From: a virus
Reading direction: 5' to 3' (one strand)
Virus record (IMG/VR): IMGVR_UViG_3300032334_001950
Span: 1-64,000 of that record
Length of the DNA stretch: 64,000 nucleotides
Shown: piece by piece, positions 1 to 64,000 of the stretch
How positions within the stretch are numbered: the stretch's first letter is position 1
Layout: each line of letters opens with the position of its first letter
Notes under the pieces: generated by a model
Told to the model about the DNA's origin: nothing
The model's database searches: none
The model's input: only the letters and a program-made list of their open reading frames with translations
Made by a program: the position numbers and the translations under genes

Positions 1-472
1 GATGCGTATCAATAACCAGCGTGAGTTGCTGATTGGCACGACCACCCGTACAGCTAACGGCGGCGTCCTCCAGGTCTCCAATGGCATCACGTTCCCCGCT
101 ACGCAATCAGCATGTACCGATCCAAACACGCTCGACGATTATGAAGAGGGGACGTGGACGCCAACTCAAGGTACCGGTGTGACAGCAGTAGGAGCTTTTG
201 CTTCGGCTGGTAGTTACGTTAAGATTGGTAAGCAAGTTTCATTTGCTGGTTCTATTACTGCTGTCACCTCTGTTGCGTTTAATCCCGCTAGTGGGACGCT
301 TGTAGCCGGTGGATTGCCTTTTTCAGTGCTAAGTGGTATTGGCAGTGGAACAGGGTGCAACATATCAGTTTCGGTTGTCATCAGTGTTGTCCCTTCTGGC
401 ACAGCAATTTATGGAGGCGCGTCAATTGCCGCTACAACTATTATTTATTTTGCCGGAACGTATCCAATTTAA
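1..472 (+). CDS. Tail fibre protein, C-terminal part (5' truncated)
   Basis: The frame is open from the window edge, so the start lies outside. The protein has the motif DYEEGTWTP, which I know as the lead-in to the C-terminal domain of many phage fibre proteins, followed by a Gly/Ser/Ala/Val-rich beta-type sequence. Just before it comes MRINNQRELLIGTT, resembling the repeat phrase seen near the right edge (MRIDSSGRLLVGTT). It may therefore be the end of the fibre gene that leaves the window at 64000. The role in host recognition is inferred from the family. Confidence 0.75.
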   Translation, partial: MRINNQRELLIGTTTRTANGGVLQVSNGITFPATQSACTDPNTLDDYEEGTWTPTQGTGVTAVGAFASAGSYVKIGKQVSFAGSITAVTSVAFNPASGTLVAGGLPFSVLSGIGSGTGCNISVSVVISVVPSGTAIYGGASIAATTIIYFAGTYPI

Positions 473-536
473 TAACCCAGCCCGCAACGGCTAAAAACTA
501 CGAACCTAAACCTGTTTCAACCGGAGGTTGACCCTA

Positions 537-782
537 ATGGCCTTTACCGAACGCTCTGAGTACAAACTTGAAATCATCCCGCCTTACTCAATCATCCAAT
601 GTCGTCGTGCGGACATCGTTGAAAAAGATGGTGTTGAAGTAGGCAAAACTTACCATCGCCACGTTCGCACCCCTGGCGAAGATGTAAGCGACGACTGCTT
701 TGAACTCCAAGCAGTTGCTGCAACACTATGGACCCCTGAAGTGATCGCTGCTTATCAAGCATCGTTGAGTCAGGCCGAGTAG
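537..782 (+). CDS. Small conserved phage protein next to tail fibre
   Basis: This 81-residue soluble protein starts MAFTERSEYKLEI. I chose the ATG because GGAGG lies nine bases before it at 523-527; an upstream TTG in frame is only one base from that site. The segment IQCRRADIVEKDGVEVGKTY is typical of a small family found beside phage fibre genes. It reads as a compact beta fold without a signal peptide or membrane segment. Function is unknown; a fibre-associated role is inferred from position only. Confidence 0.6.
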   Translation: MAFTERSEYKLEIIPPYSIIQCRRADIVEKDGVEVGKTYHRHVRTPGEDVSDDCFELQAVAATLWTPEVIAAYQASLSQAE

Positions 783-831
783 TCCTACTCACTTCCATGC
801 TTAGCCAAACCAAGTAGTCAACGCCACTAAA

Positions 832-1062
832 ATGAAGCCCTTCAACGCACAAAAGTTTATCCTTTACTGCATTGCAGGGCTTTTTGCAATACAATTTAGC
901 ATCCATTTAATTGGCGCCGTAGCTTGTTACGTAAAAATCAACGCAACTATACAAGAACAATGCAATAGTTACGACGACCACCTACAAAAAGCATTTGAAA
1001 GCGCCCTCACAACAGTCCTTGCCCTCTTGGTGCATATCAAAGACGATGCCGAGCTGCTATAA
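832..1062 (+). CDS. Small one-TM membrane protein
   Basis: This 76-residue protein has a hydrophobic segment at about residues 9-33 (ILYCIAGLFAIQFSIHLIGA), then a hydrophilic stretch and a second moderately hydrophobic helix near residues 56-68. Two cysteines flank the loop. One strong TM plus a weaker helix would fit an inner-membrane protein such as a holin or spanin-like factor, but no family is recognised and no lysis gene is adjacent. The stop lies inside the next gene's TATAAT box region. Confidence 0.5.
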   Translation: MKPFNAQKFILYCIAGLFAIQFSIHLIGAVACYVKINATIQEQCNSYDDHLQKAFESALTTVLALLVHIKDDAELL

Positions 1063-1063
1063 T
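1058..1063 (+). promoter_or_regulatory. -10 box TATAAT
   Basis: A consensus TATAAT preceded by TGC lies 31 bases before the next start codon. No convincing -35 element is visible. It belongs to the recurring set of boxes found just upstream of genes in this window. Confidence 0.5.
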
Positions 1064-1094
1064 CATTTTATGCAGGGTAGAAGTAACAACTAAC

Positions 1095-1532
1095 ATGGCT
1101 TACATTGGGTCTGAACCTACTGTTGGATTCATAGCAAAACTGCAAGATATCACCAGTGGTTTCAACGGCAGTACCACTACTTTCCAGCTTGCCCTCCCCC
1201 CTGGTGGATCCATCTACTACTACACCCCAGGCAGCGCACAGCAACTTATCGTATCCCTTGGGGGTGTCATCCAAAGCCCCGGCACTGATTACACCGTGAG
1301 CGGTAGTCAAATCACCTTCACTACGGCGCCCGTCGCCTCCCTGACCTGCTTCATCGTTGCCCTAGGTCAATCAATTAATGTTGGCACCCCCAGTCCCGGA
1401 ACCGTAACACCAAGCTCCCTAAACCTAGCCGGACTCGGCAACTACGCTAATGACACCGCAGCAGCATCTGGCGGCGTAGCAATCAATGGTATCTACCGCA
1501 ACGGTTCTGTACTACAGATCCGAGTAACGTAA
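1095..1532 (+). CDS. Short tail-fibre-type structural protein
   Basis: The 145-residue product starts MAYIGSEPTVGFIAKLQDI and contains GFNGSTTTFQL, VSLGGVIQSPGTDY and a final beta segment NGSVLQIRVT. The first about 100 residues match in pattern the N-terminus of the large fibre at 61500 (MAYLGNN, SFNGTATSFAL, VSVGGVPQKPD-like, FSSAP). I read both as carrying the same virion-attachment domain, this copy ending in a short tip. Adsorption or fibre docking is inferred. Confidence 0.6.
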   Translation: MAYIGSEPTVGFIAKLQDITSGFNGSTTTFQLALPPGGSIYYYTPGSAQQLIVSLGGVIQSPGTDYTVSGSQITFTTAPVASLTCFIVALGQSINVGTPSPGTVTPSSLNLAGLGNYANDTAAASGGVAINGIYRNGSVLQIRVT

Positions 1533-1551
1533 TACAAACGCAATAAACAAA

Positions 1552-1686
1552 ATGGATCAAAAAACCAAGGTCAATTGGGAAAAGGTAAAGAGTGCGCTGG
1601 AAATCGCAGGCAAGATTAACTCTTTAATCTACAAAAGGGCATGTGCAATTGTAGCTACAGGGAAAGACCCAGGCCCCGGTTTTTAA
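1552..1686 (+). CDS. Hypothetical 44-residue basic protein
   Basis: A short frame, MDQKTKVNWEKVKSALEIAG onward, with an amphipathic helix rich in Lys and a GKDPGPGF tail. No ribosome-binding site is obvious. It fills the gap between two fibre-region genes on the same strand, the main reason to list it. It could be a chance ORF. Confidence 0.3.
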   Translation: MDQKTKVNWEKVKSALEIAGKINSLIYKRACAIVATGKDPGPGF

Positions 1687-1761
1687 TTGAAAGCGCAACA
1701 ATAGATTGCACGCAAAGAACCGATTAATCTGCTGTACAATAAAATAAAGCAATCTTAAATC

Positions 1762-2073
1762 ATGGCGATTAGCTATACCTGGACTATTGCAAAGTTATTT
1801 ACATGGGACACAGAGTGTTGCAAAAATGCAGTGCATGAAGCCGCATGGAAAGTGACCGCTACAGAGGGAAAAAATACGTCCGATATTACAGGTGTCACGG
1901 CTTTTGCTGATCCCGTCCACTTTTGTATTGATTACAAGGACCTCACCGAAGATATTGTCATTACTTGGATTCAAAACACCCTTGGACCCCTTCGTACTGC
2001 GGAAATTGAAAACGCAGCGGCAGCAGGACTTGCGACAACCTCTTATTCAGATAAACCACTCCCCTGGAAATAA
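1762..2073 (+). CDS. Conserved small phage protein (DUF7936-like)
   Basis: The 103-residue product begins MAISYTWTIAKLFTWDTE and has a beta-rich N-terminal half, then DLTEDIVITWIQNTLG and a helical, Ala-rich C-terminus. The plan 'ITYTW ... LTEEIVIGWIQ' is one I know from cyanomyovirus small proteins encoded near fibre genes; the DUF assignment is from memory and tentative. A TACAAT box lies 21 bases upstream of the ATG. Probably expressed late. Confidence 0.55.
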   Translation: MAISYTWTIAKLFTWDTECCKNAVHEAAWKVTATEGKNTSDITGVTAFADPVHFCIDYKDLTEDIVITWIQNTLGPLRTAEIENAAAAGLATTSYSDKPLPWK

Positions 2074-2084
2074 ACGTAACCCCC

Positions 2085-2309
2085 TTACAAATGCAATAAG
2101 TAAAACAGCTTAGTAATATCCAAACACAAAAACACACCCGTCAAAAACAAAATATCGTATAACTTCAAACGGATACAGGAAGGCAAAAACAAAAATGGGG
2201 CGGCAATCCTCAAAACCAAACCGATACGTTGATCTGCAAACAACAAAAACCCATAACCAATCAATAACAAAGCGTTACCGGTATAACGCATGAGGACTTG
2301 TTTATCCAT
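2085..2309 (-). CDS. Small two- to three-TM membrane protein
   Basis: The 74-residue protein is mostly hydrophobic, with segments near residues 8-25 (YTGNALLLIGYGFLLFAD), 28-44 and 50-70 separated by short polar turns. RYTGN, LLIGY and KLYDILFL recall a small membrane protein common in cyanobacteria and their phages. It is the last minus-strand gene at the left edge of the early block, convergent with the fibre-region genes. Function unknown. Confidence 0.55.
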   Translation of the reverse strand: MDKQVLMRYTGNALLLIGYGFLLFADQRIGLVLRIAAPFLFLPSCIRLKLYDILFLTGVFLCLDITKLFYLLHL

Positions 2310-2339
2310 CTAACAAGCCCAGCAAAATATAATACTATT

Positions 2340-4925
2340 CTATTCCTCTTCTTTACCCTCAGGAAGAATTGTTCCGTGTGATTTAAACTTTTGATCAGAA
2401 GCCCGTACCGCCAAGCCCTTCACGTAAGCTCGACCTTTCTTCGAAAACGTAAAAACATCATTAAGGCCCAATTGGTTCTTGCAGCAGTCCATCAACAACG
2501 CAACAAAACGCCGCTGCCCCACCGACTTACTCCCTGTATCTTCGCAATACGCAGCATAACTCGGATACAAATGATGGTTGCTATTGCAATACCGCTCCTG
2601 GGCATCCTTTGCAGCGGGAATCTTCTTACCAATGGCTGCAACATTCTCTGGCGCCACAACAATTTCAGACTGCAACCAATCCACCAAATTATTGCTATTC
2701 AACAGGATCTCATTCTTCACCTTACGCAGCGACGGGACCAACTCATTGGTGTCCAGCAAATAACGACGCATATCACGTTCACCCATCTCCAGCACCCAAT
2801 TGACCAAGCCGGGCAAATAATCTTTCCATACCCCACCAATACTGCCCTTATTAATCTTGATCATATCCTTGGCTTCACTACTCTTGTTGTAAAGCGGCCT
2901 ATTGAACTCAATTGTGAGGCGACGGCGGCTTAATCCACTGGTGGGATCACTGGTCTGAATTGGTTCGTTAGCAGCCACCATAACCATACCCTCATAAACA
3001 AAGGGCTCCCCAATAGCCTTCAACTTCTCTTCATAGCGCAAGTTATCACCGCCCGTCAACGCCTTAAAGATCTGAGCAGAACCGCCATAACGCTCCGAGT
3101 CATTGATCAACGTCAGACGCTTATCCTTCAATGCCGAAACCTCAAACCGGCTCTGCTCCAGCTGGTTCAACGTACTACTGGCAAAGTTACCAGCACCCAC
3201 CATGGCGCAACATAAGTTGGTGAAGGTACTCTTACCGCGACCACCAGGACCAATAACTTCAAGAAAACGTTGAATTTCGTTGCCGCGACCCACTAGGCAA
3301 GCTCGTAACCAAGCTCGCAACACCTGTACACGATCTTCATCACCGTATTGTGTACGCAATAACCAATCACGGATGGGGCCGGGTTCAGCAGAAGGTTCAT
3401 ACGGAAAATCAAGACCCCAAGTCAAAAAATTCTGTTGTTTATGGTCACTGAATTCACCGCTGCTTAGGTCAAGTACGCCATTGGAGAAGGCAAGCATGGA
3501 GCTGTCATCATTCCATTCGGAACAAGACAGAAAACCACGCAACAAGAGGGCAACATCATTAACAAGGTTGTTGCTGTAGCCGCCGGGTAACTCCGCCATC
3601 TTAAGGTGAAATTGCACATTATGCAAAAAGTCCTCCCTATGTGCTTGTTTACGCCAAATCCCCTTGGCGCCGTCATACTGCAACCAATTCTCATACTGCG
3701 GGTCATATCGCCATCCATCACGTAACATCAGCGGAAACAGATTATCCGCTAGCTGCGACGAGGGTGGATTCCGTCCTTTCTTAGGAGCGTTACGGTTGAC
3801 GCCACCAGCAGCAAAATGCTCAGGATTCTCGCCATATTCCTCTTCATCCTCATCCTCCTCTGCTTCCTCCTCATCAATCTCCAACTGTGCATTCACCCGC
3901 TGCACAATTGCTTCCATCGATGGCGCAGCATAACCACCAAGATCCACATACCCATCTTCCTTCGCAATAGCCTTCAATGTCTTCAGGCCGCAGCCACCCT
4001 CAGGGTTTGGCCCACCAGGCAATCGCTCAAACGTAGCCCACTTCGCCTCGCAGCACCCATCTTCAAACGCATCAGACTGAGCCGACCACGCCACCCAGGC
4101 ATGCAACAGGCTGTCATCGATCTGGTGCAGAGCCATGCCGATGCGCACCCATTCGTGGTAATCATCAGCACGTTCAACATTCATTGCACCTAGATACTTG
4201 CAAGCATCCTCAATTACTGATTCCAAATGATACTTAGAATCAGTGTCATAATTCAACGTAATATTCTGGTTGATGAAGTTCGTAGCACCAACACCACGCT
4301 TCCGATACTTTGTACTTGGATATGCTTTTGCAATTTCTGCATAAACCCAGTCCGGTAATTCCGGTGGTGATGCAGCAAATTCAAACCCGCCATGCTCTGT
4401 CGTTCGGTAGCCATCCGTCTCAGGGTGTGCGCCGCAAATAGCACCCTGCCTACTTGACCACAACATCTCAAATGGTGCAGCCCCCAGCTTCAACGTGGCC
4501 CGTTCAGGTAGCCGTCCAATGCTGTCATTACTGACGCGGAACAGCATCCGCATGCGACCTTCTTTCCCACTAGCGATCGTTAACGTCGGAGGAAAAATTG
4601 AAGCGATCGGCCCGCCACCAAGCCGTTCAACAAATTCAATCCCTTCCGGCCCATCAAAATCAACCCAGATCAACCCATACTCATTACTAAATTGCCCCGA
4701 TAGCAACCCGATACCTGTAGCCCGCCCCTCCTCAATCTCCTTCTGGATCTGAGTTACAGTCAGTGGATTAGTGGTCCATCCGGGAAGGTATGCTTTCTTC
4801 CCCCGCAATGGGGTCAACGCCCAATCAACGGGTATCCAATCCAGCTTGATTTCACCAGGTTGGAGGTGTTTACGGGGGCGGCGGGGCTCCAGGGTCGCGG
4901 TGGCGCTCACAGGGGGATATGGCAA
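2340..4925 (-). CDS. Primase-helicase (prim-pol, PriCT-2, D5-type SF3 helicase)
   Basis: An 861-residue replication protein. Residues about 30-190 look like a bifunctional primase-polymerase domain: GKKAYLPGW, then WVDFDG with D89 and D91 as likely metal ligands. Residues 250-300 resemble PriCT-2 (DYHEWVRIGMAL, WVAWSAQSDAF). A very acidic linker follows at 350-370. The D5/SF3 helicase comes next, with Walker A GPGGRGKST at 559-567 and LTLINDSE as a Walker B-type segment. It should synthesise primers and unwind DNA at the fork for the PolA encoded downstream. The first codon is TTG with no clear ribosome-binding site, so the exact start is uncertain. Confidence 0.88.
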   Translation of the reverse strand: MPYPPVSATATLEPRRPRKHLQPGEIKLDWIPVDWALTPLRGKKAYLPGWTTNPLTVTQIQKEIEEGRATGIGLLSGQFSNEYGLIWVDFDGPEGIEFVERLGGGPIASIFPPTLTIASGKEGRMRMLFRVSNDSIGRLPERATLKLGAAPFEMLWSSRQGAICGAHPETDGYRTTEHGGFEFAASPPELPDWVYAEIAKAYPSTKYRKRGVGATNFINQNITLNYDTDSKYHLESVIEDACKYLGAMNVERADDYHEWVRIGMALHQIDDSLLHAWVAWSAQSDAFEDGCCEAKWATFERLPGGPNPEGGCGLKTLKAIAKEDGYVDLGGYAAPSMEAIVQRVNAQLEIDEEEAEEDEDEEEYGENPEHFAAGGVNRNAPKKGRNPPSSQLADNLFPLMLRDGWRYDPQYENWLQYDGAKGIWRKQAHREDFLHNVQFHLKMAELPGGYSNNLVNDVALLLRGFLSCSEWNDDSSMLAFSNGVLDLSSGEFSDHKQQNFLTWGLDFPYEPSAEPGPIRDWLLRTQYGDEDRVQVLRAWLRACLVGRGNEIQRFLEVIGPGGRGKSTFTNLCCAMVGAGNFASSTLNQLEQSRFEVSALKDKRLTLINDSERYGGSAQIFKALTGGDNLRYEEKLKAIGEPFVYEGMVMVAANEPIQTSDPTSGLSRRRLTIEFNRPLYNKSSEAKDMIKINKGSIGGVWKDYLPGLVNWVLEMGERDMRRYLLDTNELVPSLRKVKNEILLNSNNLVDWLQSEIVVAPENVAAIGKKIPAAKDAQERYCNSNHHLYPSYAAYCEDTGSKSVGQRRFVALLMDCCKNQLGLNDVFTFSKKGRAYVKGLAVRASDQKFKSHGTILPEGKEEE

Positions 4926-5008
4926 CGGTAAGGGGGTTAGGGGTAGCTTAGCCCAGTTCCCGACTGCTGAACAGGGGGAGAATCGGGCATATTTTCTATA
5001 TGTTTACG

Positions 5009-5992
5009 TTACGCTGCAGAATCTTGCGCCTGGTCTCCGTCCACTACTTCCATCTCAATTTCAGGGGCGTTAAGGGAAGGTAGGTATTCGTTGTAATACT
5101 TGTCCACAGCCTCCAGCCATTTATTTTTCCACTTCTCAATGGTGGCGCCCTGAATTGCAAACACTTGAGGGCGTTCTACGGTAGCCACCAAGATCATGAG
5201 AATATCCGGTTTGATGCCACAAGTATGTTCAAGGCCCATGGCGTAGGCACCCATTTGCATGCAGCATTTGCTGTATTTCATAAACCCAGCCCGCCTCATT
5301 CCGTACTCATTTTTTGGAGTATCAGTCCCTGGCCACTTGCCAAAATACAGGCCATTGCTGGTTTTCAAGTCACCGAGGACAGTTTTTCCTTTCCATTCGG
5401 CCACAATGTCGGGTGCGCCGGCCCAACCGTTGACCTTCCCCTCTACGACACCCGGATGCCATACACGGCTGATCCCATCCCCGCCAATCGTCCAATTAAA
5501 GTTGTCCCCAACTGGATTTTCAGCCCAGATGACCCGTTCAAAATTGTCCAGTTTCTCCGGCAAACCCCTCCAAAACGGTTCTACAGCCTCTTCAATCGGG
5601 AAATCACGCTCCCCCAGCAGATAGCGCTCCATATAGGAGTGAACAAGTGTCCCCCTGGCAGCGGCAGCTTCTCGGCCACCCGGATTTTTTGCCGCCCAAC
5701 GTTCCAACGCAGCCTTATTCCCACTGGTGGCACTGAGAATTGTCGTCACCGAAGGGAGTGCCCCATACGGTGTACGGTAGTGACGGGAGCCATTTATCTC
5801 AACCCTGGTACTTCCGTCGCTGCGATAGTCCAAGAATTGCTCATACGATGCATCGGCATGGTACGAGGGGTGAATCTTGCGTTCTTCCGCTACCCGCTCC
5901 AGGATTTTTGCGGTGATATCCAGGACGGCAGGGGGCATTAGGGAGAAGAGGATGATCGGATAATAACCGATTTTGCGGCTAAAACCAAGCAT
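5009..5992 (-). CDS. PD-(D/E)XK exonuclease (Cas4/RecB-like)
   Basis: A 327-residue protein with RGTLVHSYMERYLLG (helix and His of RecB-type nucleases), then GAPDIVAEW and VLGDLKTS, which supply the D...(D/E)XK metal site, and a C-terminal QMGAYAMGLE helix as in Cas4/RecB folds. It probably trims or recombines phage DNA, or degrades host DNA. It sits upstream of the primase-helicase on the same strand. I kept the first ATG because a TATTAT box lies 23 bases before it; MPPAVLDITAK, 18 residues in, is the alternative. Confidence 0.82.
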   Translation of the reverse strand: MLGFSRKIGYYPIILFSLMPPAVLDITAKILERVAEERKIHPSYHADASYEQFLDYRSDGSTRVEINGSRHYRTPYGALPSVTTILSATSGNKAALERWAAKNPGGREAAAARGTLVHSYMERYLLGERDFPIEEAVEPFWRGLPEKLDNFERVIWAENPVGDNFNWTIGGDGISRVWHPGVVEGKVNGWAGAPDIVAEWKGKTVLGDLKTSNGLYFGKWPGTDTPKNEYGMRRAGFMKYSKCCMQMGAYAMGLEHTCGIKPDILMILVATVERPQVFAIQGATIEKWKNKWLEAVDKYYNEYLPSLNAPEIEMEVVDGDQAQDSAA

Positions 5993-6008
5993 CCAGCTGT
6001 TTAGGCTT

Positions 6009-6014
6009 TAAAAT
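6009..6014 (+). promoter_or_regulatory. Divergent promoter between exonuclease and speD
   Basis: TAAAAT lies 25 bases before the speD ATG. The same AT-rich stretch, read on the minus strand, gives TATTAT 23 bases before the exonuclease ATG, so one short element could start transcription both ways. No -35 box is seen. Confidence 0.45.
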
Positions 6015-6039
6015 AATAGCTAAACCATGCAAAAATAAG

Positions 6040-6402
6040 ATGGAGCAGGCCTCGGGCGCGAAAGGTAAACATTGTATTGGTGAAGTTTACGGCGCGAATT
6101 CTGACCTGCTAAATGATGAAGACTTTATTTGTAGTGCTCTTAGAGAAGCAGCGATGCAATCCGGTGCAACGTTACTGAAGATTGGTTCACATAAATTCCA
6201 CCCACAAGGCGTCACAGCATTTGCATTGCTGGCGGAGAGCCACATAAGCATCCACACCTGGCCAGAACTTCAATATGCAAACCTAGACGCATTCACGTGC
6301 GGCAGTCATACTGATCCAGAAAAAGCATTTGCTGTATTAAAGCAATTATTCAAAGCAACATCAAGTTATTCGAAAACAATTAAGCGCGCTTACTTTGGCT
6401 AA
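6040..6402 (+). CDS. speD: S-adenosylmethionine decarboxylase proenzyme
   Basis: A 120-residue prokaryotic class SpeD. ESHISIHTWPE contains the self-cleavage site E66-S67; Ser67 would become the pyruvoyl cofactor. H72 and C87 (DAFTCG) match the conserved processing and catalytic residues of the family. The enzyme makes decarboxylated AdoMet, the aminopropyl donor for spermidine. Phage speD is a known auxiliary metabolic gene in cyanophages, presumably supporting polyamine supply for DNA packaging or host translation. It is a lone plus-strand gene between minus-strand genes, with its own -10 box. All expected motifs are intact. Confidence 0.93.
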   Translation: MEQASGAKGKHCIGEVYGANSDLLNDEDFICSALREAAMQSGATLLKIGSHKFHPQGVTAFALLAESHISIHTWPELQYANLDAFTCGSHTDPEKAFAVLKQLFKATSSYSKTIKRAYFG

Positions 6403-6408
6403 GTCAAG

Positions 6409-6741
6409 TTAATCGTGTTCGATCTCAGGTGGCCGATCTTCAAGCCTAGCAGGTTTTTCGGATTGGAATACCCCTTCCAAGTTGGCAGCAAATTTTGCCT
6501 GGTGGTAATGACCAACATGCACTTGGACCTTGGCGTAGGTCTCCAGGGCAACTGCAATAGCGTCATCAGGACTGATACTTAACTTACTATTTGCAAGTAA
6601 ACCAGCAGTCAAGATGCAAACGCCCAACTCCTGGGGGTTACTCAGGAATGAACGCAGGCTTTTTCCATTGTCCGTAAGGCTACTAAGCAACCAAACAAGA
6701 CTTTCTACGTGGTTAGGCTGATTGGGGTCCTGGATAGCCAT
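6409..6741 (-). CDS. Hypothetical protein
   Basis: A 110-residue, mostly helical soluble protein; the C-terminus is charged (PARLEDRPPEIEHD). No family is recognised. Its ATG overlaps the stop of the upstream winged-helix gene as TAATG, so the two are probably translationally coupled. It ends six bases from the convergent speD stop. Confidence 0.6.
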   Translation of the reverse strand: MAIQDPNQPNHVESLVWLLSSLTDNGKSLRSFLSNPQELGVCILTAGLLANSKLSISPDDAIAVALETYAKVQVHVGHYHQAKFAANLEGVFQSEKPARLEDRPPEIEHD

Positions 6742-7004
6742 TAATCCTCAAGTTGCTCTTTTACCCAATACAGAGTGGTGGTGTCCTTCTTGATGATGGG
6801 TTGAAGCAGACCCTCATTTTTGAGCACCGTCAGCCTGCGGGCAATCGTGCGATGATTTCTTTCAAATTTTTTAACAATTGCCGTAATAGGAATGAGGACC
6901 AAGTGGCCGCCGTTAAACACGGTAGCCTCCGAAAGAAGATACTCATGGATCTGGAAAGCCAAATCATCCATCAGATCTTTACTATGCTCAAGCGGTAGTA
7001 CCAC
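6741..7004 (-). CDS. Winged-helix DNA-binding protein, putative regulator
   Basis: An 87-residue protein. Residues about 35-80 read as helix-turn-helix plus wing: IPITAIVKKFERNHRTIARR is the HTH, VLKNEGLLQPIIKKDTTTLYW the wing. This resembles MarR- or replication-initiator-type winged helices that act as dimers. The partner gene overlaps by one base downstream. It may repress or activate phage or host promoters; no target operator is identified. Confidence 0.6.
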   Translation of the reverse strand: MVLPLEHSKDLMDDLAFQIHEYLLSEATVFNGGHLVLIPITAIVKKFERNHRTIARRLTVLKNEGLLQPIIKKDTTTLYWVKEQLED

Positions 7005-7023
7005 TGGTCCTATAAACTGCGAG

Positions 7024-7266
7024 TTACTCTTCTGATTTTACGTTACTACTACTTGAATGTGCTTCAAGGAATTTGATGACGCCGTTCTTGGCGGTCTGCA
7101 AATCCATGCACCAATGCGGTTCCAAATCTTCCAACCGTGGGGCATAGTACAGGACGTGTCCGGTATTACCATGCCGCAAACTGAGGATCTCATAGCCTTC
7201 ATAGATGATGGGAGGCAGGATCTCTGATGCGGTGCCCTTATAGCGGACTTTTTTAGTTTCCCTCAT
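7024..7266 (-). CDS. Hypothetical protein
   Basis: An 80-residue beta-rich protein starting MRETKKVRYKG, with ILSLRHGNTGHVLYYAPRLE and a Ser-rich acidic tail. I chose the ATG rather than the GTG seven codons earlier because a TACACT box lies 24 bases before the ATG. No family recognised. It is followed by the winged-helix gene on the same strand. Confidence 0.5.
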   Translation of the reverse strand: MRETKKVRYKGTASEILPPIIYEGYEILSLRHGNTGHVLYYAPRLEDLEPHWCMDLQTAKNGVIKFLEAHSSSSNVKSEE

Positions 7267-7329
7267 GGTGTTGAGGCAGAGTACCACTACAGTGTACTAA
7301 CCTAAACTCAGAACAACAGCAAAAGCGAC

Positions 7330-8658
7330 ATGGCAACCAGCATAGATTCTGGCGACAACCTGAGGTACGAGATCGTCAAGACGCGCCCGATGAATACAGA
7401 GGCGACCAATGTTGCGATTACGGGGCAGCCAATCAGTGTTACCACAGATCCCGGAACAGGAACAAAATCTGCAGCATTAGATGCTTTTGGGCGTTTGCGT
7501 GTATCCAACCCTTTGACGCTATTTGATTCAAGCCACCGATATCACGATAATGGTCTCTGGAACACGTCCACAGCATCAGGCGGCACAGCAGTATTCAATG
7601 CTAATCAAGGTTTAGTTGATTTAAGTGTTACTACAACTTCCGGTTCAAAAGTTTATCGAGAAACAACCAAGGTATTTGCTTACCTACCAGGTAAATCATT
7701 GCTGGTAATGACAACATTTACCATGGCCGCTGAAAAAACAAATCTTAGGCAGCGCATGGGATATTTCGGTGCCAGCAACGGGATGTATCTAGAATTAAGT
7801 GGGTCAACATTATCGTTTGTTGAGCGGAGTCTTGTTACTGGATCTGTAACAGAAAGTCGTGTCAACCAAGCAAACTGGAATTACGACAAAATGGACGGAA
7901 CCGGTCCGTCCGGGATGACATTAGATATCACAAAGGCTCAAATTTTATGGATGGATATTGAATGGCTGGGGCTCGGCACTGTGCGCATGGGTTTTGTTAT
8001 TGATGGGAAGTTTATTTTGTGCCATCAATTTCATCATGCAAACGTTATTGACACAACATATATAACCACAGCTTCCTTGCCATTGCGTTATGAACTCGAA
8101 AACCTAGGCACGACAGCAAGTGCCAGCACGTTGAAGCAAGTTTGTTCTACTGTAATTTCAGAAGGCGGTTACGAGTTGCGAGGACTTCAACAAGCTATTA
8201 ATATCCCAATTACAGCAGCTCGAAGTACATCAACAGCTGGTACATATTATCCAATTGCATCTATTAGGTTAAAAACTTCTCCCAACAATCTTGATGCAAT
8301 CATTATTCTTACAGCTTTGTCGATACTTGGCACAGGAAATGGAACCAATTACAATTGGAGGATTGTTGCCAGTGGTACAACAACTGGCGGCACCTGGATT
8401 AGCGCAGGAAGCAACTCTTCGGTTGAATACAACATTACAGGGACCAGTTTTTCTGGGGGCAGGGTACTGGGATCCGGCTACACTAATTCTTCTAATCAGG
8501 GTACAACATCTGTAGATATTTTAAGAGAAGCTCTATTTAAATTTCAATTAGAACGGGATACATTTACATCAACGGCATTTGAACTTACCTTAGCTGTTAC
8601 AAGTGATGGTGGTGGAAGTATTTTTGCTTCTTTAGATTGGGAGGAAATTTCAAGGTGA
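7330..8658 (+). CDS. Putative virion structural protein
   Basis: A 442-residue Thr/Ser/Gly-rich beta protein. It starts MATSIDSGDNLRYEIVKTRP and carries PISVTTDPGTGTKSAALDAFGRLR, then TLFDSSHRYHDNGLW. I recall this opening from structural proteins of several environmental phages that may fold as a jelly-roll. No signal peptide or membrane segment is present. It stands alone on the plus strand inside the early block, so it is probably transcribed late from its own promoter. A fibre, spike or decoration role is inferred. Confidence 0.55.
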   Translation: MATSIDSGDNLRYEIVKTRPMNTEATNVAITGQPISVTTDPGTGTKSAALDAFGRLRVSNPLTLFDSSHRYHDNGLWNTSTASGGTAVFNANQGLVDLSVTTTSGSKVYRETTKVFAYLPGKSLLVMTTFTMAAEKTNLRQRMGYFGASNGMYLELSGSTLSFVERSLVTGSVTESRVNQANWNYDKMDGTGPSGMTLDITKAQILWMDIEWLGLGTVRMGFVIDGKFILCHQFHHANVIDTTYITTASLPLRYELENLGTTASASTLKQVCSTVISEGGYELRGLQQAINIPITAARSTSTAGTYYPIASIRLKTSPNNLDAIIILTALSILGTGNGTNYNWRIVASGTTTGGTWISAGSNSSVEYNITGTSFSGGRVLGSGYTNSSNQGTTSVDILREALFKFQLERDTFTSTAFELTLAVTSDGGGSIFASLDWEEISR

Positions 8659-8673
8659 GTCGTTGCTGAGGTT

Positions 8674-9009
8674 TTATTCCTCGTCAATTGTTTTTTCAAT
8701 TTGTGTAAGACGCTCCAATATTTTACCTATATGAACGTTATCAAGCCGCTCCAAATCCAAGTTTTCGATTGCCCGCTTGCGGTCTAGCTCCGACTGGCGG
8801 GCAGCGGAAATTAAAAGAACTGGACCGGTATAAGCGGCTTGAAGGCTGAGCATAAAATTTAAGAGCATATAGGGGTATCTATCGGGTTTTAGGGGACTGA
8901 ACGTATTCAAACAAAGCCAAAATACAATGGCAGCTGTCTGAATGCCAACAAATCGCCAAGAACCGATACCATTTGCAACAGCATCCGCCAACCTTTCTCC
9001 TATAGTCAT
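8674..9009 (-). CDS. DUF1003-type membrane protein
   Basis: A 111-residue protein with the DUF1003 plan: GSWRFVGIQTAAIVFWLCLN (TM1), a short loop DRYPYMLLNFMLSLQAAYTGPVLL (TM2), then SAARQSELDRKR and a coiled-coil tail ending in EKTIDEE. DUF1003 proteins are bacterial inner-membrane proteins of unknown function. A TAGAAT box 22 bases upstream lies inside the loop of the preceding gene's terminator. It could alter the host envelope or take part in lysis timing. Confidence 0.75.
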   Translation of the reverse strand: MTIGERLADAVANGIGSWRFVGIQTAAIVFWLCLNTFSPLKPDRYPYMLLNFMLSLQAAYTGPVLLISAARQSELDRKRAIENLDLERLDNVHIGKILERLTQIEKTIDEE

Positions 9010-9010
9010 A

Positions 9011-9051
9011 ACAAAAATCCGCCTTTCCTATATTCTAGGAGAGACGGATTT
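9011..9051 (-). terminator. Intrinsic terminator
   Basis: Arms AAATCCG (9015-9021) and CGGATTT (9045-9051) enclose a second stem (CTTTCCTA with TAGGAGAG). On the minus strand the hairpin is followed by a run of five T. It would end the transcript of the 9758-9076 gene group. Its loop contains a TAGAAT box (9032-9037) for the next gene. Confidence 0.75.
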
Positions 9052-9075
9052 GCGTTCTTGTTTTATATTTAATAA

Positions 9076-9273
9076 TTACGCCGCTTCTTCCTCTTCTTCA
9101 GGCAGCATTGAAAACACGTTTTCCTGTTGCAAAAAGCGCTCCAGGTCCATCTTGCATTTCCAGTAGCCATCTGCAAACTCATCACCGATCATCGGTTGCC
9201 CCAGGAGCAGGGTATAATTCCGGGTCAGGTGACGCAACATCTTCTTGGTGTTGGCCGAGGTAACTTTTGCCAT
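9076..9273 (-). CDS. Hypothetical small protein
   Basis: A 65-residue protein starting MAKVTSANTKKMLRHLTRNY, with an aromatic helix DGYWKCKMDLERFLQQ and an acidic end EEEEEAA. The start lies inside the 3' end of the AbrB-like gene in another frame, a 92-base overlap. The long upstream extension of this frame (MSYSSVNS...) is probably not translated. Function unknown. Confidence 0.5.
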   Translation of the reverse strand: MAKVTSANTKKMLRHLTRNYTLLLGQPMIGDEFADGYWKCKMDLERFLQQENVFSMLPEEEEEAA

Positions 9274-9451
9274 AGGTTTTGGGAAGATCTTCTTGAGAAA
9301 AGGGAATAGTAGAAATACTGAAGCTGCCATCGTCGAGTTCACGGAAGAATAACTCATCGCCTTCTTTCCAGCCCAGACGATCTACCAGTTCATCGGGGAA
9401 GACAATAGTGCCATCCTCGTCAACCGGCAAACTATAAACAGGGTTACTCAT
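9182..9451 (-). CDS. AbrB/SpoVT-like DNA-binding protein
   Basis: An 89-residue protein. Residues about 4-45 form an AbrB-like swapped-hairpin sequence: YSLPVDEDGTIVFPDELVDR, LGWKEGDELFFREL, GSFSIST. The C-terminal half is low in structure. AbrB-type proteins bind DNA as dimers, and cyanobacteria use cyAbrB as global regulators, so this one may influence phage or host transcription. The start (MSNPVYS) overlaps the upstream stop by eight bases. A second AbrB-like gene lies at 45741. Confidence 0.68.
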   Translation of the reverse strand: MSNPVYSLPVDEDGTIVFPDELVDRLGWKEGDELFFRELDDGSFSISTIPFSQEDLPKTYGKSYLGQHQEDVASPDPELYPAPGATDDR

Positions 9452-9758
9452 CTTTAAGTGTGGCACCAGCAAAATACTCTTGGACAACCTCTGCAAGCAT
9501 AAGTTTCAGCTCATTTTTGTTAACAAACCCGCATGGATCAAACCCGTCAGATTTTGTAATGCCGTTATCAGCTTCGTAGTGCTGGTTGGCAATATAAAGC
9601 AAATCTCCAGTGACATCGTAAACTTGCTTGCCATTGATGTCTTGAAAAGCAAAACAGTGGTTTTCTGCGATTCGCATCAGCGAAGCGTAGGCCAGGGCAA
9701 CTGTCGTAAAGGATACTTTGTACCCTTCTGGATCCTTGAGGAAATACTGATCGGCCAT
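9444..9758 (-). CDS. Hypothetical protein
   Basis: A 104-residue mixed alpha/beta protein beginning MADQYFLKDPEGYKVSFTTV. No family recognised. It is the first gene of the 9758-9076 group; a TAAACT box lies 23 bases before its ATG, and the next gene overlaps it by eight bases. Two cysteines are present but not in a metal-binding pattern. Confidence 0.6.
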   Translation of the reverse strand: MADQYFLKDPEGYKVSFTTVALAYASLMRIAENHCFAFQDINGKQVYDVTGDLLYIANQHYEADNGITKSDGFDPCGFVNKNELKLMLAEVVQEYFAGATLKDE

Positions 9759-9812
9759 GGGAGGGCAGGCAGGACGTTGGTAGTTTACCGTGGCGTGAAG
9801 CAGAGAGCAACG

Positions 9813-9833
9813 CCTAATTTGAAAAAAATTAGG
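9813..9833. repeat. AT-rich inverted repeat
   Basis: CCTAATTT and AAATTAGG (8-bp arms, GAAAA spacer) lie between two divergent promoters. It could be an operator or an insulating hairpin; it has no T run on either side. Confidence 0.45.
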
Positions 9834-9846
9834 AGTTGGTTAGGAG

Positions 9847-9874
9847 TTGACTTCCGAGGTAAATACGCTATGAT
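9847..9874 (+). promoter_or_regulatory. Sigma70-type promoter for structured RNA
   Basis: TTGACT (9847-9852) and TATGAT (9869-9874) are separated by 16 bases. This is the best two-part promoter in the window. Transcription would start near 9881, just before the string of hairpins. Confidence 0.65.
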
Positions 9875-9880
9875 ATTACC

Positions 9881-10111
9881 GATGCACGTAGCGCGTTGGG
9901 CCCATAGCCCAAAAGGCGGCGTGTCAACACCGAGGTAGCTCCTCATATGTAAGGTCGCTCCTTACAGTGTACCTCCGGCTAAACGGAGGGGTGCGTTCAT
10001 TAACCTTATAAATGAACCCAGCGGGAAAGGGACCCGCGCCTCAACGCTAAGCCAAATGGTTAGGCAATCCGACAAGGGGTCCTGTACCTGGTTCGATTCC
10101 AGGAGCGTTGA
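9881..10111 (+). ncRNA. Structured RNA with tRNA-like 3' domain
   Basis: Six hairpins follow one another: TTGGGC/GCCCAA (9896-9912), GAGG/CCTC (9932-9944), GTAAGG/CCTTAC (9949-9965), CCTCCG/CGGAGG (9972-9989), GTTCATT/AATGAAC (9995-10017) and GCGGG/CCCGC (10021-10037). Then comes a tRNA-like domain: 7-bp acceptor CAACGCT/AGCGTTG (10042-10048, 10104-10110), D arm GCC/GGC with GG in the loop, T arm CCTGG-TTCGATT-CCAGG and discriminator A10111, with no encoded CCA. The 21 bases where an anticodon arm should be (10066-10086) cannot form the normal 5-bp stem and 7-base loop. A T run (10112-10116) follows. It may be a regulatory RNA using a tRNA-like end for processing or stability, or a decayed tRNA joined to hairpins. 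Confidence 0.65.
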
Positions 10112-10118
10112 TTTTTGT

Positions 10119-10646
10119 TTAAGTTGATTCTTCTAATCCTTTACGTATAATGGCCCATTCTTTTGGTGTTGGCCACCAGCCACCTTCATGTTTGTTTAAC
10201 AATTCCAATGCTTGTTCTTTGTTGGTAAGCACAGGAGGTTTCCAATCATGAGTATGCAACCAAGGCATGTTTTCTTGAACAGAACTCCAGCGAATTGGTA
10301 CTATATAACCGTACAAAACACTTTGGATATGTACATGCCCATGTCTGTTACCATCTTTTTCAGTAGGCTTTCTATCTGTAATCCATGGGCATGACTCCCA
10401 CCATGCAACACTTGGATATTCATCATCCTTAGTTGGTTCAATTGTTTCTAACGGTAATATTTCTACAACATCACGAAAATTTTCTTCTTTATTAATAAAA
10501 TAATACCCATCATCTGTATAATTACGCGAGCCAGCTTCGTGAGGATAACAACAAGTTCCCATAAATTTTGTTTGATATTCAACAATTTCTCCAGTGCGAA
10601 GACGTACCTTCTGCCCTGGCACACAAGTGTTCAAGTTAACAGTCAT
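10119..10646 (-). CDS. Hypothetical protein (DUF551-like segment)
   Basis: A 175-residue soluble protein with many Trp residues. The N-terminus has VPGQKVRLRTGEIVEYQTKF, an SH3-like beta pattern. The middle part (WWESCPWITDRKPTEKDG) resembles the opening of DUF551 domains found in phage proteins, and the C-terminus is helical (ALELLNKHEGGWWPTPKEW). The DUF assignment is tentative. Its stop abuts the T run of the structured RNA on the other strand. Confidence 0.55.
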   Translation of the reverse strand: MTVNLNTCVPGQKVRLRTGEIVEYQTKFMGTCCYPHEAGSRNYTDDGYYFINKEENFRDVVEILPLETIEPTKDDEYPSVAWWESCPWITDRKPTEKDGNRHGHVHIQSVLYGYIVPIRWSSVQENMPWLHTHDWKPPVLTNKEQALELLNKHEGGWWPTPKEWAIIRKGLEEST

Positions 10647-10697
10647 GATTGTTAATGCGATGGTAAATGAATCAGAATAAAAACTAAATCAATCATT

Positions 10698-11288
10698 TCA
10701 TATTGTTTTTCTGCGTTCGTAAACCAGCGAATACGATTGCACCAATTGCGCTTGCCCTGGTGCCCCCGGAGCATCAGCAATCAAGTCGGAACGCAACCGA
10801 TCTTTATCAGGTAGTTTCTCTTGCTTGACCTCCAGCACATGGCCATCGCGGATCCTGGTAACAGTTGTCACTTTTTCCAGGCCATATTCCTGTTGGTCCT
10901 CTTCAGCCCATAGCTGCCAGTTGTCCACCAACTTAGGCTTGGCGCGACGAATCACAGCCTGATACTTGTTGCCCTTGATCTTGTTGTCAATCAACCCCTG
11001 CTGATAGACGTGCTTAATGATCTGCACAATCTTTTCTTTGTTGGATACCCACGCATCCTTGGCCTCTTTGATTTCATTTAACTCCTCTTCTAACATTTGA
11101 ATGTTGCGATCACAGCTCTTAATCAGGTCTACGATCGCATCAAACTTAGATGCCTGGCGAGAAGTTAAAGCTGCGATGTACTGCTCCAATCGATCCTTTT
11201 CATCGTCGGTAACATCCGGTAATTCGGTTGTAAATTTGACGTTGACGAGAGATTCAGAAAGTTGTTGGTAGGTTGTGGGGTCAGCCAT
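10698..11288 (-). CDS. Siphovirus Gp157-like protein
   Basis: A 196-residue protein with a long coiled coil at about residues 55-100 (IQMLEEELNEIKEAKDAWVS), then IDNKIKGNKYQAVIRRAKPK, a basic beta segment. Coiled coil plus 'KVKGNGFKVSLRK'-type strand is the plan of the Gp157 family, widespread in phages and of unknown biochemical role. A TACAAA box lies 21 bases upstream of the ATG. Confidence 0.55.
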   Translation of the reverse strand: MADPTTYQQLSESLVNVKFTTELPDVTDDEKDRLEQYIAALTSRQASKFDAIVDLIKSCDRNIQMLEEELNEIKEAKDAWVSNKEKIVQIIKHVYQQGLIDNKIKGNKYQAVIRRAKPKLVDNWQLWAEEDQQEYGLEKVTTVTRIRDGHVLEVKQEKLPDKDRLRSDLIADAPGAPGQAQLVQSYSLVYERRKTI

Positions 11289-11400
11289 GTTTTTGTGTAG
11301 TGTGGAAATTTTGTAGGGCGAGAGTGTCTGCCTACGATAAATTTACGATGCAGCCGAGGGGACTCTTCGTTTAATGCAACGTTCCTTGTTGCACCCCCAT

Positions 11401-11420
11401 AACTTAAAAAAGATTAAGTT
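11401..11420. repeat. AT-rich hairpin
   Basis: AACTTAA and TTAAGTT (7-bp arms, 6-base spacer) lie downstream of the 11457-11609 stop. On the minus strand it may act as a weak terminator. A second small inverted repeat, TGCAAC/GTTGCA, lies close by at about 11378-11396. Confidence 0.4.
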
Positions 11421-11456
11421 AACTGAGCAAACCAGTCATAGCAACGGATCTGCCGT

Positions 11457-11609
11457 TTACTTTAAAAAAGTACGTTTAAAAGCGTCCCACATATGATTAA
11501 GACGCTTTTCTCCTACATCAAAAGGACGATCAACTTTTTGAGCTTCTACTATCGAATAAATTTCATCTTGAATAATAGAGCGGAGAAAATCAATTTGCCT
11601 GTCAGTCAT
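11457..11609 (-). CDS. Hypothetical small helical protein
   Basis: A 50-residue protein, MTDRQIDFLRSIIQDEIYSI onward, all alpha by inspection. The ATG overlaps the upstream stop by eight bases, which favours this start over the longer frame. No family recognised. Confidence 0.5.
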   Translation of the reverse strand: MTDRQIDFLRSIIQDEIYSIVEAQKVDRPFDVGEKRLNHMWDAFKRTFLK

Positions 11610-11778
11610 CAGATTGCTCAATAGTTGGAAGAGATGGACCAAGGCTTTCTAGCCAGCACAGCATGCACCAGTTACCTTCATAATTTTTAATGTTGCTGCT
11701 AATGTAGTGTTCATGTGTGCCGTGCTTAGAACACACAATTTGTTTTTTAGAAACCTTGAAGTTTAAAAATTCAGTCAT
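11602..11778 (-). CDS. Small Cys/His protein, possible zinc ribbon
   Basis: A 58-residue protein starting MTEFLNFKVSKKQIVCSKHG. Spaced ligands C-x2-H, then NWCMLCWLESLG with C-x2-C, suggest a single zinc site; I have seen similar 'CSKHG ... WCMLCW' proteins in cyanophages. It overlaps the next gene by eight bases. DNA, RNA or protein binding is possible; no evidence decides. Confidence 0.55.
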   Translation of the reverse strand: MTEFLNFKVSKKQIVCSKHGTHEHYISSNIKNYEGNWCMLCWLESLGPSLPTIEQSDD

Positions 11779-11810
11779 TTGATTGTGATGGTTTGTTTAA
11801 GATAAAAAAA

Positions 11811-11951
11811 TCAGCCTTTCCCTTGCCCCCTGCTGGGCTTTTTTCGTTGCACCTTCCAAGATCCACGCTTGCGCTTGCCTTGACCGACCGAGGTGCGCTT
11901 GGGCTTGGATTCGATGTGAGCATTTCCGCCGCTGAATGATTTTGCAGCCAT
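11811..11951 (-). CDS. Very basic small protein
   Basis: A 46-residue protein, MAAKSFSGGNAHIESKPKRT onward, ending in Lys/Arg/Gly-rich GKRKRGSWKVQRKKPSRGQG. The SFSGGN...SKPK...GQG pattern recurs in cyanophage small proteins I recall. The charge suggests nucleic-acid binding. A TATGCT box lies 24 bases before the ATG, so it has its own promoter. The much longer frame upstream of this ATG is likely not used. Confidence 0.6.
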   Translation of the reverse strand: MAAKSFSGGNAHIESKPKRTSVGQGKRKRGSWKVQRKKPSRGQGKG

Positions 11952-12013
11952 GGGACCCGTGGTGTGGACCAGGACAGCATAGCAACAAACCAGCAGCCCT
12001 CTTAAAAAATTGA

Positions 12014-12019
12014 TACAAT
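12014..12019 (+). promoter_or_regulatory. -10 box TACAAT
   Basis: TACAAT lies 49 bases before the ATG at 12069, a longer leader than most genes here. It marks the switch from minus- to plus-strand genes. Confidence 0.35.
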
Positions 12020-12068
12020 ACTTAAGATTTTTTGGAAGTAGGATTGCAGGGTAGTCCGCATCAAGGCA

Positions 12069-12314
12069 ATGGGATTTGAAGTGATCGAGGTTCCATTCCA
12101 GCCCGACGACTTTACTCAAACAGTCGAAGACGAATTTACTCTCGTTAAAATTAAAAACGAAATAGAAAGTACAACCGATATTGCTACACTTAAAAAAGGT
12201 GCAATCCTCCTGGCGGAATTAGCAATCATGCGCCAAGGCTTGATCCGTGGTCTCGTGCGTAGGCTCGCGGACTACGATTGCCAAGCCATCCACACCAAAT
12301 ACAAGGACTCCTGA
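12069..12314 (+). CDS. Hypothetical small protein
   Basis: An 81-residue protein, MGFEVIEVPFQPDDFTQTVE onward. The C-terminal half is an amphipathic helix pair (LKKGAILLAELAIMRQGLIRGLVRRLADY). It looks like a compact helical partner, perhaps of the following virion-type gene. No family recognised. Confidence 0.5.
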   Translation: MGFEVIEVPFQPDDFTQTVEDEFTLVKIKNEIESTTDIATLKKGAILLAELAIMRQGLIRGLVRRLADYDCQAIHTKYKDS

Positions 12315-12326
12315 ACCTAATCAAAG

Positions 12327-12332
12327 TAGAAT
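12327..12332 (+). promoter_or_regulatory. -10 box in shared AGTAGAAT element
   Basis: TAGAAT within AAAGTAGAAT lies 26 bases before a GTG start. The same AGTAGAAT element precedes the GTG-start genes at 16328 and 17585. Confidence 0.5.
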
Positions 12333-12358
12333 ATCAAAAGCAAACAACAGAAAATACG

Positions 12359-13744
12359 GTGCCTGATTACTCAGAAATGCTCGATGATTGGCAGCGTCGC
12401 CTAGAAGCTGCGCCAACATTTGGTCCCACTTTTGAGGGGTTTGATTATAAAACGCCAGAATACAATAGGCTTACCGAAACTCAATTGGCATTAGAAGATC
12501 TTTCCGCCAATGAGAATGCAAGCCCTGCTGTAGTCAAAAGAGCGGCCAACCAATTTAAAGATGCTTTCATTGCAAATAGACAAAATTTACAGGCGCAACT
12601 TGGGCCAAGCGTTACTCCGGTCAATGAATTACTAGATAGATTCTATGCGGCATCCCCTGGGGCGGCTAATTTTAGGGCGAGAGGAGTACCTGACGATTAC
12701 AGGCACGAAATCTATAGCCATTTATACCCTTGGGAGGCTAATTTATCCCCAGATTATCGCAATTTTCAAGGCAATGAATTAAATTTACAAGCATCACCAA
12801 TTACCCCCCTAAATGAAGGGGTTGCGGTCTGGACAGATAGGGGGATGGCTAAGCGAAACTCCCTTAGAGGTTTACCTGCGAATGATCCAGCAAATATTGG
12901 AAATTATTTCAAAGATTTTGTTGGCATAGTAGCAGAAGATGATGATGCGTATGCAATTCCAGGAGGGGAAGAGATTTGGCGTAAGCAATACGGTGAGGGC
13001 AAAGATCAAAGTCAAAAATTAGCGGATATTGGCGCACTTTACAGGGAAAAATACATAGAGCCAGCAACGCAACGTTTTCAGAACCTAGCACGGGCGCAGG
13101 CCCCCATGGCAGAGGCTGCGTTGAGAGGGTACAACGGTGCATCTAGAGCCCTATCCGAGCACCTAATGTCTTATGTTGATCTTGCCAATAACGAACTTAT
13201 ACAGTCCGGTCAACGCGCACCATTTGACAATGCATTTGTTGAACGCAACCTTCTGTATGGCACTGACCCAGTAACAGCCGGACTTCAAGGTGCAAAAGAA
13301 ATGTTACGTGCAGCGCCGGCAGGTCTTGCTGGTGGGGCAGCATTAAGTGCATTGTCCCCTGATGTAGCACGATCAGTAGCACAAGGTAAGTATGGCCAAG
13401 CTGCCACACAAACCGTAAAAGATTTAGCTGGGGGAGCAGCTGCTGATTTGGCAATACGTTCTGCAGGACAGGGGCTTCAACGTGTCGCCCCTCAGATAGC
13501 AGCGCGGGTTAACCCTCTAGTAGCAGCCGCCGCTGATGTTGCGGTACCAGCGGCAGTTGGTGCAGGTCTCTTTATGCAAGGACAGAAAGGCTCCCCTCTA
13601 AATACCCTGGTCAATGCCGCATCCAATACACCCTTCGGATTGAAGGTAAATCTCAAAACGGATATAGGACGCATGGCCGGCAATGAGCTGCAATACGCTT
13701 TAGGTCGATTGTTGGGCGGGAAGATCCCCTATATGGGTCGTTAA
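12359..13744 (+). CDS. Putative internal virion protein
   Basis: A 461-residue protein read from GTG (MPDYSEMLDDWQRR). The first about 300 residues are polar and helical; from about 310 to 420 the sequence is Ala/Gly-rich and hydrophobic (APAGLAGGAALSALSPDVAR, VAAAADVAVPAAVGAGLFMQ), which could insert into membranes. This polar-plus-glycine-zipper layout fits podovirus internal or ejection proteins, but there is no recognised family. The GTG start was chosen for its 26-base spacing to the TAGAAT box; a longer frame begins inside the upstream gene. Confidence 0.5.
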   Translation: MPDYSEMLDDWQRRLEAAPTFGPTFEGFDYKTPEYNRLTETQLALEDLSANENASPAVVKRAANQFKDAFIANRQNLQAQLGPSVTPVNELLDRFYAASPGAANFRARGVPDDYRHEIYSHLYPWEANLSPDYRNFQGNELNLQASPITPLNEGVAVWTDRGMAKRNSLRGLPANDPANIGNYFKDFVGIVAEDDDAYAIPGGEEIWRKQYGEGKDQSQKLADIGALYREKYIEPATQRFQNLARAQAPMAEAALRGYNGASRALSEHLMSYVDLANNELIQSGQRAPFDNAFVERNLLYGTDPVTAGLQGAKEMLRAAPAGLAGGAALSALSPDVARSVAQGKYGQAATQTVKDLAGGAAADLAIRSAGQGLQRVAPQIAARVNPLVAAAADVAVPAAVGAGLFMQGQKGSPLNTLVNAASNTPFGLKVNLKTDIGRMAGNELQYALGRLLGGKIPYMGR

Positions 13745-13752
13745 CTTACCCA

Positions 13753-13779
13753 CAAAAAAGGGGGAGTGTTACCTCCCCC
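13753..13779 (-). terminator. Intrinsic terminator
   Basis: GGGGGAG (13760-13766) pairs with CTCCCCC (13773-13779). Read on the minus strand a six-T run follows, so it ends the transcript of the 13786-14712 gene and separates it from the convergent gene. Confidence 0.75.
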
Positions 13780-13785
13780 ACAAGA

Positions 13786-14712
13786 TCAGAAGCTTATTTC
13801 TCCCGTGTCAGCATCCCTGGCTCCAAGCAATGCACGGGTGCTACCACCACTCGATTCGATCGGAGGCAAGCTCAGGTCCACACCGGGCTTCAGGGCATGA
13901 ACCCCTAGCTCCCTAGCACACTGCGCAAAGAAACTGGCGGCGTAAATAGTGGGAGGGCAGGTCGTCCACACGTCCTCAATGAAGTCGATATCTTCTGCCT
14001 TTTTAGGGAAGAAATCACCAACGGTTTTGGCAGTAGGTACAACCCAGGACTCAGGGTAGCTGATCCAGCTCTTGGCTTTATCACCACCGTACAGCTGGGA
14101 GCCGAACGTAGGAGTAAAGATTGCAGCTGCCGTCTGCTTAGGATCAAATCCGGTAGCAGCCTTCAGCCCCATGGCATCCGCAAAGGCAGACTCCAACTGC
14201 TCAATGAAGTTCTGGTAAGCATCACAGAACAAGTTGGATGCACCGCCGTGGATTGAGAGGATCAACGGTTTTTTGTGGACTGCAACCCCATTGGCATCTA
14301 CTAGGAAGATCAGGACCAGGCGACGACGACGGTAGGGGCTGGGCTGACCGGGGTTCTCTTCCTCCCACTTGTCGTAGAGGGCAGAATCACGGGGGTACAT
14401 TCCCTCGATGGCGCTCTCCTTGGAGTTTTCGATGAAGGTGACATCCTTACGGAAACCACAATGGATCACAATCATGCGGGGAGTCTTAAAGAAAAGCCCT
14501 TCATTCTTGTCACCATTGTTGTACACATGGGTGTACTCCTTGGCATCTGGGAACTGCTTTACGTTCCCGGTCCAGCCAATACGGGACAGCGCAGTATCTT
14601 TCAGAAATAAGCCTGACTGGCTTTTGTCATTGAGGATCTGTGCATTGACAAGATCACGCATTACACCCTGATACTTTTCGGTGTTCAGATAACGGTCAAG
14701 TACGCCTGGCAT
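13786..14712 (-). CDS. DUF5895-like protein
   Basis: A 308-residue soluble alpha/beta protein, MPGVLDRYLNTEKYQGVMRD onward, with NEGLFFKTPRMIVIHCG, RRRRLVLIFLVDANGV and PLILSIHGGASNLF. This pattern resembles DUF5895, a cyanobacterial and phage family; the match is from memory and moderate. It lies between SSB-like and virion-type genes and has its own terminator, so a DNA-metabolism role is plausible. The C-terminal 30 residues look disordered. Confidence 0.55.
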   Translation of the reverse strand: MPGVLDRYLNTEKYQGVMRDLVNAQILNDKSQSGLFLKDTALSRIGWTGNVKQFPDAKEYTHVYNNGDKNEGLFFKTPRMIVIHCGFRKDVTFIENSKESAIEGMYPRDSALYDKWEEENPGQPSPYRRRRLVLIFLVDANGVAVHKKPLILSIHGGASNLFCDAYQNFIEQLESAFADAMGLKAATGFDPKQTAAAIFTPTFGSQLYGGDKAKSWISYPESWVVPTAKTVGDFFPKKAEDIDFIEDVWTTCPPTIYAASFFAQCARELGVHALKPGVDLSLPPIESSGGSTRALLGARDADTGEISF

Positions 14713-14793
14713 TGTTCGAGTACGTTTGGGACAAAGCCAACCCCAATCGGGGCCAGCTGGTGCCAGCCTAGATCACGGCGGGCACAAAAAAAT

Positions 14794-14826
14794 GGGCAAC
14801 CTGTAAATTTTTCTTACAAGTTGCCC
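14794..14826 (-). terminator. Intrinsic terminator downstream of SSB-like gene
   Basis: GGGCAAC (14794-14800) pairs with GTTGCCC (14820-14826), extended by TGTAA/TTACA. On the minus strand a seven-T run follows. It ends the dCMP deaminase/SSB transcript. Confidence 0.75.
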
Positions 14827-14853
14827 AAATTGTATTAGTTAAACTTATGAGAC

Positions 14854-14888
14854 CATCCTTTAATAACGCATTGCCCAATTAAAGGATG
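14854..14888. repeat. 11-bp inverted repeat
   Basis: CATCCTTTAAT and ATTAAAGGATG are perfect arms with a 13-base spacer that contains TTGCCCA, the same word as an arm of the neighbouring terminator. It may be an operator, a second stop signal or a structure competing with the terminator. Confidence 0.6.
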
Positions 14889-14903
14889 AGCCCTTTACCT
14901 TTC

Positions 14904-15590
14904 TTACATAGGAATCCTTTCTTCATCAACAACCTTAACCGCTGCTCGTTTCACCACATGGGAAGTTGCCGCAGCAGGCTCTTCCGTAGCTTCTTGGCGG
15001 TTCTTATTCTTACCGAAGACGCTATAAAGCCCAGACCGTACATGAAACTGGTACGATCCACGCTCCTGTCCATCTTTTGCTGTCCAAGTGTTATAACGCA
15101 ACGTAGCCTCCAATGCCATCTGGCGCCCAACATGGATCAATTGTTCCAGCCGCCGCGCATCATCGTGCCATGCCACCATCTTAAAACTGAGACTATCGTC
15201 CCAATTATGGTTCAACAATGTTTGCCCCGGTGCAGAACACATCAAACTGAACGCCAATAAATCCTCCCGTGTCTTTTCATTGATGAAGCCAACACCACCA
15301 GCAAGATGCACCACGTTAAGGACAGGCCCACCCAAAACTTGGATAGGTTGGTTCGGTACCAAGTACATCTTGTAATCTTGCCGATTGGGGTACAACCGAC
15401 CACTGATCAATAGCTTCACCCCAGGCTGGAATACATCAAATGTTTCACCTGCAGCCCGATTCGGAACAACGTAAAGCGGGACCTCTGCGCTGCTTCCTTT
15501 GTGACCCGGCAAGTTAACCTGCATAAAACGCAACCCGCTTTCCGTAAAATGCTCGCCCTTGTAGGTGCCGGTTGCCAGTAGCGTGTTCAT
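14904..15590 (-). CDS. SSB-like single-stranded DNA-binding protein
   Basis: A 228-residue protein that reads as two OB-type beta barrels. The first (residues about 5-90) has LLATGTYKGEHF, PLYVVPN and LLISGRLYPNRQDYKMYLVP. The second (about 135-200) has FKMVAWHDDARRLEQL, GRQMALEATLRYNTWTAKDG and GSYQFHVRSG, like bacterial SSB. The acidic-basic tail lacks a clear C-terminal SSB peptide (it ends DEERIPM). It is expected to coat single strands during replication with the primase-helicase and PolA. Confidence 0.72.
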   Translation of the reverse strand: MNTLLATGTYKGEHFTESGLRFMQVNLPGHKGSSAEVPLYVVPNRAAGETFDVFQPGVKLLISGRLYPNRQDYKMYLVPNQPIQVLGGPVLNVVHLAGGVGFINEKTREDLLAFSLMCSAPGQTLLNHNWDDSLSFKMVAWHDDARRLEQLIHVGRQMALEATLRYNTWTAKDGQERGSYQFHVRSGLYSVFGKNKNRQEATEEPAAATSHVVKRAAVKVVDEERIPM

Positions 15591-15611
15591 GTTTTCTTTA
15601 GATTTGGTTGG

Positions 15612-16061
15612 TTAATGGTCGATTGTCTGGAGCTGGACGCCAGCCTCCTCAAAGAGCCTAGCAGCCAACAAGAAGTTCTCCAGCCACCGCTCCGGGATTC
15701 CTCCCCTGGCGCTGACATAAACTTCGGCGGTCCCTGCATTGATCAAAGCAGCAGCACACCTACTGCAAGGATGAAAAGTTGTATAAGCAGTAGAACCCTC
15801 CGTGGAAATACCGTGGAGTGCTGCAGTGATGATTGCGTTGGTCTCTGCATGGATGGTTGCTTCATACTTGAATTCACGATCATTGAGACGATTCAAATCA
15901 TCACTAATGTTTTGCGGGAATCCGTTATATCCAGTGCTGATTATCTTCTTGTCCTTAACAAGAACACAGCCAACCTTGGTACTAGGATCCCTACTCCACG
16001 TAGCAATTTCATTCGCTATTCGCATAAAGCGAACGTGCCACTTCTCTTCTTTGTTATTCAT
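15612..16061 (-). CDS. Deoxycytidylate (dCMP) deaminase
   Basis: A 149-residue zinc-dependent cytidine-deaminase fold. HAE at 71-73 and PCSRC at 98-102 give the zinc ligands H71, C99 and C102 and the proton shuttle E73. GCVLVKDKKIISTGYNG is the substrate-binding beta region typical of dCMP deaminases. It converts dCMP to dUMP, which feeds the phage ThyX. Its ATG overlaps the upstream stop as ATGA. All catalytic residues are present. Confidence 0.9.
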   Translation of the reverse strand: MNNKEEKWHVRFMRIANEIATWSRDPSTKVGCVLVKDKKIISTGYNGFPQNISDDLNRLNDREFKYEATIHAETNAIITAALHGISTEGSTAYTTFHPCSRCAAALINAGTAEVYVSARGGIPERWLENFLLAARLFEEAGVQLQTIDH

Positions 16062-16228
16062 TTAGCAAAAGAAGCCTCCAATCTTTCAAGGATCACCTCC
16101 TCAATGATTACCTGGCGACCAATCAAAACATTGATGAATTTGGTCAATTGATCACTCATTTGCTGCAACTCTTCGTTGCCCAAATCATGGAGTGAAGCAC
16201 GGATGCAGTTTTCGTTTGTGGCGTCCAT
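16058..16228 (-). CDS. Hypothetical small helical protein
   Basis: A 56-residue protein, MDATNENCIRASLHDLGNEE onward, with a long C-terminal helix (FINVLIGRQVIIEEVILERL) suited to a coiled coil. It is first in the dCMP deaminase/SSB group, overlapping the deaminase start as ATGA. A TACGCT box lies 22 bases upstream. Confidence 0.6.
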   Translation of the reverse strand: MDATNENCIRASLHDLGNEELQQMSDQLTKFINVLIGRQVIIEEVILERLEASFAK

Positions 16229-16296
16229 GGTGTGGATGCAGGACGGACCCAGCGTACCGCATGATCAGCCAGGCGTCCATTACGATTCATCAACAG

Positions 16297-16302
16297 TAGA
16301 AT
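16297..16302 (+). promoter_or_regulatory. -10 box in shared AGTAGAAT element
   Basis: TAGAAT within AGTAGAATTGAA lies 25 bases before a GTG start. The identical 12-base string precedes the next gene. Confidence 0.55.
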
Positions 16303-16327
16303 TGAAATCATAGGCAGTGACTGCAAA

Positions 16328-17557
16328 GTGGCGTTATTTCCCGGTACAAACTTTAATTATTTTGGTAGCCAACAAAACACAGATGATGCCGACGAGTGGA
16401 ATAACGTCCCACAAGATAGTACAATATCTTTCGATCCAAGCTCACTGGACAAATCTGCAGGGAATTTCGGTGGTCAATATAGAGATGTAGCACTTGATCC
16501 CGGTCAATTTGCTAGGGCTTTTGCGCAGAAAATTTCCCAGGGTTACGGGGCAGTTGATAGGGCGTTAGGGGGAGTTTTGCCTGGTGGTGCAGATAGCCCA
16601 TATATTGGGGCATCTACTACAGCGGCTGGACGCAAGGGTGCAGTTGACGCAGCAAGTACCTGGGCTGTAGATGCTGCGTTACCGTTGGCGAATAAAGCCG
16701 CACTTGCCCTAGTCGACAGGGCCCAGAAGAACCCGGCAGCACAAATATCATTGCAAACGTTGAATGATATTCGACAAAGAGTAAGCAACACACTTGGTAA
16801 AGATGTCGTAGCATACGTCGGGCCAAAACAGTATCCCCATTTTGATCCATCAGATGAATTTTCAAAGGGGCCTGCTATCGCCTTACGGCCCTCCACACCC
16901 ACTACAGATTTGGGCATTATGCTATATGGGTCTAAACCGCAAAATCTTAGAGAATTTGAAAATACGCTTGTCCACTCACCCATAGCTTTACATGAGTTGG
17001 GGCATGCACTTAATACAGGAGACCCATTTGCAAATAGATTAGCAGAATCTCGAAACATGGATATCAATCGATTTACAGGGTATAGTCGCACGCCAAATTA
17101 CATAGCAGGTATTGGGGCGGCCACTTCAGATAAAAACGGAAACAAAAGTCTTTTGGCATCGGGCATACAGGGAGCCTTAGAATATTTAGCCGCGCCAGGC
17201 ACTCGGCATACGCTTGCAGAAGAAGCTTTGGCAAGCAGAAATGCAATAAATCTTGCTGATGAATTTAATTTACCTCGTGGCATTCCGGGACTTGGGGCTG
17301 CTTTTGGTACGTATGCTACATCTAGGGCCATGCCAGGATTCACTACGGGAGTCGCGTCTGAATTAGTCACACGCGGGGCTAGAGCATTTGGCAATGCAAT
17401 TGGTGATTACATTATTGACCCGATAGGTGACCGCATTAGGGGAAATGACTACAATCCCCTTGAACAACAATTGCGCAAGTACGGATACAATGAAAAAGAT
17501 TACAGGTTAGCCCAGCCAGGCGGATTTGGTGCACCTGTCCAAGTGCAGCACAAGTAG
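16328..17557 (+). CDS. Putative virion protein with HELGH zinc-protease motif
   Basis: A 409-residue protein read from GTG. The zincin motif HELGH lies at 222-226 in PIALHELGHALNT, and LAEEALASRN near residue 296 offers a Glu third ligand, as in gluzincins. Around the motif, FENTLVHSP and the Asn/Asp-rich flanks fit a metallopeptidase helix. The N-terminal third resembles other putative virion proteins here (Ala/Gly-rich helices, residues 95-130). It may be a packaged protease that processes virion or host proteins. The gene is a plus-strand island with an AGTAGAAT box. Family membership beyond the motif is not recognised. Confidence 0.6.
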   Translation: MALFPGTNFNYFGSQQNTDDADEWNNVPQDSTISFDPSSLDKSAGNFGGQYRDVALDPGQFARAFAQKISQGYGAVDRALGGVLPGGADSPYIGASTTAAGRKGAVDAASTWAVDAALPLANKAALALVDRAQKNPAAQISLQTLNDIRQRVSNTLGKDVVAYVGPKQYPHFDPSDEFSKGPAIALRPSTPTTDLGIMLYGSKPQNLREFENTLVHSPIALHELGHALNTGDPFANRLAESRNMDINRFTGYSRTPNYIAGIGAATSDKNGNKSLLASGIQGALEYLAAPGTRHTLAEEALASRNAINLADEFNLPRGIPGLGAAFGTYATSRAMPGFTTGVASELVTRGARAFGNAIGDYIIDPIGDRIRGNDYNPLEQQLRKYGYNEKDYRLAQPGGFGAPVQVQHK

Positions 17558-17560
17558 AAT
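17555..17560 (+). promoter_or_regulatory. -10 box in shared AGTAGAAT element
   Basis: TAGAAT within AGTAGAATTGAA overlaps the stop of the upstream gene and lies 24 bases before the next GTG start. Confidence 0.5.
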
Positions 17561-17584
17561 TGAACCATCAACAATAGAAGTACA

Positions 17585-18088
17585 GTGGCATTTTCTGGGG
17601 CAAGCCAATTCTTAAAAGATTTTCTTTCAGGAGCCGTATCAGGGGAGATACAACCTCCTGCCCCCGGTGGCGCCTCTTTTGCTGATTATATGGATCCAGC
17701 AGCAGACAAAAGCCCTTATTCATATCCAGCGGCACCGTCTCCCGCCGCTAAATCACCTAGCTTTAGTGATTACATGAATGCCCCTAGGACAGGTTTTCCA
17801 ACCATGACGCCTGTGCCGCCCCCTCAGCCAAGTCCTTTCAATTTCCAAGATTATATGAATAGAGGTTCCGCAAACCCCTTCCAATCCATGGGGATGCCCA
17901 GCAACTTTGATGGAACACAAATTGCAGCACAACCGGCGTTTGGCGGAGGCGGGATACCTGAGCACGTAAGGCAGTGGCGCAGACAAATTGATAATGTTTA
18001 TACGGATCCCTCAGATCGCGCAGCAGCTACAGCAAAATGGCTGGAGTGGCAAAAAGAAAATAACGCCGGACCTGTACGCGGCGTTTGA
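17585..18088 (+). CDS. Putative virion protein with FxDYM repeats
   Basis: A 167-residue Pro/Ala/Ser-rich protein read from GTG. A short motif occurs three times: SFADYMDP, SFSDYMNA and NFQDYMNR, separated by 30-40 disordered residues. The C-terminal 45 residues are helical and charged (VRQWRRQIDNVY, TAKWLEWQKEN). Repeated short linear motifs in a disordered chain suggest several docking sites for one partner, perhaps the neighbouring HELGH protein. Its stop abuts the polymerase stop on the other strand. Confidence 0.5.
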   Translation: MAFSGASQFLKDFLSGAVSGEIQPPAPGGASFADYMDPAADKSPYSYPAAPSPAAKSPSFSDYMNAPRTGFPTMTPVPPPQPSPFNFQDYMNRGSANPFQSMGMPSNFDGTQIAAQPAFGGGGIPEHVRQWRRQIDNVYTDPSDRAAATAKWLEWQKENNAGPVRGV

Positions 18089-19936
18089 TTAGTGGGTCTC
18101 CTCCCAGTTCTTACCAATACGGTACTCACCAGTAAACGGGCACTTCAATCCAAAGTATTCACCGGACTGGCGAATACCATCCACAATGCTCTTTGCAATA
18201 AATTCTGAATGCTGGGGACGTGCAAGCACCTGGAGTTCATCGTGGAACCAACCAACCGGTTGAAAATCCTCACCCGGATCCAACCCCGCTTTCGTTACTG
18301 TATCCCAGAAGATACAGGTAGCCTTCTTCATCAGGATCGCCCCCGTAGATTGTAGCAATTGGTTCAGCGCTGAATGCCTGGAGCGGATCAATAACTTGCG
18401 CCCATCAATGCCAACGAGGTGACCATTCTGCGTAATGCGCCGATCGATCAGATCTTTTAACTGCTTGATAGCAGGCAAGTTCACATAAAATGTATCAATT
18501 GTTACTTTTCCCTGCCTGTACTGCTCATCTTCAGTTGCTTCAGGGCAAATAATACTTCCGGCTTTCTTCACTCCAGCGCCATACAGCACGCCAAACGTCA
18601 ACCTCTTGGACAGATCCCGTGCTGCTTTAGGGATTTTCCCACTGGCTGGATCATACAATCCAAACAACGCAGCATTATGTGCATGGATATCAACGCTCGG
18701 ATCACTGACCAACCCAGCGTAAACACCCTCATCAAAGTAAGCAAGCCAAGCAGCTAGCGCCCGTAATTCCAAACCGGAAGCATCGGCACCCACTAGGTCC
18801 CATCCTTCTGGGGCATAGAACAAAGCGCGACACTCAGCACCGAAGGGCGCACCAACACTGGGCACCTGAGAGACGTTTGGATTACTGTGCGAAACCCTAC
18901 CGCTAACACATGAATTTGTATTGACGTTACCATGAATGCGGCCATCATTGTAGACGCGGCAATGATTAAGCCAAGCCTCTTTGCCATCTACAATCTGACC
19001 CAGTCGTTTATTGAGCAGTTGATACTCGGCCAGCATTTTTGCTTCAGGATATTTCTCCCCTAATTTTTCCAGAACATCGTCATCAACTTTGACGTTACCT
19101 TTTTCCGTAGATCCAAAAATAATTTCGGGGTAGCGCTGCTGCAACCGTTCTGCTGTCTGCTGCCTTGATCCTGGGTTAAATACGGTGATCTTGGTTTTAA
19201 GGGGCTTTCCTGTTTTAGCGGAGATGCGTTCCTCCTTAATTGGAGGGAAAACATCCTGGAGCTGATCGTCAATTTCAGTCCGCCTAGCTTTGAGTACATT
19301 GACGAGAGCGTATGCGGCCTTTTCATTGAACGGGAAGCCAAATTTCTCCTGTTCGGCCATGATACAACAGAACTCGTGCTCCAGATCGAAGGCCCTGGCG
19401 CTGATCTCCTGGGTCAACATGTAATTGTACAGCTCCAAGCTGACCAGGGTATCCCCCTCACAGTAGGTCTGCATGGCTGCTGACCAGTTATCCCATACCT
19501 TTTCACCGGGTTCTAGGGGTGCTTCAGCTTTGAATTTGATCTTTGATGTACCAAGCCGTTCTCCCCAGGCGGCTAAGCTATGGCGCCCTTTGTACTTAGA
19601 CTCAATATGGGAATACTTAGACTCATCCTCAGATTCAATCTCGGGGAACAGCAACCGGCTAACTACCAAGGTGTCGTAGATGTCGCAATCCGGTCTCAGT
19701 ATGAGATTGGGATACAGTTTACGTAGTACGGGTAGGTCAAACTTCAGCAAGTTATGGCCGACCAGTTGCCTTGCCTCTGCAATGTAGTCAAGGCCTGCTT
19801 CGATGCTGGGATGCCCCGGTTGGTTCGCACACGAGATCACCTCGCCCGTTTCCACGTGGCGCAGAACCAAGCAATGGACGCGATCCAGCTTGTGGAGCAA
19901 TCCATTGGTCTCCAGATCTAGCACGTAAGCGGTCAT
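18089..19936 (-). CDS. polA: DNA polymerase I (A family) with 3'-5' exonuclease
   Basis: A 615-residue phage PolA without a 5'-3' nuclease domain. The exonuclease has LDLETNG (D7, E9), VGHNLLKFDLP and YCEGDTLVSLELY. The polymerase has motif A DASGLELR near residue 382, motif B R-x3-K-x3-FG in RDLSKRLTFGVLYGAG near 445, and motif C HDEL near 564. The residue matching E. coli Phe762 is Phe, the version usually linked to virulent phages. It is the replicative polymerase, working with the primase-helicase and SSB. The ATG overlaps the upstream stop as ATGA. Confidence 0.95.
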   Translation of the reverse strand: MTAYVLDLETNGLLHKLDRVHCLVLRHVETGEVISCANQPGHPSIEAGLDYIAEARQLVGHNLLKFDLPVLRKLYPNLILRPDCDIYDTLVVSRLLFPEIESEDESKYSHIESKYKGRHSLAAWGERLGTSKIKFKAEAPLEPGEKVWDNWSAAMQTYCEGDTLVSLELYNYMLTQEISARAFDLEHEFCCIMAEQEKFGFPFNEKAAYALVNVLKARRTEIDDQLQDVFPPIKEERISAKTGKPLKTKITVFNPGSRQQTAERLQQRYPEIIFGSTEKGNVKVDDDVLEKLGEKYPEAKMLAEYQLLNKRLGQIVDGKEAWLNHCRVYNDGRIHGNVNTNSCVSGRVSHSNPNVSQVPSVGAPFGAECRALFYAPEGWDLVGADASGLELRALAAWLAYFDEGVYAGLVSDPSVDIHAHNAALFGLYDPASGKIPKAARDLSKRLTFGVLYGAGVKKAGSIICPEATEDEQYRQGKVTIDTFYVNLPAIKQLKDLIDRRITQNGHLVGIDGRKLLIRSRHSALNQLLQSTGAILMKKATCIFWDTVTKAGLDPGEDFQPVGWFHDELQVLARPQHSEFIAKSIVDGIRQSGEYFGLKCPFTGEYRIGKNWEETH

Positions 19937-20172
19937 CAGAAGAATTTCTTGTAAAGGCGGGCAACATTAACAATTTCCAAGTTCAACTCCTCACCCGCAT
20001 GTGCCTCCACCCTTGTGTACACATTCTTCGCTTCGGTGACGTCATGCAGACACAACGCCCGATTCAATGTCCGAGTATCATCAACACTTTCCAATTGAAA
20101 GCCGTTCCGCTCGGGATTTAGACATAGCACATGGGCTAGGTCGGCATCACACAGCACAAATCCTCTTTGCAT
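19936..20172 (-). CDS. Hypothetical protein upstream of polA
   Basis: A 78-residue soluble protein, MQRGFVLCDADLAHVLCLNP onward, mostly beta then helix. It is coupled to polA by an ATGA overlap, so it is probably co-translated and may assist replication. No family recognised. Confidence 0.55.
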   Translation of the reverse strand: MQRGFVLCDADLAHVLCLNPERNGFQLESVDDTRTLNRALCLHDVTEAKNVYTRVEAHAGEELNLEIVNVARLYKKFF

Positions 20173-20175
20173 TTT

Positions 20176-20460
20176 TCAATTCCTGATGCTTCTGTGATCG
20201 GGGATTGCCTTGAGCATAAAAATATCCAAGGCAATGTGCACTAGCGTAGGAACCATAGCAAAAGCCTTGGGGGGAAGCCCGCCGAACAAAGCTGACAGTT
20301 TATCCGCCAAATCTGTTCGATGCAACTCTTGAAATTCCACACTCAACATATTGGCAACATTCAACAAAAAATCTTCCAACGTGTCATCCTGGTGTTTTAA
20401 TTGTTCTACGATCTCCCACAACTCAGGGTCGCCTTGGATCATGTCAATAAGGTCATTCAT
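20176..20460 (-). CDS. Hypothetical helical protein
   Basis: A 94-residue all-helical acidic protein, MNDLIDMIQGDPELWEIVEQ onward, with a hydrophobic C-terminal helix. It heads the polA group; its ATG lies two bases from the divergent ATG at 20463. Confidence 0.55.
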   Translation of the reverse strand: MNDLIDMIQGDPELWEIVEQLKHQDDTLEDFLLNVANMLSVEFQELHRTDLADKLSALFGGLPPKAFAMVPTLVHIALDIFMLKAIPDHRSIRN

Positions 20461-20462
20461 AC

Positions 20463-21116
20463 ATGTGTGCCAATTACGGTGCTACTGTAGACGAAGAAAC
20501 CCTGGTCGGCAACCAAGTGAGACGTAAACCTAAACGGAAATTCAAAACCAAAACTTTTTGGGTTGGCGGCCAACGGTGCAGGATTTTTCTTGAGCCGCTG
20601 CATGAGTACACGCCAGGGTATTGGGTGTGGGGTGTAGGGTTTGTTGTTGGTGGATCACCCCGCCAACAGAGGGATTGGTTTTGGCGACGCAAGAACAAAC
20701 GTAGGAGGAAACTGGATAAGAAACTATTGGGCAATCAAGGGATCAAAGCAATCATTGCCGGATTTAATGAAGTCTTAAGGATTCGATGGAATATTGAAGG
20801 CGGCGATGTTTTGTTTCTCGATTGCACATCAGCAAAACCCGAACAACAATTTAAAGCTTGGTCCAGGTGGCATCGGCATCATCCCGAATGGGTCATCAGC
20901 TACGAAGAAAAAAAATTCTTTTGGTATCGACCCCCTTATTCAGATGACACCATCCGGGAACTGTTTGACGTAACACCAATCATTCCGGCGGATCCGCTGG
21001 CGAACACTGCTGGTCAGAACTACTACGATTGCTTTCGTGTTCGTCCAAAAGGGCACAGTAATCAGCTATCCAATGCGCAAATAGAAAATCTACTGAGCTT
21101 GGCTCTAACCAGCTAG
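20463..21116 (+). CDS. Hypothetical basic protein
   Basis: A 217-residue protein, Arg/Lys/Trp-rich near its middle (RQQRDWFWRRKNKRRRKLDK). The C-terminus is a mixed fold with aromatic clusters (WHRHHPEWVISYEEKKFFWY). The basic core suggests nucleic-acid binding. It is a lone plus-strand gene; its last 137 bases overlap a minus-strand gene tail to tail. No family recognised, and no clear promoter was found because the upstream DNA codes on the other strand. Confidence 0.55.
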   Translation: MCANYGATVDEETLVGNQVRRKPKRKFKTKTFWVGGQRCRIFLEPLHEYTPGYWVWGVGFVVGGSPRQQRDWFWRRKNKRRRKLDKKLLGNQGIKAIIAGFNEVLRIRWNIEGGDVLFLDCTSAKPEQQFKAWSRWHRHHPEWVISYEEKKFFWYRPPYSDDTIRELFDVTPIIPADPLANTAGQNYYDCFRVRPKGHSNQLSNAQIENLLSLALTS

Positions 21117-21243
21117 CAAGTATAAAGAGGGCATCCTTCAAGGCCTCTTTGCTTTCTTCGTGGTCGTCATCAACGCAACGAGTTAAGACAGCAAGAAGCC
21201 ATTTGTTTGGTTCCTTTCTAGGGTCAATATATTCATTTGTCAT
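20980..21243 (-). CDS. Hypothetical acidic protein
   Basis: An 87-residue protein, MTNEYIDPRKEPNKWLLAVL onward. Residues 20-65 form helices (ALKDALFILASWLEPSSVDF), and the C-terminus is Ser/Pro/Glu-rich. It is coupled to the upstream gene by ATGA. The 3' half lies antisense to the 20463 gene. Confidence 0.5.
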   Translation of the reverse strand: MTNEYIDPRKEPNKWLLAVLTRCVDDDHEESKEALKDALFILASWLEPSSVDFLFAHWIADYCALLDEHESNRSSSDQQCSPADPPE

Positions 21244-21422
21244 AGCGCAGCACTCCGGCGCATTTGCTCAACATAATTACCGATGTCGGGATCACCCTTC
21301 TTGGCTTGTTTGTAGTTGCTCAAGGCATTACAAAGACCAATCAAGGGTTCCCGTTCACCGGGCATTCCTAGGTATTCTTCAATGGCTTCTGCCATTTTTT
21401 CTGCGTGGCGTTGGTAATTCAT
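21240..21422 (-). CDS. Hypothetical small helical protein
   Basis: A 60-residue protein, MNYQRHAEKMAEAIEEYLGM onward, all alpha with a basic centre (LSNYKQAKKGD). It overlaps the downstream gene by four bases. No family recognised. Confidence 0.55.
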   Translation of the reverse strand: MNYQRHAEKMAEAIEEYLGMPGEREPLIGLCNALSNYKQAKKGDPDIGNYVEQMRRSAAL

Positions 21423-21491
21423 GTAGTATCAAGAGTGAAGGGAGTAAGATTTGAATGGCCGGAAGAAGAGCAGCGTCACGGCCATACTAAG

Positions 21492-21521
21492 GGGTGCCCC
21501 AGTTTCTGCTGCTTCCTGGGG
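21492..21521. repeat. Inverted repeat TGCCCCAG/CTGGGGCA
   Basis: Eight-base arms separated by a short spacer form a GC-rich hairpin downstream of the 21573-21704 gene. There is no T run, so it is either a weak stop or an RNA-stability element. A looser inverted repeat (GGCAG...CTGCC) follows at about 21536-21565. Confidence 0.45.
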
Positions 21522-21572
21522 CAGGTAAGCGAAGGGCAGTGCTACTGATCACAGTGCTGCCCCACCCCAACA

Positions 21573-21704
21573 TCAAGGAATAAGTAAGGCGGGGACAAGA
21601 AGCCACCACCAAGACCAATCAATAACGTGAGTGAGCTTTAAGGTAATAAACAAAAGAAATGCTGCACCCCCAAGGGTAAGAGCAGGCGGATTTGAAGAAG
21701 CCAT
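21573..21704 (-). CDS. Small one-TM membrane protein
   Basis: A 43-residue protein, MASSNPPALTLGGAAFLLFI onward, ending with a Trp-rich membrane segment (THVIDWSWWWLLVPALLIP). Tiny 'WSWWWVL' membrane proteins are frequent in phages and plasmids of many bacteria. Ten bases separate it from the upstream stop. Function unknown. Confidence 0.55.
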   Translation of the reverse strand: MASSNPPALTLGGAAFLLFITLKLTHVIDWSWWWLLVPALLIP

Positions 21705-21714
21705 GGAGGTTGCA

Positions 21715-21972
21715 TTACTCAGGAAGTTCCTGATCTAACAGCTTGTTGACTGCTTTCACAATAAAAGGGAACTCTTCGGGGTCAATCCTGATACTGGAGG
21801 CACCTGGCTTAACGGGATCATCAGGATATTGTGTAAGCACCAAAAAAGCACCACCAGCTTCATCTTCAAGGCTGACATGTGTAGCTTGAACACTGAAGAA
21901 TGGGTTGTTATCTTTTGGATGTACAGAAATACAAGTTGTTGTAAGTGTGTACGAATTGTTAGTGTTGGCCAT
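21715..21972 (-). CDS. Hypothetical protein
   Basis: An 85-residue beta-rich protein, MANTNNSYTLTTTCISVHPK onward, with an acidic C-terminal helix (FIVKAVNKLLDQELPE). It looks like a small single-domain fold. No family recognised. Confidence 0.55.
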   Translation of the reverse strand: MANTNNSYTLTTTCISVHPKDNNPFFSVQATHVSLEDEAGGAFLVLTQYPDDPVKPGASSIRIDPEEFPFIVKAVNKLLDQELPE

Positions 21973-22034
21973 GGGGAGGAGCAGGGGGCAAGGTCAGCTT
22001 ATCAGGCAAATAAACAAGGTTCAAGCTATCGTCA

Positions 22035-22448
22035 TCATTCTTCAAGTTCCACGTCAGATAAGCGCTCTGCATAAACGCTACAGCCGATGGCATCTTCCGT
22101 CTCTGCTTCGGGGAACCCAAAGGAACACCCGTTGCTGCCCATCAGACCGCAAGTATCGCAGGGGATTGCTGGCAGTTCAGCTGCTAAAGAAACAGGTTTG
22201 CCCAAGTCACGGGTCACTTGGTTGTATAACATTTTCTTAAAGTTTGACACGATGGCAGCATTCTCCTTAGCCAAAGCAAAGAAGTCTTGGCTTACTTCTT
22301 GGGTGGTTTCCATGTAGCCACAGAAGTCACATTTTTTTCTGCGTCGAATGCTGATCCTCTCCTTGGAGTGTTCGATGATGCGGAGGCCCCGCTTCTTGCA
22401 AGATGGGCAGGTGGGTAGGTTGCTTGCGTTGGCGGCTTCAATGCTCAT
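22035..22448 (-). CDS. Zinc-ribbon protein with NrdR-like N-terminus
   Basis: A 137-residue protein from MSIEAANASN. Residues about 12-55 carry CPSCKK...ISIRRRKKCDFCGYMETTQE, close in plan to the zinc ribbon of the NrdR repressor (CPxC, RRRREC, CG). NrdR's ATP-cone is absent. The C-terminal part has a second Cys set (CDTCGLMGSNGC, GCSVY). It may bind DNA or act as an RNA or protein adaptor. The upstream frame extension is rejected because the start overlaps the previous stop as ATGA. Confidence 0.6.
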   Translation of the reverse strand: MSIEAANASNLPTCPSCKKRGLRIIEHSKERISIRRRKKCDFCGYMETTQEVSQDFFALAKENAAIVSNFKKMLYNQVTRDLGKPVSLAAELPAIPCDTCGLMGSNGCSFGFPEAETEDAIGCSVYAERLSDVELEE

Positions 22449-22630
22449 TGTTTTTCTGCGAGGTTGACGTTGGCGGTAAGCAAAGCATAAACACATCCCA
22501 TGATCTCATGCAAATCTTGTTGAGAAAGGTTCTCAATAACGATGTTGTGAGATTGGATTCGGAGCATGACGGAAGCAAGCCCCCGTTCATCGTAGTACCC
22601 AGAGCAGTGGATGGGAGTTTGGTCAGTCAT
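22445..22630 (-). CDS. Hypothetical small protein
   Basis: A 61-residue protein from MTDQTPIHCSGYYD, with a beta start and a helix (DLHEIMGCVYALLTANVNLA). It overlaps neighbours by eight bases upstream and four downstream, part of a densely packed run. No family recognised. Confidence 0.55.
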   Translation of the reverse strand: MTDQTPIHCSGYYDERGLASVMLRIQSHNIVIENLSQQDLHEIMGCVYALLTANVNLAEKQ

Positions 22631-22823
22631 CGATGGAAGACAGGAACACTTTGATTGTTCGCCCATTATCCTGCAAACTTACCTTGACATCAGAGCATTC
22701 CAAATAAACAATCTCCCTGCCCCAGTTAGTGATGACTTCTACGCGGGTTACTTTGGGGTAGGAGTAAAGAAAGTCAACGTGCGGCAGTTGTAGGTTGTTC
22801 AAGTCATGTGGGTCTTTAGTCAT
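22623..22823 (-). CDS. Hypothetical beta-rich protein
   Basis: A 66-residue protein, MTKDPHDLNNLQLPHVDFLY onward, with alternating beta strands (VTRVEVITNWGREIVYLE, VKVSLQDNGRTIKVFL). It overlaps both neighbours. No family recognised. Confidence 0.5.
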   Translation of the reverse strand: MTKDPHDLNNLQLPHVDFLYSYPKVTRVEVITNWGREIVYLECSDVKVSLQDNGRTIKVFLSSIDD

Positions 22824-23059
22824 TGGCCCTCCAGTTCGGTGGCGATAGCGAGGATTCTTTCACGACTTTCTTGTGCTGTTAAAACCGGCACAAGAGTTGA
22901 ACCCCAAGGAGTTTTTGTCATTGGGATTGCCTGATCCGCAACAGCACGAAGGACAGCGGCAATACACACATAATCTTCTTTTATGGGACTATCTAGCCAA
23001 CCATAACCAACAATGTAGGCATCTAGCACCACCTGAGCCGCAGGGGAAAGGTCAGTCAT
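22820..23059 (-). CDS. Small cyanophage protein, LSPAAQ family
   Basis: A 79-residue protein from MTDLSPAAQVVLDAY. It has AAVLRAVADQ in the middle and ends ILAIATELEGQ. The gene at 24459 has the same frame (LSPTAHAVLDA, AAAVLRAAS, IRIAEELEG), so the two are paralogues. I know this family as a frequent small ORF in cyanobacterial phages; function unknown. Confidence 0.6.
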   Translation of the reverse strand: MTDLSPAAQVVLDAYIVGYGWLDSPIKEDYVCIAAVLRAVADQAIPMTKTPWGSTLVPVLTAQESRERILAIATELEGQ

Positions 23060-23384
23060 TGAGTTGCTCCAGTGCTTTGCGGATGGTGTCATAGTCACTA
23101 GGGCTGGGAATAACCCCATGTTCTAGACCCGTCAGACTGTGTAATGCCTGCTTTTTCAAGCTCGGCGGCTTAGGGCGGCATGCTTCGCGGAGTTCTGTAT
23201 GTTCGTGCTCGTGACCTTCTAGTTTCAACCACTCACAGCACCTTTCCAACTCAACGTCAGCACCCCATTGTGCGGCGCGGGTGGCTAATTGTTGCTTCCA
23301 TGATGTGGATAGATTGTCTATCGCGTCATACCACTGCTCCACCAACTCAGGTGGCGGGATGATCGGGTGTTGTTGGTCAGTCAT
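23052..23384 (-). CDS. Conserved small cyanophage protein
   Basis: A 110-residue protein, MTDQQHPIIPPPELVEQWYD onward, with RAAQWGADVELERCCEWL and RPKPPSLKKQALHSL. This 'PPELVxQW ... GADxELExCCEWL ... RPKPPSLKxQAL' layout is a recurrent cyanophage accessory family without known function. It overlaps thyX by four bases and the next gene by eight. Confidence 0.65.
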   Translation of the reverse strand: MTDQQHPIIPPPELVEQWYDAIDNLSTSWKQQLATRAAQWGADVELERCCEWLKLEGHEHEHTELREACRPKPPSLKKQALHSLTGLEHGVIPSPSDYDTIRKALEQLND

Positions 23385-24004
23385 TTGAATGCAGCCTCAC
23401 CAATGACAGGGAATTGATGGATAAAAATTTGCTTGCAGCCTTCTGCAATTAACCGATGCTCTAGTTGTGTACCTGGATCAGTGCGTACATTAATATAATG
23501 TATCCAAGACCGCAAGCAGCCGTTCATATACAAAGTAGTTTGTGTGCTAAGTGGAAGAATGCGGCGTGCACATTCTTTGGCCACATGATTTTTAATCATT
23601 TGAGCATAAAGATCTTCAATATCTGCATATAGATTACGAATCTGTTCATCATAGTAAGAATGTGCATAAGGATCAAGATCATCTGTACTGTTTTGTCTGT
23701 TCTTTAGATCTTGCCTACGTAATTCTGGAACAACAGCAGGCCGTGCTTCTGCATACCTGGTACTGAACTCTTGAAAACTAAATGAACGATGGCGTAAAAT
23801 CTGTGCAGAAATGTCGCGCTCTGTGTGTATTTGCACACAAAGATTAGCCATTTCAAATGGTGACCAGTGCTGGTGACTAATAAGATACCGCAATAGTTTT
23901 GGTGCAGTTGCTAAGTTGTTTTCATTGTCAGGATTGGATACCCTGGCCATCTTTACAATCAAAGCTTCTGCATTAGGAGTGCAGTGAACAAATTCAACAG
24001 TCAT
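23381..24004 (-). CDS. thyX: Flavin-dependent thymidylate synthase
   Basis: A 207-residue ThyX. The signature RHRSFSFQEFSTRY spans residues 71-84 and matches RHR-x7-S-x-RY. HWSPFEMANL and the C-terminal ARRILPLSTQTTLY/NGCLRSWIHYINVR provide FAD and dUMP contacts. It methylates dUMP to dTMP with methylenetetrahydrofolate and reduced FAD. Together with the phage dCMP deaminase it forms a dCMP-to-dTMP route. It sits inside a run of small accessory genes with four-base overlaps. Confidence 0.95.
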   Translation of the reverse strand: MTVEFVHCTPNAEALIVKMARVSNPDNENNLATAPKLLRYLISHQHWSPFEMANLCVQIHTERDISAQILRHRSFSFQEFSTRYAEARPAVVPELRRQDLKNRQNSTDDLDPYAHSYYDEQIRNLYADIEDLYAQMIKNHVAKECARRILPLSTQTTLYMNGCLRSWIHYINVRTDPGTQLEHRLIAEGCKQIFIHQFPVIGEAAFK

Positions 24005-24007
24005 GAT

Positions 24008-24274
24008 TCAATTGTTGTGTGTTTGTGTGATTGTAGCTTGATTGCCCCACCTCTCAAGCGCAGCACAAACTAAGTCGACATTGCCAAGCCCAGCTTCTTC
24101 AATCTCCTCGCCAAGCGCAATAATCTCCATCACCGTCGGCCGCTTCGGCGGTGAGGTGGCTAGGGCGGCACGGGCGCGATCCTGCAGTTCAGCGGCAGTC
24201 CCATCAGATGTTTGATACTGCAGTTCGTCAAGTAGCTCCGCGCACAATGCGCGAAAGTCGGGGGCTGGGGTCAT
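24008..24274 (-). CDS. Conserved small cyanophage protein
   Basis: An 88-residue helical protein from MTPAPDFRALCAELLDEL, with LQDRARAALA and TVMEIIALGEEIEE. 'PDFRALCAEL ... RARAAL' is another recurrent small-ORF family of cyanobacterial phages. I moved the start to this Met because it overlaps the upstream stop by four bases. Confidence 0.58.
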   Translation of the reverse strand: MTPAPDFRALCAELLDELQYQTSDGTAAELQDRARAALATSPPKRPTVMEIIALGEEIEEAGLGNVDLVCAALERWGNQATITQTHNN

Positions 24275-24462
24275 GGTGTTGCCTCGGGAAGGGGTTTGAT
24301 AATGCAATCAGGAAGCCAAAACCAATGTGTCATGCCGTGAAAATCAACTTCAACATTTCGACCTTTAACACTTAAGATGATTCCGTAGTCAGTAATGCCA
24401 GAGTAGCATTTTCGGACAGACACTTTCTGTCCGATCAATTTTTTTACCTCTGATACTTTCAT
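24271..24462 (-). CDS. Small SH3/KOW-like protein
   Basis: A 63-residue beta-barrel-type protein, MKVSEVKKLIGQKVSVRKCY onward, with GITDYGIILSVKGRNVEVDF and an aromatic turn THWFWLP. The strand pattern recalls small SH3 or KOW folds. It overlaps both neighbours by four bases. Confidence 0.5.
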   Translation of the reverse strand: MKVSEVKKLIGQKVSVRKCYSGITDYGIILSVKGRNVEVDFHGMTHWFWLPDCIIKPLPEATP

Positions 24463-24647
24463 TGCCTATGGCCCTCCAATTCTTCGGCAATACGGATCAG
24501 TTCTTCCGAGGCATTACAACTGCCAAGGTGAGCAGAGGCAGCACGAAGGACGGCGGCAGCGGCCCACTGAACGTGGCGGAGTGGAACGTGGTCTATTTCT
24601 TCCCATGCGGCATCCAACACCGCGTGAGCCGTAGGGGAAAGGGTCAT
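24459..24647 (-). CDS. Small cyanophage protein, LSPAAQ family (second copy)
   Basis: A 62-residue protein with LSPTAHAVLDAAWEEIDHVP, AAAAVLRAAS and ELIRIAEELEG. It is a shorter paralogue of the 22820 gene, about 1.4 kb away, which suggests local duplication. Function unknown. Confidence 0.6.
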   Translation of the reverse strand: MTLSPTAHAVLDAAWEEIDHVPLRHVQWAAAAVLRAASAHLGSCNASEELIRIAEELEGHRQ

Positions 24648-25108
24648 CGCCCTGCCTCCTGCTCAAGCCAACGGACTGCGTTGTAATCGCACTCGTTCTC
24701 ACGTAACCACTGTGCCACCTCAAGGATGGCGGCGCGGGCTTCGGTCGATGCCCACCGCGATCCTGTTTCGCTGGTAATCGCGTCTGACACCCGCTCCACC
24801 AATCCCCCCGCCACTGGCGCAGGTTCCGCCACCTCCCGGCTGCGGGCCTGGCCGTGTTCAATGCCGAGGTTGTAAAGGGCGCGAAGGCTCCCATTCCAGG
24901 TGTCCTCGGAGTTCCAAAGCTTATCCAGCTCCTCATCCGTCGCCACCGGAGGCGGGGTTGAACTATCTGGAATTACCGGATAGTTGCCGGCCTGGGCCTC
25001 CAGTGCTATTACGCGGGCGCGGAGTTCGAGAATGCAGGCGTCTAATTGAAAACGGCTATCTTTCTCTATTGCTGCCCACTGCTCAGGTGTTGCCTTGTAG
25101 TTGTCCAT
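24644..25108 (-). CDS. Conserved cyanophage protein with coiled coil
   Basis: A 154-residue protein, MDNYKATPEQWAAIEKDSRF onward. A coiled coil (CILELRARVIALEAQAG) is followed by a Pro-rich linker and a helical region (GGLVERVSDAIT, RAAILEVAQWLREN). The order 'YKATPEQW ... LELRARIxALEA ... GGLVERV' recurs in cyanobacterial phages and hosts. Overlaps of four and one bases tie it to its neighbours. Confidence 0.62.
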   Translation of the reverse strand: MDNYKATPEQWAAIEKDSRFQLDACILELRARVIALEAQAGNYPVIPDSSTPPPVATDEELDKLWNSEDTWNGSLRALYNLGIEHGQARSREVAEPAPVAGGLVERVSDAITSETGSRWASTEARAAILEVAQWLRENECDYNAVRWLEQEAGR

Positions 25109-25437
25109 CAGTACCTCACCTGCACCCGGCCAATGCCGTCAAGGGGAATGCCAAGCCGATAAGCGGCCCCGGCTGATAGGTCGATCGAATCGCAATCGCA
25201 GCGATCCTTGATCGGGACTACCAGGGACCGGCCCTTATGGGTTACGGTCACCAGTGTTCCGCAGGGAAGCCAAGGATGGGCCGCACTGATCCCCCAGTAG
25301 CGGAATGGACGGCCCGAGCAATAGTCAGGTTGCCCGGCAAAGTCCTGGTGATAAACCGTCGCTGTGATTGTACGAGCTTGCGCAACTGTTGAACCAAACA
25401 CAGCGACAATCGCTGCCAAGAAATTAAGTTTTTTCAT
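25108..25437 (-). CDS. Exported RlpA-like double-psi beta-barrel protein
   Basis: A 109-residue protein with a signal peptide (MKKLNFLAAIVAVFGSTVAQ, cleavage likely after AQA at 22). The rest is a complete RlpA/barwin-type barrel: ATVYHQ, GISAAHPWLPCGTLVTVTH, VVPIKDRCDCDSIDLSAGAA and the closing strand. Bacterial RlpA proteins bind or cleave peptidoglycan glycan strands at septa. Here it may help lysis or alter the wall. The four Cys could form disulphides outside the membrane. It is tightly packed in the early block. Confidence 0.75.
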   Translation of the reverse strand: MKKLNFLAAIVAVFGSTVAQARTITATVYHQDFAGQPDYCSGRPFRYWGISAAHPWLPCGTLVTVTHKGRSLVVPIKDRCDCDSIDLSAGAAYRLGIPLDGIGRVQVRY

Positions 25438-25700
25438 GCAGGAGTTTTTGCAAGTGGGGATAAACGCATGGAGGCGTGCTCCGAAGGTGTTTTGAAGTTG
25501 TCCCAGAGCACTTGAACGTAATTGGTTGTTTGCTTACGGGCATTGACCTTGGTGGTAAAACCAACTACGACACCACGCCTCAATTGACGATTCTGTTCAA
25601 CAATTGCTTTGGATTCCTCCTTGACGCTTGGGATGGCACCATTCTTACCGCGCTCAATAACGCGATCACCAACATGAAAAACGTATTGCGGTTTAGCCAT
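25434..25700 (-). CDS. Hypothetical beta-barrel-type protein
   Basis: An 88-residue basic protein from MAKPQYVFHVGDRVIERG, with GVVVGFTTKVNARKQTTNYV and VQVLWDNFKTPSEH. The strand order resembles small SH3/KOW nucleic-acid-binding folds. The upstream MMMLLRR extension is probably not used; the chosen ATG overlaps the upstream stop by eight bases. Confidence 0.5.
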   Translation of the reverse strand: MAKPQYVFHVGDRVIERGKNGAIPSVKEESKAIVEQNRQLRRGVVVGFTTKVNARKQTTNYVQVLWDNFKTPSEHASMRLSPLAKTPA

Positions 25701-25893
25701 CAATGCCATCCTCCGTAGCAGCATCATCACTGATGCTCCAGCGAACCATTTTTTGCATTAATTCTTCTGTGGTGATATCAAGCAAGTAATTGTACTCAGG
25801 GTTTACTTCTGCATCCCAATCAAAACGGATGGTGTTAGTTTCCTCATCGTATGTACAAGTGAGGGAATCGGTGCCGGTGTCGATGGTTTCCAT
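25693..25893 (-). CDS. Hypothetical acidic protein
   Basis: A 66-residue acidic protein, METIDTGTDSLTCTYDEETN onward, with about 15 Asp/Glu and a beta hairpin followed by a helix. Strong negative charge could mimic DNA, but nothing specific supports it. Confidence 0.5.
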   Translation of the reverse strand: METIDTGTDSLTCTYDEETNTIRFDWDAEVNPEYNYLLDITTEELMQKMVRWSISDDAATEDGIDG

Positions 25894-25927
25894 TGTTGTT
25901 TTGTTTACAAAAGGACAAAGAGTTTAA

Positions 25928-26368
25928 TCAGTTCTTAACGTGCTTCCAGCTGATGCCGTTGACAACGTTCATGATGGTACCAAAGTGAGTGCAGTAGATT
26001 TCAGCAATGGCGCAGATAAAAGCATGGTTGCTGGGATAGCTTGAAGCCAATTCCTTGTTGGCGTACATCTGACGGATTTCCCTGACCTTATCTTCGTTTA
26101 GTTTTGCGTTGGGATTGTTGGTGCCAACAAGGTGATGGGTGATTGGTGCTTGCTTGCCGGCTAGGGGATGGTTGCTTCTCTTGGTAGGGGTTTTGATTGT
26201 GGTCTTGGCAACGCGAGGGATTAAGCCATCTACTGGTGCCGTGATTTGGATGACCTCACCCTTGCGATGGGCTGTTAGAATCAGCTGTTCGTTTTGGATG
26301 TCGATGGAGGGGCGATCCTCTGCTGTGATGGTCAAAGACTGGATGGACTTGAAAGAGAAGTGGGACAC
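25928..26368 (-). CDS. Helix-turn-helix protein (HNH-associated type)
   Basis: A 146-residue protein read from GTG. Residues 1-60 are beta-rich; residues about 80-146 have GTNNPNAKLNEDKVREIRQM, AFICAIAEIYCTHFGTIMNV and NGISWKHV. 'NAKLxEDxVREIRxMY ... WKHV' is the HTH module that often accompanies HNH homing endonucleases, but no HNH core is present. It may act as a regulator. A TACAGT box lies 27 bases before the start. Confidence 0.6.
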   Translation of the reverse strand: MSHFSFKSIQSLTITAEDRPSIDIQNEQLILTAHRKGEVIQITAPVDGLIPRVAKTTIKTPTKRSNHPLAGKQAPITHHLVGTNNPNAKLNEDKVREIRQMYANKELASSYPSNHAFICAIAEIYCTHFGTIMNVVNGISWKHVKN

Positions 26369-26607
26369 GGTTGGTTGGGTGTCTTGGACTCTGTCACTGT
26401 AGCTTCTGACTGATACCAGACAACCCTCTTACAGTTAAGCTTTACAACAGATTGAGTAAAGATTTGTTACTATCCTCTATTGTTTATATTTTCTAATATA
26501 TTGGCTGTTGTGGTTGTTGCCCACCTGGCGCAGTAACCAAGTGCTACATTTAAAATCAACGAAAAATAACGGTTTTAATATTGCCTTAATGATTGCAACG
26601 TAATTTC

Positions 26608-26859
26608 TTATGCGAGTTCATTCCACGCCAAAAACTTCTTCACCTGGCGGTCATCAGAATTAGCCAACTGCTTAATTGCTTCCAATTTCTTCTCCGCCGC
26701 CAACGCACGAGTTGACCAATACACCAAATGTTTATTTGTCTGCGTCAATTCAGTTTCCAGTGCAGTCTGAAACAATTTGGAAGGAGAAATATCCAATCCC
26801 GATTCTTTCCAACGCTCCACTAAGCTGTCCGGTACTGAGCAAGAAATAACAAGGGCCAT
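26608..26859 (-). CDS. Putative ribbon-helix-helix protein
   Basis: An 83-residue protein, MALVISCSVPDSLVERWKES onward. A short strand is followed by two helices (SLVERWKESGLD, SPSKLFQTALETEL), the order of Arc/CopG ribbon-helix-helix repressors, then a coiled-coil tail (ALAAEKKLEAIKQL). It lies before a 239-bp AT-rich gap (26369-26607) and could autoregulate. Confidence 0.45.
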   Translation of the reverse strand: MALVISCSVPDSLVERWKESGLDISPSKLFQTALETELTQTNKHLVYWSTRALAAEKKLEAIKQLANSDDRQVKKFLAWNELA

Positions 26860-26916
26860 GGTGTCACACTATCTACCAAGAGGATAGCACAGCAACCTGC
26901 ATACGTGTACCCACGG

Positions 26917-26922
26917 TAAAAT
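26917..26922 (+). promoter_or_regulatory. -10 box TAAAAT
   Basis: TAAAAT lies 21 bases before the ATG of the proline-rich gene. Confidence 0.45.
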
Positions 26923-26943
26923 TAGGGGATAAAAAGAAATAAC

Positions 26944-27798
26944 ATGGGCCAATCTAGTCAGCTACAAGGTTCCGATAAATCCAATAAAAATCAATCGGAT
27001 CAATCTTATTGGAGCGGCCCTAGTGCAACCGCAGCAAATTCAACGCCGCCCGCTGCACCAGACGTACCGTCATTTAATTCTCCGCTCGGAAGCAATTTTG
27101 ACATCAGCAAACAGCTAAGTTCTTACAGGCCTTATCACGTAGAGATGGGCGCATCCGGCACCCCCGTTACTGTTTATGATCAAGGCCCAGCAGTGCCTAA
27201 ATACTCACAACCCCAACCGCCCACAACCATTCTTCGCTCTGGTCAAAACGGTCCATCAGGTCAACCACAGTCTCCTACAACTATTTTGCAACCCAGTGCT
27301 ACTGCTTCACCGTCTAATCCAAAATTACGTGCAGACGATACTGCAGGCTATGGACCAATAGGTAAATCAAAGGCAGCTTCATCCACAACAGGAACACCGC
27401 CTCCGCCGCCGCCTTCTGTGGTTGCTGCGGCCCCCACAAGTACCCGTATGGCAGGCCAATCACCAGCAGCTGCGGCTGCTTTAACTGCTACTACAACTTC
27501 AACCCCAGCTCCGACACCTGCTCCGGCGCCTAAACCTGCTCCCGTTTCAACTCCACCGCCACCACCTGCACCTGCCCCAGCACCTAAACCTACGCCTGCC
27601 CCTGCTCCAGCACCTAAGCCTGCGCCTGCACCACAAAATATTTCAAATCAGGGCCTTTTCGGCTTTGGCTCTGGGCGTCTTCAACAGCAGGTTGCGCCCC
27701 CACCAACTGCATATAACCCATTCGGTGGGCGGCAGATTACTCCACCCCCTCCACCCCCGTCTCCGTTTAATCCCTTCGGTTTACGGACAACAAGATAA
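26944..27798 (+). CDS. Proline-rich disordered protein, putative virion component
   Basis: A 284-residue low-complexity protein. It starts MGQSSQLQGSDKSNKNQ; the middle is rich in Ser/Thr/Pro; residues about 185-235 repeat PAPAPKPAP units; the end has YNPFGGRQ and FNPFGLR. MGQS openings also occur at 54864. No folded domain is apparent. It may be a flexible tether or spacer in the particle. It is isolated on the plus strand with its own -10 box and a strong terminator. Confidence 0.5.
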   Translation: MGQSSQLQGSDKSNKNQSDQSYWSGPSATAANSTPPAAPDVPSFNSPLGSNFDISKQLSSYRPYHVEMGASGTPVTVYDQGPAVPKYSQPQPPTTILRSGQNGPSGQPQSPTTILQPSATASPSNPKLRADDTAGYGPIGKSKAASSTTGTPPPPPPSVVAAAPTSTRMAGQSPAAAAALTATTTSTPAPTPAPAPKPAPVSTPPPPPAPAPAPKPTPAPAPAPKPAPAPQNISNQGLFGFGSGRLQQQVAPPPTAYNPFGGRQITPPPPPPSPFNPFGLRTTR

Positions 27799-27800
27799 CA

Positions 27801-27836
27801 AAAAACCGCCTCATTTTTCACAATGGGGCGGTTTTC
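27801..27836. terminator. Bidirectional intrinsic terminator
   Basis: AAAACCGCC (27802-27810) pairs with GGCGGTTTT (27827-27835), giving T runs on both strands. It ends the proline-rich gene and, on the other strand, the 28162-27875 gene group. Confidence 0.85.
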
Positions 27837-27874
27837 AACATTTGTTGAAATTGTAGTTTGCTGAAAATTGTAGT

Positions 27875-27946
27875 CTACAGCCTGGCGCCAATCAAATAAG
27901 CAAGCGTAAAACCTACAATGGCGGCAATCAACCAAGTCGTTATCAT
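27875..27946 (-). CDS. Tiny one-TM peptide
   Basis: A 23-residue peptide, MITTWLIAAIVGFTLAYLIG plus ARL, entirely one membrane helix. It lies six bases after the upstream stop and before the terminator. Such peptides can be lysis or envelope modulators. It may also be spurious because of its size. Confidence 0.4.
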   Translation of the reverse strand: MITTWLIAAIVGFTLAYLIGARL

Positions 27947-27952
27947 AATTTT

Positions 27953-28162
27953 TTAATGCTCAACGTAACCCATCACTTCATGGGGTGACGGAATGGATGT
28001 TGCTACTACCATGGGGACAGGTTCAGCTACTGCCATTTCCGTAACAAGACGCATGGCATTAGAAAATTCTTCCGCCTGGTCCATATTACGAAAAGCCGGT
28101 GCAAATGTACCAACTTCATCGTGGTGCATCATGACGACATAACCGGTGATAGGCAGTTTCAT
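27953..28162 (-). CDS. Hypothetical small protein
   Basis: A 69-residue protein, MKLPITGYVVMMHHDEVGTF onward, with a His/Asp patch and a helix (QAEEFSNAMRLVTEMA). It looks like a beta-alpha-beta single domain. No family recognised. Confidence 0.5.
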   Translation of the reverse strand: MKLPITGYVVMMHHDEVGTFAPAFRNMDQAEEFSNAMRLVTEMAVAEPVPMVVATSIPSPHEVMGYVEH

Positions 28163-28174
28163 TGATGTAAAAAA

Positions 28175-28345
28175 TCAAAAGGACAGAAGACAGGGACCAC
28201 TCTTATAAAAGAGGTCAGGATGCTCACGAACAGTTTGGTCGGCGTCATCACTATCGGTTACTTTAATGACTTCAGCGCGACCATTGGCGGCCCTAGATAA
28301 GACAGCCCAAGCAAGTTTCTTGGCGGGGATTTCGGCGGTTTCCAT
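28175..28345 (-). CDS. Hypothetical small protein
   Basis: A 56-residue protein, METAEIPAKKLAWAVLSRAA onward, with a helix and a DSDDADQTVREHPDLF segment. Spacing to neighbours on the same strand fits the local pattern. No family recognised. The 170 bases upstream (28346-28516) hold no ORF I would support. Confidence 0.45.
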   Translation of the reverse strand: METAEIPAKKLAWAVLSRAANGRAEVIKVTDSDDADQTVREHPDLFYKSGPCLLSF

Positions 28346-28516
28346 TGGTGTTATACGTGCTCCGGTACTTCATTATGCGAGGCATAAATCCATACAAGAG
28401 CACGGGTTGGTATCACCAAAAAACCTTGGCATGACTGGGTTGCGGGGCCAACACATCCTACAGCGTGACCCCGACCCAAAAGTTATGGCACCCTTAAATC
28501 AAGGGTACCGAACCGA

Positions 28517-28714
28517 TCAAAAGTACCTAACGTAAGGGCCAGGAAATATCGTCGCCTGTGCGATAGGTACCTGCGTGGGCTGCTGGCACACGATGTTTGG
28601 ATGTTGGGGGCGCACAATAAAATCGCCTACATTGAGAACGGGTTGAATAGGCGCACCATTCAGCAGTTGAAGTTGTGCTTGGGCCATGGCGTACCCGGCA
28701 TAATCAAAGTTCAT
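28517..28714 (-). CDS. Hypothetical protein
   Basis: A 65-residue protein from MNFDYAGYAMAQAQLQLLNG, Gln/Pro/Val-rich toward the C-terminus. The seven-residue upstream extension is probably not used. No family recognised. Confidence 0.42.
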   Translation of the reverse strand: MNFDYAGYAMAQAQLQLLNGAPIQPVLNVGDFIVRPQHPNIVCQQPTQVPIAQATIFPGPYVRYF

Positions 28715-28746
28715 GCTGTTTCTGAGAAGGAACAACAGGACAGGGA

Positions 28747-29076
28747 TTAAACGCGGACCGCTTGCCGCTCCTCCCAGGCCTGTTCATCAGACTCTAGGGC
28801 ATCCTGGTACTCGAAGCTCTGGGTGACATCAAATGCAACAATCTGTTCGGGCTTTACCTGGCGGGCTAGGCCAGTGGCAAACTCCAAGAAAGAGTCTAGG
28901 TTAGCCTCTTGCGTGCTGGTGATGACATCAATGAAGAGATCATCACGCATCAGATCTTCCATCGTATGGATGATGTCATTGAGCTTTTCGTTAAAGCTCT
29001 TGCGCAACTCTGCTTCCATCAAAAGTTCCCGCTCTTCTTCTTTACTACGTAGACGCATGGCAGTAACCAAATTCAT
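28747..29076 (-). CDS. Hypothetical helical acidic protein
   Basis: A 109-residue protein from MNLVTAMRLRSKEEERELLM. Nearly all helical with a coiled-coil first half (ELRKSFNEKLNDIIHTMEDL) and an acidic C-terminus. No family recognised. Confidence 0.52.
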   Translation of the reverse strand: MNLVTAMRLRSKEEERELLMEAELRKSFNEKLNDIIHTMEDLMRDDLFIDVITSTQEANLDSFLEFATGLARQVKPEQIVAFDVTQSFEYQDALESDEQAWEERQAVRV

Positions 29077-29093
29077 GTTCACACAATAGCAGA

Positions 29094-29486
29094 TCACGCC
29101 CCACCAGCTTTCTTGTGTTGGTTATCCACGTATTGTAAGAGGCGGTGCATCTCTTTGACCTGCATTTGTTGCATATCAAGATTTGCATCGACGTGGGCCA
29201 AGGCAGCGGGGGGCGCAAGTTCATTGGCCGCAACGTATTTTTCACCGTGGGCACCAACAAAGCCGGCAACAAATGGTTTACCTGCAGCATCAGCTTGTGA
29301 TCGTTGGGCGGCGATCATATACATTGCCATCAATGAATGAGGGTCGGGACATAAATCAATGGTGAAATGATCGCGCTCTTCAAAGCTTTGGTCCGTAGGT
29401 TGTGTGGCCATTGCTTTCTTCTTGCGTGGTGTGCGTTTGAGCAATGTACTGATTATACGAAGGGAGGCGGTGAAGAGGTTGATCAT
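29094..29486 (-). CDS. Hypothetical protein
   Basis: A 130-residue protein. The first 25 residues (MINLFTASLRIISTLLKRTP...) could be a short amphipathic anchor, or translation may start at MATQPTDQSFEERD, 25 residues in. The middle has PHSLMAMYMIAAQRSQADAA, and the C-terminus is a helix (MQQMQVKEMHRLLQYVDNQH). No family recognised. Confidence 0.48.
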   Translation of the reverse strand: MINLFTASLRIISTLLKRTPRKKKAMATQPTDQSFEERDHFTIDLCPDPHSLMAMYMIAAQRSQADAAGKPFVAGFVGAHGEKYVAANELAPPAALAHVDANLDMQQMQVKEMHRLLQYVDNQHKKAGGA

Positions 29487-29524
29487 GTTAGGTGTGGTTA
29501 TTGCGAATGGTTCTCAATTAGGAG

Positions 29525-29890
29525 TTACCAAAGTTTGGAGATGTTCATGGTGAGTTTGCCGGATTTATCCCAGCTACCAAGTTCAATTGGATCACCTTCC
29601 TCAGCAATCGTAAGGAACTTCCAGTTATCGGCAGAAGATAGCAGTTGGAAATGTTCAATCAATTGAATCAATTCGATGGAGCTTTCTCCGCTGATATCAA
29701 GCCAAGCAGGGAAGGCAGTTATTGGAATTGTGCCTGCACAATAGACAGGGGATGTTCCAGTTTGTACTTTGCGTTTGGATTTCTTCCCGCTGGTGGCAGG
29801 AACGTAAGTAGCATCCCGAAAGATTGCGACAACATCAACATCACCAGCAGAATTAATGGAGGCTTCTTCAATTGAAACGTGATCGGACAT
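29525..29890 (-). CDS. Hypothetical protein
   Basis: A 121-residue beta-rich protein from MSDHVSIEEASINSAGDVDV. It has a basic turn GKKSKRKVQTG and a helical segment SIELIQLIEHFQLLSSADNW. I moved the start past MASTLLDRHC because this Met opens the well-structured part. No family recognised. Confidence 0.5.
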   Translation of the reverse strand: MSDHVSIEEASINSAGDVDVVAIFRDATYVPATSGKKSKRKVQTGTSPVYCAGTIPITAFPAWLDISGESSIELIQLIEHFQLLSSADNWKFLTIAEEGDPIELGSWDKSGKLTMNISKLW

Positions 29891-29992
29891 TGTATTGTAC
29901 GATACAGGACAATGACGGTCAAGCAAGGTGCTTGCCACCAGCGTTACTGTAAGACTCCCTCCAACGTCCAGCCGAGGTTTTGTTGCAACTCT

Positions 29993-30643
29993 TTACGCTT
30001 GCACTGGCGTAGACCACAACTGACCCTCAGCTGCCCGCCTGCGCTTCAAGCCTGCAGTGACGGATGTTCCGGGATTGACGTAGAGCTTGAGGCTATCGGG
30101 TACAGCAGACCACTGGGCATTTCGTACGGTGCGGGTGATCGTACCGAAACCATCAGAACCGAACCAGCCTGGACCCACGTTATAGCTGAAACTGATCAGG
30201 GCCGATTGCTGGTTGATATTCATTTGGTTCCAGGTCGGGATTGACTTGGACAAGGTTGCAGCAACACGCTCCACTTCATGGGCCAGCATATTTTCTGCTT
30301 GGGCTTGCGTGATCGTTTGGCCCGGCTTTACCCTGGAGCCATCGTTATAGAAGGTGTTTCCATATCCAATGGTATAAGGTTCGCCACCTGTTCCAGGATC
30401 AGGGTAGGCATGAAGGACGCAACCTTCAAACTCTTTGATTAGCGCGAGGGCACCTGTATGTTTGACAGCAGAAGTAGAGGGCGTGGGTGCAATGATAGGT
30501 TCTTTCTTCTGCCATTGTTTGTACCAGGGCTGTTCGGAGTCTAGTAGATTGGCGGGCAACGATTGCTCCAACAATCGAATGGCTACATCCTGGTGGGGCT
30601 CGCCTTTGTAATATTTGAAGAAATCAATCAAAGAAAGTTTCAC
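29993..30643 (-). CDS. Endolysin, T4-lysozyme type (GH24)
   Basis: A 216-residue lysozyme read from GTG. The catalytic core starts near residue 64: LALIKEFEGCVLHAY with E73, PDPGTGGEPYTIGYGNT with D82 and T91, matching the Glu-Asp-Thr triad of phage lysozymes. AENMLAHEVERV and INQQSALISFSYNVG are the conserved helices. The first 45 residues form an extra helical domain (LIDFFKYYKGEPHQDVAIRL) I have seen in cyanophage lysozymes, perhaps for substrate targeting. It cleaves peptidoglycan at lysis. A TAAACT box lies 24 bases upstream. No holin was recognised nearby. Confidence 0.92.
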   Translation of the reverse strand: MKLSLIDFFKYYKGEPHQDVAIRLLEQSLPANLLDSEQPWYKQWQKKEPIIAPTPSTSAVKHTGALALIKEFEGCVLHAYPDPGTGGEPYTIGYGNTFYNDGSRVKPGQTITQAQAENMLAHEVERVAATLSKSIPTWNQMNINQQSALISFSYNVGPGWFGSDGFGTITRTVRNAQWSAVPDSLKLYVNPGTSVTAGLKRRRAAEGQLWSTPVQA

Positions 30644-30761
30644 GGTCGTACCGCTTGTTATCTACTCAGTTTATACTTTGAGAATTTTGGTTGAGTGTAG
30701 CGTACCGAACTACTGCATTTCGGTTTGTGCGATATGGTATAAATAGATACAATTTGCTTCC

Positions 30762-30899
30762 ATGGATCGCGCTCTTATCATTCACCTGGTGGATAAACAA
30801 AAGAAAAAGCACCGTAGCGATAAGCAGGAAGCTTATGCCACGATGCAGAATAGGGTGGACGGAAAGGTAGAGAACCGGGCAGTGTTGTCCGTTGTTTGA
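30762..30899 (+). CDS. Small basic plus-strand protein
   Basis: A 45-residue protein, MDRALIIHLVDKQKKKHRSD onward, ending VENRAVLSVV. TATAAA (30738-30743) lies 18 bases before the ATG and TACAAT (30748-30753) closer in. It is divergent from the lysozyme gene and its stop directly abuts the stop of the next minus-strand gene. Function unknown. Confidence 0.45.
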   Translation: MDRALIIHLVDKQKKKHRSDKQEAYATMQNRVDGKVENRAVLSVV

Positions 30900-31157
30900 T
30901 TAGCTTGCTGTTAGTTTTGACACAGCCTCATTAAACCTTTTTGTCATGCCATCTAACAGGAGTTGCATGTCTGCATCTATTGCAATCCTCTTTTGCTGCA
31001 GTTCTTCTGCCTGGAGGATGTCATCTTTCCACGCTGCAAGTTCATTTTGAACCAACCGAGCAGTGAACTCAGGGATGGCCGTGAGATTTTCCCCGGCAAG
31101 ATCACACAAGAAAGCATAGTCCTGGTCTTCAATTTCGATGGTGATTGATTTTGTCAT
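30900..31157 (-). CDS. Hypothetical helical protein
   Basis: An 85-residue protein from MTKSITIEIEDQDYAFLCDL, with a strand then two helices (EFTARLVQNELAAWKDDILQ) and a coiled-coil tail. The strand-helix-helix start may be ribbon-helix-helix-like. The longer upstream frame is rejected as it overlaps another gene. Confidence 0.48.
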   Translation of the reverse strand: MTKSITIEIEDQDYAFLCDLAGENLTAIPEFTARLVQNELAAWKDDILQAEELQQKRIAIDADMQLLLDGMTKRFNEAVSKLTAS

Positions 31158-31177
31158 GGTGTTGTGTGCGGTGGGAA

Positions 31178-31414
31178 TTAATCTTTGATTGAAAGTGCCG
31201 GACCAGATACTTGCATCCGCGATAAACAAAAGAAAGTAGGACCTGCGATGGACTGACCTGCCTTGATGGTCCACAGATTAGATCTGCATCTTGCCACTGT
31301 GATGTTATTGGTTTGCGCCTGGATGAAACTGATGGTGGCGATTCCGATGATGGCATTGATAGCAACTGTGGAGTAAACTTTGCCAACTCTAATGGCACGA
31401 CGCTTAGTTAACAT
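31178..31414 (-). CDS. Small membrane protein
   Basis: A 78-residue protein from MLTKRRAIRVGKVYSTVAIN. A positively charged N-terminus precedes a TM (AINAIIGIATISFIQA), and a beta-rich exported or periplasmic part follows. The start overlaps the upstream stop by 11 bases, which supports translation. Function unknown. Confidence 0.48.
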   Translation of the reverse strand: MLTKRRAIRVGKVYSTVAINAIIGIATISFIQAQTNNITVARCRSNLWTIKAGQSIAGPTFFCLSRMQVSGPALSIKD

Positions 31415-31688
31415 TGGCATCCTCTTTGGAGAGGATGTAATCGAGGCAGTAGCTGAAGGCTCGATAGGCCCGCATCAATTCAACTTGGAGATCTTTCATG
31501 CGTTGCGGTTGACTGGAGCACGGACAGGATGCAAGGGTTTGCCACTGATCGGGGGTGTCGGATGCGATGCGACGTTCTAGATCGATCTCTGCATTGGGTG
31601 TACCGGTCCAGACGACACGGTAGGGGCTCCCTGGGGAGGGCGACCAGCTGAGGACTTGGGTTTCTTCGGTGGTGGCAGAGGGTGTCAT
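31404..31688 (-). CDS. Hypothetical protein
   Basis: A 94-residue protein, MTPSATTEETQVLSWSPSPG onward. A Ser/Pro-rich beta N-terminus is followed by a helix (KDLQVELMRAYRAFSYCLDY). No family recognised. Confidence 0.5.
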   Translation of the reverse strand: MTPSATTEETQVLSWSPSPGSPYRVVWTGTPNAEIDLERRIASDTPDQWQTLASCPCSSQPQRMKDLQVELMRAYRAFSYCLDYILSKEDANVN

Positions 31689-31726
31689 GATAATAACTGC
31701 GAAGGTTAAGAATTGGTTAAGGCCGA

Positions 31727-31933
31727 TTAGGTGGGAGATTCCACCATCCCGAACAGGTAATCCTGCAGCGGGCCGTAGTCTCCCCGTGATTTGGTCTGTT
31801 CAAAGGTGACAGCAAAGCCATTCACCCTGGCGAAATCATAGAGGCAATCTTGGATTGCTTCGAGGTCTGCTTCACCTGCTGTAACCTTGCCACGGATTTG
31901 GCGGGGCTTGCTGCTGCGTCTGGCGTCCATCAT
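31727..31933 (-). CDS. Hypothetical small protein
   Basis: A 68-residue protein. The basic N-terminus (MMDARRSSKPRQIRGKV) precedes a compact alpha/beta part (LEAIQDCLYDFARVNGFAVT). The second Met may be the real start. No family recognised. Confidence 0.45.
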   Translation of the reverse strand: MMDARRSSKPRQIRGKVTAGEADLEAIQDCLYDFARVNGFAVTFEQTKSRGDYGPLQDYLFGMVESPT

Positions 31934-31998
31934 TGATAGGAAGAAAGGATCGCCCCAGGTGGGACACCCTGAAGCCGACCCTCGCGGATCGGCAGCAG

Positions 31999-32301
31999 TC
32001 AGGGACTGGATAGTGGCGGCGGGGAAGGGGGGTATTCGCCACGGTAGGCACGGTCTGCCTCATTCTTAAGCCAGAGGGATTGGGGGGTCTCCCCGAACCG
32101 GCCGACCAAGTGCTGGGAGATCAACTGGAGCATGGCCCCATAATCTGTCCAGTCCATGTTCGGTGGTATCCCTCTGGCGATCAATGCTGCTTCAATATCA
32201 CGCCATAGTGGTGTTCTTGGCTGTGTATATAGAGGCTGCGGTGGTGGTGCTGGCGTCTGGTGATTAGTAGATGGGCCGATTTCGGCGGATAGAAACGACA
32301 T
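31999..32301 (-). CDS. Hypothetical proline-rich protein
   Basis: A 100-residue protein from MSFLSAEIGPSTN. A Pro-rich stretch (TPAPPPQPLY) leads into a helical domain (LWRDIEAALIARGIPPNMDW) and a Pro/Ser tail. Its 5' end overlaps the upstream gene by 38 bases in another frame. Confidence 0.48.
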   Translation of the reverse strand: MSFLSAEIGPSTNHQTPAPPPQPLYTQPRTPLWRDIEAALIARGIPPNMDWTDYGAMLQLISQHLVGRFGETPQSLWLKNEADRAYRGEYPPSPPPLSSP

Positions 32302-32494
32302 CGAAACGCCTAAAGAGTTTACGTTGTGTTTGTGTAAACAATGTGGCAGGATCTTCGGGGTGATTGTACACCTGCTCCTGCAACTCTGCGTAGGATTGAA
32401 GTATATCCTGGAGAGTGTACAGTTCGGATGCAGTGAAGAATACAGAGCCGTCGCTGTATTCAACGGTGCCGAGTTTGGTTTCTGTGGTGTCCAT
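32264..32494 (-). CDS. Hypothetical small protein
   Basis: A 76-residue protein, MDTTETKLGTVEYSDGSVFF onward, with a helix (LYTLQDILQSYAELQEQVYN) and a basic end (RRFDVVSIRRNRP). No family recognised. Confidence 0.48.
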   Translation of the reverse strand: MDTTETKLGTVEYSDGSVFFTASELYTLQDILQSYAELQEQVYNHPEDPATLFTQTQRKLFRRFDVVSIRRNRPIY

Positions 32495-32553
32495 GATGTT
32501 AGGCGTGGTGATGGTGTTGTGGTTGTGGCGGTAGCCGATCGAATGCTACAGGA

Positions 32554-32841
32554 TCACCGGGCGGTGGCCTGCTGCATGTCTTCAGGGTAGGACAGACCGT
32601 AGTCCATCCATTCCCATTCAAGGATCAGGTCACCAGTCTCAGGGTCTGGTGCGTACCATTCACCTTGTTCGCCCAGCTCCCAGCCTGCAGCGGTGCGGGC
32701 TTCGTATTCGCGGTCAGAGGCTGCCATCATGTCCAGCAGAACTTGGGGCATGCCGATCAGGGTCTGCAGTTGCATGGCCCGCTCGTCTGCTGCCAGTTCG
32801 GCTGCGTACAGTTCGGGATTGTGGCGGTGTTGAATGCTCAT
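32554..32841 (-). CDS. Hypothetical helical acidic protein
   Basis: A 95-residue protein from MSIQHRHNPELYAAELAADE, helical then an acidic Trp-rich beta end (LEWEWMDYGLSYPED). The upstream part of the same frame overlaps the next gene and is left out. Confidence 0.5.
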   Translation of the reverse strand: MSIQHRHNPELYAAELAADERAMQLQTLIGMPQVLLDMMAASDREYEARTAAGWELGEQGEWYAPDPETGDLILEWEWMDYGLSYPEDMQQATAR

Positions 32842-32899
32842 GGTTCTGGGTTTGTGGTTGTGGTTTGGAATCAGCCCCACCGAAGCGGAACTAAAGGAA

Positions 32900-33361
32900 C
32901 TAAGCAACGCGCACGGCTCCGGGTTTCCGTAGGCGAACCCGCTTGATAGCAGGCTTGCCGGGGATCCGTTCCGCAACGGCCATAGTTATAGCAGCTTCCA
33001 TGGCGCGGTTCGGTTGCATGTGCAACTCACGGGCGATGGAAACGATGGTACGGGCGGCACCGACAGCAGCCGAGGGGTTCGATTGCGCCTGTGCTACGGC
33101 CAGGTCCTGGAGAAAGGTCATCGTCTGGAGTAGGACAGCGCTAAGGTCTGCCCCGTCATCGGTCAGGACTTGCTGCCGCAGGAGGGCAGCCCCGGCCTTG
33201 GCGTAGTTGCGACCTTGGCGCCGGCTAACGTTGTAACGCTTGCTCACTTCGGTGGCAACCCAGGAAGCGGACCGACCCTCTGCCAATAGTTCGGCGGCGG
33301 TTTCGGTCCTGTCTTCTAGTTCGGCTGCTGTGGCGCGTTCGCGGATGGGAGTGGGATCCAT
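32900..33361 (-). CDS. HTH protein, possible small-terminase or regulator type
   Basis: A 153-residue protein. Residues 20-60 read as a helix-turn-helix: TAAELLAEGRSASWVATEVS then KRYNVSRRQGRNYAKAGAAL. The rest is long helices (AVGAARTIVSIARELHM) with a basic tail (KRVRLRKPGAVRV). HTH plus oligomerising helices is the layout of small terminase subunits, but the gene is 11 kb from terL and minus-strand, so a DNA-binding regulator is equally likely. Confidence 0.5.
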   Translation of the reverse strand: MDPTPIRERATAAELEDRTETAAELLAEGRSASWVATEVSKRYNVSRRQGRNYAKAGAALLRQQVLTDDGADLSAVLLQTMTFLQDLAVAQAQSNPSAAVGAARTIVSIARELHMQPNRAMEAAITMAVAERIPGKPAIKRVRLRKPGAVRVA

Positions 33362-33381
33362 CGGGGCAGGTTAAGGTTTGG

Positions 33382-33615
33382 TTAAGGAAGGAGTTCGTAC
33401 GATTTGCCACTTATGGTCCCCCGGACATCGCCCACGACATCGCCCCAGACACTGCCCCAGACACTGCCCACGACATCGCCCCAGACACTGCCCCGGACAC
33501 CGCCCAGGATATTGCCCTCGACATCGCCCCAGACATCGCCCACGACCCATTCGCCGTCGATTTGCTCAAAATCAACCAGCAGGCGGATTTGATCGATTGT
33601 TGGATAGTCTTCCAT
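33382..33615 (-). CDS. Protein with tandem G-x-V-W-G repeats
   Basis: A 77-residue protein whose residues 24-68 are short repeats: VGDVWGDVEGN, VRGSVWGDVVG, SVWGSVWGDVVGDVRG. Such glycine-valine repeats can stack as a beta solenoid and occur in phage and cyanobacterial proteins, but their role is unknown. At the DNA level the repeats are near-identical 12-18-base units, so length may vary among relatives. Confidence 0.55.
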   Translation of the reverse strand: MEDYPTIDQIRLLVDFEQIDGEWVVGDVWGDVEGNILGGVRGSVWGDVVGSVWGSVWGDVVGDVRGTISGKSYELLP

Positions 33616-33651
33616 GATGATTCTGCAATGGTTGGTTAATAGGTTGAAAGG

Positions 33652-33903
33652 TCAGCGCAGGCTGGGGTTCCGGTCCGCAGCAGACAGGGAAGGGTGTTCG
33701 CCGTCATCGTCTGCAGGCTCATCCTCCTGGTAGTAACAGGTGATGATGTAGGAGCTGCCGGCCTCCTGGTAGAGGGATTGCAGGCGAGCGTAGTCGTCAG
33801 CGGTGCCGACATCTTCGGAGCCATCCTCAGCAGTGAACCTGTAAACGATGTCACAGTCCCAATCAATGGGGCCGCCATCTTCGATCTGGTATGGTGCGGA
33901 CAT
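33652..33903 (-). CDS. Hypothetical acidic protein
   Basis: An 83-residue acidic protein, MSAPYQIEDGGPIDWDCDIV onward, with about 20 Asp/Glu. It has a helix (DDYARLQSLYQEAG) and strands. Its 5' region carries the CCTTGCTAGGTGG module. No family recognised. Confidence 0.5.
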   Translation of the reverse strand: MSAPYQIEDGGPIDWDCDIVYRFTAEDGSEDVGTADDYARLQSLYQEAGSSYIITCYYQEDEPADDDGEHPSLSAADRNPSLR

Positions 33904-33911
33904 GGTGTGAT

Positions 33912-33924
33912 CCTTGCTAGGTGG
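33912..33924 (-). repeat. Intergenic module copy 1
   Basis: CCTTGCTAGGTGG on the plus strand lies just before a minus-strand start; read on the minus strand it gives an AAGGA-type ribosome site before ATG. It is one of four exact copies. Confidence 0.6.
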
Positions 33925-33961
33925 ATGGGGGAGAGAATCCCCTAGGGGAGCCTAGCACTAA

Positions 33962-33985
33962 GGCAGGCCCCGATAGGAGAATCAG
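33962..33985. repeat. 24-base repeat, copy A
   Basis: The 24-base string beginning GGCAGGCCCCGATAGGAG is identical to that at 34481-34504. Each copy covers the 3' end of a small gene or its flank. Confidence 0.65.
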
Positions 33986-34197
33986 CGGGAAGACTCTAGG
34001 GCGGAAACGTGGGCGCTACCTTGACGACCACTGGGACCAGCAAAATCCCATAGGACCTCAGCAAAATCAGCATCCCGTCCCCAAAGGCGGGTGATAGTGC
34101 CACGGACTTGGGGGGTCCAGCCTGTATGGGCCCCTATGGTGCGGCAGAATTCGGAGCTATAACGTACCCGGTCGTTGGGCTGGAGGTTCTTGGCCAT
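33982..34197 (-). CDS. Small SH3-like protein
   Basis: A 71-residue protein, MAKNLQPNDRVRYSSEFCRT onward, with VRGTITRLWGRDADFAEVLW and a short end strand. The order resembles small SH3-type barrels such as those binding nucleic acids or proteins. The CCTTGCTAGGTGG module precedes its start. Confidence 0.5.
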   Translation of the reverse strand: MAKNLQPNDRVRYSSEFCRTIGAHTGWTPQVRGTITRLWGRDADFAEVLWDFAGPSGRQGSAHVSALESSR

Positions 34198-34205
34198 GGT
34201 GTGAG

Positions 34206-34218
34206 CCTTGCTAGGTGG
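34206..34218 (-). repeat. Intergenic module copy 2
   Basis: An exact CCTTGCTAGGTGG, placed just upstream of the 34197 start. Confidence 0.6.
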
Positions 34219-34234
34219 ATTGATTGTGGATTGA

Positions 34235-34426
34235 TCAGGGGAGAATCATAGCCTGTGGCAGGCCGTGGATTAGGCGCAATAGGGTCCGGCGTTCGCGCTC
34301 CAAACGGTCGGCCGCAGCCGAACCGGGGGCCAAGCGGGGAAGGTGTTTCTCGATAATGCGGACCCTGGCTTGCCATTGTGGCAGGTTCGGATCGTTAATC
34401 GTTGGCAGGTTGGATAGGTTGAGCAT
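34235..34426 (-). CDS. Hypothetical small helical protein
   Basis: A 63-residue protein, MLNLSNLPTINDPNLPQWQA onward, with a basic C-terminal helix (ADRLERERRTLLRLIHGL). No family recognised. It sits in the repeat-flanked cassette region. Confidence 0.5.
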   Translation of the reverse strand: MLNLSNLPTINDPNLPQWQARVRIIEKHLPRLAPGSAAADRLERERRTLLRLIHGLPQAMILP

Positions 34427-34430
34427 GGTC

Positions 34431-34441
34431 TTACTAGGTGG
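34431..34441 (-). repeat. Intergenic module, diverged copy
   Basis: TTACTAGGTGG, a variant of the CCTTGCTAGGTGG module, lies just before the 34426 start. Confidence 0.5.
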
Positions 34442-34480
34442 TTGGAAGGGGGGAGAATCCCCTAAGGGGACCGACCTTAC

Positions 34481-34504
34481 GGCAGGCCCCGATAGGAGAA
34501 TCAG
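34481..34504. repeat. 24-base repeat, copy B
   Basis: Identical to 33962-33985. It covers the last codons of the following gene's 3' end, as copy A does for its gene. Confidence 0.65.
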
Positions 34505-35250
34505 TTTAGGAGGGCGACCCGCTTACCCTTGGCGCCGTGGGCATCGATCACAACGTTAGCGCTGGCGCCATCGCAAAGGTGACAGGCTGCGCATGTTGTC
34601 TTAGCGCCCCGCTCTTTACTGGCTGCACAATGGACAAGCCCTGCAGGATCTGGGGTCCCGGCCGGTTTGACTAGGAAGGTTCTCCAGCCATGGGCAGTAG
34701 CTTCCAGGTAGTCTGCCATCCCGTCACAACTAGCCTGCACAATGCCGCACAAGGATTGGGCAAACGGTTGGCGCCACTGATGGGTGTATCCAGTGTGAGT
34801 CTCAGCGGCGCCAATGGCCTGCAACCATATGGCAGTGGGCACCATGGCAGGATCACCATAAGAGCCGAGACGCAGCGCAGACCCGGCTAGTAAATGCCAA
34901 TCGTTGCCAATGGGAGCGTATCCCGATCCGTTCCGGTAACAGTTCCAGACAGCGTAGGGGGCTTGATAAGCGCGAACGTAGCAGGATCCTTGGGCGCGGA
35001 TCAATTCGCCGTCGACTTTTGACCACTGGCGATGGGGACAATTGCCGCAGACAGAGAAATCTAGGCCGGCTGCAATGGCATGATGCGGGGCAACATCTTG
35101 ACGCAGAATCCAGGTCTGCAGCATGCCGCCTGTCTTCTCGTTAGCTGAACGATCAGCCAGGCCGGTCAGGATGCAAACGATGGGAGCGCCGTCAATGGGG
35201 GAGACGCCCTCCCATAGGATGCGGCCGTTTGGATTGTGTTTGGTGTTCAT
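34501..35250 (-). CDS. DUF7227-like phage protein
   Basis: A 249-residue protein. PIVCILTGLADRSANEKTGG, MLQTWILRQDVAPHHAIAAG, VCGNCPHRQWSKVDG and SCYVRAYQAPYAVWNCYRNG form a pattern common in phages infecting many hosts, with Cys pairs likely binding metal (CGNCPH, C-x2-C near the end in TTCAACHLC). The Cys-rich core and the invariant GACYVN-type segment suggest a nucleotide- or cofactor-related enzyme, but no function is known. The CCTTGCTAGGTGG module precedes its start. Confidence 0.68.
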   Translation of the reverse strand: MNTKHNPNGRILWEGVSPIDGAPIVCILTGLADRSANEKTGGMLQTWILRQDVAPHHAIAAGLDFSVCGNCPHRQWSKVDGELIRAQGSCYVRAYQAPYAVWNCYRNGSGYAPIGNDWHLLAGSALRLGSYGDPAMVPTAIWLQAIGAAETHTGYTHQWRQPFAQSLCGIVQASCDGMADYLEATAHGWRTFLVKPAGTPDPAGLVHCAASKERGAKTTCAACHLCDGASANVVIDAHGAKGKRVALLN

Positions 35251-35259
35251 GGGGATGAT

Positions 35260-35272
35260 CCTTGCTAGGTGG
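35260..35272 (-). repeat. Intergenic module copy 3
   Basis: An exact CCTTGCTAGGTGG, ten bases upstream of the 35250 start. Confidence 0.6.
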
Positions 35273-35328
35273 ATTGATTCGGGATTGAGCCCTGTCTAAG
35301 CCTACCATGGAGGCAGACTCTGGCAAGG

Positions 35329-35505
35329 CTAACGATGGATTGATTGACAGTAGGCTTGGCCGTTGGCGGTGCCATCAGCAGCGGCAGACAGTAGGCAGGC
35401 CTGCCTGTCTAGGTAGTGGTTGCAGGCATCGGCAATCTTGACGGCTGCCACACCGATACCAATAGACAGGATGGCAGCCACGACAATGGGTCCTAGGGTT
35501 CTCAC
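35329..35505 (-). CDS. Small exported or membrane-anchored protein
   Basis: A 58-residue protein read from GTG (MRTLGPIVVAAILSIGIGVA). A hydrophobic N-terminal segment could be a TM or signal peptide; the rest has four Cys (DAC, QAC, YC), which suggests disulphides outside the cytoplasm. It lies 12 bases after the previous stop. Confidence 0.45.
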   Translation of the reverse strand: MRTLGPIVVAAILSIGIGVAAVKIADACNHYLDRQACLLSAAADGTANGQAYCQSIHR

Positions 35506-35517
35506 AGTGATTCCGGG

Positions 35518-35859
35518 TCAGGTGGTTTGCAGCTGGCGCCGGACTGTAGATCGCGAGACCTGCAAGATTCTGGCGATCTCACGTTGTGACAGGCCCCCAG
35601 CTTGTAGGAGGGCAGAGGCCTTGATGCTGACAGGGCCTGGGATGGCCACGGGATCAGCAGAGACAAGGGCTGGAGAAGGATTGGCGGGTCGGTGAGGCCT
35701 GCTGGCCCAAGCGGACAGGGCCGCATTTAGGCGATGAACAAAGGATCCCAGGCAGTAGCCTGCCACGTAGACAGCCACTAGGACAGCGGTGACTTGGCGA
35801 GCGGCAGATTCTAAGTAGGGTCCCCAGTTAGTGGTGAGGGTTTGGCGGATTGTGGGCAC
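35518..35859 (-). CDS. Membrane-anchored helix-turn-helix protein
   Basis: A 113-residue protein. A TM spans about residues 21-43 (QVTAVLVAVYVAGYCLGSFV). After a Pro-rich linker, residues 83-112 form a clear HTH (LLQAGGLSQREIARILQVSR then STVRRQLQ), as in resolvase/Mor-like regulators. A DNA-binding domain tethered to the membrane is unusual; it may link DNA to the envelope or sense lysis state. The intergenic module lies just upstream. Confidence 0.6.
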   Translation of the reverse strand: MPTIRQTLTTNWGPYLESAARQVTAVLVAVYVAGYCLGSFVHRLNAALSAWASRPHRPANPSPALVSADPVAIPGPVSIKASALLQAGGLSQREIARILQVSRSTVRRQLQTT

Positions 35860-35866
35860 GGTTGAA

Positions 35867-35879
35867 CCTTGCTAGGTGG
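35867..35879 (-). repeat. Intergenic module copy 4
   Basis: An exact CCTTGCTAGGTGG, a few bases upstream of the 35859 start. A CCTAGCA/TGCTAGG hairpin follows at about 35922-35937. Confidence 0.6.
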
Positions 35880-35943
35880 TTTGGATGTTGGAAGGATTGA
35901 ACCTCCCAGAGAACCCTAGCACTGCTAGGGCTCCGTGGGGGGA

Positions 35944-36225
35944 TCAGTAGGAAGCGCTGGCGATGTCGGCCGTGGTCGTGATAAACACATCCAAGGCATC
36001 TTCTAACGCGCCACGCTGCACATCCCAAGGCAGCACATCCCAGGCCTCAGCTAGGGCCTCGTCTTCTGTCTGGATGGCAAGCTCCCAGTCGACGCCATCA
36101 GCATTCAGCCAGTAAGGCTGGCCGTCCCAGTCAGGATCTGACCAGCAATCGGCCCGCTCCCTAAACATCAGCGGGGCGATGTGAGCGACCAAGGCGTCAA
36201 AGATCTCGTTAGTAAGGGTGGGCAT
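35944..36225 (-). CDS. Hypothetical acidic protein
   Basis: A 93-residue acidic helical protein from MPTLTNEIFDALVAHI, with a Trp-rich centre (DWDGQPYWLNADGVDWELAI). The upstream 40-residue extension is basic and unlike the rest, so it is left out. It is the first gene of the minus-strand block when read from the strand switch. Confidence 0.5.
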   Translation of the reverse strand: MPTLTNEIFDALVAHIAPLMFRERADCWSDPDWDGQPYWLNADGVDWELAIQTEDEALAEAWDVLPWDVQRGALEDALDVFITTTADIASASY

Positions 36226-36474
36226 GGTTCTTGATGGAGAACTGAACTCCCTAATCATAGCGCCCGGCTTGCCAATGGCAAGCCTCAGATCCTGAATAAC
36301 GAGAATCGCCCGCCAAGCCTGCAGGCCTGCCCCCCTTGGCGCCAAACCAAACCACCGGATAACTTTTCCCCAGCCTCGCCAGCATCCAGCCCGAGCCCTC
36401 AGCCGCGCCTTACCTTCTGGCCCCTCTCCCGTGAGAACCGTTGCGCTGCAGTCGATTTAAGGGAATATTACATA

Positions 36475-36712
36475 TTGTAACGGCCCCGTAACACAAAATT
36501 CGTATCATAACTTAACAATTCCGTCAAGTGTTAGGGCCTGCGGGGTGTTAAAGTTGTAACATTAAGATTCATGCGTTAAAAATGTTACAAATTAGCCTAA
36601 AAACCATAAAAACAGCCAAAACCAAAATCAGCAAACCCCTTAATTGTCGCGGCGTGTAAATAAAAATGACGAAAATATAGCGTTTCAGACCCAAATTAGC
36701 CGATTGTTACAA
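36475..36712. repeat. TTGTAAC/GTTACAA iteron-like words
   Basis: TTGTAAC occurs at 36475-36481 and 36554-36560, and its complement GTTACAA at 36584-36590 and 36706-36712. The middle two form a perfect inverted repeat, TTGTAACATT/AATGTTACAA (36554-36563, 36581-36590), with a 17-base spacer. They could be protein-binding sites for an initiator or repressor. Confidence 0.6.
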
Positions 36713-36858
36713 CTTGTTTCACCCTCACCTTTCTTTTTTTCCTCGTACGTTAAGTTTTGTCAAGAGGGGGCGTGAAGGCTCCCGTAAATTTTACCCCAAA
36801 AGTGGGTTTTAAAGGCGCCGTTAGGGGAAGGCATTTGTTAAATCATGTGTAGAGCGAG

Positions 36859-36864
36859 TAAAAT
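36859..36864 (+). promoter_or_regulatory. -10 box TAAAAT of first late gene
   Basis: TAAAAT lies 26 bases before the ATG at 36891. Confidence 0.5.
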
Positions 36865-36890
36865 CAAGAAATATTAAGTGGTTTAGATAA

Positions 36891-38411
36891 ATGCCCGCCT
36901 CGCCGCGTGATTTTGCGCTCTGGTCGTCGATGACGGGCAATCCATACCCTCAATCCGACGCAGAACGGGCCGCTTTGGCGCCTCACGTATATCAATATGT
37001 GAACAATATTGGCCGTAGAGGGGGCGTTAGGGGACTTATCGATACAGCAGGCAAAACAGCACTGGCGGCGGGCGCAATTGCAGGGGCTGTTGCACTTAGT
37101 CGTACACCAGAAGGGCAACAAATCATTGAAAATGTTGCACAAACTGTTGAACCCCACCTTCAAAGCGCAAAAACAAATATTTCAAATGTTTTAGGACGAG
37201 GAGAACAGGGGAGTTTGTACGAAAGGGTCCGCCCTGGGGCGCAAGCCTTACTTGGAGGACTAAAAGAAGGCGCAATGCGGCAACTTCAGCCAATGATCCC
37301 TTCCACTGCTGCAGTAATCGAGGATCCCGAGCAAACTGTTGAAGTTCGGCGCCCCATCACCTATGGAAGGGGTTCAACTCCGGTAGACACCAGCAGGGTT
37401 ACCTGGGGACGCGGGGGCATGAGCGCACAACCAGCTCAAGCAGCCATCCCAGACCCGTGGCAGGAACGTCCCCGTGGTGTAGTTGTTGCAGATTTATCGC
37501 AACTGCAAGAGCAGGGCATGGGGGGAATGCCATATGAAATCCAAGAAAGCATGCAGCCCACAGCCGGGGTGGAGGCACAGCTCGCTGATATCAATTACGC
37601 CAACAAAGCTGCCGCCTATAGGAAATCACAACAATATGCGGAGATGTCGCAGCGTCATCCGATTTTGCAAAATATTTCCCTAAATGAGGAGCTTATAGGG
37701 GGAGAAGGGGTACAACCACATGAGACAACAGCAGAACGTTATAACCAAGATGTTATACCCGCCCAGATGCGTTTAGAGCAGGAAGCCAAAGGCGCACCCC
37801 CTGGCGCACCTGCCAAGCGTTTACTGCAAAATGAACCGGTAACACAAGCTGAAATCCTATCAACCCAGCAGACCATGGAACCAAGTGCTCCTATGGTTAC
37901 AGGACCCAGTCCGCAAGAAATTGCCGATATGGATACGTTGCTGCTCCGCTCGCACGGTCATTACAACCGTATCCAACGAGAAGCACTACGCGATCAACTT
38001 TTAACCGAGAAATACGGCGGACAGCCCACCGCCAACGTATTACCTCAAACCACAGGCGCAGGCGTGGTAGCAAGTGCTCCCGTAGCAGTTGCCGCAGCCA
38101 ATCCAGTGGCAAAAGCCAATCGTTGGCGCCAGGTGCGTTCAGAGATGAATGATGTGGAAAGGATTGGCAGGCTTGGTGGGTATGGCTATGATCTATATCA
38201 AGGAGCCGGCCCAACCGCCATGCAAGAAGCCCCAGGATCACGCCAAGCCTTATTGGCGGAACAACTGCAACGTGATGCCATGCGCCAGGCAGCAATGCCG
38301 GGTCATTATGACTACATCGCACAACAGCGGCAAGCTGTGCCTAGCACACCCTATAACCCACAAGATTTCCGCTCATTCATGAAACCTGCTAGCACTTGGA
38401 TTGGCGGTTAA
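36891..38411 (+). CDS. Putative internal virion protein
   Basis: A 506-residue protein. The first 50 residues are polar; 52-70 is an Ala/Gly-rich hydrophobic helix (AGKTALAAGAIAGAVALSRT); the rest is largely disordered and Gln/Pro/Ala-rich with helical patches (LLLRSHGHYNRIQREALRDQ). The end, NPQDFRSFMKPASTWIGG, recalls the FxDYM motif of the 17585 protein. Its place at the head of the late operon and its layout fit a packaged or ejected protein. No family recognised. Confidence 0.5.
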   Translation: MPASPRDFALWSSMTGNPYPQSDAERAALAPHVYQYVNNIGRRGGVRGLIDTAGKTALAAGAIAGAVALSRTPEGQQIIENVAQTVEPHLQSAKTNISNVLGRGEQGSLYERVRPGAQALLGGLKEGAMRQLQPMIPSTAAVIEDPEQTVEVRRPITYGRGSTPVDTSRVTWGRGGMSAQPAQAAIPDPWQERPRGVVVADLSQLQEQGMGGMPYEIQESMQPTAGVEAQLADINYANKAAAYRKSQQYAEMSQRHPILQNISLNEELIGGEGVQPHETTAERYNQDVIPAQMRLEQEAKGAPPGAPAKRLLQNEPVTQAEILSTQQTMEPSAPMVTGPSPQEIADMDTLLLRSHGHYNRIQREALRDQLLTEKYGGQPTANVLPQTTGAGVVASAPVAVAAANPVAKANRWRQVRSEMNDVERIGRLGGYGYDLYQGAGPTAMQEAPGSRQALLAEQLQRDAMRQAAMPGHYDYIAQQRQAVPSTPYNPQDFRSFMKPASTWIGG

Positions 38412-38461
38412 CACAGAAGGATAATTGCTGGTGCTAAATTAAACTCAAAGAGGGACCCGTG

Positions 38462-38902
38462 ATGACATTTCTAGAACCTATTGCCGCCGCTGTTGTTGCA
38501 GCTATTGTCACCGCTGGTGCCAACAAAGTCAGCACACTAAAAGCACTGGGGGCGGCACTAAAGTATGGGCCCCTTCTGAAGAAAGCTTTTGATATCGTAG
38601 ATCCGTTGCTAATTCAGTTTATGCATGGGTGGAGCGGTTCCCAAATTGAAAAGGCAATTGAGCTAGCTGTAGAGGCGGTAGGGGACGGCAAGTTGGTCGG
38701 AGAGGAAATCAAAACGATTGCAACCAAAATTGCAGAACTTTGGATTCCCAGCAAAGCTGTTGCAAAGATGGAAAAGTTTACTGCAGCAGCAGAAACCCCT
38801 GTTGGTCTTGCAGCTTCTAAGTTTATTGCTGACAGCATCAACGGAATCAAAACAAAAGATGAAGCGCTTGCCGCTATCAAAAAATTGACCAAAGGGAAGT
38901 AA
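38462..38902 (+). CDS. Putative membrane-active helical protein
   Basis: A 146-residue protein, MTFLEPIAAAVVAAIVTAGA onward. The N-terminal hydrophobic Ala-rich helix is followed by amphipathic helices (KKAFDIVDPLLIQFMHGW, IEKAIELAVEAVGDG) and a basic tail (KKLTKGK). It might be a holin-like or ejection protein, but neither is proven. A GTG in frame one codon earlier is possible; a TAAATT box lies 21 bases before the ATG. Confidence 0.48.
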   Translation: MTFLEPIAAAVVAAIVTAGANKVSTLKALGAALKYGPLLKKAFDIVDPLLIQFMHGWSGSQIEKAIELAVEAVGDGKLVGEEIKTIATKIAELWIPSKAVAKMEKFTAAAETPVGLAASKFIADSINGIKTKDEALAAIKKLTKGK

Positions 38903-38903
38903 C

Positions 38904-38957
38904 ATGCCAAAAGACGAAAAGTTCATTCAAAACGTTAAGCAAACTTCGCAAGCATAA
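38904..38957 (+). CDS. Possible 17-residue peptide
   Basis: A minimal frame, MPKDEKFIQNVKQTSQA, with AAGGGAAG just upstream. It lies between two late genes. Size makes it doubtful. Confidence 0.2.
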   Translation: MPKDEKFIQNVKQTSQA

Positions 38958-38969
38958 GGGCGAATAAAC

Positions 38970-39440
38970 ATGGCCAATGGTGATCAACCGTTTTTATTAA
39001 ATTACACTTCGCCCACTGCAAAAGCAGTCAGAAGCGGGCGATCTCCAGATGCCAATACACTTGGAGTAAATGCACCAACCGTTAATCCAACTTCAATTTA
39101 CGCGGATTTTTTAAAAGGCAGCACCAATGCAGCCAACAAGAATTTTTACGCTCAAGGTTTTGATCCAACAACTGTACAAGCAAAAATTGACCAAGCTGGG
39201 GCTACCCCGAATTTTGGCGGAGACCCTGATCAAGCTGACCCTAAAAATGCAAACAATATCACAGCGCAAAATTTTCTAAATAACTATCAAAAAGGGGTTC
39301 AAGTGGGCTTAGTTCCTGATCCAGTAAATCCAAACAACTTGACACCTTTTATGTCAAGGCCTGCACCATATCAAACTGATGATAGACTTGTAGGACAGGC
39401 CGAACCCTTCCCAGGCTCATCAGGGACGAAAATAGGATGA
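38970..39440 (+). CDS. Hypothetical late protein
   Basis: A 156-residue polar protein, Asn/Pro/Asp-rich, MANGDQPFLLNYTSPTAKAV onward, probably extended (TVNPTSIYADFLKGST, PNFGGDPDQADPKNANN). It overlaps the next gene by four bases. It is likely a particle component by context only. Confidence 0.5.
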   Translation: MANGDQPFLLNYTSPTAKAVRSGRSPDANTLGVNAPTVNPTSIYADFLKGSTNAANKNFYAQGFDPTTVQAKIDQAGATPNFGGDPDQADPKNANNITAQNFLNNYQKGVQVGLVPDPVNPNNLTPFMSRPAPYQTDDRLVGQAEPFPGSSGTKIG

Positions 39441-39889
39441 ACCCAGAAGAATTAAGAATGGCCGGCGATAAGCTTGGCGCATTTCTAACTCAATTTGGAA
39501 TTGATACAGCTAAAACTGCAGGTCGCGTAGGTGCAGAAGCACTGGGTACCGCTATTGGAAAAAATATTGGCAACCTCATGCCAACTCTTCAAGCGAGGCC
39601 AGCACCTAGTAGTTTAGATAAAGCTCAAGCATACAGAATGCAAACCATGATGCTTGCTCATCAACAGCAACTACAACAAATGGCAATAGAAGAACAAATG
39701 CAAAAACAAAAATACTTTCAACAAATTGGAACAATTCAAGCGCGGCATCAATACGATCAACCCAGCATGCCAGCTCCGCAAGCTTATTCTGGGATGGGTA
39801 TTGGCAACATGAGCAACCCATCAATGGATATGAATCAGGTTTACTTGAATGCTCTTAATGCCCCACGCGCCCAGAATAGGATCTTTTAG
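39437..39889 (+). CDS. Hypothetical late protein with coiled coil
   Basis: A 150-residue protein, MNPEELRMAGDKLGAFLTQF onward. An Ala/Gly helix (VGAEALGTAIGKNIGNLM) is followed by a Gln/Met-rich coiled coil (AHQQQLQQMAIEEQMQKQKY) and an Asn/Met-rich tail. RMAGDKL recurs in the 55146 protein, perhaps a shared docking segment. Confidence 0.5.
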   Translation: MNPEELRMAGDKLGAFLTQFGIDTAKTAGRVGAEALGTAIGKNIGNLMPTLQARPAPSSLDKAQAYRMQTMMLAHQQQLQQMAIEEQMQKQKYFQQIGTIQARHQYDQPSMPAPQAYSGMGIGNMSNPSMDMNQVYLNALNAPRAQNRIF

Positions 39890-39891
39890 AA

Positions 39892-39897
39892 TAAAAT
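39892..39897 (+). promoter_or_regulatory. -10 box TAAAAT (TAGAAT overlapping)
   Basis: TAGAATAAAAT offers two overlapping boxes; the second lies 27 bases before the ATG at 39925. Confidence 0.45.
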
Positions 39898-39924
39898 GAC
39901 AAAAACTGTTTTTGGTAAAAAATA

Positions 39925-40371
39925 ATGGCTGCTTGGGATAGCGTGGGTTTTGATCCAGGAACCTTTACAGATCCGGGTTGGGGATCTATTGATCAAGGAA
40001 TTTTTGGCGGCAGTGGCTCAGCACCTGATTGGACAGGTGGGCAGAATTACTGGGATAAGGGGCCAATTGATACGTCCCCGATGGGAGGGACCGCAGGATT
40101 GTATGGCGGCGGTGGTTACGACTGGGGCGGTGTTTTTGGCAGTCTTTTTAAAAAAGCTGCACAAAATGCATTATCTTTTGGTGATGCATCTGGCCAACAA
40201 TCTAGGCGAGCAGGATCACAGGGAGGTGGGCAATGGGGTGGAACCAGCTCGACGAGTCTTGGCGGCGGTAATACCCTTATTACCACCGGAGGAGGATCGC
40301 CCTTTGTGGTCGAAGGGATGCCCGCAAAGCAAACACGCATAGGTCTTGGTCCCCTTTCAGTTGCGTTCTGA
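39925..40371 (+). CDS. Glycine-rich late protein
   Basis: A 148-residue protein with about 30% Gly, plus Trp and Asp (DPGTFTDPGWGSIDQG, GGGGYDWGGVFGSLF), and a short helix (KKAAQNALSF). No folded domain recognised; likely a flexible structural component. Confidence 0.48.
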   Translation: MAAWDSVGFDPGTFTDPGWGSIDQGIFGGSGSAPDWTGGQNYWDKGPIDTSPMGGTAGLYGGGGYDWGGVFGSLFKKAAQNALSFGDASGQQSRRAGSQGGGQWGGTSSTSLGGGNTLITTGGGSPFVVEGMPAKQTRIGLGPLSVAF

Positions 40372-40429
40372 GTTTTTGGATCATTGACCGTAATAGAAAA
40401 CTCGTGTTTTTTCTAAGAGTTGCTTACAC

Positions 40430-40435
40430 TAAAAT
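40430..40435 (+). promoter_or_regulatory. -10 box TAAAAT
   Basis: TAAAAT lies 22 bases before the ATG at 40458, with AAGGAG closer to the start as a ribosome site. Confidence 0.45.
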
Positions 40436-40457
40436 ACATAACATAAGGAGTTGACGT

Positions 40458-41258
40458 ATGTGGCCCGCACTGTTTGAATTGCCCACCCTTGGTGAAGCAG
40501 CCCTACCTATACTTACCGGAATTGGCGCATTTCTCGGTAATCTTGGTGAGACCAGGGATCCCCTTAAGGCCTTATCAACAGGCGCTTTGACTGCTGGAGG
40601 CTCCTTAGTTGGTGGGCGTGCATTGGGTAAATTGGGTCAAGCAGGTGCCACAAGAATGGCACAAGCAGCCGGGGATGTTCCTGGACTTGTGACGCAAGGT
40701 ACAGGGAATGCAATGCGCATTACAGATGCTTTCCGTAATGCTCTACCTACCGCTGCGACGGGCCTAGGGCAATGGGGTGGCGGCAAAGTAGCAGAAAGCG
40801 TTGGCGGTGCGGTAACAGGTGCTTTGCCTTCAGTCGGTCAACTTTGGGGTGCAGGTGGGGCAGCGGTAAATGCACTTAAGCCTGGACAAACGCCTTACAC
40901 AGGTCTTTACCCTCAATATGCAAATCAACTGCCCGGCATGGTAAACCAGTATACCGATGCAGGTATTCCCAGTATGTACGACCCATTCAAAACACCGCAA
41001 GGAATGCTTGCTTATCAAGGATTGATGAATGCTCAACAACTGGAGAACGCGAGGCAATTTGGAGCGATGGGTTCCGCTCAAGCTCTTCAAAATAAATATG
41101 CAGACATGCCGCTTGAGCTTGCTGGTGCCAAAGCAAGGGCTAATCTGCTACTGCAAACCACAATGATGCCCAATGCACAGCAAAATGCAGCTAATATGGC
41201 AAATACGGCCTTGAGTAATGTGCTGCAATCAGCTGTACAACGTGGTGGATATGTGTAA
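40458..41258 (+). CDS. Putative internal/ejection protein, glycine-zipper
   Basis: A 266-residue protein. Residues 1-130 are Gly/Ala-rich and hydrophobic (AALPILTGIGAFLGNLG, GALTAGGSLVGGRALGKLGQ), able to form glycine-zipper membrane helices; residues 130-266 are polar helices (QNAANMANTALSNVLQSAVQ). This pattern recalls podovirus ejection proteins that form a channel through the cell envelope. AAGGAG lies before its ATG. No sequence family recognised. Confidence 0.5.
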   Translation: MWPALFELPTLGEAALPILTGIGAFLGNLGETRDPLKALSTGALTAGGSLVGGRALGKLGQAGATRMAQAAGDVPGLVTQGTGNAMRITDAFRNALPTAATGLGQWGGGKVAESVGGAVTGALPSVGQLWGAGGAAVNALKPGQTPYTGLYPQYANQLPGMVNQYTDAGIPSMYDPFKTPQGMLAYQGLMNAQQLENARQFGAMGSAQALQNKYADMPLELAGAKARANLLLQTTMMPNAQQNAANMANTALSNVLQSAVQRGGYV

Positions 41259-41260
41259 TC

Positions 41261-41836
41261 ATGGCTCTTGTTGACTGGTCAAATCTGTACACGCCAGCAT
41301 CATTGCCGTCCGGTACATCATTTGCAAAAACTTTTGCAAAAAAACTAAATGTACCAATCTTGGCGACATATCAACCTGGGGCCACGTCACTTGATCCTGC
41401 TGCCAATACTATCGCCTCAGGTTTTCCCACGCAATGGACGATTCCTCCGACGGGTGTAGATACTGGAACTGGTGCCAGAAATGCGGCTGCACCCGATTCT
41501 GCCTACCTGCAAGGATTGCTGCAGCAGTTTGCTCCGCTATCCCCCAGTGAATTATTAGATTACCAAGGGCAAGCATATAGGCAAGCACATGAATTGGCTT
41601 TGGGTTACGGCCCCCAATACAGCGCACAAGCTTATCAAAATAAGCTGAATGACGCTGCACTTGCCCTGAGCTACCAGCAATCCTCACCGATGGATCGGCA
41701 GGCAATTGCACAGTCAATTCAAAATCAAAAATACATGGGCGACTTGGGGGAAGCTGCGATGGGAAAAACTATAGCGGAGATGCAACTGGCTTCTAGGCCC
41801 CCTGCCTATCGTGGTACAACCTTCCAAATTGGTTGA
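41261..41836 (+). CDS. Hypothetical late protein
   Basis: A 191-residue protein, MALVDWSNLYTPASLPSGTS onward. Polar N-terminus, helical C-terminal half (ELLDYQGQAYRQAHELALGY, QYSAQAYQNKLNDAALALSY). Two bases separate it from the glycine-zipper gene, so the pair is probably translated together. By context an internal virion protein. Confidence 0.5.
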   Translation: MALVDWSNLYTPASLPSGTSFAKTFAKKLNVPILATYQPGATSLDPAANTIASGFPTQWTIPPTGVDTGTGARNAAAPDSAYLQGLLQQFAPLSPSELLDYQGQAYRQAHELALGYGPQYSAQAYQNKLNDAALALSYQQSSPMDRQAIAQSIQNQKYMGDLGEAAMGKTIAEMQLASRPPAYRGTTFQIG

Positions 41837-41853
41837 TCCCGATTTAATTTTGC

Positions 41854-41859
41854 TATACT
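41854..41859 (+). promoter_or_regulatory. -10 box TATACT
   Basis: TATACT after TGC lies 23 bases before the ATG at 41883. Confidence 0.5.
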
Positions 41860-41882
41860 ACACATACTGAGGTTCTATTCAA

Positions 41883-43616
41883 ATGGGCGGTTCTCCTCCG
41901 GCTCCAACAATTATCCAGGCGCCACCGCCGCCGCCCGTTTCAACACAAAATACATCTACTCAGTCGTTACAAACACAGACGGCTCTAGATGAAATAAGCG
42001 GACTGCAACAACGATTAAATATGACGCTTGGTTCACAATTGGACCAAGCCAATAATGCGTTTTTTACTGATCAAAATATCAGGCAAACGCAAGCAACTGG
42101 TGCCGAAGCACGCACAACTTTACAAACTCAAGGCGAACAGCAGCGCCTTGGTATGCAAACGCAATACCAGGGAGAAGCTAATTTAGCTAATCTCCAAGGT
42201 CAGTATGCGCTTGCAGGTACCCAAACCCAGGTTGGTGGCCAAAGAGATGTAGCCAGTATTCAAGGTGCTTATGGCCTATCTCAAGCACAAACACAGGCCG
42301 AAGCACAAAAATCTGTTGCAGGTACGCAAGCTGGCGCACAAACAAAGACCGCTGAAATTGGGGCAGGTGCTCAACTAGGCACCGCGCAGATCTCGGGCCA
42401 ATACGGCCTACAACAAGCACAAACTGCAGCAGAAGCTCAAAGGGCCGTTGCAGGAACACAAGCTGGCGCACAACTAGGTGTTGCAGGCATTACAGGGCAA
42501 TATGGCCTTCAGCAAGCCCAGACCGGAGCAGAAGCACAAAAAGCGGTTGCTCAAACTGCGGCCGGTGCTCAACTAGGTACCGCGCAGATTTCGGGCCAGT
42601 ATGGATTACAGCAAGCACAAACTGCAGCTGGAGCGCAACTAGGCGTCGCAGGAATTCAAGGGCAATACGGCCTCCAACAAGCGCAGACTGGTGCCGAAGC
42701 GCAAAAGTCCGTTGCGCAAACCCAAGCCGGAGCCCAGGTAGAAAGCACCCGCATGGCGGGACAATACGGTCTACAACAAGCCCAAACAGGAGCAGAAGCG
42801 CAGAAATCCGTTGCGCAAACGCAAGCCGGCGCTCAACTAGGTACCGCGCAAATCTCAGGTCAGTACGGGCTACAACAAGCGCAGACTGGTGCGGAAGCAC
42901 AGAAATCCGTTGCACAAACGCAAGCAGGTGCTCAACTAGGCACCGCGCAGATTTCTGGTCAGTACGGTCTACAGCAAGCCCAGACCGGAGCGGAGGCACA
43001 GAAATCTGTTGCGCAAACCCAAGCCGGAGCCCAGGTAGAAAGCACCCGTATGGCAGGACAATACGGCCTGGCAGAAGCCCAAACTGGCGCAGAAGCACAA
43101 AAGTCTGTCGCTCAAACCGGTGCGGAAGCACAGAAATCCGTTGCACAAACGCAAGCAGGTGCTCAAGTTGGAACCGCACAGGTCACGGGCCAATATGGTT
43201 TAGCACAAGCGCAAACCGGAGCAGAAGCCCAAAAAGCTGTTGCACAGACAGAGGCGAGCGCCCAGAAAGATGTGGCTAGCATCCAAGGTGGTTACGGTCT
43301 TCAACAAACACAAGCGCAAACGGAAGCGCAAAAAGCGGTCGCAACAACACAAGCAGGGGCTCAACTTGGTACCGCACAAATCTCGGGCCAGTATGGATTA
43401 CAAAGCACACAGGCTCAAGCCGAAGCACAGAAAGCCGTTGCTGAAACAACAGGTAAGTATGGCGTAGAACAGACGCGGATGGCAGGCCAATACGGTGTTG
43501 CCCAGACCGCTGAAACTGGGGTCCAACAGCGCCTCACACAACAACAGCAACAAGCGTATGATAATTACAAAGCGCAACGTGATTACCAATGGTCGCAACG
43601 AGCCTACAAAGCGTAA
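41883..43616 (+). CDS. 33-residue-repeat protein, putative internal virion protein
   Basis: A 577-residue protein. A Pro-rich start and coiled coil (GLQQRLNMTLGSQLDQANNA) lead into about a dozen tandem units of about 33 residues between residues 100 and 550. The unit reads QTGAEAQKSVAQTQAGA then QLGTAQISGQYGLQQA; a variant has QVESTRMAGQYGL. The repeats are Gln/Ala-rich with period-11 spacing, as in extended helical rods. A Gln-rich coiled coil closes the protein. It may be a fibre, an internal rod or a scaffold. The last 28 bases overlap the next gene. Confidence 0.55.
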   Translation: MGGSPPAPTIIQAPPPPPVSTQNTSTQSLQTQTALDEISGLQQRLNMTLGSQLDQANNAFFTDQNIRQTQATGAEARTTLQTQGEQQRLGMQTQYQGEANLANLQGQYALAGTQTQVGGQRDVASIQGAYGLSQAQTQAEAQKSVAGTQAGAQTKTAEIGAGAQLGTAQISGQYGLQQAQTAAEAQRAVAGTQAGAQLGVAGITGQYGLQQAQTGAEAQKAVAQTAAGAQLGTAQISGQYGLQQAQTAAGAQLGVAGIQGQYGLQQAQTGAEAQKSVAQTQAGAQVESTRMAGQYGLQQAQTGAEAQKSVAQTQAGAQLGTAQISGQYGLQQAQTGAEAQKSVAQTQAGAQLGTAQISGQYGLQQAQTGAEAQKSVAQTQAGAQVESTRMAGQYGLAEAQTGAEAQKSVAQTGAEAQKSVAQTQAGAQVGTAQVTGQYGLAQAQTGAEAQKAVAQTEASAQKDVASIQGGYGLQQTQAQTEAQKAVATTQAGAQLGTAQISGQYGLQSTQAQAEAQKAVAETTGKYGVEQTRMAGQYGVAQTAETGVQQRLTQQQQQAYDNYKAQRDYQWSQRAYKA

Positions 43617-44098
43617 CCAACTGGCTGGATAAACTAAGCGAGAAAGACAAAGAATCTTTTTTTGCGTTCTGTAAACAAGTAAGTTCTCCGATACAAATGT
43701 ACCTGTACTCCCGTTTCCTTGGGTTTACGGGTACCATTGTGGAGTGCCATGATTGGGCCAAAGAAAATTACAAGAAGCGTAACTTTGCCGCCATTATGGA
43801 AGAAGAAATTGATGCCATGCAACAGGATATTGCAAAGTTGCGTGATGCCATTGATATGGGCATGGTCAAGCAAGATATGGGAACCTCCCGTATTGCCATG
43901 CTTCAAAAAGAATTACGCGGCACCATTAAGCAATTAAACGATGAAAAGCACCTAACCGATAAGCAGGGATTGATCCTCGCTGGCGCAGACCGAGCATTGA
44001 GGGAAATGCTTTTAATCTTTCGTGATGATCCTATTGAAGGGCCCCTTCAAGAAGCATCCATGGCGGTGTGGACCAAAATCCTTCAAGAGGAATCCTAA
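43589..44098 (+). CDS. Candidate terminase small subunit
   Basis: A 169-residue helical protein encoded directly before terL. It starts in the 3' end of the repeat gene. Features are EKDKESFFAFCKQVSSPIQM, a possible HTH near residues 40-70 and a coiled coil (EIDAMQQDIAKLRDAIDM). Position and size fit a small terminase, which recognises phage DNA for packaging; sequence alone does not prove it. Confidence 0.5.
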   Translation: MVATSLQSVTNWLDKLSEKDKESFFAFCKQVSSPIQMYLYSRFLGFTGTIVECHDWAKENYKKRNFAAIMEEEIDAMQQDIAKLRDAIDMGMVKQDMGTSRIAMLQKELRGTIKQLNDEKHLTDKQGLILAGADRALREMLLIFRDDPIEGPLQEASMAVWTKILQEES

Positions 44099-44121
44099 AG
44101 GCAACTTAAAGGGTTTTGCTG

Positions 44122-44127
44122 TATGCT
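44122..44127 (+). promoter_or_regulatory. -10 box TATGCT before terL
   Basis: TATGCT lies 25 bases before the GTG at 44153. Confidence 0.4.
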
Positions 44128-44152
44128 GAAGGCAACATACGATTAATCCTGA

Positions 44153-45676
44153 GTGGCGGGCACAAGTCTCTACAGCGTTTACCGCAGGACTGCGCGTGCT
44201 GCAGCAAAACAACAAATTGTAAAGAAAACATCAGATGTAGATGTTGAAAGAGCAAGGACAGATTTTGCTTATTTTTGTGATGTTGTCGGGGACAAACCAC
44301 CAGCGGCGCACCACAAGGAGTGGCATAAATACTTGTGTACAGGACAGGATACCGAATGCTTGATTGGTATAGGTGGCCCAAACGTAGACATACTTAGCCC
44401 CCGTGGGTCAGCAAAAAGTACCGTTACCGGCTTGTTCTGCGCTTGGACAATTGGTGTGCATGCACTACATCAAAAGCCGTTAAAAATCCTGTATATTTCG
44501 TACACAGTTGATGTTGCTCGCCCCAAAAGCGCTGCCATCAAGCGGATCATTGAAGAAAGCAAAACTTATAGAGAAATTTTTCCTATGGTAAAGATTGCCA
44601 AAGGAATCAACAGCAACGAATACTGGAGCATTGATTGGAAGTTTGCTGGCGTTAAATCCACAGGCGAAGAAGAATTTACACTATGCTGCGCAGGCCTAAA
44701 AGGTGCTGTTACCTCTAAACGTAGCCATTTATGCGTGATTGACGACATTTGTAAGTCCGCCGACGAAATAAAAAACCGCGAAATCCGATTGGCAATGGAG
44801 GATAACTGGAACTCTGTTATTACTCCCACTATGTTTGAAGGAGGCCGGGCAATTTGTCTTGGCACTAGATTTCGCCATGATGATATGCACGGCACCACCT
44901 TCATCCCAGAAAAAGATTGGATTCAACTGGTGCAGTCAGCGATCATTGTGGATGAGTCAGGAGAGGAATCATCCTACTGGCCAGAAATGTGGTCGCTGGA
45001 ATACCTGCAAGACCGTCGTCGCCAGGCCCCAATCAGCTTTAGTTTTCAATACCAAAATCAAATTGTACAAACTAGCGAACTGTCCTTATCTCCTGATTTA
45101 ATTGTCAAGGGGAAAATACCAACAGAATTTGATCGACTTGGTATCGGCGTAGACCTATCTGCAGGTGTCCGGGAACGCAATGACTACAGCGTATTTGTCC
45201 TCGGTGGTCGTGTTGGCGACAAAGTGTATGTCATTGATTGCAAACGCATCCGGCTGATGGGCAACTTGGAGAAGCTGGAGGCAATGATGGAAATGATGTT
45301 TGAATGGGGCATCGTTTACAAAGAAGGCACCAAGTATATTCCAACAGGAACCAGCGTTGACGTGTGGTCCGAGGCCGTAGCTTATCAGGCATCCCTAGAA
45401 GCCGATTTCAAGCGTATTTGCCTTGTTGAACACGGCCTTTACAATGTTTTATGGCACCCGGTCAAAGGTTTTCGTGGAGACAAAGTAGCAAGATTCCGTG
45501 GCATCATGGGCCTATTTGAACAGCATAAGATCAAATTCAATAAATACCGTAAATTCCAAGCGCTAACGGACGAAATCATCAACTTTGGGGTCAGCTCCCA
45601 TGACGATACGGTGGATGCGTTAGTTTGGCTATGTAATGGCTTGATGGCCAGGGGTAAACTAGAACTGGAATATTAG
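44153..45676 (+). CDS. terL: Terminase large subunit
   Basis: A 507-residue packaging motor read from GTG. The ATPase has Walker A PRGSAKST at 83-90 and Walker B LCVIDDI near 200. The RNase H-fold nuclease follows: GVDLSAGVRERNDYSVFVLG near 331-350 and HDDTVDALVWL near 482, which supply acidic metal ligands. It cuts concatemeric phage DNA and drives it into the prohead through the portal. It is followed by an AbrB-like gene and the portal. All key motifs are intact. Confidence 0.95.
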   Translation: MAGTSLYSVYRRTARAAAKQQIVKKTSDVDVERARTDFAYFCDVVGDKPPAAHHKEWHKYLCTGQDTECLIGIGGPNVDILSPRGSAKSTVTGLFCAWTIGVHALHQKPLKILYISYTVDVARPKSAAIKRIIEESKTYREIFPMVKIAKGINSNEYWSIDWKFAGVKSTGEEEFTLCCAGLKGAVTSKRSHLCVIDDICKSADEIKNREIRLAMEDNWNSVITPTMFEGGRAICLGTRFRHDDMHGTTFIPEKDWIQLVQSAIIVDESGEESSYWPEMWSLEYLQDRRRQAPISFSFQYQNQIVQTSELSLSPDLIVKGKIPTEFDRLGIGVDLSAGVRERNDYSVFVLGGRVGDKVYVIDCKRIRLMGNLEKLEAMMEMMFEWGIVYKEGTKYIPTGTSVDVWSEAVAYQASLEADFKRICLVEHGLYNVLWHPVKGFRGDKVARFRGIMGLFEQHKIKFNKYRKFQALTDEIINFGVSSHDDTVDALVWLCNGLMARGKLELEY

Positions 45677-45710
45677 AACTGCCGCACGCCCAAAGTAGGC
45701 TGCAATAAAG

Positions 45711-45716
45711 TATTCT
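45711..45716 (+). promoter_or_regulatory. -10 box TATTCT
   Basis: TATTCT lies 24 bases before the ATG at 45741. Confidence 0.4.
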
Positions 45717-45740
45717 GGAACTAAACTGAGTAATCACTCA

Positions 45741-45920
45741 ATGAATTACAGCTACTTTCCCATTGAACTGGAACAAGACGGCTACGGATCCGCTGTCTTC
45801 TCCCTTCCCGATGAACTGTGCCACGACATGGGCCTTATTCCTGGCGAGCGCTTTGACATTGAGGTAGAGGACAACGTAATCATGTTCAAACGGCTTGCTG
45901 CTGGATACGAAATTGAGTAG
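45741..45920 (+). CDS. AbrB/SpoVT-like protein
   Basis: A 59-residue protein, MNYSYFPIELEQDGYGSAVF onward, then SLPDELCHDMGLIPGERFDI and EVEDNVIMFKRL. The strand-turn-helix-strand plan 'V.LPDEL...LGL.PGD.v.v...dg.i' is that of AbrB-type domains. It would be DNA-binding as a dimer. Its place between terL and portal is unexpected for a regulator; it may act late, or be a moron gene with its own -10 box. Confidence 0.62.
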   Translation: MNYSYFPIELEQDGYGSAVFSLPDELCHDMGLIPGERFDIEVEDNVIMFKRLAAGYEIE

Positions 45921-45947
45921 GATGAATACACTGCGATTTAACGTGTA

Positions 45948-48236
45948 ATGAGCGAATCAAACACAGTCCTAGATGGAATGCTACGTGCAGCCGTAAACCG
46001 TGAGTCAAACGGTGCGGCAGACACGATGCTGATAAATTCGCATCTAGGTCAGATGAAGATGTTCGGCATCCGACAAGGTGTTGAATTTTACCCCCAGCAA
46101 GATAACTTTGGTTCGCAACGGTTTGATTTTATCCAGCAAGTCATTAAATTTAATAAGTTAGATGCGCGGTTGGATTCCATTTGGGATCGCTTTTTGGCTT
46201 ACGGCAAAGGACTTTTTTATATTCGCCCAACCAAGAAGACCTATCGTTTGTATTGGTTTGATAAAGACGCCTACCGCACCTATTACACCCCGGAAGGGGA
46301 ACTTGAAGAAGTTATTATCATTTACCCGTATAAAGTCAAATCTTCGCGTGGTTTTGGTGGCGTCGGCCTTTCCACGGACAAGCGTTACATGCGTCTACGG
46401 ATTACGGCAACAGAAATTGAGGAATCTCATAGCGAACAAGAATTAAAGTTTGATACGCCTGAGAGCTTTGCGGCGTTAAACAAAACAACCGTAATCAATA
46501 CACTTGAATTTATCCCATGCGTAGAGGTATTCAATAATCCCGACGCATTTGGTACCGAGGGTAGCGGCGAATTTGAATGGCTTGCCAATCAAGTCGTTGC
46601 TCATGATGAAATGGTTAAAAATATCCGCGCAAACCTTTCTTTCTTCGGTAATCCTACACTTCTGTCTTCACGCCCCAAGCAAGACATTATTGAAAAAGCT
46701 GAAGGAGACACAGCGCAACGCCCCAGCATTTCTAGCCAATCAGGTTTCCAATCTGAATTCAGTCTTTCAAGTTCTACTTACAAACAAGATCCGACATCAC
46801 GAAATGCCCCAGGATATATTGGGCGGCCAGGTTCCGGCATGCGTGTCCCCAGGGTTATTGCCAACCTGGAGCCAACAGATCGTGTGGGTTTCATCACGCC
46901 AAATGCGGTTAGTTCGGAACAATCGCGTTATGTTGACCAACTGCGCTCTGAAATCCGCCTAGCGTTAGGTGGAATTGATGATCTAAGCATCCAGAACGTT
47001 ACTGCAACCGAAATCAAATCGGCCTATGGTCGCGTCAGTGCAACAGCAAAGAAAAAATGTTTACAACTATACACTTATGGAATTTGTCGTTGTTTTGAGC
47101 TGATAATCTTTCAAGAAGAACAAATTTTTCGGAAGACCTTGGCGCAATCATTGGGGTTGGTTTATCCGATTCCACCGGAAGATCCCAACGATCCTAAGCT
47201 GGCACTTAAATTCAAACGAGCTAAGACAAAATACGAAACAACTCTACGGGCGGGCATTGATAATGTAATTAATACTAAACAAATTCCGGACGGCGTTTTA
47301 GGTTTGATTCCCGATGGCGATCGAACCATTTGTTGGCGCTGGATGGGGCCGGTTTATGAAGACACTCCGCAAGATAAATTAAATCAGTCAATTTTCACGA
47401 GAAACCTACAAGAATTAGGTGTTGATAGCATTGAAGCACTGAAGTACCTTTTCCCGTCCAAAACTGATGACGAGATTGCAGGAATGCTTTCTGGTTTTCC
47501 GTTTAGAATGGTCGGGGAAGTACAAAGGGCTTATTCATCGTTTATTGACCTGGTCAATTTACAGATGAGGACGCCGCATCCGCAGCAACCCAACCTTCCC
47601 ATGGCTGCGGACCCAAGACTAAATCTCACCCCCTTCCTTTACCGAACTTTAGAGAGTTTACAAAAAGAGGTAACCTATGCAGGCCGATACCGCAGCGCCG
47701 ATCCAATCGGCACCCCAGTCTTACCAGACCCAGCCGACCAGTTACGCGGCGCCGGTAGCCCAGCAAACGGCAGCTCAGGCTCCGATGGTGGCAACAACGC
47801 CTCAGTGGGTGGCACCTTACCAGCCGGTGTCGGCCCCAGCCCCGCAAATGCCGGCCCAGATGGGAGTAACGCCCCAATACCAGCCTACTCAATCGTACCC
47901 CCAGGCGTACCAGCAAGCTCCGGTGGCCCAGCCGGTGTCGGCCCCGGTAGCAGAGAATCCCTACAAGGAAGCGTTCAACCGGGTGGTCGGACTCCTGAGT
48001 TCGCCGGTCCAATTCCCCTTCCAGGGTCAACAGTCCGCGCCGAGTCAACCAACCGTCCCGGCCAATTACAGTTCACAGCCGGCAACCCAGTACAGCAACA
48101 ATCCGTACCAGGCTCCGCTGACCTCTATGCCTGGAGCCAGCAGCAACCAGGTATCCTTCAGCAACTCTTCCCCAACCTCGTTGGAAATCAGCCGGGAACA
48201 GTTGTTGGCAAACGGGGTAAGCCCCAAAAGCCTTGA
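45948..48236 (+). CDS. Portal protein
   Basis: A 762-residue protein in the expected place after terL. The N-terminal two thirds are the folded part, with KFNKLDARLDSIWDRFLAYG, KKTYRLYWFDKDAYRTYYTP, EFEWLANQVVAHDEMVKNIR and TATEIKSAYGRVSATAKKKC, which match podovirus-like portal helices. The last about 187 residues are Pro/Gly/Ser-rich and disordered (GSPANGSSGSDGGNN), and are encoded in the +1 frame of the scaffold candidate's 5' half. As the dodecameric ring it forms the DNA channel and binds TerL. The start codon is ATG with no strong ribosome site. Confidence 0.82.
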   Translation: MSESNTVLDGMLRAAVNRESNGAADTMLINSHLGQMKMFGIRQGVEFYPQQDNFGSQRFDFIQQVIKFNKLDARLDSIWDRFLAYGKGLFYIRPTKKTYRLYWFDKDAYRTYYTPEGELEEVIIIYPYKVKSSRGFGGVGLSTDKRYMRLRITATEIEESHSEQELKFDTPESFAALNKTTVINTLEFIPCVEVFNNPDAFGTEGSGEFEWLANQVVAHDEMVKNIRANLSFFGNPTLLSSRPKQDIIEKAEGDTAQRPSISSQSGFQSEFSLSSSTYKQDPTSRNAPGYIGRPGSGMRVPRVIANLEPTDRVGFITPNAVSSEQSRYVDQLRSEIRLALGGIDDLSIQNVTATEIKSAYGRVSATAKKKCLQLYTYGICRCFELIIFQEEQIFRKTLAQSLGLVYPIPPEDPNDPKLALKFKRAKTKYETTLRAGIDNVINTKQIPDGVLGLIPDGDRTICWRWMGPVYEDTPQDKLNQSIFTRNLQELGVDSIEALKYLFPSKTDDEIAGMLSGFPFRMVGEVQRAYSSFIDLVNLQMRTPHPQQPNLPMAADPRLNLTPFLYRTLESLQKEVTYAGRYRSADPIGTPVLPDPADQLRGAGSPANGSSGSDGGNNASVGGTLPAGVGPSPANAGPDGSNAPIPAYSIVPPGVPASSGGPAGVGPGSRESLQGSVQPGGRTPEFAGPIPLPGSTVRAESTNRPGQLQFTAGNPVQQQSVPGSADLYAWSQQQPGILQQLFPNLVGNQPGTVVGKRGKPQKP

Positions 48237-48720
48237 GGTAATTGACCATTTTGGTCCCGATGCTGCTCGCGTACTGAATGAGTATTCTTGCAGCCTTGAA
48301 GATCACCTGGTCATCACCAATAACCAGCTGGTGCAGGCTGTAGGTTTGCTGCAAGAATTGTCCAATGAGCATAAGGCATACGAGATCATCCTGACCGATC
48401 CTGATGTCCTTGCTGATTACACTACTCAATTCTTCGGCGAAAACGGCCCCTACCCGATCCCCGATGAGGAGACCGGTTATCGGCCTGCCCCTGTTGTAAA
48501 TACTGGCTATCGTCCTATTCCCACCGCAGCTGCCCCCCAGCAGTTTGAGCGTCCTCAGATGCCCGTTCCCCCTCAGCCCCAGGCTCAGGGCAATCCTGCG
48601 GCCTTCTGGGATAGTTTTGGCACCCTTGCTGATCGGGACCCCGCCAATGCTTGGCGATATTTGAATGCAGCGCAATCCAACCCCGATGTGTTCCGCCAAA
48701 AACTGCTCGTGATGGAGTGA
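47677..48720 (+). CDS. Candidate scaffolding protein
   Basis: A 347-residue protein. The first 160 residues are Gln/Pro/Ala/Ser-rich and disordered; the rest is helical (VIDHFGPDAARVLNEYSCSL, QLVQAVGLLQELSNEHKAYE) with an acidic run and a final PANAWRYLNAAQSNP. AAAGAGG lies before the ATG. Its place between portal and capsid genes is the standard spot for scaffold. The first 560 bases overlap the portal in another frame. Confidence 0.6.
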   Translation: MQADTAAPIQSAPQSYQTQPTSYAAPVAQQTAAQAPMVATTPQWVAPYQPVSAPAPQMPAQMGVTPQYQPTQSYPQAYQQAPVAQPVSAPVAENPYKEAFNRVVGLLSSPVQFPFQGQQSAPSQPTVPANYSSQPATQYSNNPYQAPLTSMPGASSNQVSFSNSSPTSLEISREQLLANGVSPKSLEVIDHFGPDAARVLNEYSCSLEDHLVITNNQLVQAVGLLQELSNEHKAYEIILTDPDVLADYTTQFFGENGPYPIPDEETGYRPAPVVNTGYRPIPTAAAPQQFERPQMPVPPQPQAQGNPAAFWDSFGTLADRDPANAWRYLNAAQSNPDVFRQKLLVME

Positions 48721-48767
48721 TACTCGGATAACCGATAAACTGGATTTATTGGTAAAACGGATAAAAT

Positions 48768-48810
48768 AAGTGCAGCAATTCCCTTCTTGGTGGAATAGCT
48801 GCACTTTTTT
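48768..48810 (+). terminator. Intrinsic terminator before capsid region
   Basis: AAGTGCAGC (48768-48776) pairs with GCTGCACTT (48798-48806), with an inner ATTCC/GGAAT stem, and a T run follows. It ends the terL-portal-scaffold transcript, so the capsid genes need their own promoters. Confidence 0.88.
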
Positions 48811-48850
48811 CATGCGACAGGTTTAATGAGTTTAAAATAAAAGGTAGCAA

Positions 48851-48856
48851 TACAAT
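48851..48856 (+). promoter_or_regulatory. -10 box TACAAT
   Basis: TACAAT lies 25 bases before the ATG at 48882, just downstream of the terminator. Confidence 0.5.
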
Positions 48857-48881
48857 CCTAATTGAATCGGGGTTAATACAG

Positions 48882-49508
48882 ATGCGCCCACAACGTGGTG
48901 GCCAACAGCCGCAGGGTTATCAAAACGTTACTCAGGCCCCTGCTGGTTACATGCAGTCAATGGGGCAACAGCCTGGTGGGGGCGCAGCTCATATGGCTGC
49001 ACAATATGGCGCCCCAGGGGGCGGCATTCTGGGCCAGGTTTCACAATTCCTAGCTCAACCCATCGCTGCAGCACAGCTTGGCGCTTACGGTCAAACAAAT
49101 TCTCCCTCAGCAGGGAATGCTGTTAGTTACGCAAATACTGCGCACGATCCTGCACTGCAGCGGATGTCTGGCCCTAGCAATCAAGGCATCTCTTTGACAA
49201 ACGCGGGGGCGGCACCTCCGGGCGGCCCAGCTGGAGCCGTACCTATTATGGGGCAAGGCGGCGTCATGCCCGATAACCTACAAGCGGGTTACTTGCACCT
49301 CAACATGCCAGGTTCCCCGCTGGGCTCTATGGGCCTACTCTCAAATAATGCAACCCGTCGAGCCGAGATTGTTCAGGATGCTATCTTAAGCAACCAACAA
49401 CAATATATGATGGGGGCAATGGCGCCTCATGGTCCCCTACCTATAACTCAAATGCAACAGCAAATGATGATGCAACAACAAATGGCCGCACGAGGGCAGC
49501 GTCGATGA
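48882..49508 (+). CDS. Gln/Gly/Met-rich late protein
   Basis: A 208-residue low-complexity protein, MRPQRGGQQPQGYQNVTQAP onward, with an Ala/Gln helix (LGQVSQFLAQPIAAAQLGAY) and a Met/Gln-rich end (MQQQMMMQQQMAARGQRR). It overlaps the next gene by four bases. Scaffold-assistant or minor capsid role is possible by context. Confidence 0.5.
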   Translation: MRPQRGGQQPQGYQNVTQAPAGYMQSMGQQPGGGAAHMAAQYGAPGGGILGQVSQFLAQPIAAAQLGAYGQTNSPSAGNAVSYANTAHDPALQRMSGPSNQGISLTNAGAAPPGGPAGAVPIMGQGGVMPDNLQAGYLHLNMPGSPLGSMGLLSNNATRRAEIVQDAILSNQQQYMMGAMAPHGPLPITQMQQQMMMQQQMAARGQRR

Positions 49509-49804
49509 ATACCGACAAAGCAAAAGCTGCCAGGGATAAAGCAAAAATTGCATCTGGCAAAAAAGCCCCGCAGAAGAAGGCAACCACCCCAACTGCAGCG
49601 GCAGCAGAAAAGCATCCGGAAGTGGCTGCAGCACTTGCACGCAATGCACTTTTATCTGGTGGTATTGCGCCAGAAAGTGCTGGCATTGGCCTTGGTCATT
49701 CTGCCGACCTTCAACCCGCAGATGGTGTAGTCAACCCATTCCATAGGATGGGGCCGATCAATCCGAACACCTATAATCCCGGCAACGTGATCGGCGGTTT
49801 CTGA
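49505..49804 (+). CDS. Small basic late protein
   Basis: A 99-residue protein with a Lys/Ala-rich start (KAKAARDKAKIASGKKAPQK) and a Pro/Asn/Gly-rich C-terminus. The basic start could bind DNA inside the head. No family recognised. Confidence 0.5.
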   Translation: MNTDKAKAARDKAKIASGKKAPQKKATTPTAAAAEKHPEVAAALARNALLSGGIAPESAGIGLGHSADLQPADGVVNPFHRMGPINPNTYNPGNVIGGF

Positions 49805-49837
49805 TTTTCTTATTAACAGGCGTAAGTAAGCCCCTGC

Positions 49838-49843
49838 TATAAT
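49838..49843 (+). promoter_or_regulatory. -10 box TATAAT of the capsid gene
   Basis: A consensus TATAAT after TGC. Transcription would begin near 49850, at the GNRA hairpin of the capsid leader. Confidence 0.6.
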
Positions 49844-49849
49844 TTTTGC

Positions 49850-49968
49850 AATGGGACGAAAGTTCCAGGCCAGTAATGGCGCGAACCTAGACAACTAGAT
49901 TTAAGTCCATTACGTCCTGGATCTTTTGGGTCCAGGTGTCAGCTAAACCCTTACGCTGAATTACCAAC
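49850..49968 (+). promoter_or_regulatory. Structured 5' leader of the major capsid mRNA
   Basis: The leader starts with GGGAC-GAAA-GTTCC (49853-49866), a hairpin with a GNRA tetraloop. TCCAGG (49864-49869) can pair with CCTGGA (49916-49921), stacked on TAATGG/CCATTA (49874-49879, 49907-49912); CCTGGA can instead pair with TCCAGG at 49931-49936. These are mutually exclusive folds. A role in mRNA stability or translation control of the most abundant protein is inferred. Confidence 0.6.
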
Positions 49969-50060
49969 ATGTTTATTGATAATGACTTTCCTAAGCTGTT
50001 AGGTGCGGAGCTTTATCGCCCCCACCCGGCTTACATCGTCGAAATGGCCGCAGAACCGGT
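49969..50060 (+). CDS. Major capsid protein, exon 1
   Basis: The first 92 bases of the split gene encode MFIDNDFPKLLGAELYRPHP then AYIVEMAAEPV (the last codon is shared with exon 2). FPKLLGAELYRPHPAY and EMAAEPV are typical of capsid proteins of this phage group. Without splicing, translation stops two codons into the intron (GTT GAA TAA). The exon ends at a GGT where P1 of the intron predicts the splice site. Confidence 0.85.
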
Positions 50061-51188
50061 TGAATAACAGCCGCCTTTTTGAGTAATCAAAAAGTGATAA
50101 CCCGGTGAATTGCTGGAAACCCTTCTAAAAGAATTGAACCCTACAACGTAATCAGTAATGATAAGCGTGATAGGTTGAAAAGTTTCAATTGTCGGGCAAT
50201 CAGCAGCCAAGCTTCCTAGGAATAGGTGGAAGGTTCAACGACTAGGGTACACGATCCAGAACGGATTATGAAACCCATTAGCGCCGGGGCTCCCAAAATT
50301 GAATGTAATTTTTAAATTTACGTTCAATGGCAAAATCAGAATTCTGGTAAATAGCTTGTATTGCCTTGGCATCTTTTTTGTATCCGGGCAAATGAAACAA
50401 GTTGCTACCATTTTTGGTAAATTCTGATTTGATCGGCAACTCTACGCTTGATATTAATTTGATCCATGTTTGGAGTTGTACAGCAAATTTGATTGACGCG
50501 GTGGTGATTTTAAAGCGGCGATCTGTTACAGAACCGTCGCCATCCCAAGCCCCACGCAAAAAATGAGGCACTAAGTTTTCTTGCAGTGTTGTCGTGATCT
50601 CTAAAGTTTTAGATTTATTGGGTAAAATACCCAATTTCATCAAATCTTTAACCAAGGCAACTCTACTTAAAACCAATGACTTTTGTGGTAATGATTTTTT
50701 ACCACGTATTGTTGAAATCTTGGTTTGCAATTTTGGGGCATTTGAGCCCAGCTCGTTGCGAAATCTTTCAAGAATTAAACAATCCTCTTCTTTTAATGCG
50801 ATGCGAGCAGCCGTCAATCTAGGATTAATATTTCCATCGGTTGCCAATAGACCAAGAAAATAAGCCTTTCCTTCTGTATCAATTTTTTCAAAATAACGCT
50901 CGTTGTAATTGAAAAAAGAGTAAGTTTCGCCGGCTTTATTTTTTCTAAGCCCCGTCTGCTCAAAAAAAGATAGAAGGTTGAATTTTTTTCTGGCATTGTA
51001 AAAAGCAACCATTGATATATTTAGTTCTTTTGCTGCATCAGCATCAGACATCGTAGCAGAAAGTTCTGCTACCACTTCAAATGAAAGATTTAAGCGATTG
51101 TGCCGAGCCATGGGGAGCGTGATATAGTCTGTGCCCCACCGATGACAAAGGTGGGGAACAATGGATTGGGAAGCTCAATCCTAGCACG
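50061..51188 (+). other. Group I intron in the major capsid gene
   Basis: The intron is 1128 bases. P1: exon CGGTT pairs with AGCCG just inside, with a U-G pair at the splice site. P4: TGCTG (50111-50115) pairs with CAGCA (50201-50205). P7: GACTA (50240-50244) pairs with TAGTC (51125-51129). The conserved P, Q, R and S segments are all present (for example GAATTGCTGGAAAC and GGTTCAACGACTA). The last base is G51188. Removal rebuilds the frame E-P-V-V-V-H-D, matching capsid homologues I know. The large insert between R and S holds an endonuclease gene in the P8 region. Confidence 0.9.
50278..51111 (-). CDS. LAGLIDADG homing endonuclease (antisense in intron)
   Basis: A 277-residue single-chain LAGLIDADG enzyme. 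Motif 1 is YFLGLLATDG (84-93) and motif 2 FLRGAWDGDG (184-193), each ending in the acidic catalytic residue. An HTH-like segment (SDADAAKELNISMVAFYNAR) lies near residues 22-41. It should cut the intronless capsid allele and spread the intron. The gene is opposite to the capsid gene, so it cannot be translated from the late capsid mRNA and needs a minus-strand promoter. Its start lies seven bases from the intron's S segment. Confidence 0.9.
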   Translation of the reverse strand: MARHNRLNLSFEVVAELSATMSDADAAKELNISMVAFYNARKKFNLLSFFEQTGLRKNKAGETYSFFNYNERYFEKIDTEGKAYFLGLLATDGNINPRLTAARIALKEEDCLILERFRNELGSNAPKLQTKISTIRGKKSLPQKSLVLSRVALVKDLMKLGILPNKSKTLEITTTLQENLVPHFLRGAWDGDGSVTDRRFKITTASIKFAVQLQTWIKLISSVELPIKSEFTKNGSNLFHLPGYKKDAKAIQAIYQNSDFAIERKFKNYIQFWEPRR

Positions 51189-52236
51189 TGTTGTTCATGA
51201 CTTCACCAAACAGCCTGGCCAAACCGTTCAGCTGGACCGGTACCGTTTCTGGGGTAACCCCGGTACCAAGGCCAACCGTGAGCGTACCCAGGACCAGACC
51301 ATTGGTACCGCTAACAGCCGTTCCATTGTGAAGGACAAAGTTCTGGTGTCTCTCCGCGAGTACACTGGTCCTGCCGACCCGAACAATGCCAACGCTCCCA
51401 GCACCTTTAAGATTGCTCGGGAAACGCTGATGACCGCTCAGCGCTTGCTGCTGGACACCGGGAACCTTAACATGTTCCACCAGTCCATTGGTTCGCTGAC
51501 CCTGCTGGATGACTACCGCCGCTGGCGTGATCGCGTGCTGCTGGACGAACTGTATAAGTCCTTCTCACGCGGCCAAGCCTCCGATACCCAAGGTGGTTAC
51601 TACTACCCCAACAACCACACCAACTCCAGTGGTACCGTTAGCACCTACACTGCTACCGAATATGCTTCTGAGCGTTACAAGTTTAACGTGAAGAGCGACC
51701 TTCTGGAAGTTGTCAAAGGTCTGCGTAAGCGTAACGTTCCCGTCTTCCAAGATGGTTACTACCGCTGTATTGCTGATCCCTCCTTCATGAAGGATCTGCG
51801 TGCGGACCAAGGCTTCCGTGAAGTTGCGCGTTACCCTGGCATGGGCCAAGGCAACCCCATGATGGGCGCCATGGGTCCCAACCAAGCCATCTACGGTGGT
51901 GGTCAATACGGCCAAGCTGCTTTTGTGGCTGGTGAACCGATCATGCCTACCGGCTTTGTGTTTGAAGGTGTTCGTTTCTTCGAATCGACCAACTTCACCA
52001 ACCTGACCGTCACCTGCGACATCAACGATGGCGCTGGTTCCACGACCCACACCACGCCTCCCGGCCTGTTCTTCGGTCCCCAGGCTGTTGGTATCGGTAT
52101 CGGCGGCCCCAATGCTCAAGTCCTCATTAACAACAACGACGACTTCAGCCGCTTTATCATCCTGATTTGGCAGCTGTACGCCGGTTTTGCTAACCTGAAC
52201 AAGGACTTCTGCACCGTCGCATTCACCATCGTTTGA
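51189..52236 (+). CDS. Major capsid protein, exon 2
   Basis: The rest of the capsid gene. Spliced, it encodes 379 residues with exon 1. VVVHDFTKQPGQTVQLDRYR, then FWGNPGTKANRERTQD and LREYTGPADPNNANAPSTF, resemble HK97-fold capsids of environmental podo- and siphophages. Codon use is more GC-rich and regular than in neighbours, as expected for the most expressed gene. The C-terminus ends NKDFCTVAFTIV. It forms the capsid shell. Confidence 0.87.
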
Positions 52237-52253
52237 TAGGAGGTAACTAACTC

Positions 52254-53108
52254 ATGGCTCTCTACAAAACTAATGCTGGCGCCGTACTTTACCCCGGCGA
52301 TCAGATTAACCGCCTGTCTGGCTACAACAACGAAGGTGTCTTTGGTTGGCCTGGTATTGAGGCGTATGAAATCGTTGGTTACGTGCCCATCTCAAGCAGC
52401 ACGGCAGCCAAGACTTTCACGACCATTACCGTCCCTTCACCCGATCGTCGTACTGATGACCGCGTGCGTGACAACCTGAGTGCGATCACTGTGCCTGCTT
52501 CCAGCAGCCAGCCTTCGTACATCTATGGTGCTTCTATTGCTATTGCTCAGGACATTCCTTCTGGCTCTGGTAATGGCGCCCTGCCTGGCTTCCCTGGCGT
52601 GCCTGTGACTGCTGATCTCGTTGGCACCACTAGCGACCTGCTGCTGTTTGGCCCTGATAACTCCGGCGTCCCCGCTGGTGTTTCTACCGCCAACAAAGCA
52701 CTTGGTATCGGTAACGCTGTTGCCTACCTGACTGTTGCTTCTAGCGCCCTGACCCAGGGTACTAATGCGCTGTCCAACGGTAACGCCACCGCCGGCTCGC
52801 TGCCTTTCGCCAGCTCCGTGACCTCTGGTGGTATTCTTGCTGCGGATTTCTACAGCTCGATGTTCTACAAGGTCACCGCTGATACCACCTTCGGTGTGTA
52901 CAGCGTGCTGACGGCTGCCGCCACGACCGCCAACGGTTCCGGCGTTAACATCAGCGCTGCCAACGTAACCGCCAACAAAACCGGTTACATTGTGTGCCGC
53001 ATCAACTATCTGCGTCCTGCCGATGCTGCTAGCTGGACTGACATCCAGGGCTTCATCGACTTCAAGTCGCAGATTGGTGGTGATGACGGTGCCGGCGTGA
53101 ACGGCTGA
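52254..53108 (+). CDS. Capsid-associated structural protein
   Basis: A 284-residue Ser/Thr/Ala/Gly-rich beta protein immediately after the capsid gene. TAGGAGGTAACTAACTC before its ATG gives the strongest ribosome site in the window, and codon use matches the capsid gene, so it is probably abundant. Features are ALYKTNAGAVLYPGDQINRL and TGYIVCRINYLRPADAASWT. A decoration or head-fibre role is inferred. Confidence 0.6.
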   Translation: MALYKTNAGAVLYPGDQINRLSGYNNEGVFGWPGIEAYEIVGYVPISSSTAAKTFTTITVPSPDRRTDDRVRDNLSAITVPASSSQPSYIYGASIAIAQDIPSGSGNGALPGFPGVPVTADLVGTTSDLLLFGPDNSGVPAGVSTANKALGIGNAVAYLTVASSALTQGTNALSNGNATAGSLPFASSVTSGGILAADFYSSMFYKVTADTTFGVYSVLTAAATTANGSGVNISAANVTANKTGYIVCRINYLRPADAASWTDIQGFIDFKSQIGGDDGAGVNG

Positions 53109-53155
53109 TAAAGGTTAAGTCAGTTAATGTACTGGTAGTTGCATTCAAACCTTAA

Positions 53156-53596
53156 ATGCTTTACCAGTACAAGCTGACGGGCGGTCTCGTTGAAGTCCTT
53201 TCGGATTATGGTGACGGGATCGTAATGTGCGTCGATGCGCAGGACGAGGTTCATTATCTTGAAAAAGAGAACCTCGTCCCGCATCTTTCCGCAACCAACG
53301 AAAAAGAACGTAACACGGAACGGTTGCGTGAAGTATTGAAAGAAGATGGCGTTAATCCCCCTGAGCCATCAAATAAGGAAACTTTTCCTTTGGATGTTCG
53401 GTTGAACATTAATACTGCCAGCGCCAGGCAAATTGCAGATACATTGCCAGGTGTTGGTCTTAAAACAGCACGCGATATTAAAGACTTACAAACATCGATG
53501 CCTGGCGAAAAATTTGTACGCCTAGATCAACTCAAAAGCATCAAGCGAGTAGACTGGGATGAGATTATCAAAGAGAACTTAGTTCGCGTTGAATAA
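53156..53596 (+). CDS. Head-tail module protein with helix-hairpin-helix
   Basis: A 146-residue protein. The N-terminus is an SH3-like beta domain (YKLTGGLVEVLSDYGDGIVM). Residues about 80-146 carry a ComEA-type HhH pair: LNINTASARQIADTLPGVGL then KTARDIKDLQ and RLDQLKSIKRVDWDE. HhH motifs bind DNA backbones non-specifically. In this spot it may touch genome ends at the connector. It overlaps the next start as TAATG. Confidence 0.65.
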   Translation: MLYQYKLTGGLVEVLSDYGDGIVMCVDAQDEVHYLEKENLVPHLSATNEKERNTERLREVLKEDGVNPPEPSNKETFPLDVRLNINTASARQIADTLPGVGLKTARDIKDLQTSMPGEKFVRLDQLKSIKRVDWDEIIKENLVRVE

Positions 53597-54075
53597 TGCA
53601 ACTTGACACCTTCTACCAGTCAAAAGTACGCTGGCACCTGGGGTATAACATTACCTCGGTGCCGGCTGGCGACCAAGCTCGGCTGGCAGAAGCATTAAAC
53701 AACATTCAAGATTCTTTTTGGTATAGCAAGATTGTAGAGCAAATTGGTCGGTGTGATGAAGCGGAAAAGCGCACCGACATGACAGGTAGCGTCAATAATA
53801 CCGAAGTCCCTAAGGGGCGGTTGGAGAATATTGCCGGTGACGTGACACGAACAATCAGCACCACGGACTTTAAGGATACCTTGAAGACGTGGATTCAAAT
53901 TTACATGTTCGAAACCGATAGGTTGGCGTTGCATCTTTACGTGCCAAACTATCGCAATCCTGAACAGGCACGTTATCGTTTTGAACGAGAAGGTGCAGAG
54001 TTTATCCAGGCATTGCCAGGCCCTGCGGACGTTTCAATTGGTACACGTATCCGCTTCATGGAGGAGCTTCGTTAA
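53596..54075 (+). CDS. Putative head-tail connector protein
   Basis: A 159-residue helical protein, MQLDTFYQSKVRWHLGYNIT onward, with ALNNIQDSFWYSKIVEQIGR and a C-terminal LPGPADVSIGTRIRFMEELR. Position after the capsid genes and size fit an adaptor or head-completion protein. Coupled to both neighbours by short spacing. Confidence 0.58.
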   Translation: MQLDTFYQSKVRWHLGYNITSVPAGDQARLAEALNNIQDSFWYSKIVEQIGRCDEAEKRTDMTGSVNNTEVPKGRLENIAGDVTRTISTTDFKDTLKTWIQIYMFETDRLALHLYVPNYRNPEQARYRFEREGAEFIQALPGPADVSIGTRIRFMEELR

Positions 54076-54077
54076 TC

Positions 54078-54821
54078 ATGGCGTCAAACATTGGTACATT
54101 ACAACAGGCTGATCGTCAAGCAATCTTTAATTCTGCGCAAAGATTGGGCGTCGATCCTTATCAATTGGGTGCAGTCATAAATCAAGAATCTGGTTTCCGT
54201 CCTAATCAATATGGGGGGGCCAACGGGAAGTATTATGGGCTTATTCAATTTGGCCCAGATGAGCAGAAACAATACCTTGACCAAAAACAAATGAATCACT
54301 ATTCAATTGCTGCGCAAATGCCAGCAGTTGAAAATTATTTAACGGGCAGAGGTTATAAACCTGGTATGGGGGTGGCAAAGCTTTATGCAACAATATTGGG
54401 AGGCAATCCAGGCGTTTCTTTAACAGCAAAAGATGCTTTTGGTACCTCGGTGGCAAGTTCTTTGCCAGGATTTCAGCCCGGTGGTGCATCTTATAAACAA
54501 GCGCAAGCTGCATTAGGAGGTGCTCTGCCAAGTAATGCCGAAAATTTCCCAACACAGCCAGGTACCTCAGCATTAACTGCGCCCCCCTCTTTTTCTCCTT
54601 CCCCTGTCCCCACCGATTTTTTAAATACATTTGTCAATAATTTGCTTGTCAAACCGGAAAAGGGTGATGATGGATTTGGTGGACTCACGCAGCCTATCGT
54701 TTCAGGTGCTACAGCTCCCATGTTAGTTCTTGATCCCGCTACACAACGCATGGTTGCTACAACACCGTTAACTATGACGCCGGAGTATCAAGCATTTGCA
54801 AGCCGTTTCATTGCAGGCTAA
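54078..54821 (+). CDS. Virion lytic transglycosylase (SLT fold)
   Basis: A 247-residue protein. Residues 14-95 are an SLT domain: LGVDPYQLGAVINQESGFRP with catalytic E37, then GKYYGLIQFG, the usual GLMQ-type motif. The rest is Pro/Ser-rich linker plus a short helical end. It should cut peptidoglycan from outside to aid DNA entry. The position among head-tail genes fits a virion-borne enzyme rather than an endolysin. Confidence 0.8.
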   Translation: MASNIGTLQQADRQAIFNSAQRLGVDPYQLGAVINQESGFRPNQYGGANGKYYGLIQFGPDEQKQYLDQKQMNHYSIAAQMPAVENYLTGRGYKPGMGVAKLYATILGGNPGVSLTAKDAFGTSVASSLPGFQPGGASYKQAQAALGGALPSNAENFPTQPGTSALTAPPSFSPSPVPTDFLNTFVNNLLVKPEKGDDGFGGLTQPIVSGATAPMLVLDPATQRMVATTPLTMTPEYQAFASRFIAG

Positions 54822-54834
54822 TAGAGGATGCACT

Positions 54835-54840
54835 TATAGT
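54835..54840 (+). promoter_or_regulatory. -10 box TATAGT
   Basis: TATAGT lies 23 bases before the ATG at 54864. Confidence 0.45.
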
Positions 54841-54863
54841 AGTAAAAGCAAATAATTAAGATT

Positions 54864-55130
54864 ATGGGGCAATCTAATAGGGCTGGGGCCGTATCCAGTA
54901 GTTCATCACTGCCTTCACAGCAGATTTCCAAAAGAGTTTCTACCGCAGCGCCCTTAAGCATCGTTTCAGCTTTGCCATTACCGGAAACACAAAAACAAGC
55001 TGCCCAATTATTAGAATCCACTGCAGATCTGGGTAGCGCGGATACAATTAGGATGGCTGGAGAATTGTACGGGAAAAACCTCCCCGGTGGGTCCAATAAA
55101 TATACGGCGTATGGCGCATCAACCTATTAA
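54864..55130 (+). CDS. Hypothetical late protein
   Basis: An 88-residue protein, MGQSNRAGAVSSSSSLPSQQ onward; a Ser/Ala-rich start and a helical middle (LPLPETQKQAAQLLESTADL) with a polar end (LPGGSNKYTAYG). The MGQS opening recalls the 26944 protein. No family recognised. Confidence 0.48.
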   Translation: MGQSNRAGAVSSSSSLPSQQISKRVSTAAPLSIVSALPLPETQKQAAQLLESTADLGSADTIRMAGELYGKNLPGGSNKYTAYGASTY

Positions 55131-55145
55131 ACAACTTAACCACAA

Positions 55146-55373
55146 ATGGCGCATACTCGCTCTGGTCAAATTCAATCATCTTTTTCAGGTGGAGGCGGTC
55201 GCGGACCGGAAAAACGCACGCGAATGGCCGGCGATAAGCTTCATTTGATCATGGGCGGAGAAGGTGCCAATGTATTCCGAGGCTTACATTTATCCGGGGA
55301 CTATACCCCACTGATGCCGCCAGCACCCCCTGGTACAATTGATATCGGTTCTGCCGAGCAAACACTGCTTTGA
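55146..55373 (+). CDS. Hypothetical late protein
   Basis: A 75-residue protein with a Gly/Arg start (SSFSGGGGRGPEKRT) and RMAGDKLHLIMGGEGANVF. RMAGDKL also occurs in the 39437 protein. Probably a minor virion component. Confidence 0.48.
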   Translation: MAHTRSGQIQSSFSGGGGRGPEKRTRMAGDKLHLIMGGEGANVFRGLHLSGDYTPLMPPAPPGTIDIGSAEQTLL

Positions 55374-55383
55374 TTGTTAGGAC

Positions 55384-55389
55384 TAAAAT
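55384..55389 (+). promoter_or_regulatory. -10 box TAAAAT
   Basis: TAAAAT lies 29 bases before the ATG at 55419. Confidence 0.4.
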
Positions 55390-55418
55390 ACGGATAGCGT
55401 AACCTTTTACTGTTTGTA

Positions 55419-55580
55419 ATGGCTTCAAAAATGCCCCCGGAACTCCTTGCCCATTTTAAGAAAAAAGCAGGGGAAAAAACGGAAGGCCGTGATGAGCCAA
55501 AAGAAAGCGATAAAGAAAAGCGCAGAGAGGCTGTGAAGAAAGCCCGACTTAAACTTGAAGAGCGAAACAAAAAGAAATAA
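55419..55580 (+). CDS. Small Lys/Glu-rich late protein
   Basis: A 53-residue protein, MASKMPPELLAHFKKKAGEK onward, then a highly charged helix (KEKRREAVKKARLKLEERNK). 'KMPPELLxxFKKK' is a phrase I recall from small late genes of cyanophages. It was found by direct reading because it is short. Probably a head or assembly factor. Confidence 0.6.
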   Translation: MASKMPPELLAHFKKKAGEKTEGRDEPKESDKEKRREAVKKARLKLEERNKKK

Positions 55581-55590
55581 TTGATTGCGC

Positions 55591-55596
55591 TACAAT
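55591..55596 (+). promoter_or_regulatory. -10 box TACAAT
   Basis: TACAAT lies 29 bases before the GTG at 55626. Confidence 0.45.
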
Positions 55597-55625
55597 ACAG
55601 CTAAGAACCCCTGGTCAAGAAGAAC

Positions 55626-56396
55626 GTGTCATCTACAAGCACAAATAAACAGCCTATGATGATTGACCGTCCGTTGCTGGACAGCACGTTGGTGACGGTT
55701 GCATCGGGCCAATCTTTTGCCACAAGCCTTATTCCTACAGCAATTGGTAATGCAACGCAGCTTATTGACGTAAATACTGCGGGTACGGATAATTCCATTA
55801 GCGGTGCATATATTGATGAAATTTGGCTCCAATACAGCCAATTTTCCAATAATTATTTTGCCCCGGTTACCGGCTCTGGGGGCACCTATAATCAAGTTGG
55901 CACTGCTTTAACTGTTACCTACGCTAACCACAACCTCCAGGTTGGTCAAAAAGTGTACTTGGATTACACGACTGGCAGTGGCGTGGATGAAATCCTTACA
56001 GTTACAGCAATCACCGCAAATACGTTCACTGGCGTTAGTGCATCAACACTAACTACCAGCGGCAACGTAACATTCTATCCCCCAACGGACTTTTGTTTTT
56101 ACCTTGTTAACGTAAGCAGTATTACAAGCATTAATCAATTTTTACCTCTTTTCACAGTAAGTATTCCCAGCATTGCGGCAAACGCCAACTATAGTTTGAC
56201 TTTGAATAGTATTTTGCCTTTGGTTAACCAACCTGTTGTGCATAGTGGATCAAATTTTACTAGCGCTAATAGCACCGTATCACCAAAAATGCGTGGGCTG
56301 ATGATTGGTAACGGGTCTGCTTTGTATGCCGCAGTGGGTGGCACCACAGCACTTACAAACGGTTTCTATATCAACTTGCAAGGCGGCTACTATTGA
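55626..56396 (+). CDS. Structural protein with one FCCH-like domain
   Basis: A 256-residue beta protein read from GTG. Residues about 95-150 contain TALTVTYANHNLQVGQKVYL and ILTVTAITANTFTGVSAS, a beta module resembling the E1 FCCH-type repeats found in phage structural proteins. The rest is Thr/Ser/Asn-rich beta. Ten bases separate it from the next gene, which holds three more such modules. A tail role is inferred. Confidence 0.55.
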   Translation: MSSTSTNKQPMMIDRPLLDSTLVTVASGQSFATSLIPTAIGNATQLIDVNTAGTDNSISGAYIDEIWLQYSQFSNNYFAPVTGSGGTYNQVGTALTVTYANHNLQVGQKVYLDYTTGSGVDEILTVTAITANTFTGVSASTLTTSGNVTFYPPTDFCFYLVNVSSITSINQFLPLFTVSIPSIAANANYSLTLNSILPLVNQPVVHSGSNFTSANSTVSPKMRGLMIGNGSALYAAVGGTTALTNGFYINLQGGYY

Positions 56397-56405
56397 TCAA
56401 TTGCC

Positions 56406-58847
56406 ATGGCTCAATTTGACGGGTTTACCGGCAAATTTAACGACAGCATAACAAAAGGATTCAATAGTCCTGGAGATAAGATATCTGCACTCAGTAATTA
56501 CGGAGTTGCTGATAATCCTTTTAAGTTTACGCCGCACAAAGATGATTTCAAGAGTCGTATTCGTTTTTACGATCGGGACTCTTTATGGGCTCGTTGGCGG
56601 CGTGGGTACGAAATTTATACTGTTATGCAGAGTGTATTTGCATCTGCTTCAATTAAGCGTGGTGACATAGGCGATTATCGTTCATATTGTGCCTTTCAAC
56701 AATATCCAGGAATTTTCATACCTGCAAGGCTGTTTACGTACCCAAGTTCTTCAACGGAAACAGGAGAGCATATTGTGGCAATGCGTGACGCCAATGCTTT
56801 GAATTTCTACGATTTCGGCTTGCCCATTCTTGGTGTGCGCTACTTGGGGGATGCTTCAGTTGCCCCCTATTCTCAATCGGGTTTTGCAATAACAGTCTCC
56901 ATGCCCAGGCACGGTTATCAACTTGGCGATAATATTTACCTATCATTCCTTAGCGGAACAGCTACTACAGCTACGCTTGCTATTACAGCAAAAACAAATG
57001 ACACCTTTACATGTACGGCAGCCATTAGCGCAACGACCGTAGGAAATGTTTTAGCTGCTTTATCCACAGGATTTTCTGACCCCCGCTGGACGGAAACCAG
57101 AGCCAGAGTTCGTTATTTACCTGCGCCAAGTAATTCGTTAATTGGCGAAAGGATTACTGACCGCATCAGTGAGGCGGATCCTGGCATCACTGCAACCTAC
57201 TCGCGGACGGTAAGCACTGTAACGGTTACATGTAGCACGGCGCACGGGCTTTCCACGGGCAACGAAGTCAACTTAAATGCAACAACTGGAAACGTTATTC
57301 CAGGGGTGTATTTAATTACCGTAACATCCAGCATTGCTTTTACGGTCACAACAATTGAGAATGGTTCAACCAGCGGTAATGCAATTGTGTATCGCTTAAT
57401 TGAAAAATTTAATTACGACGATTATGTGGGTTATACGGTAAAAGCCCTTGACGTAACAAATAATGAAATTGTTTGCCAACGTAGCCATAGCTATGGCGCA
57501 AAAACTGTTGACACGGTGACAGACATTGTAACGCCAGCTCATCGTGGATTTTTGATTGGCAATTTTGTTACCACAGAATTACGCTATCAATGCACTTGCC
57601 AAGATTACACAAGACGGGAATCGTATGATCTTTACAGCAGTAATAGTAAGAATAAATTCCCACAAAGCGCAATCACATCAACCAAGCCGGGCACAATTTT
57701 AAATAAAGATAACAGCATTACAGATTTGCGGGAAAATATTGGGGTGTTTAGTGATTTGGGTTATGTGGCAAGCAATGATTTCTATCAATTACCTGATTAC
57801 GGGGATAAGCAGGATACGTGTTACACCGGATTGCAATACTATCAACTGCGCTGGTGCAAGCATATTTACGCTTCCTTTTTTTCTTTGGTGCATGAAGAAG
57901 GCAGTGCGCCGTTAAACATTTCAGGATCTTTTGTTCAATCGGGGACCACCAGTGTGCTCATCACAGCTTTGAACCACGGGTTAACAGCAAATACAAAAGT
58001 GCAACTTTTGATTACAAGTGGAGCGGTACTAAGCGGCCAATACACTGTTAGCAGCGTACAAGATGACAATACTTTTACAATTGCGTATCCTTACACACAA
58101 ACCACTTCCGGTTACTGTTCTATTCAAAATTTAAAAGAACATGATTATATTTCAGCCTGGATAAAAGAACCAAGTGATCATCCAGTAGGGGATGGAGCGG
58201 ATTTGTTCTACACAAACCTAAGAAAAGAACATTCGCGTGTTAAGCAAGGCGCCGAACGTCTTGCTATGTTAAAAATGGGTAAAGATTGGCGTGGTGCAAC
58301 ACAAACCAAAGATTTTAAAAATCAACCACAATCTACCGGCAATTATCAACCTTACATACTCACGTCCTTATTAACCGATAACATTCAGCGCGACGCCAGC
58401 GGAAATATTGTAGCTACAGCCGGGACAATTCAAAATAGCACCCAACGCTTGATTTCCGTTGTCAGCAAGGTTGTGAACTTGAACCCAACACTTATTGTCA
58501 GCACAAAGTTTGGATTTTTAAATGAACCGTTAATTAATTACACGAATAATTATCAATTTGGTTTAATTGATTCAGGTCAATACTTGAATGGGATTCCCAC
58601 GGATCTACTTAATACGCTAGTGGCGGCAGGTTCTTTTATCATCGGAGCCTGGTATGTCATTGATGTCGTCGGCACCACGGACTTCACGGCTATCGGCGCA
58701 GCATCCAATGACCAATACATTGAATTCCAGGCAACTGGAGTGGGATCCGGTACCGGAACAGCGGTTGCAATGAGTACAATAGATTGCAGCACCTACGATC
58801 CACTTACGGCTCAGACTACCGTAATCGATTGCGGCACCTACGATTAA
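56406..58847 (+). CDS. Large tail-associated structural protein
   Basis: An 813-residue protein. The N-terminus (KSRIRFYDRDSLWARWRRGY, then EIYTVMQSVFASA) is followed by at least three FCCH-like modules: HGYQLGDNIYLSFLSG, AHGLSTGNEVNLNATTGNVI and NHGLTANTKVQLLITSGAVL, each followed by a 'TFTI/TFTC' strand. Aromatic/basic segments lie between modules (QLRWCKHIYASFFSLVHEEG). The end repeats IDCSTYD/IDCGTYD. It is the largest late protein after the fibre and may form the tail hub or nozzle. Confidence 0.58.
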   Translation: MAQFDGFTGKFNDSITKGFNSPGDKISALSNYGVADNPFKFTPHKDDFKSRIRFYDRDSLWARWRRGYEIYTVMQSVFASASIKRGDIGDYRSYCAFQQYPGIFIPARLFTYPSSSTETGEHIVAMRDANALNFYDFGLPILGVRYLGDASVAPYSQSGFAITVSMPRHGYQLGDNIYLSFLSGTATTATLAITAKTNDTFTCTAAISATTVGNVLAALSTGFSDPRWTETRARVRYLPAPSNSLIGERITDRISEADPGITATYSRTVSTVTVTCSTAHGLSTGNEVNLNATTGNVIPGVYLITVTSSIAFTVTTIENGSTSGNAIVYRLIEKFNYDDYVGYTVKALDVTNNEIVCQRSHSYGAKTVDTVTDIVTPAHRGFLIGNFVTTELRYQCTCQDYTRRESYDLYSSNSKNKFPQSAITSTKPGTILNKDNSITDLRENIGVFSDLGYVASNDFYQLPDYGDKQDTCYTGLQYYQLRWCKHIYASFFSLVHEEGSAPLNISGSFVQSGTTSVLITALNHGLTANTKVQLLITSGAVLSGQYTVSSVQDDNTFTIAYPYTQTTSGYCSIQNLKEHDYISAWIKEPSDHPVGDGADLFYTNLRKEHSRVKQGAERLAMLKMGKDWRGATQTKDFKNQPQSTGNYQPYILTSLLTDNIQRDASGNIVATAGTIQNSTQRLISVVSKVVNLNPTLIVSTKFGFLNEPLINYTNNYQFGLIDSGQYLNGIPTDLLNTLVAAGSFIIGAWYVIDVVGTTDFTAIGAASNDQYIEFQATGVGSGTGTAVAMSTIDCSTYDPLTAQTTVIDCGTYD

Positions 58848-58859
58848 CCCCATTTTGCC

Positions 58860-59285
58860 ATGACGGAACAGGTTTTAAGTCGGCGCTCTTCACTTTTATA
58901 CGATCGCCCTTTGCCGACACGGTTGGGACCCGCTGAGATCGCGGTAAACAACAACCCTGGCGACCCTGGCCTTTACTTTGCGGACAACACCGCATCGCCC
59001 AGTACAGGGCTCATCAAGGTCGGCCCAATTTTCATCGGTAGTACGGCCCCAAATCTCCTCCCGACAGGCTACACAGGACTTTCCAAGGGGGAATCCTGGC
59101 TAGATACAGTAAGCACTCAAATCTTTAAAATTTATGATGGAGCTGCTTGGCAAACCAATAAGGCTGTAGCGTCTATTTTTGCAGGCAAACCCTCTAACCC
59201 CGTCAACGGGCAACTGCATTATGATAAAACTTTAAGCACAATGTATGTTTATGATTCAGCCAGTTCGTCTTGGCTGGCGACTTAA
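58860..59285 (+). CDS. Tail-fibre-associated protein
   Basis: A 141-residue protein, MTEQVLSRRSSLLYDRPLPT onward, with AEIAVNNNPGDPGLYFADNT and two similar beta repeats (GESWLDTVSTQIFKIYDGAA, NGQLHYDKTLSTMYVYDSAS), as in phage fibre shaft or knob modules. Its last bases overlap the minus-strand gene. Confidence 0.6.
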   Translation: MTEQVLSRRSSLLYDRPLPTRLGPAEIAVNNNPGDPGLYFADNTASPSTGLIKVGPIFIGSTAPNLLPTGYTGLSKGESWLDTVSTQIFKIYDGAAWQTNKAVASIFAGKPSNPVNGQLHYDKTLSTMYVYDSASSSWLAT

Positions 59286-59539
59286 CCCGTCAATCCCCCG
59301 GTTCGTATCAAATAATCCAGAATACGGTCCAGTTTTTTATGAACGGATTCCATTTCACGCCTGAAATCTTCTTTTAGCACATAATCACGGATAACGCGAT
59401 CCTCTAGGGTATCCAAATCATCTTCAATGCGCTCCAGGCGCCGGTCAATTTTATTTTGGAAGCCAGAAAAAGCCTTGCTGATACCGGTAAATGCTCCGAT
59501 GGCCCCGGAAGCAGCTGCAAAAATAATGTCCAGGCCCAC
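59282..59539 (-). CDS. Small protein with coiled coil, antisense in late block
   Basis: An 85-residue protein. The start is weakly hydrophobic (DIIFAAASGAIGAFTGISKA); residues 28-80 form a charged coiled coil (KIDRRLERIEDDLDTLEDRV). This is the only minus-strand ORF besides the intron endonuclease in the late half. A membrane anchor plus coiled coil could be a lysis or superinfection factor. No family recognised. Confidence 0.5.
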   Translation of the reverse strand: MGLDIIFAAASGAIGAFTGISKAFSGFQNKIDRRLERIEDDLDTLEDRVIRDYVLKEDFRREMESVHKKLDRILDYLIRTGGLTG

Positions 59540-59605
59540 GTTAAATTGAATATGCTTTGCTCATTCTAATAGGTGCAACAATTGTAGTTGCGTTAGGATA
59601 GTACC

Positions 59606-60010
59606 ATGTCAACACAAGTACAATTTCGTAGAGGAACAACTGCCGACATCAGCGGTTTCACGGGAGCCGTTGGTGAGGTAGTTGTCGATATTACAAAGAA
59701 TACAGTTGTCGTTAACAATGGCGTCAAGGCGGGCGGTTACCCGCTTTTGCGTGAAGACTGTACAAACATTGGACTATCGCCAGGCTCACTGGCCAGTTGC
59801 GCCATTAAATTTGCAAATAGCTCAAACACCGGCATCTATAGCCCTGTTTTAGGTTCGGTTGCCCTGGTTACGAACGGTGTGGCGGGGCTTACAATAGATT
59901 CATCGGGTGCCATCACCATCCCTGGAAACGTTTCCATCACAGGTAATGTTTCAATTGGGGGGACCTTTACTTCCGCTGACAACCTCGCTCTTATCGTTGC
60001 TCTAAGTTGA
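59606..60010 (+). CDS. Fibre protein with Mtd-like N-terminal domain
   Basis: A 134-residue protein. It starts MSTQVQFRRGTTADISGFTG then AVGEVVVDITKNTVVVNNGV, the standard 'QxRRGTTAEx..F.GA.GEv..Dt...vvvHDG' domain of phage fibres and of the major tropism determinant N-terminus. GNVSITGNVSIGGTFTS forms a shaft repeat at the end. It probably docks fibre parts. Confidence 0.72.
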   Translation: MSTQVQFRRGTTADISGFTGAVGEVVVDITKNTVVVNNGVKAGGYPLLREDCTNIGLSPGSLASCAIKFANSSNTGIYSPVLGSVALVTNGVAGLTIDSSGAITIPGNVSITGNVSIGGTFTSADNLALIVALS

Positions 60011-60011
60011 C

Positions 60012-60371
60012 ATGGCAAATACATTCACGAGAAGTACAAAGTCAAGCTTAGTGCAGTCCACTACTGGGACAAACGAATCCAATACTGCAACGACCTTCGA
60101 TATTGTTACAGCCGGGGGTTCTGCAACTCTAATTCTTTTGAGTGTATTAATCTCCAACAAAACGGGGAGTAGCGCCAACGGTAATGTTTATTTGTTGCCA
60201 AGTGGGGGTACAGGTGTTTACTTATTGAAAAATGCTCCCGTTCCTGCGGGCTCATCTCTTGAGATGATTTCAGGAAGTAAAATCATCATGACAGCTAACG
60301 ATATACTTCGTGCCAGCTCCGATACGGCTTCGGCCTTAGATGTAACTATTAGTTATCTGCAGCAGACATAA
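60012..60371 (+). CDS. Tail-fibre-region structural protein
   Basis: A 119-residue beta protein, MANTFTRSTKSSLVQSTTGT onward, with ATLILLSVLISNKTGSSANG and SSLEMISGSKIIMTANDILR. Such sequences fold as small jelly-rolls near fibres. One base overlaps the next gene (TAATG). Confidence 0.55.
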   Translation: MANTFTRSTKSSLVQSTTGTNESNTATTFDIVTAGGSATLILLSVLISNKTGSSANGNVYLLPSGGTGVYLLKNAPVPAGSSLEMISGSKIIMTANDILRASSDTASALDVTISYLQQT

Positions 60372-61249
60372 TGGCACTTACACAAGTTGATGCCAACCAG
60401 CTGAACTCTAACGTATTCAATGTTGTTGGGCCTTTTCGTAACCGCTTGATCAATGGTTCAATGCAGGTTGCACAAAGAGGCACATCAGCTACGGTAACTG
60501 CTGGTACGGCGGTTCCAACTGCTAGTACCGGCTATCCCACCGTTGATCGTTGGTATGTCTATTCTACTGGTGCAAACGTTACGGCAGCACAAGTTTCTGG
60601 TTCTGGGTCGGTTAGAAACCGCTTGCAGATCACAGGTGCGGCTTCTGTTACAGCTGTTGGCATTGGCCAACGTATCGAAGCGCTCAATTCTTATGATCTT
60701 GCTGGCAGTAATGTTACTCTTAGCGTTGACCTGGCAAATTCTCTACTAACAACAGTAACCTGGACTGCATATTATGCTACGTCGACCGATACTTTTGGTA
60801 CCGTTGGTACGGCAACTAGAACGCAAATTGCCACAGGTACATTTACGGTTTCAAGTACGGTAACTCGGTATTCGGCAAACATTGCAATCCCTGCCGCAGC
60901 CACAACCGGTATTGAAATTGTATTTACTGTTGGTGCTCAAATCAGCGGGACATGGACGGTCGGCAACGTACAACTTGAAACGGGATTGGTAAACAGCACT
61001 TTTGAACAACGTAGCTATCAACAAGAACTTGGATTGTGCCAGCGCTATTACCAAAAAACAAACGCCGCTTGGATTGTAGATACATCATTGTTAAACCAAG
61101 CCAAGTATCATATTGTCACAATGAGGACAACACCAACTGTATTAGGGGGCGGAGCAGGATATAGTTATAGCGGAAATGGGGAAGTCCTAGTTGAATCGCA
61201 AACAGCCAGGGCAACAGCAAGCATTACTTATTCAGCGGAGGTGTCATGA
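60371..61249 (+). CDS. Carbohydrate-binding-type tail fibre protein
   Basis: A 292-residue protein. RNRLINGSMQVAQRGTS, YPTVDRWYVYS, VTLSVDLANSLLTTVTWTAY and WTVGNVQLETGLVNSTFEQR form the fibre tip domain common in phages and often linked to host-surface sugar binding. RSYQQELGLCQRYYQK is its hallmark end. It overlaps the next gene by four bases. Confidence 0.72.
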   Translation: MALTQVDANQLNSNVFNVVGPFRNRLINGSMQVAQRGTSATVTAGTAVPTASTGYPTVDRWYVYSTGANVTAAQVSGSGSVRNRLQITGAASVTAVGIGQRIEALNSYDLAGSNVTLSVDLANSLLTTVTWTAYYATSTDTFGTVGTATRTQIATGTFTVSSTVTRYSANIAIPAAATTGIEIVFTVGAQISGTWTVGNVQLETGLVNSTFEQRSYQQELGLCQRYYQKTNAAWIVDTSLLNQAKYHIVTMRTTPTVLGGGAGYSYSGNGEVLVESQTARATASITYSAEVS

Positions 61250-61494
61250 TGTATGCGCTAACGACTTCAGGGGGCATTTTGCGGTTGGCGGATAATGCAT
61301 TTATTCCTGCTGATATTACTAATTCGGATTACACTATGTATTTGCAGTGGTTAAATGAGTCCACTGTAGTTGATCTTGCTGCCCCAATTGCGGAAGTAGT
61401 CTCCGTAGACGCGGAACTTTTAAATGCGGCATTCCCGGCAAACGTGGATTTGATGGAGCCTGAAACGGCTACAATTGATATCACAGCAGAGTAA
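61246..61494 (+). CDS. Small fibre-linked protein
   Basis: An 82-residue protein starting MMYALTTSGGILRLADNAFI, then PADITNSDYTMYLQWLNEST. This 'LADGAFIPxD.xN.DWxxYxxWL' pattern is a frequent companion of fibre genes, possibly a chaperone or tip component. The second Met may be the start. The tail is acidic. Confidence 0.6.
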   Translation: MMYALTTSGGILRLADNAFIPADITNSDYTMYLQWLNESTVVDLAAPIAEVVSVDAELLNAAFPANVDLMEPETATIDITAE

Positions 61495-61499
61495 TAGCA

Positions 61500-64000
61500 A
61501 TGGCTTATTTAGGGAACAATTTGAAAGCGGCTTATTCCGCTTACCTTTTAATTGATAGCATTAGTGCGAGCTTCAACGGTACGGCGACATCATTTGCTCT
61601 TACCGTTAATGGCGTTACTCCTGTCCCCTTTCCCCTTAACGAGCAAAACGTCCTGATCTCTGTTGGTGGCGTCCCACAAAAACCAGATCCAACTGGTGCA
61701 GAAGGATTTAAATTTTCTGGTACCAATATTGTTTTTAGTTCTGCACCAAAAACCGGTGAAGCTTTTTGGGGTGTTGTACTTGCTGGGGCTGATTATGTCA
61801 ATGTTGGTGTTAGCTACCCAAACGGAAGTGCCGCAACCCCTAGCATTACATTTAATACGGCAAAAACAACGGGACTCTACTTGGCGGGTATTTCTACGTT
61901 AGGTTTTGCTACTTCCGGTATTCTTCGGTCCACAATTGATTCAAACGGTAATTTTTCTGTATTATCCGCCGGCTTGGCCACTGCTCCAGCAGTTTCCATT
62001 GGAACAGGGACGACTTATGCCCCAGGCCTCTATTCCCCCGGAACAAATCAACTGGCTATTAGCACTAGCGGTACCGGGCGACTGTATGTAGATGCAAGCG
62101 GCAAAGTTGGGATTGGTACTTCAAGTCCTCAGGCAAAGTTACATATTTCTGATTTAACTGCTAGCGCTATTGAACTGTTGCGACTTCAGGTCAACTTAAC
62201 CAGCCCTTCTGGCAATAAATCAATCACTTGGGCTGACGCTACTGACGTAGTTGGCCGAATCAGCATAGATTACACATCCCCTACCGCAAAGATGCGGTTC
62301 GGTTCTTTATACAACAGTGGCTATCAGACTTCGGATTTGATGACGTTGGACGCGAGCGGCAACCTTGGGTTGGGGGCAACCAGCCCAAGCTCTTACGTCC
62401 AGAACGGCGGATTAGCGGTTTATCGCAATGCCAATAACTCTCAGCCTCATGTATCCTTTGGCAATACCAGCAACTTAGTTAATTCTGCCGAGGTCGTCTC
62501 CATAAACTCGGATACAGCATCTTGCCTTATTACAACGACTTCTTCGACTTGGAATAATTACGGGATACTCAGAACTGCTTCAACAACAATAGCCTCAACC
62601 AACTTCCTAGCGTTTGGCTCAGCCTCAGGGTTTATCTTTGGCACAGGGACTAACCCTTACTCTGAAGTTACTCGCATCGACAGCAGCGGCAACGTTGGGA
62701 TTGGGGTGGTGCCGAGCGCTTGGGTGGCTAACTCAAGAGCCATTCAGATTTTGGCCGCAACGTCTTTATCTCAAACGGCAAACGGATACACTAATCTTTC
62801 GAGTAACGCATACGAATCATCAATAGATACTTACAAATACATTGGGGGTGGGTTTGCATCGCTTTATCAACAACTAGTTGGCCAACACCGCTGGTACACT
62901 GCCCCCTCCGGCACCGCATCCAACACCATCACCTTCACGCAGGCGATGACGTTGGATGCGTCGGGGCGATTAAGCCTGGGCGCTACTAGCACAACCGCTA
63001 ATTTACAAGTTGGAGGTAGCACCGCAGCATCTAAGGTGTTGATTTATGGCGGCGCTGCAGGATCTACTTATCCAGAACTTGTCTTGTACGGGGCTTCCTC
63101 CGATAACAATTGGACAATAAGAGGTGATCACGGTACAGCCCTGTCCATTGCGAAGGGAACGTTTGGAAGTTACGGATCAGCTTTATTGACAATTCTTTCC
63201 GGAGGCAACGTAGGGATTGGCACTTTAAGCCCTGATGCCAACTTAGACGTGGTTCGGGGAAGTAATGGAACTGTTGCCACCTTTGGAATTGAGGGTCTTA
63301 CTATAAATCCAAGGCTACGTATTGACGTTAGTGAAAGCAATAATACAATTACTTTCAATCCCAACTATTCCGGCGCAACGTCTCCTTCGCTTGTTTTTAA
63401 TACACAAGAAATCGAACGCATGCGCATCGACAGCAGCGGCAGGCTCTTAGTTGGTACTACTCTTACTGCGGACTTTGGATCGGTAATTCAAACATCACAA
63501 ACTAGTGGAACCGGAGCATTTGAAGCGTTTCAATATTCAAATTCAACAGCTTATCCTTTCATAACATGTGCAAAATCTCGTGGAGTATCAGTCGGTACAA
63601 ATACTATTGTTCAAAGCGGAGATCCACTTGGGGAGGTTATTTTCCGTGGAGCAGACGGCACTAACTATGTCACAGCCGCTTTAATTACGGCTTATGTAGA
63701 CGGCACTCCTGGCCTTAATGACATGCCAGGCCGCCTAGTGTTCTCCACTACGGCAGATGGTGCAGCTAGTCCAACGGAGCGGATGAGGATTGGTAGTAAC
63801 GGATTCCTAAAAGTAAGCCCTAATGGAACTTACTTTGATGTAACTGGAAATCATCATGAATTATATACATACGGATCCTCTCCTTACCTTCTTTGGGCTA
63901 CCCATGCTGGAACGGGAGGCACTGCAAATGGTATAACTATTAACTATTCGGCAGCCACTCCTCCCAATAATACGAGCAACGAGTTTCTTCGTTGTTTTGA
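61500..64000 (+). CDS. Large tail fibre protein (3' truncated)
   Basis: At least 833 residues, running off the window. Residues 1-110 resemble the 1095 protein (SFNGTATSFALTVNGVTPVP, VLISVGGVPQKPD). Then come repeated segments with ASGKVGIGTSSP, LGLGATSPSS, RIDSSGNVGIG, MTLDASGRLSLGATST, GGNVGIGTLSPD and MRIDSSGRLLVGT, a shaft repeat known from phage fibres and algal-virus proteins. It should reach and bind the host surface. The truncated gene at the left edge may be its end. Confidence 0.78.
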   Translation, partial: MAYLGNNLKAAYSAYLLIDSISASFNGTATSFALTVNGVTPVPFPLNEQNVLISVGGVPQKPDPTGAEGFKFSGTNIVFSSAPKTGEAFWGVVLAGADYVNVGVSYPNGSAATPSITFNTAKTTGLYLAGISTLGFATSGILRSTIDSNGNFSVLSAGLATAPAVSIGTGTTYAPGLYSPGTNQLAISTSGTGRLYVDASGKVGIGTSSPQAKLHISDLTASAIELLRLQVNLTSPSGNKSITWADATDVVGRISIDYTSPTAKMRFGSLYNSGYQTSDLMTLDASGNLGLGATSPSSYVQNGGLAVYRNANNSQPHVSFGNTSNLVNSAEVVSINSDTASCLITTTSSTWNNYGILRTASTTIASTNFLAFGSASGFIFGTGTNPYSEVTRIDSSGNVGIGVVPSAWVANSRAIQILAATSLSQTANGYTNLSSNAYESSIDTYKYIGGGFASLYQQLVGQHRWYTAPSGTASNTITFTQAMTLDASGRLSLGATSTTANLQVGGSTAASKVLIYGGAAGSTYPELVLYGASSDNNWTIRGDHGTALSIAKGTFGSYGSALLTILSGGNVGIGTLSPDANLDVVRGSNGTVATFGIEGLTINPRLRIDVSESNNTITFNPNYSGATSPSLVFNTQEIERMRIDSSGRLLVGTTLTADFGSVIQTSQTSGTGAFEAFQYSNSTAYPFITCAKSRGVSVGTNTIVQSGDPLGEVIFRGADGTNYVTAALITAYVDGTPGLNDMPGRLVFSTTADGAASPTERMRIGSNGFLKVSPNGTYFDVTGNHHELYTYGSSPYLLWATHAGTGGTANGITINYSAATPPNNTSNEFLRCF

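What the first reader, a model, noticed from the sequence alone, without database searches (positions are those of the whole stretch)
9847..10120. Independent structured RNA with a tRNA-like 3' end but no anticodon arm
A promoter (TTGACT, 16 bases, TATGAT) is followed by six hairpins in a row and then a tRNA-like domain with a perfect 7-bp acceptor stem, D arm, T arm with TTCGATT, and discriminator A. The 21 bases between D and T arms cannot form a normal anticodon stem and loop, so it is unlikely to decode. GGGTCC in that gap can instead pair with GGACCC upstream (10030-10035), a possible switch. A T run follows. The whole unit of about 230 nt, between two minus-strand genes, reads as one transcript. 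A tRNA-like end could serve RNase P/Z processing, CCA addition, protection, or mimicry of tRNA for a host factor; bacterial Y RNAs of the YrlA type are a known precedent for tRNA-like modules.
Basis: partly seen in the sequence, partly recalled or inferred. Interest (0 to 1): 0.78.

Follow-up and report, generated by a model that had tools for sequence, protein, structure and literature searches.

The report
Phage tRNA-shaped RNA without anticodon
This cyanobacterial virus makes a folded non-coding RNA that ends in a tRNA-shaped piece whose decoding loop is replaced by a conserved tiny hairpin; the same unlabelled piece recurs in many other phages, often beside RNA "antitoxins", so it is probably part of how these viruses blunt host defences.

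Summary
Window 9847-10111 carries a promoter conserved in relatives, six hairpins and a tRNA-shaped 3' domain (TLD, 10042-10111). The phage is related to Synechococcus phage S-EIV1. ARAGORN and Rfam do not recognise the RNA. Scans recovered dozens of relatives in S-EIV1-like phages, T4-like cyanophages (S-PM2, S-CREM1; unannotated) and a few other phages. The hairpin covaries strongly (CCC/GGG, GTG/CAC, GCA/TGC, GCG/CGC, GCC/GGC, GTA/TAC) around an almost invariant GAYAA loop. A model built without the window's clade still finds it (58.8 bits, E 1e-16). Upstream hairpins are recurring, covarying modules; some phages have only promoter plus TLD. In relatives the module just 5' of the TLD is often abiF RNA, a known toxin-neutralising RNA, and no AbiF toxin gene was found in 19 phage records. 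Best reading: a trans-acting, probably counter-defence RNA array whose TLD is processed like a tRNA and binds a host tRNA-interacting protein. Structure and family are shown; the target is inferred. The proposed switch and terminator are not supported.

The parts
9847..9874 (+). sigma-70-type promoter, -35 TTGACT (9847-9852), 16 nt, -10 TATGAT (9869-9874)
   Evidence: equivalent TTGAC[AT]-16-TATGAT/TAGAAT in L003, L366, L137
9884..9924 (+). module A: compound hairpin with conserved core GCGTT-NGGC-ANATA-GCCN-ARAAGGCG (core 9893-9918); always the 5'-most module of the arrays that start at a promoter
   Evidence: fold; pattern scan (38 viral stretches); covariation (inner helix 100% of cells paired); compensatory changes in window relatives
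9932..9944 (+). hairpin GAGG-TAGCT-CCTC (optional, absent in L003)
9948..9966 (+). hairpin TGTAAGG-TCGCT-CCTTACA (optional, absent in L003)
9972..9989 (+). hairpin CCTCCG-GCTAAA-CGGAGG
   Evidence: same CCGGCTAAACGG element in L378, L382, L385
9995..10017 (+). hairpin GTTCATT-N9-AATGAAC, covarying (ATCCATT/GATGGAT in L137)
10021..10037 (+). module C hairpin GCGGG-AAAGGGA-CCCGC; compensatory C-G to T-A in L003 and L137; fills the place just 5' of the TLD that abiF RNA fills in relatives
10042..10111 (+). tRNA-like domain (TLD): 7-bp acceptor stem, D arm, GACAA-loop hairpin, T arm, discriminator A10111; no encoded CCA
   Evidence: (58.8 bits, E 1.1e-16 with a model that excludes the window's clade)
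10067..10080 (+). hairpin in place of the anticodon arm: pairs 10068-10078, 10069-10077, 10070-10076 and 10067-10080, GACAA loop 10071-10075, bulge 10079
   Evidence: covariation across 49-50 relatives; loop and stem census

Best explanation
A promoter-driven, trans-acting phage non-coding RNA. Its constant element is a tRNA-shaped domain in which the anticodon loop is replaced by a 3-4 bp hairpin with a GAYAA loop, so it lacks U33 and a 7-nt loop and cannot decode. In the S-EIV1-like phages other structured modules sit between promoter and TLD. The most likely working: the transcript is handled by the host's tRNA machinery (cut 5' of the acceptor stem by RNase P, 3' trimming and CCA addition), releasing the upstream modules and a stable tRNA-shaped product. 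The modules then bind and occupy host proteins. The abiF-type modules of relatives would neutralise AbiF-type abortive-infection toxins, and the TLD would act as an uncleavable, non-decoding decoy for a tRNA-binding host protein, probably a tRNA-targeting defence factor. Shown: structure, family, conservation, architecture, abiF neighbour. Inferred: transcription, processing, target, defence role.
For: Structure and family: covariation score 0.678 vs 0.201 shuffled, 93% of cells paired, hairpin pairs change on both sides in 12-21 of 49 sequences (also 75); unsupervised RNAalifold gives the same clover-leaf plus hairpin; loop GACAA in 50 of 56 distinct TLDs, GATAA in 5, AACAA in 1; the scan anchored only on D and T arms left the hairpin free and still returned GAYAA hairpins with changing stems. 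The R1 model gives one hit of 62 bits or more in each of 18 phages, against 45 bits or less for all other hits including the true tRNAs. Autonomy: in L346 (same phage as L140) and L106 a -10 box lies directly before the TLD, with no other module. Counter-defence context: abiF RNA (RF03085) lies 4 nt 5' of the TLD in L096 and L109. All 17 distinct abiF copies in my loci are followed within a few nt by a TLD (7), another tRNA-like (1) or a true tRNA (9). No Abi_2 gene in 19 records searched, several of them fragments. AbiF is a toxin neutralised by its ncRNA (PMC12373285). Phages are known to use antitoxin-mimic RNA against ToxIN (PMC3475682). S-CREM1, which carries a TLD and abiF, also encodes three protein antitoxins (PMC9964418).
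Against: No expression, processing or binding data. The window's own RNA holds no recognisable abiF module, so the defence argument is by association with relatives. No host protein that recognises a GAYAA-loop tRNA shape is known to me. TLDs inside T4-like phage tRNA clusters could serve translation-related roles. Some large S-EIV1-like contigs (66 and 83 kb) show no TLD, so it is dispensable. I could not test whether the cyanobacterial hosts encode AbiF.
Confidence: 0.42

Rival explanations
1. The TLD is only a processing and stability device: a tRNA-shaped 3' end that lets RNase P cut the upstream modules free and protects the transcript, with the anticodon loop closed off so that it cannot disturb translation.
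For: Modules abut a TLD or a true tRNA interchangeably, with spacers of a few nt; manA RNA abuts a TLD in L160 and a tRNA in S-CREM1; no conserved terminator after the TLD; in L003 and L366 a plus-strand ORF follows.
Against: Does not explain why the loop GAYAA is almost invariant while its stem and the acceptor stem vary freely, nor TLD-only genes, nor a dedicated TLD within clusters full of true tRNAs.
Confidence: 0.25
2. A tRNA mimic that acts on translation or another host tRNA-binding factor (a synthetase, EF-Tu, a ribosomal site, a modification enzyme) to favour phage gene expression, unrelated to defence.
For: Intact tRNA elbow features (D-loop GG, TTCGA T loop); D stem with U11-A24 and U13.G22 resembling tRNA-Glu, and true tRNA-Glu genes were caught by the same D-arm pattern; location in tRNA clusters.
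Against: Acceptor stem and discriminator are not conserved, which argues against one synthetase; the abiF neighbourhood points to defence.
Confidence: 0.2
3. A working tRNA with an odd anticodon arm (ARAGORN labels some relatives tRNA-Cys(ACA)).
For: ARAGORN calls in L103, L114, L133; Rfam tRNA model passes in a few relatives.
Against: Position 33 is G, not U; positions 32 and 38 form a covarying Watson-Crick pair, leaving a 5-nt loop; stem sequences change freely; not called in the window.
Confidence: 0.05
4. A decayed tRNA pseudogene.
For: Probably derived from a tRNA such as tRNA-Glu.
Against: Overwhelming compensatory change across phage lineages; the 70-nt TLD is identical in L003 while the hairpins upstream differ.
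Confidence: 0.02
5. A cis-acting leader of a downstream phage gene.
For: In L003 and L366 a plus-strand ORF starts soon after the TLD.
Against: Downstream genes differ between relatives; in the window and in S-EIV1 the next gene is on the opposite strand.
Confidence: 0.06

Closest known systems
Canonical tRNA (Rfam RF00005)
   Same: acceptor, D and T arms, tRNA length, clustering with tRNA genes in T4-like cyanophages
   Different: anticodon loop replaced by a GAYAA pentaloop on a covarying 3-4 bp stem, no U33, 7-66 usually mismatched (G.A or U.C), usually missed by ARAGORN and by the Rfam tRNA model
abiF RNA (RF03085), antitoxin RNA of AbiF toxins
   Same: short structured module found directly 5' of the TLD in relatives, orphan (no AbiF toxin found in those phages)
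   Different: the window's own RNA lacks it; module C sits in that position
Pseudo-ToxI RNA of phage PhiTE (PMC3475682)
   Same: phage-encoded RNA used against a toxin with an RNA antitoxin
   Different: PhiTE uses tandem copies of one pseudoknot and has been shown to work; here modules are heterogeneous, end in a tRNA shape, and are untested
manA and wcaG RNAs of cyanophages (RF01745, RF01761)
   Same: structured RNAs in the same tRNA clusters; manA directly abuts a TLD or a tRNA
   Different: other sequence and fold; classed as cis-regulatory
GOLLD/ROOL large phage RNAs; bacterial Y RNAs (YrlA)
   Same: ornate non-coding RNAs of phages or bacteria; YrlA carries a tRNA-like module (from memory)
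   Different: no Rfam match of either kind in the window; smaller and modular, and the TLD has its own loop signature

Membership tests
tRNA | 7-bp acceptor, D arm and T arm with TTCRA loop | tested here: met
tRNA | anticodon arm of 5 bp with 7-nt loop and U33 | tested here: not met
   GACAA 5-nt loop, position 33 = G, covarying 32-38 pair
tRNA | recognised by ARAGORN or Rfam RF00005 at gathering score | tested here: not met
   window; a few relatives pass
tRNA | aminoacylation and decoding | not testable with these tools
   needs acid-gel or charging assay
tmRNA | tag reading frame and pseudoknots; ARAGORN or Rfam call | tested here: not met
YrlA / Y RNA | match to an Rfam Y-RNA model | tested here: not met
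   nothing up to E 10
YrlA / Y RNA | binds Ro60/Rsr | not testable with these tools
   no binding data; a phage Ro gene was not searched for
abiF RNA | RF03085 match in the window RNA | tested here: not met
   met in relatives L096, L109, L128, L141, L171, L228, L231, L234, L243
RNA antitoxin mimic (pseudo-ToxI-like) | neutralises a host toxin in trans | not testable with these tools
   abiF neighbour and missing toxin gene are circumstantial
GOLLD / ROOL | Rfam match | tested here: not met

The most novel reading that the evidence does not exclude
A new, widespread class of phage RNA: a non-decoding tRNA mimic with a GAYAA pentaloop that sequesters a tRNA-targeting defence protein, deployed alone or at the 3' end of interchangeable RNA modules that include orphan RNA antitoxins; in effect an RNA counter-defence array excised by the host's own tRNA-processing enzymes.
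Probability: 0.3. Interest if true: 0.9.

Novelty: new variant of a known kind. Interest (0 to 1): 0.74.

Why it matters
An abundant, unannotated RNA family sits in well-studied cyanophages (S-PM2, S-RIM8, S-RIM32, S-CREM1, S-EIV1). It offers a concrete, testable candidate for RNA-based counter-defence, links orphan abiF antitoxin RNAs to tRNA-type processing, and suggests that some phage 'undetermined tRNAs' are not tRNAs at all. It also implies that manA RNA may be a processed trans-acting module rather than only a cis-regulator.

Tried and rejected
First viral pattern scan used a wrong spacer and found nothing. blastn of the whole RNA in the phages collection found nothing, and the first search of relatives by DNA found only L003; the S-EIV1 TLD appeared only with a permissive local blastn. 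Literature searches for the motif string and for anticodon-less phage tRNA-like RNAs gave nothing. The bacterial genome scan with the CCC/GGG form gave 53 hits, nearly all without a matching acceptor stem, i.e. chance or coding; one TLD-like case in a Thiotrichaceae MAG. The Streptomyces phage hit was not a TLD. Module A was not found in cultured phage records by blastn. GOLLD, tmRNA and Y RNA rejected for lack of matches. No expression data for S-PM2 found.

Full report
What is there. The window is 64 kb of a 72-kb virus record whose terminase is 62% identical to that of Synechococcus phage S-EIV1. Between minus-strand ORFs at 9444-9758 and 10119-10646 lies a plus-strand promoter (9847-9874), six hairpins and a tRNA-like domain. 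The RNA folds 3.3 s.d. better than dinucleotide shuffles, with none of 200 shuffles as good. ARAGORN and Rfam are silent.

The gap is a hairpin. In the near relative L003 the TLD is identical and the flanks have diverged, with two hairpins missing. S-EIV1 itself carries a TLD at 16384-16452. Comparing the two showed CCGACAAGGG as the most conserved stretch. A pattern scan with that string plus a loose T arm returned 83 viral stretches. About 50 of them are complete TLDs with unrelated but self-complementary acceptor stems; the rest are coding or chance. To avoid the bias of fixing the hairpin, a second scan fixed only the D and T arms. Loci fetched by module A added GCC/GGC and GGC/GCT.

Quantified. 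On 50 TLDs, 92% of cells pair; the covariation score is 0.627 against 0.197 in shuffles and 0.16 or less in slid controls. On 49 TLDs without the window's clade it is 0.678 against 0.201, and RNAalifold without guidance draws the same structure. T-stem columns 55-56 with 64-65 were fixed by the patterns and say nothing. The sequences are related, so counts are not independent events, but stem replacements occur between lineages. The leave-clade-out model R2 finds the window at 58.8 bits, E 1.1e-16. With R1, 18 phages give one hit of 62 bits or more each, and all other hits, true tRNAs included, stay at 45 bits or less. In tRNA numbering the hairpin is an anticodon arm in which 32-38 pairs and 33 is G, leaving the 5-nt loop G-A-Y-A-A. 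Such loops can adopt a GNRA-like fold with one base flipped out, as in P22 boxB (from memory, not tested). Pair 7-66 is mostly G.A or U.C.

Distribution. The TLD occurs in S-EIV1-like phages, in Kyanoviridae (S-PM2, S-RIM8, S-SZBM1, S-RIM32, S-CREM1, DSL-LC03), where the place carries no annotation and often lies in a tRNA cluster, and in a few phages with quite different acceptor stems. It is not in every S-EIV1-like phage. The bacterial genome scan with the CCC/GGG form found essentially none.

The 5' part is modular. In S-EIV1-like phages the promoter is followed by module A, then optional modules (B, C, D and others), then the TLD at the 3' end. L346/L140 and L106 have the -10 box directly before the TLD. 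Module A, searched without reference to the TLD, hits 38 viral stretches; its core is conserved and its stems covary (the distal outer stem is weaker). Many of these stretches have a TLD a short way downstream. In the window's clade, compensatory changes support module A, the 9995-10017 hairpin and the 10021-10037 hairpin.

The abiF link. Module D is Rfam abiF RNA in L096, L109, L128 and L141; S-EIV1 and several relatives have what looks like an expanded version (by eye). All 17 distinct abiF copies among my loci are followed within a few nt by a TLD, another tRNA-like or a tRNA. No Abi_2 gene was found in 19 phage records, several of them fragments. abiF RNA neutralises AbiF toxins by direct binding (PMC12373285), and phage RNA mimics of a toxin-neutralising RNA are established for ToxIN (PMC3475682). 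The S-CREM1 paper reported its abiF, manA and wcaG RNAs (PMC9964418); the TLD at L228 1499-1570 in the same cluster carries no annotation.

Mechanism. Shown: a family of structured, conserved, promoter-preceded RNAs with a tRNA-shaped domain that lacks a decoding loop, and its architecture. Inferred from known tRNA enzymology: RNase P cleavage 5' of the acceptor stem and CCA addition. Inferred from the neighbourhood: a counter-defence role with the modules as protein-binding decoys, the TLD being a decoy for a tRNA-interacting host protein. The near-invariant loop against freely varying stems argues that the loop is read by a partner, which a pure processing role would not require; that rival is nonetheless kept at 0.25.

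Limits. No expression data; host genomes could not be queried for AbiF; the window's own RNA lacks abiF; the target is unknown.

Noticed in passing
L160 6293-6505 / 6506-6577; L228 1746-1960 / 1960-2032: manA RNA, classed as cis-regulatory, ends exactly where a TLD (L160) or a tRNA-Asn (S-CREM1) begins, suggesting it is a processed trans-acting module.
   Followed up: partly
L004 16493-16560; L356 about 4828-4903; G033 110588-110662; G037 54510-54584: A second, different tRNA-like unit (CACCTGG..CCAGGTG acceptor in the relatives, odd anticodon region) follows the TLD in tandem or replaces it in several S-EIV1-like phages.
   Followed up: no
window 10119-10646: The 175-aa ORF is absent from L003, where homology breaks at the end of the TLD; a distant relative lies in L002, so a gene was gained or lost exactly at the tRNA-like 3' end.
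   Followed up: partly
L003 about 4600-4761 (-), L361 downstream of module A, L106 upstream of the TLD: A small conserved phage ORF (K/R-rich..GSGE.MRKPGSKGAPT.., 78 phage records) recurs beside these RNA arrays.
   Followed up: no
window 50052-50354 and 50278-51111: Group I intron (RF00028, 53.6 bits) with an overlapping minus-strand ORF that looks like a homing endonuclease.
   Followed up: no
L208 4231-4300 (-): A TLD-like unit with CCGACAAGGG and an encoded CCA beside a tRNA-like hit in a Thiotrichaceae MAG contig, 42 bits with R2: a possible cellular relative.
   Followed up: partly
L363 11430-11481: Two copies of the 26-nt module A core in direct tandem, one inserted in the other, then abiF-like and true tRNAs.
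   Followed up: no
window 6040-6402 and 23381-24004: S-adenosylmethionine decarboxylase and ThyX genes carried by the phage.
   Followed up: no

Follow-up and report, generated by a model that had tools for sequence, protein, structure and literature searches.

In an S-EIV1-like cyanophage, a mobile group I intron very probably interrupts the major capsid gene at codon 31; it would splice itself out of the transcript and home by means of a LAGLIDADG endonuclease, whose gene lies in the P8 loop on the other strand. According to our model, once the gene has been transcribed the ribozyme guide AACAGCCG would hold exon 1 (CGGU, forming P1) and exon 2 (UGU, forming P10), the intron would excise itself, and the capsid reading frame would be rejoined. 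The endonuclease, in turn, would most likely cut the same site in the capsid gene of a co-infecting relative that lacks the intron, and repair would then copy the intron and its flanks into the cut allele.

A group I intron interrupts the major capsid gene

The window analysed here is the whole stretch of 64,000 nucleotides. Among 50,697 phage records, its capsid gene matched only that of Synechococcus phage S-EIV1 (71% DNA and 68% protein identity), and the window is from an S-EIV1-like cyanophage. The structural genes form a plus-strand block that begins at about 36.9 kb and fills the rest of the 72-kb record, in which the endonuclease gene is the sole minus-strand gene, short overlapping or marginal ORFs excepted. 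The main features are:

49969..50060, plus strand: exon 1 of the major capsid gene, MFIDNDFPKLLGAELYRPHPAYIVEMAAEPV; it ends after the GT of codon 31, whose last T is in exon 2; 100% amino-acid identity to exon 1 of the intronless relative L002
50061..51188, plus strand: 1128-nt group I intron that includes P7.1/P7.2
50278..51111, minus strand: gene for a LAGLIDADG homing endonuclease of 277 aa; its stop codon abuts P3 and the last codons (WEPRR) overlap P3 and P8
51188..51188, plus strand: omega G, the terminal guanosine of the intron
51189..52236, plus strand: exon 2 of the major capsid gene; 348 full codons follow the split codon

An earlier note on this DNA had proposed that a group I intron splits the major capsid gene, and had named a covariance-model search as a check. 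That search bears the proposal out: Rfam model RF00028 matched positions 50052-50354 on the plus strand with 53.6 bits, only just over the cut-off of 50, and this was the sole above-threshold Rfam match in the window. Further, P3, P4 and P7 are complete in 13 distinct intron cores. In the host gene, exon 2 matches phrog_1357, a major head protein (E 1e-18), and exon 1 agrees with L002 at 31/31 residues.

The proposed splice at 50060/51189 does rebuild the capsid frame, with 52/52 residues across the junction equal to those of L002. When the junction is slid, three positions rejoin the frame at 52/52, and only 50060/51189 has both U before the intron and G at its end. The predicted spliced junction reads CCGGT^TGTTGTTCATGAC. 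Left unspliced, the capsid frame runs into a stop after 32 residues (GTT GAA TAA, read in the sequence), so that capsid production depends on splicing, as had been suggested. We infer from these sequence features that the ribozyme is active and the intron splices.

Two observations concern the gene's surroundings and its cultured counterpart. The 5' leader of the capsid gene (49842-49968) contains a TCCTGGATC...GGTCCAGG-like hairpin stretch, and a comparable stretch is present in locus L082. Separately, the capsid gene of S-EIV1 (L001 5833-7059, KJ410740 60784-62010) is apparently misannotated: in the record, a minus-strand 'hypothetical protein' lies over its first half and the plus-strand CDS covers its last part only. 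The S-EIV1 capsid frame is nonetheless continuous, apparently from a GTG.

Compensatory changes preserve the ribozyme fold

In the window intron, P3, P4, P5, P7 and P8 are fully closed, and P7.1 and P7.2, which we take to indicate subgroup IA, are present. To these we aligned the introns found at the same site in relatives; the 18 rows (the window, L441-L456 and L288, with L287 omitted for its match at a contig end) comprise 13 distinct cores. The helices listed below are given with the cells paired in that set:

50057..50073, plus strand: P1, in which GCCG of the internal guide (50070-50073) pairs with CGGU of the exon (50057-50060) and the splice site has a U.G pair; 52/52 cells paired
50067..50069, plus strand: P10 guide ACA, partner 3' exon UGU (51189-51191); 33/39 cells paired
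50075..50094, plus strand: P2 hairpin; 3 compensatory pairs, 104/104 cells paired
50101..50107, plus strand: P3 5' strand; 3' strand 50282-50288, within the antisense gene; 91/91 cells
50240..50244, plus strand: P7 5' strand; 3' strand 51125-51129; 65/65 cells
50289..50293, plus strand: P8 5' strand; 3' strand 51114-51118, with the endonuclease gene in the loop
51134..51156, plus strand: P9 hairpin; compensatory changes at all 7 pairs, 91/91 cells

Every pair of P1-P5, P5b, P7, P7.1, P7.2, P8 and P9 forms in 13/13 distinct cores. The P1, P4 and P7 pairings that the earlier note had recognised therefore stand, with P4 paired in 78/78 cells. Since the pairs of P3, P4, P5 and P7 are invariant, they are uninformative by themselves; covariation comes from 19 compensatory pairs in six helices (P2 3, P5b 4, P7.1 3, P7.2 1, P8 1, P9 7). 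P10 comprises only 2-3 bp across the intron family, and P9.1 is paired in 47/78 cells, a low count for which an unreliable alignment partly accounts. P5a and P6 were compared in a set of four sequences, where L343 has three broken pairs, two of P5a and one of P6. At the Rfam gathering threshold, a group I match was obtained in only 4/15 other endonuclease-bearing loci scanned at this site (site B, residue 31), namely L447, L453, L455 and L456.

The P8 loop carries an antisense LAGLIDADG endonuclease gene

The assignment of the opposite-strand ORF to the LAGLIDADG family and to the P8 region, both made in the earlier note, was upheld. The ORF matched LAGLIDADG_3 (PF14528) with 29.4 bits (cut-off 22.5) and the endonuclease family phrog_4645 (E 2e-40). 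Its location in the P8 loop follows from locus L288, which lacks the gene and has a plain short P8 hairpin at that place. The stop codon of the gene directly precedes the P3 3' strand, and the C-terminal residues WEPRR, encoded by P3 and P8, are identical in 16/16 intact copies.

An AlphaFold model (mean pLDDT 73), for which an alignment of four rows was the input, has two alpha-beta-beta-alpha halves after an N-terminal helical part. LAGLIDADG-like helices occupy residues 80-92 and 178-191, and D92, D190 and D192 are invariant in the 4 members. Foldseek returned 42 matches at E <= 0.001, all to LAGLIDADG proteins and mainly to I-DmoI and I-SceI, others being I-Tsp061I, inteins, the bI3 maturase and the LAGLIDADG domain of WhiA. 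A single-sequence search of the PDB gave no match and a profile search gave weak matches only, inteins foremost; no homologue in bacterial genomes was confirmed.

Between the window and L082, the endonuclease genes differ at 11, 4 and 40 first, second and third codon positions (dN 0.022, dS 0.268). Other pairs with computable dS gave omega values of 0.11-0.29, while most comparisons of the window with distant members were saturated. Judged from these substitution patterns, the gene is under purifying selection (omega 0.08-0.29). Both the selection and the predicted fold lead us to reject the idea that the minus-strand ORF is open merely by chance. Most likely, the enzyme cuts the intronless capsid allele at the insertion site.

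The intron behaves as a mobile element

A scan with exon 2 yielded 80 viral loci, 81 with S-EIV1. Three had too little upstream sequence, and the other 78 were uninterrupted at the site, which answers the comparison with intronless homologues that the earlier note had called for. Scans with the intron pattern and the endonuclease family recovered an intron at the identical site in L082 (the L441 contig), L288 and L442-L456. In total, 18 rows (the window, 16 endonuclease-bearing loci and L288) have the intron at the same nucleotide, versus 0/78 homologues interrupted there; thus, the insertion is not a matter of chance.

Comparison with L082 points to recent transfer. Its exon 1 is identical to that of the window (92/92), the 5' intron is 96% and the endonuclease gene 93% identical, whereas the first bases of exon 2 agree at only 49/60 (81-82%). 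This contrast between the flanks suggests that the transfer was recent and that exon 1 was the co-converted side. In addition, CCGGT precedes and T follows the insertion point in 18/18 intron rows; among the 78 intronless alleles, CCGGT occurs in 2 and the complete pattern in 0. This would fit co-conversion, a P1 pairing requirement, or both. At this one site, moreover, the endonuclease gene is found intact, broken (L456) and absent (L288), and such a set is the gain-and-loss cycle expected for homing introns. On the comparative evidence of presence and absence, of an intron more alike than its exons and of co-converted flanks, the intron is mobile.

The capsid gene carries introns at other sites, with endonuclease genes in family-specific orientation

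We carried out two surveys of the gene, using as query the last 85 residues of the capsid protein. These lie downstream of nearly all insertions seen, so introns should bias retrieval little, although a few introns near residue 293-295 are at the edge of the query. Near the window, the best 80 of about 600 matches comprised 14 too short to judge, 53 uninterrupted and 13 interrupted genes; near S-EIV1, the best 80 of about 600 comprised 7 too short, 1 unclear, 60 uninterrupted and 12 interrupted. Because only these best matches were taken, the counts are not population frequencies. The assignments to 'site A' in the surveys (7 near the window, 11 near S-EIV1) are based on a capsid match starting at residue 4-6, and direct reading of 7 loci showed site A itself, where ATG TTY ATY GAT is followed by the intron.

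Across various loci, Rfam group I matches above the cut-off fell at about residues 4, 31, 36, 40, 53, 91, 132, 232, 283 and 293. Junctions with U and G ends were resolved at residues 31, 48, 53 and 89; several other insertion sites are approximate, their junctions being beyond the simple sliding method. Individual genes can hold several introns, three to four in L328, L330 and L357 and four in L165. Thus, the capsid gene of S-EIV1-like phages is a hotspot for group I introns at about ten sites, which appears to be new: in open-access full texts, the literature searched (subscription journals lay outside the scope), we found no description of a multi-site capsid hotspot or of endonuclease orientation bound to family. 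Among single loci, the capsid gene lies in four or five pieces in L165 (3000-5274), L328, L330 and L357. In L343 (1336-4698), introns at residues 31 and 284 both hold an antisense LAGLIDADG gene; the two genes belong to the window's family and are 34-55% identical to the window endonuclease.

The orientation of the endonuclease genes goes with the endonuclease family in this capsid gene. The HNH type at site A was found in 80 loci, 5 of them without the capsid gene, and was antisense in 75/75. For the window's LAGLIDADG family, 17 of the best 80 relatives have an S-EIV1-type capsid gene in view and 17/17 are antisense; 16 of these sit at residue 31, and that of L476 is near 287. The other 63 have no such gene in view, and the rule covers this capsid gene only. 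The second copy in L343 (the L453 contig), at residue 284, is likewise antisense. A different LAGLIDADG type lies on the sense strand in L108, L372, L120, L149, L191, L288 and L328/L330/L357. Rfam, run on 40 loci (L442-L482 minus L471), gave group I matches at gathering in five (L453, L456, L447, L455 and L476). In L469, a group II intron (4286-4451; RF02004, 89 bits) lies beside a distant LAGLIDADG relative.

With this orientation, the antisense gene would be transcribed apart from the late capsid mRNA. A simple scan for a sigma-70-like promoter of the antisense gene gave 0 matches (3.6 expected by chance), and no Shine-Dalgarno-like sequence is visible before its ATG. By eye, the reverse complement of P7 contains a TATATC-like hexamer, weaker in L343. 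At the starts of the antisense HNH genes of L204-L281 there is a 14-bp near-palindrome, TTGTTYATRAACAA (about 1306-1319 in L145), which in some loci varies symmetrically from TTGTTTATAAACAA to TTGTTCATGAACAA (14 loci viewed), as a dimer-binding site might.

Alternative explanations and implications

We weighed the homing intron against three other readings. The insertion could be dead and non-splicing, the true capsid protein starting at GTG 51100, from which a 378-aa frame is open and in frame with exon 2. This we regard as practically excluded: exon 1 is joined straight to exon 2 in 78/78 readable homologues, across a continuous AEPV-VVHD junction, which disposes of the capsid start in exon 2 that the earlier note had put forward as a refuting case; exon 1 equals L002 at 31/31 residues, and compensatory changes keep the ribozyme foldable. 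The earlier note had also ventured that splicing is a timing control, the phage keeping the intron as a regulator that allows capsid synthesis only when the ribozyme can fold. Every full-length capsid chain does require the splice, and the core is well conserved in 13 distinct copies, yet such conservation is expected of any intron that needs to splice. The gene is uninterrupted in 53/66 informative close relatives (among the best 80 of about 600 matches), other relatives have unrelated introns at other positions, and a look at the fold revealed no regulatory element making splicing conditional. Since most close relatives, within those best 80 of about 600, have no capsid intron at all, and the element behaves as a mobile parasite, we reject the timing switch as very improbable.

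A reading that concerns the endonuclease is that it is kept mainly as a weapon: relatives without the intron that infect the same cell would have their capsid gene cut and would yield fewer phage. The target gene is essential, the protein at the site is nearly invariant, the endonuclease is under purifying selection, and the passages of PMC11620839 on PhiPA3 gp210 and PhiKZ offer a precedent for such interference competition. Homing alone, however, accounts for the same data, and broken and absent endonuclease genes at one site fit a selfish gain-and-loss cycle, so we consider a weapon role possible but unlikely. Returning to the homing intron, a broader and rather doubtful extension would be that the S-EIV1-like capsid gene is a contested site, in which many independent introns bring their own endonucleases, and two unrelated families are antisense as a lineage trait; their expression would then be independent of the late capsid transcript and perhaps early, and they would cut the capsid gene of co-infecting rivals. 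If this were true, capsid production would be both target and hostage in cyanophage competition.

In this lineage, of which little is cultured, introns overlooked by gene callers often interrupt the main capsid gene, so that capsid marker surveys and protein catalogues will contain truncated capsids. The lineage also forms a natural series, in which the endonuclease gene is intact, broken or absent and can be sense or antisense, and a capsid gene has from one to at least three introns. This series is useful for testing endonucleases as weapons between phages, and the constant antisense orientation of some families here.

Comparison with known systems

In phages of the T4 and SPO1 type, as in the window, essential genes contain group I introns that encode homing endonucleases; these introns have subgroup IA features, lie in genes of DNA metabolism and carry sense-strand GIY-YIG or HNH endonuclease genes. 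The T4 td, nrdB and nrdD introns and those of SPO1-type phages are listed in the introduction of PMC3706429.

The nearest arrangement is that of mycobacteriophage LittleE (Pope et al. 2013, JF937101). In the account given in the LittleE passages of PMC3706429, an 819-bp intron, probably of group I, lies in the major capsid gene of this tailed phage, has a LAGLIDADG-like ORF on the bottom strand, and was proven by RT-PCR and N-terminal sequencing to splice. With this precedent, the window intron alone is unsurprising. LittleE differs in phage group and host, and is described there as a single case in its cluster. Its ORF is annotated as HNH in the record and is LAGLIDADG_3 by Pfam; BLASTP detected no similarity between it and the window endonuclease, and the LittleE stretch gave no RF00028 match at the gathering threshold. 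PMC3706429 also cites an intron in the capsid gene of Tuc2009.

Antisense endonuclease genes in group I introns are described for myxomycete nuclear rDNA in the sections of PMC9548176 on Didymium L2066 (I-DsqI). As in the window, the gene opposes both ribozyme and host gene, and the intron is mobile; unlike in the window, the endonuclease is of the His-Cys type, lies in P9 and has a spliceosomal intron in its gene, and the host gene is an rRNA gene of a eukaryote. S-EIV1 (KJ410740) is the closest cultured relative, with a 68% identical capsid, and differs from the window in being free of the intron, its capsid frame running continuously across the site.
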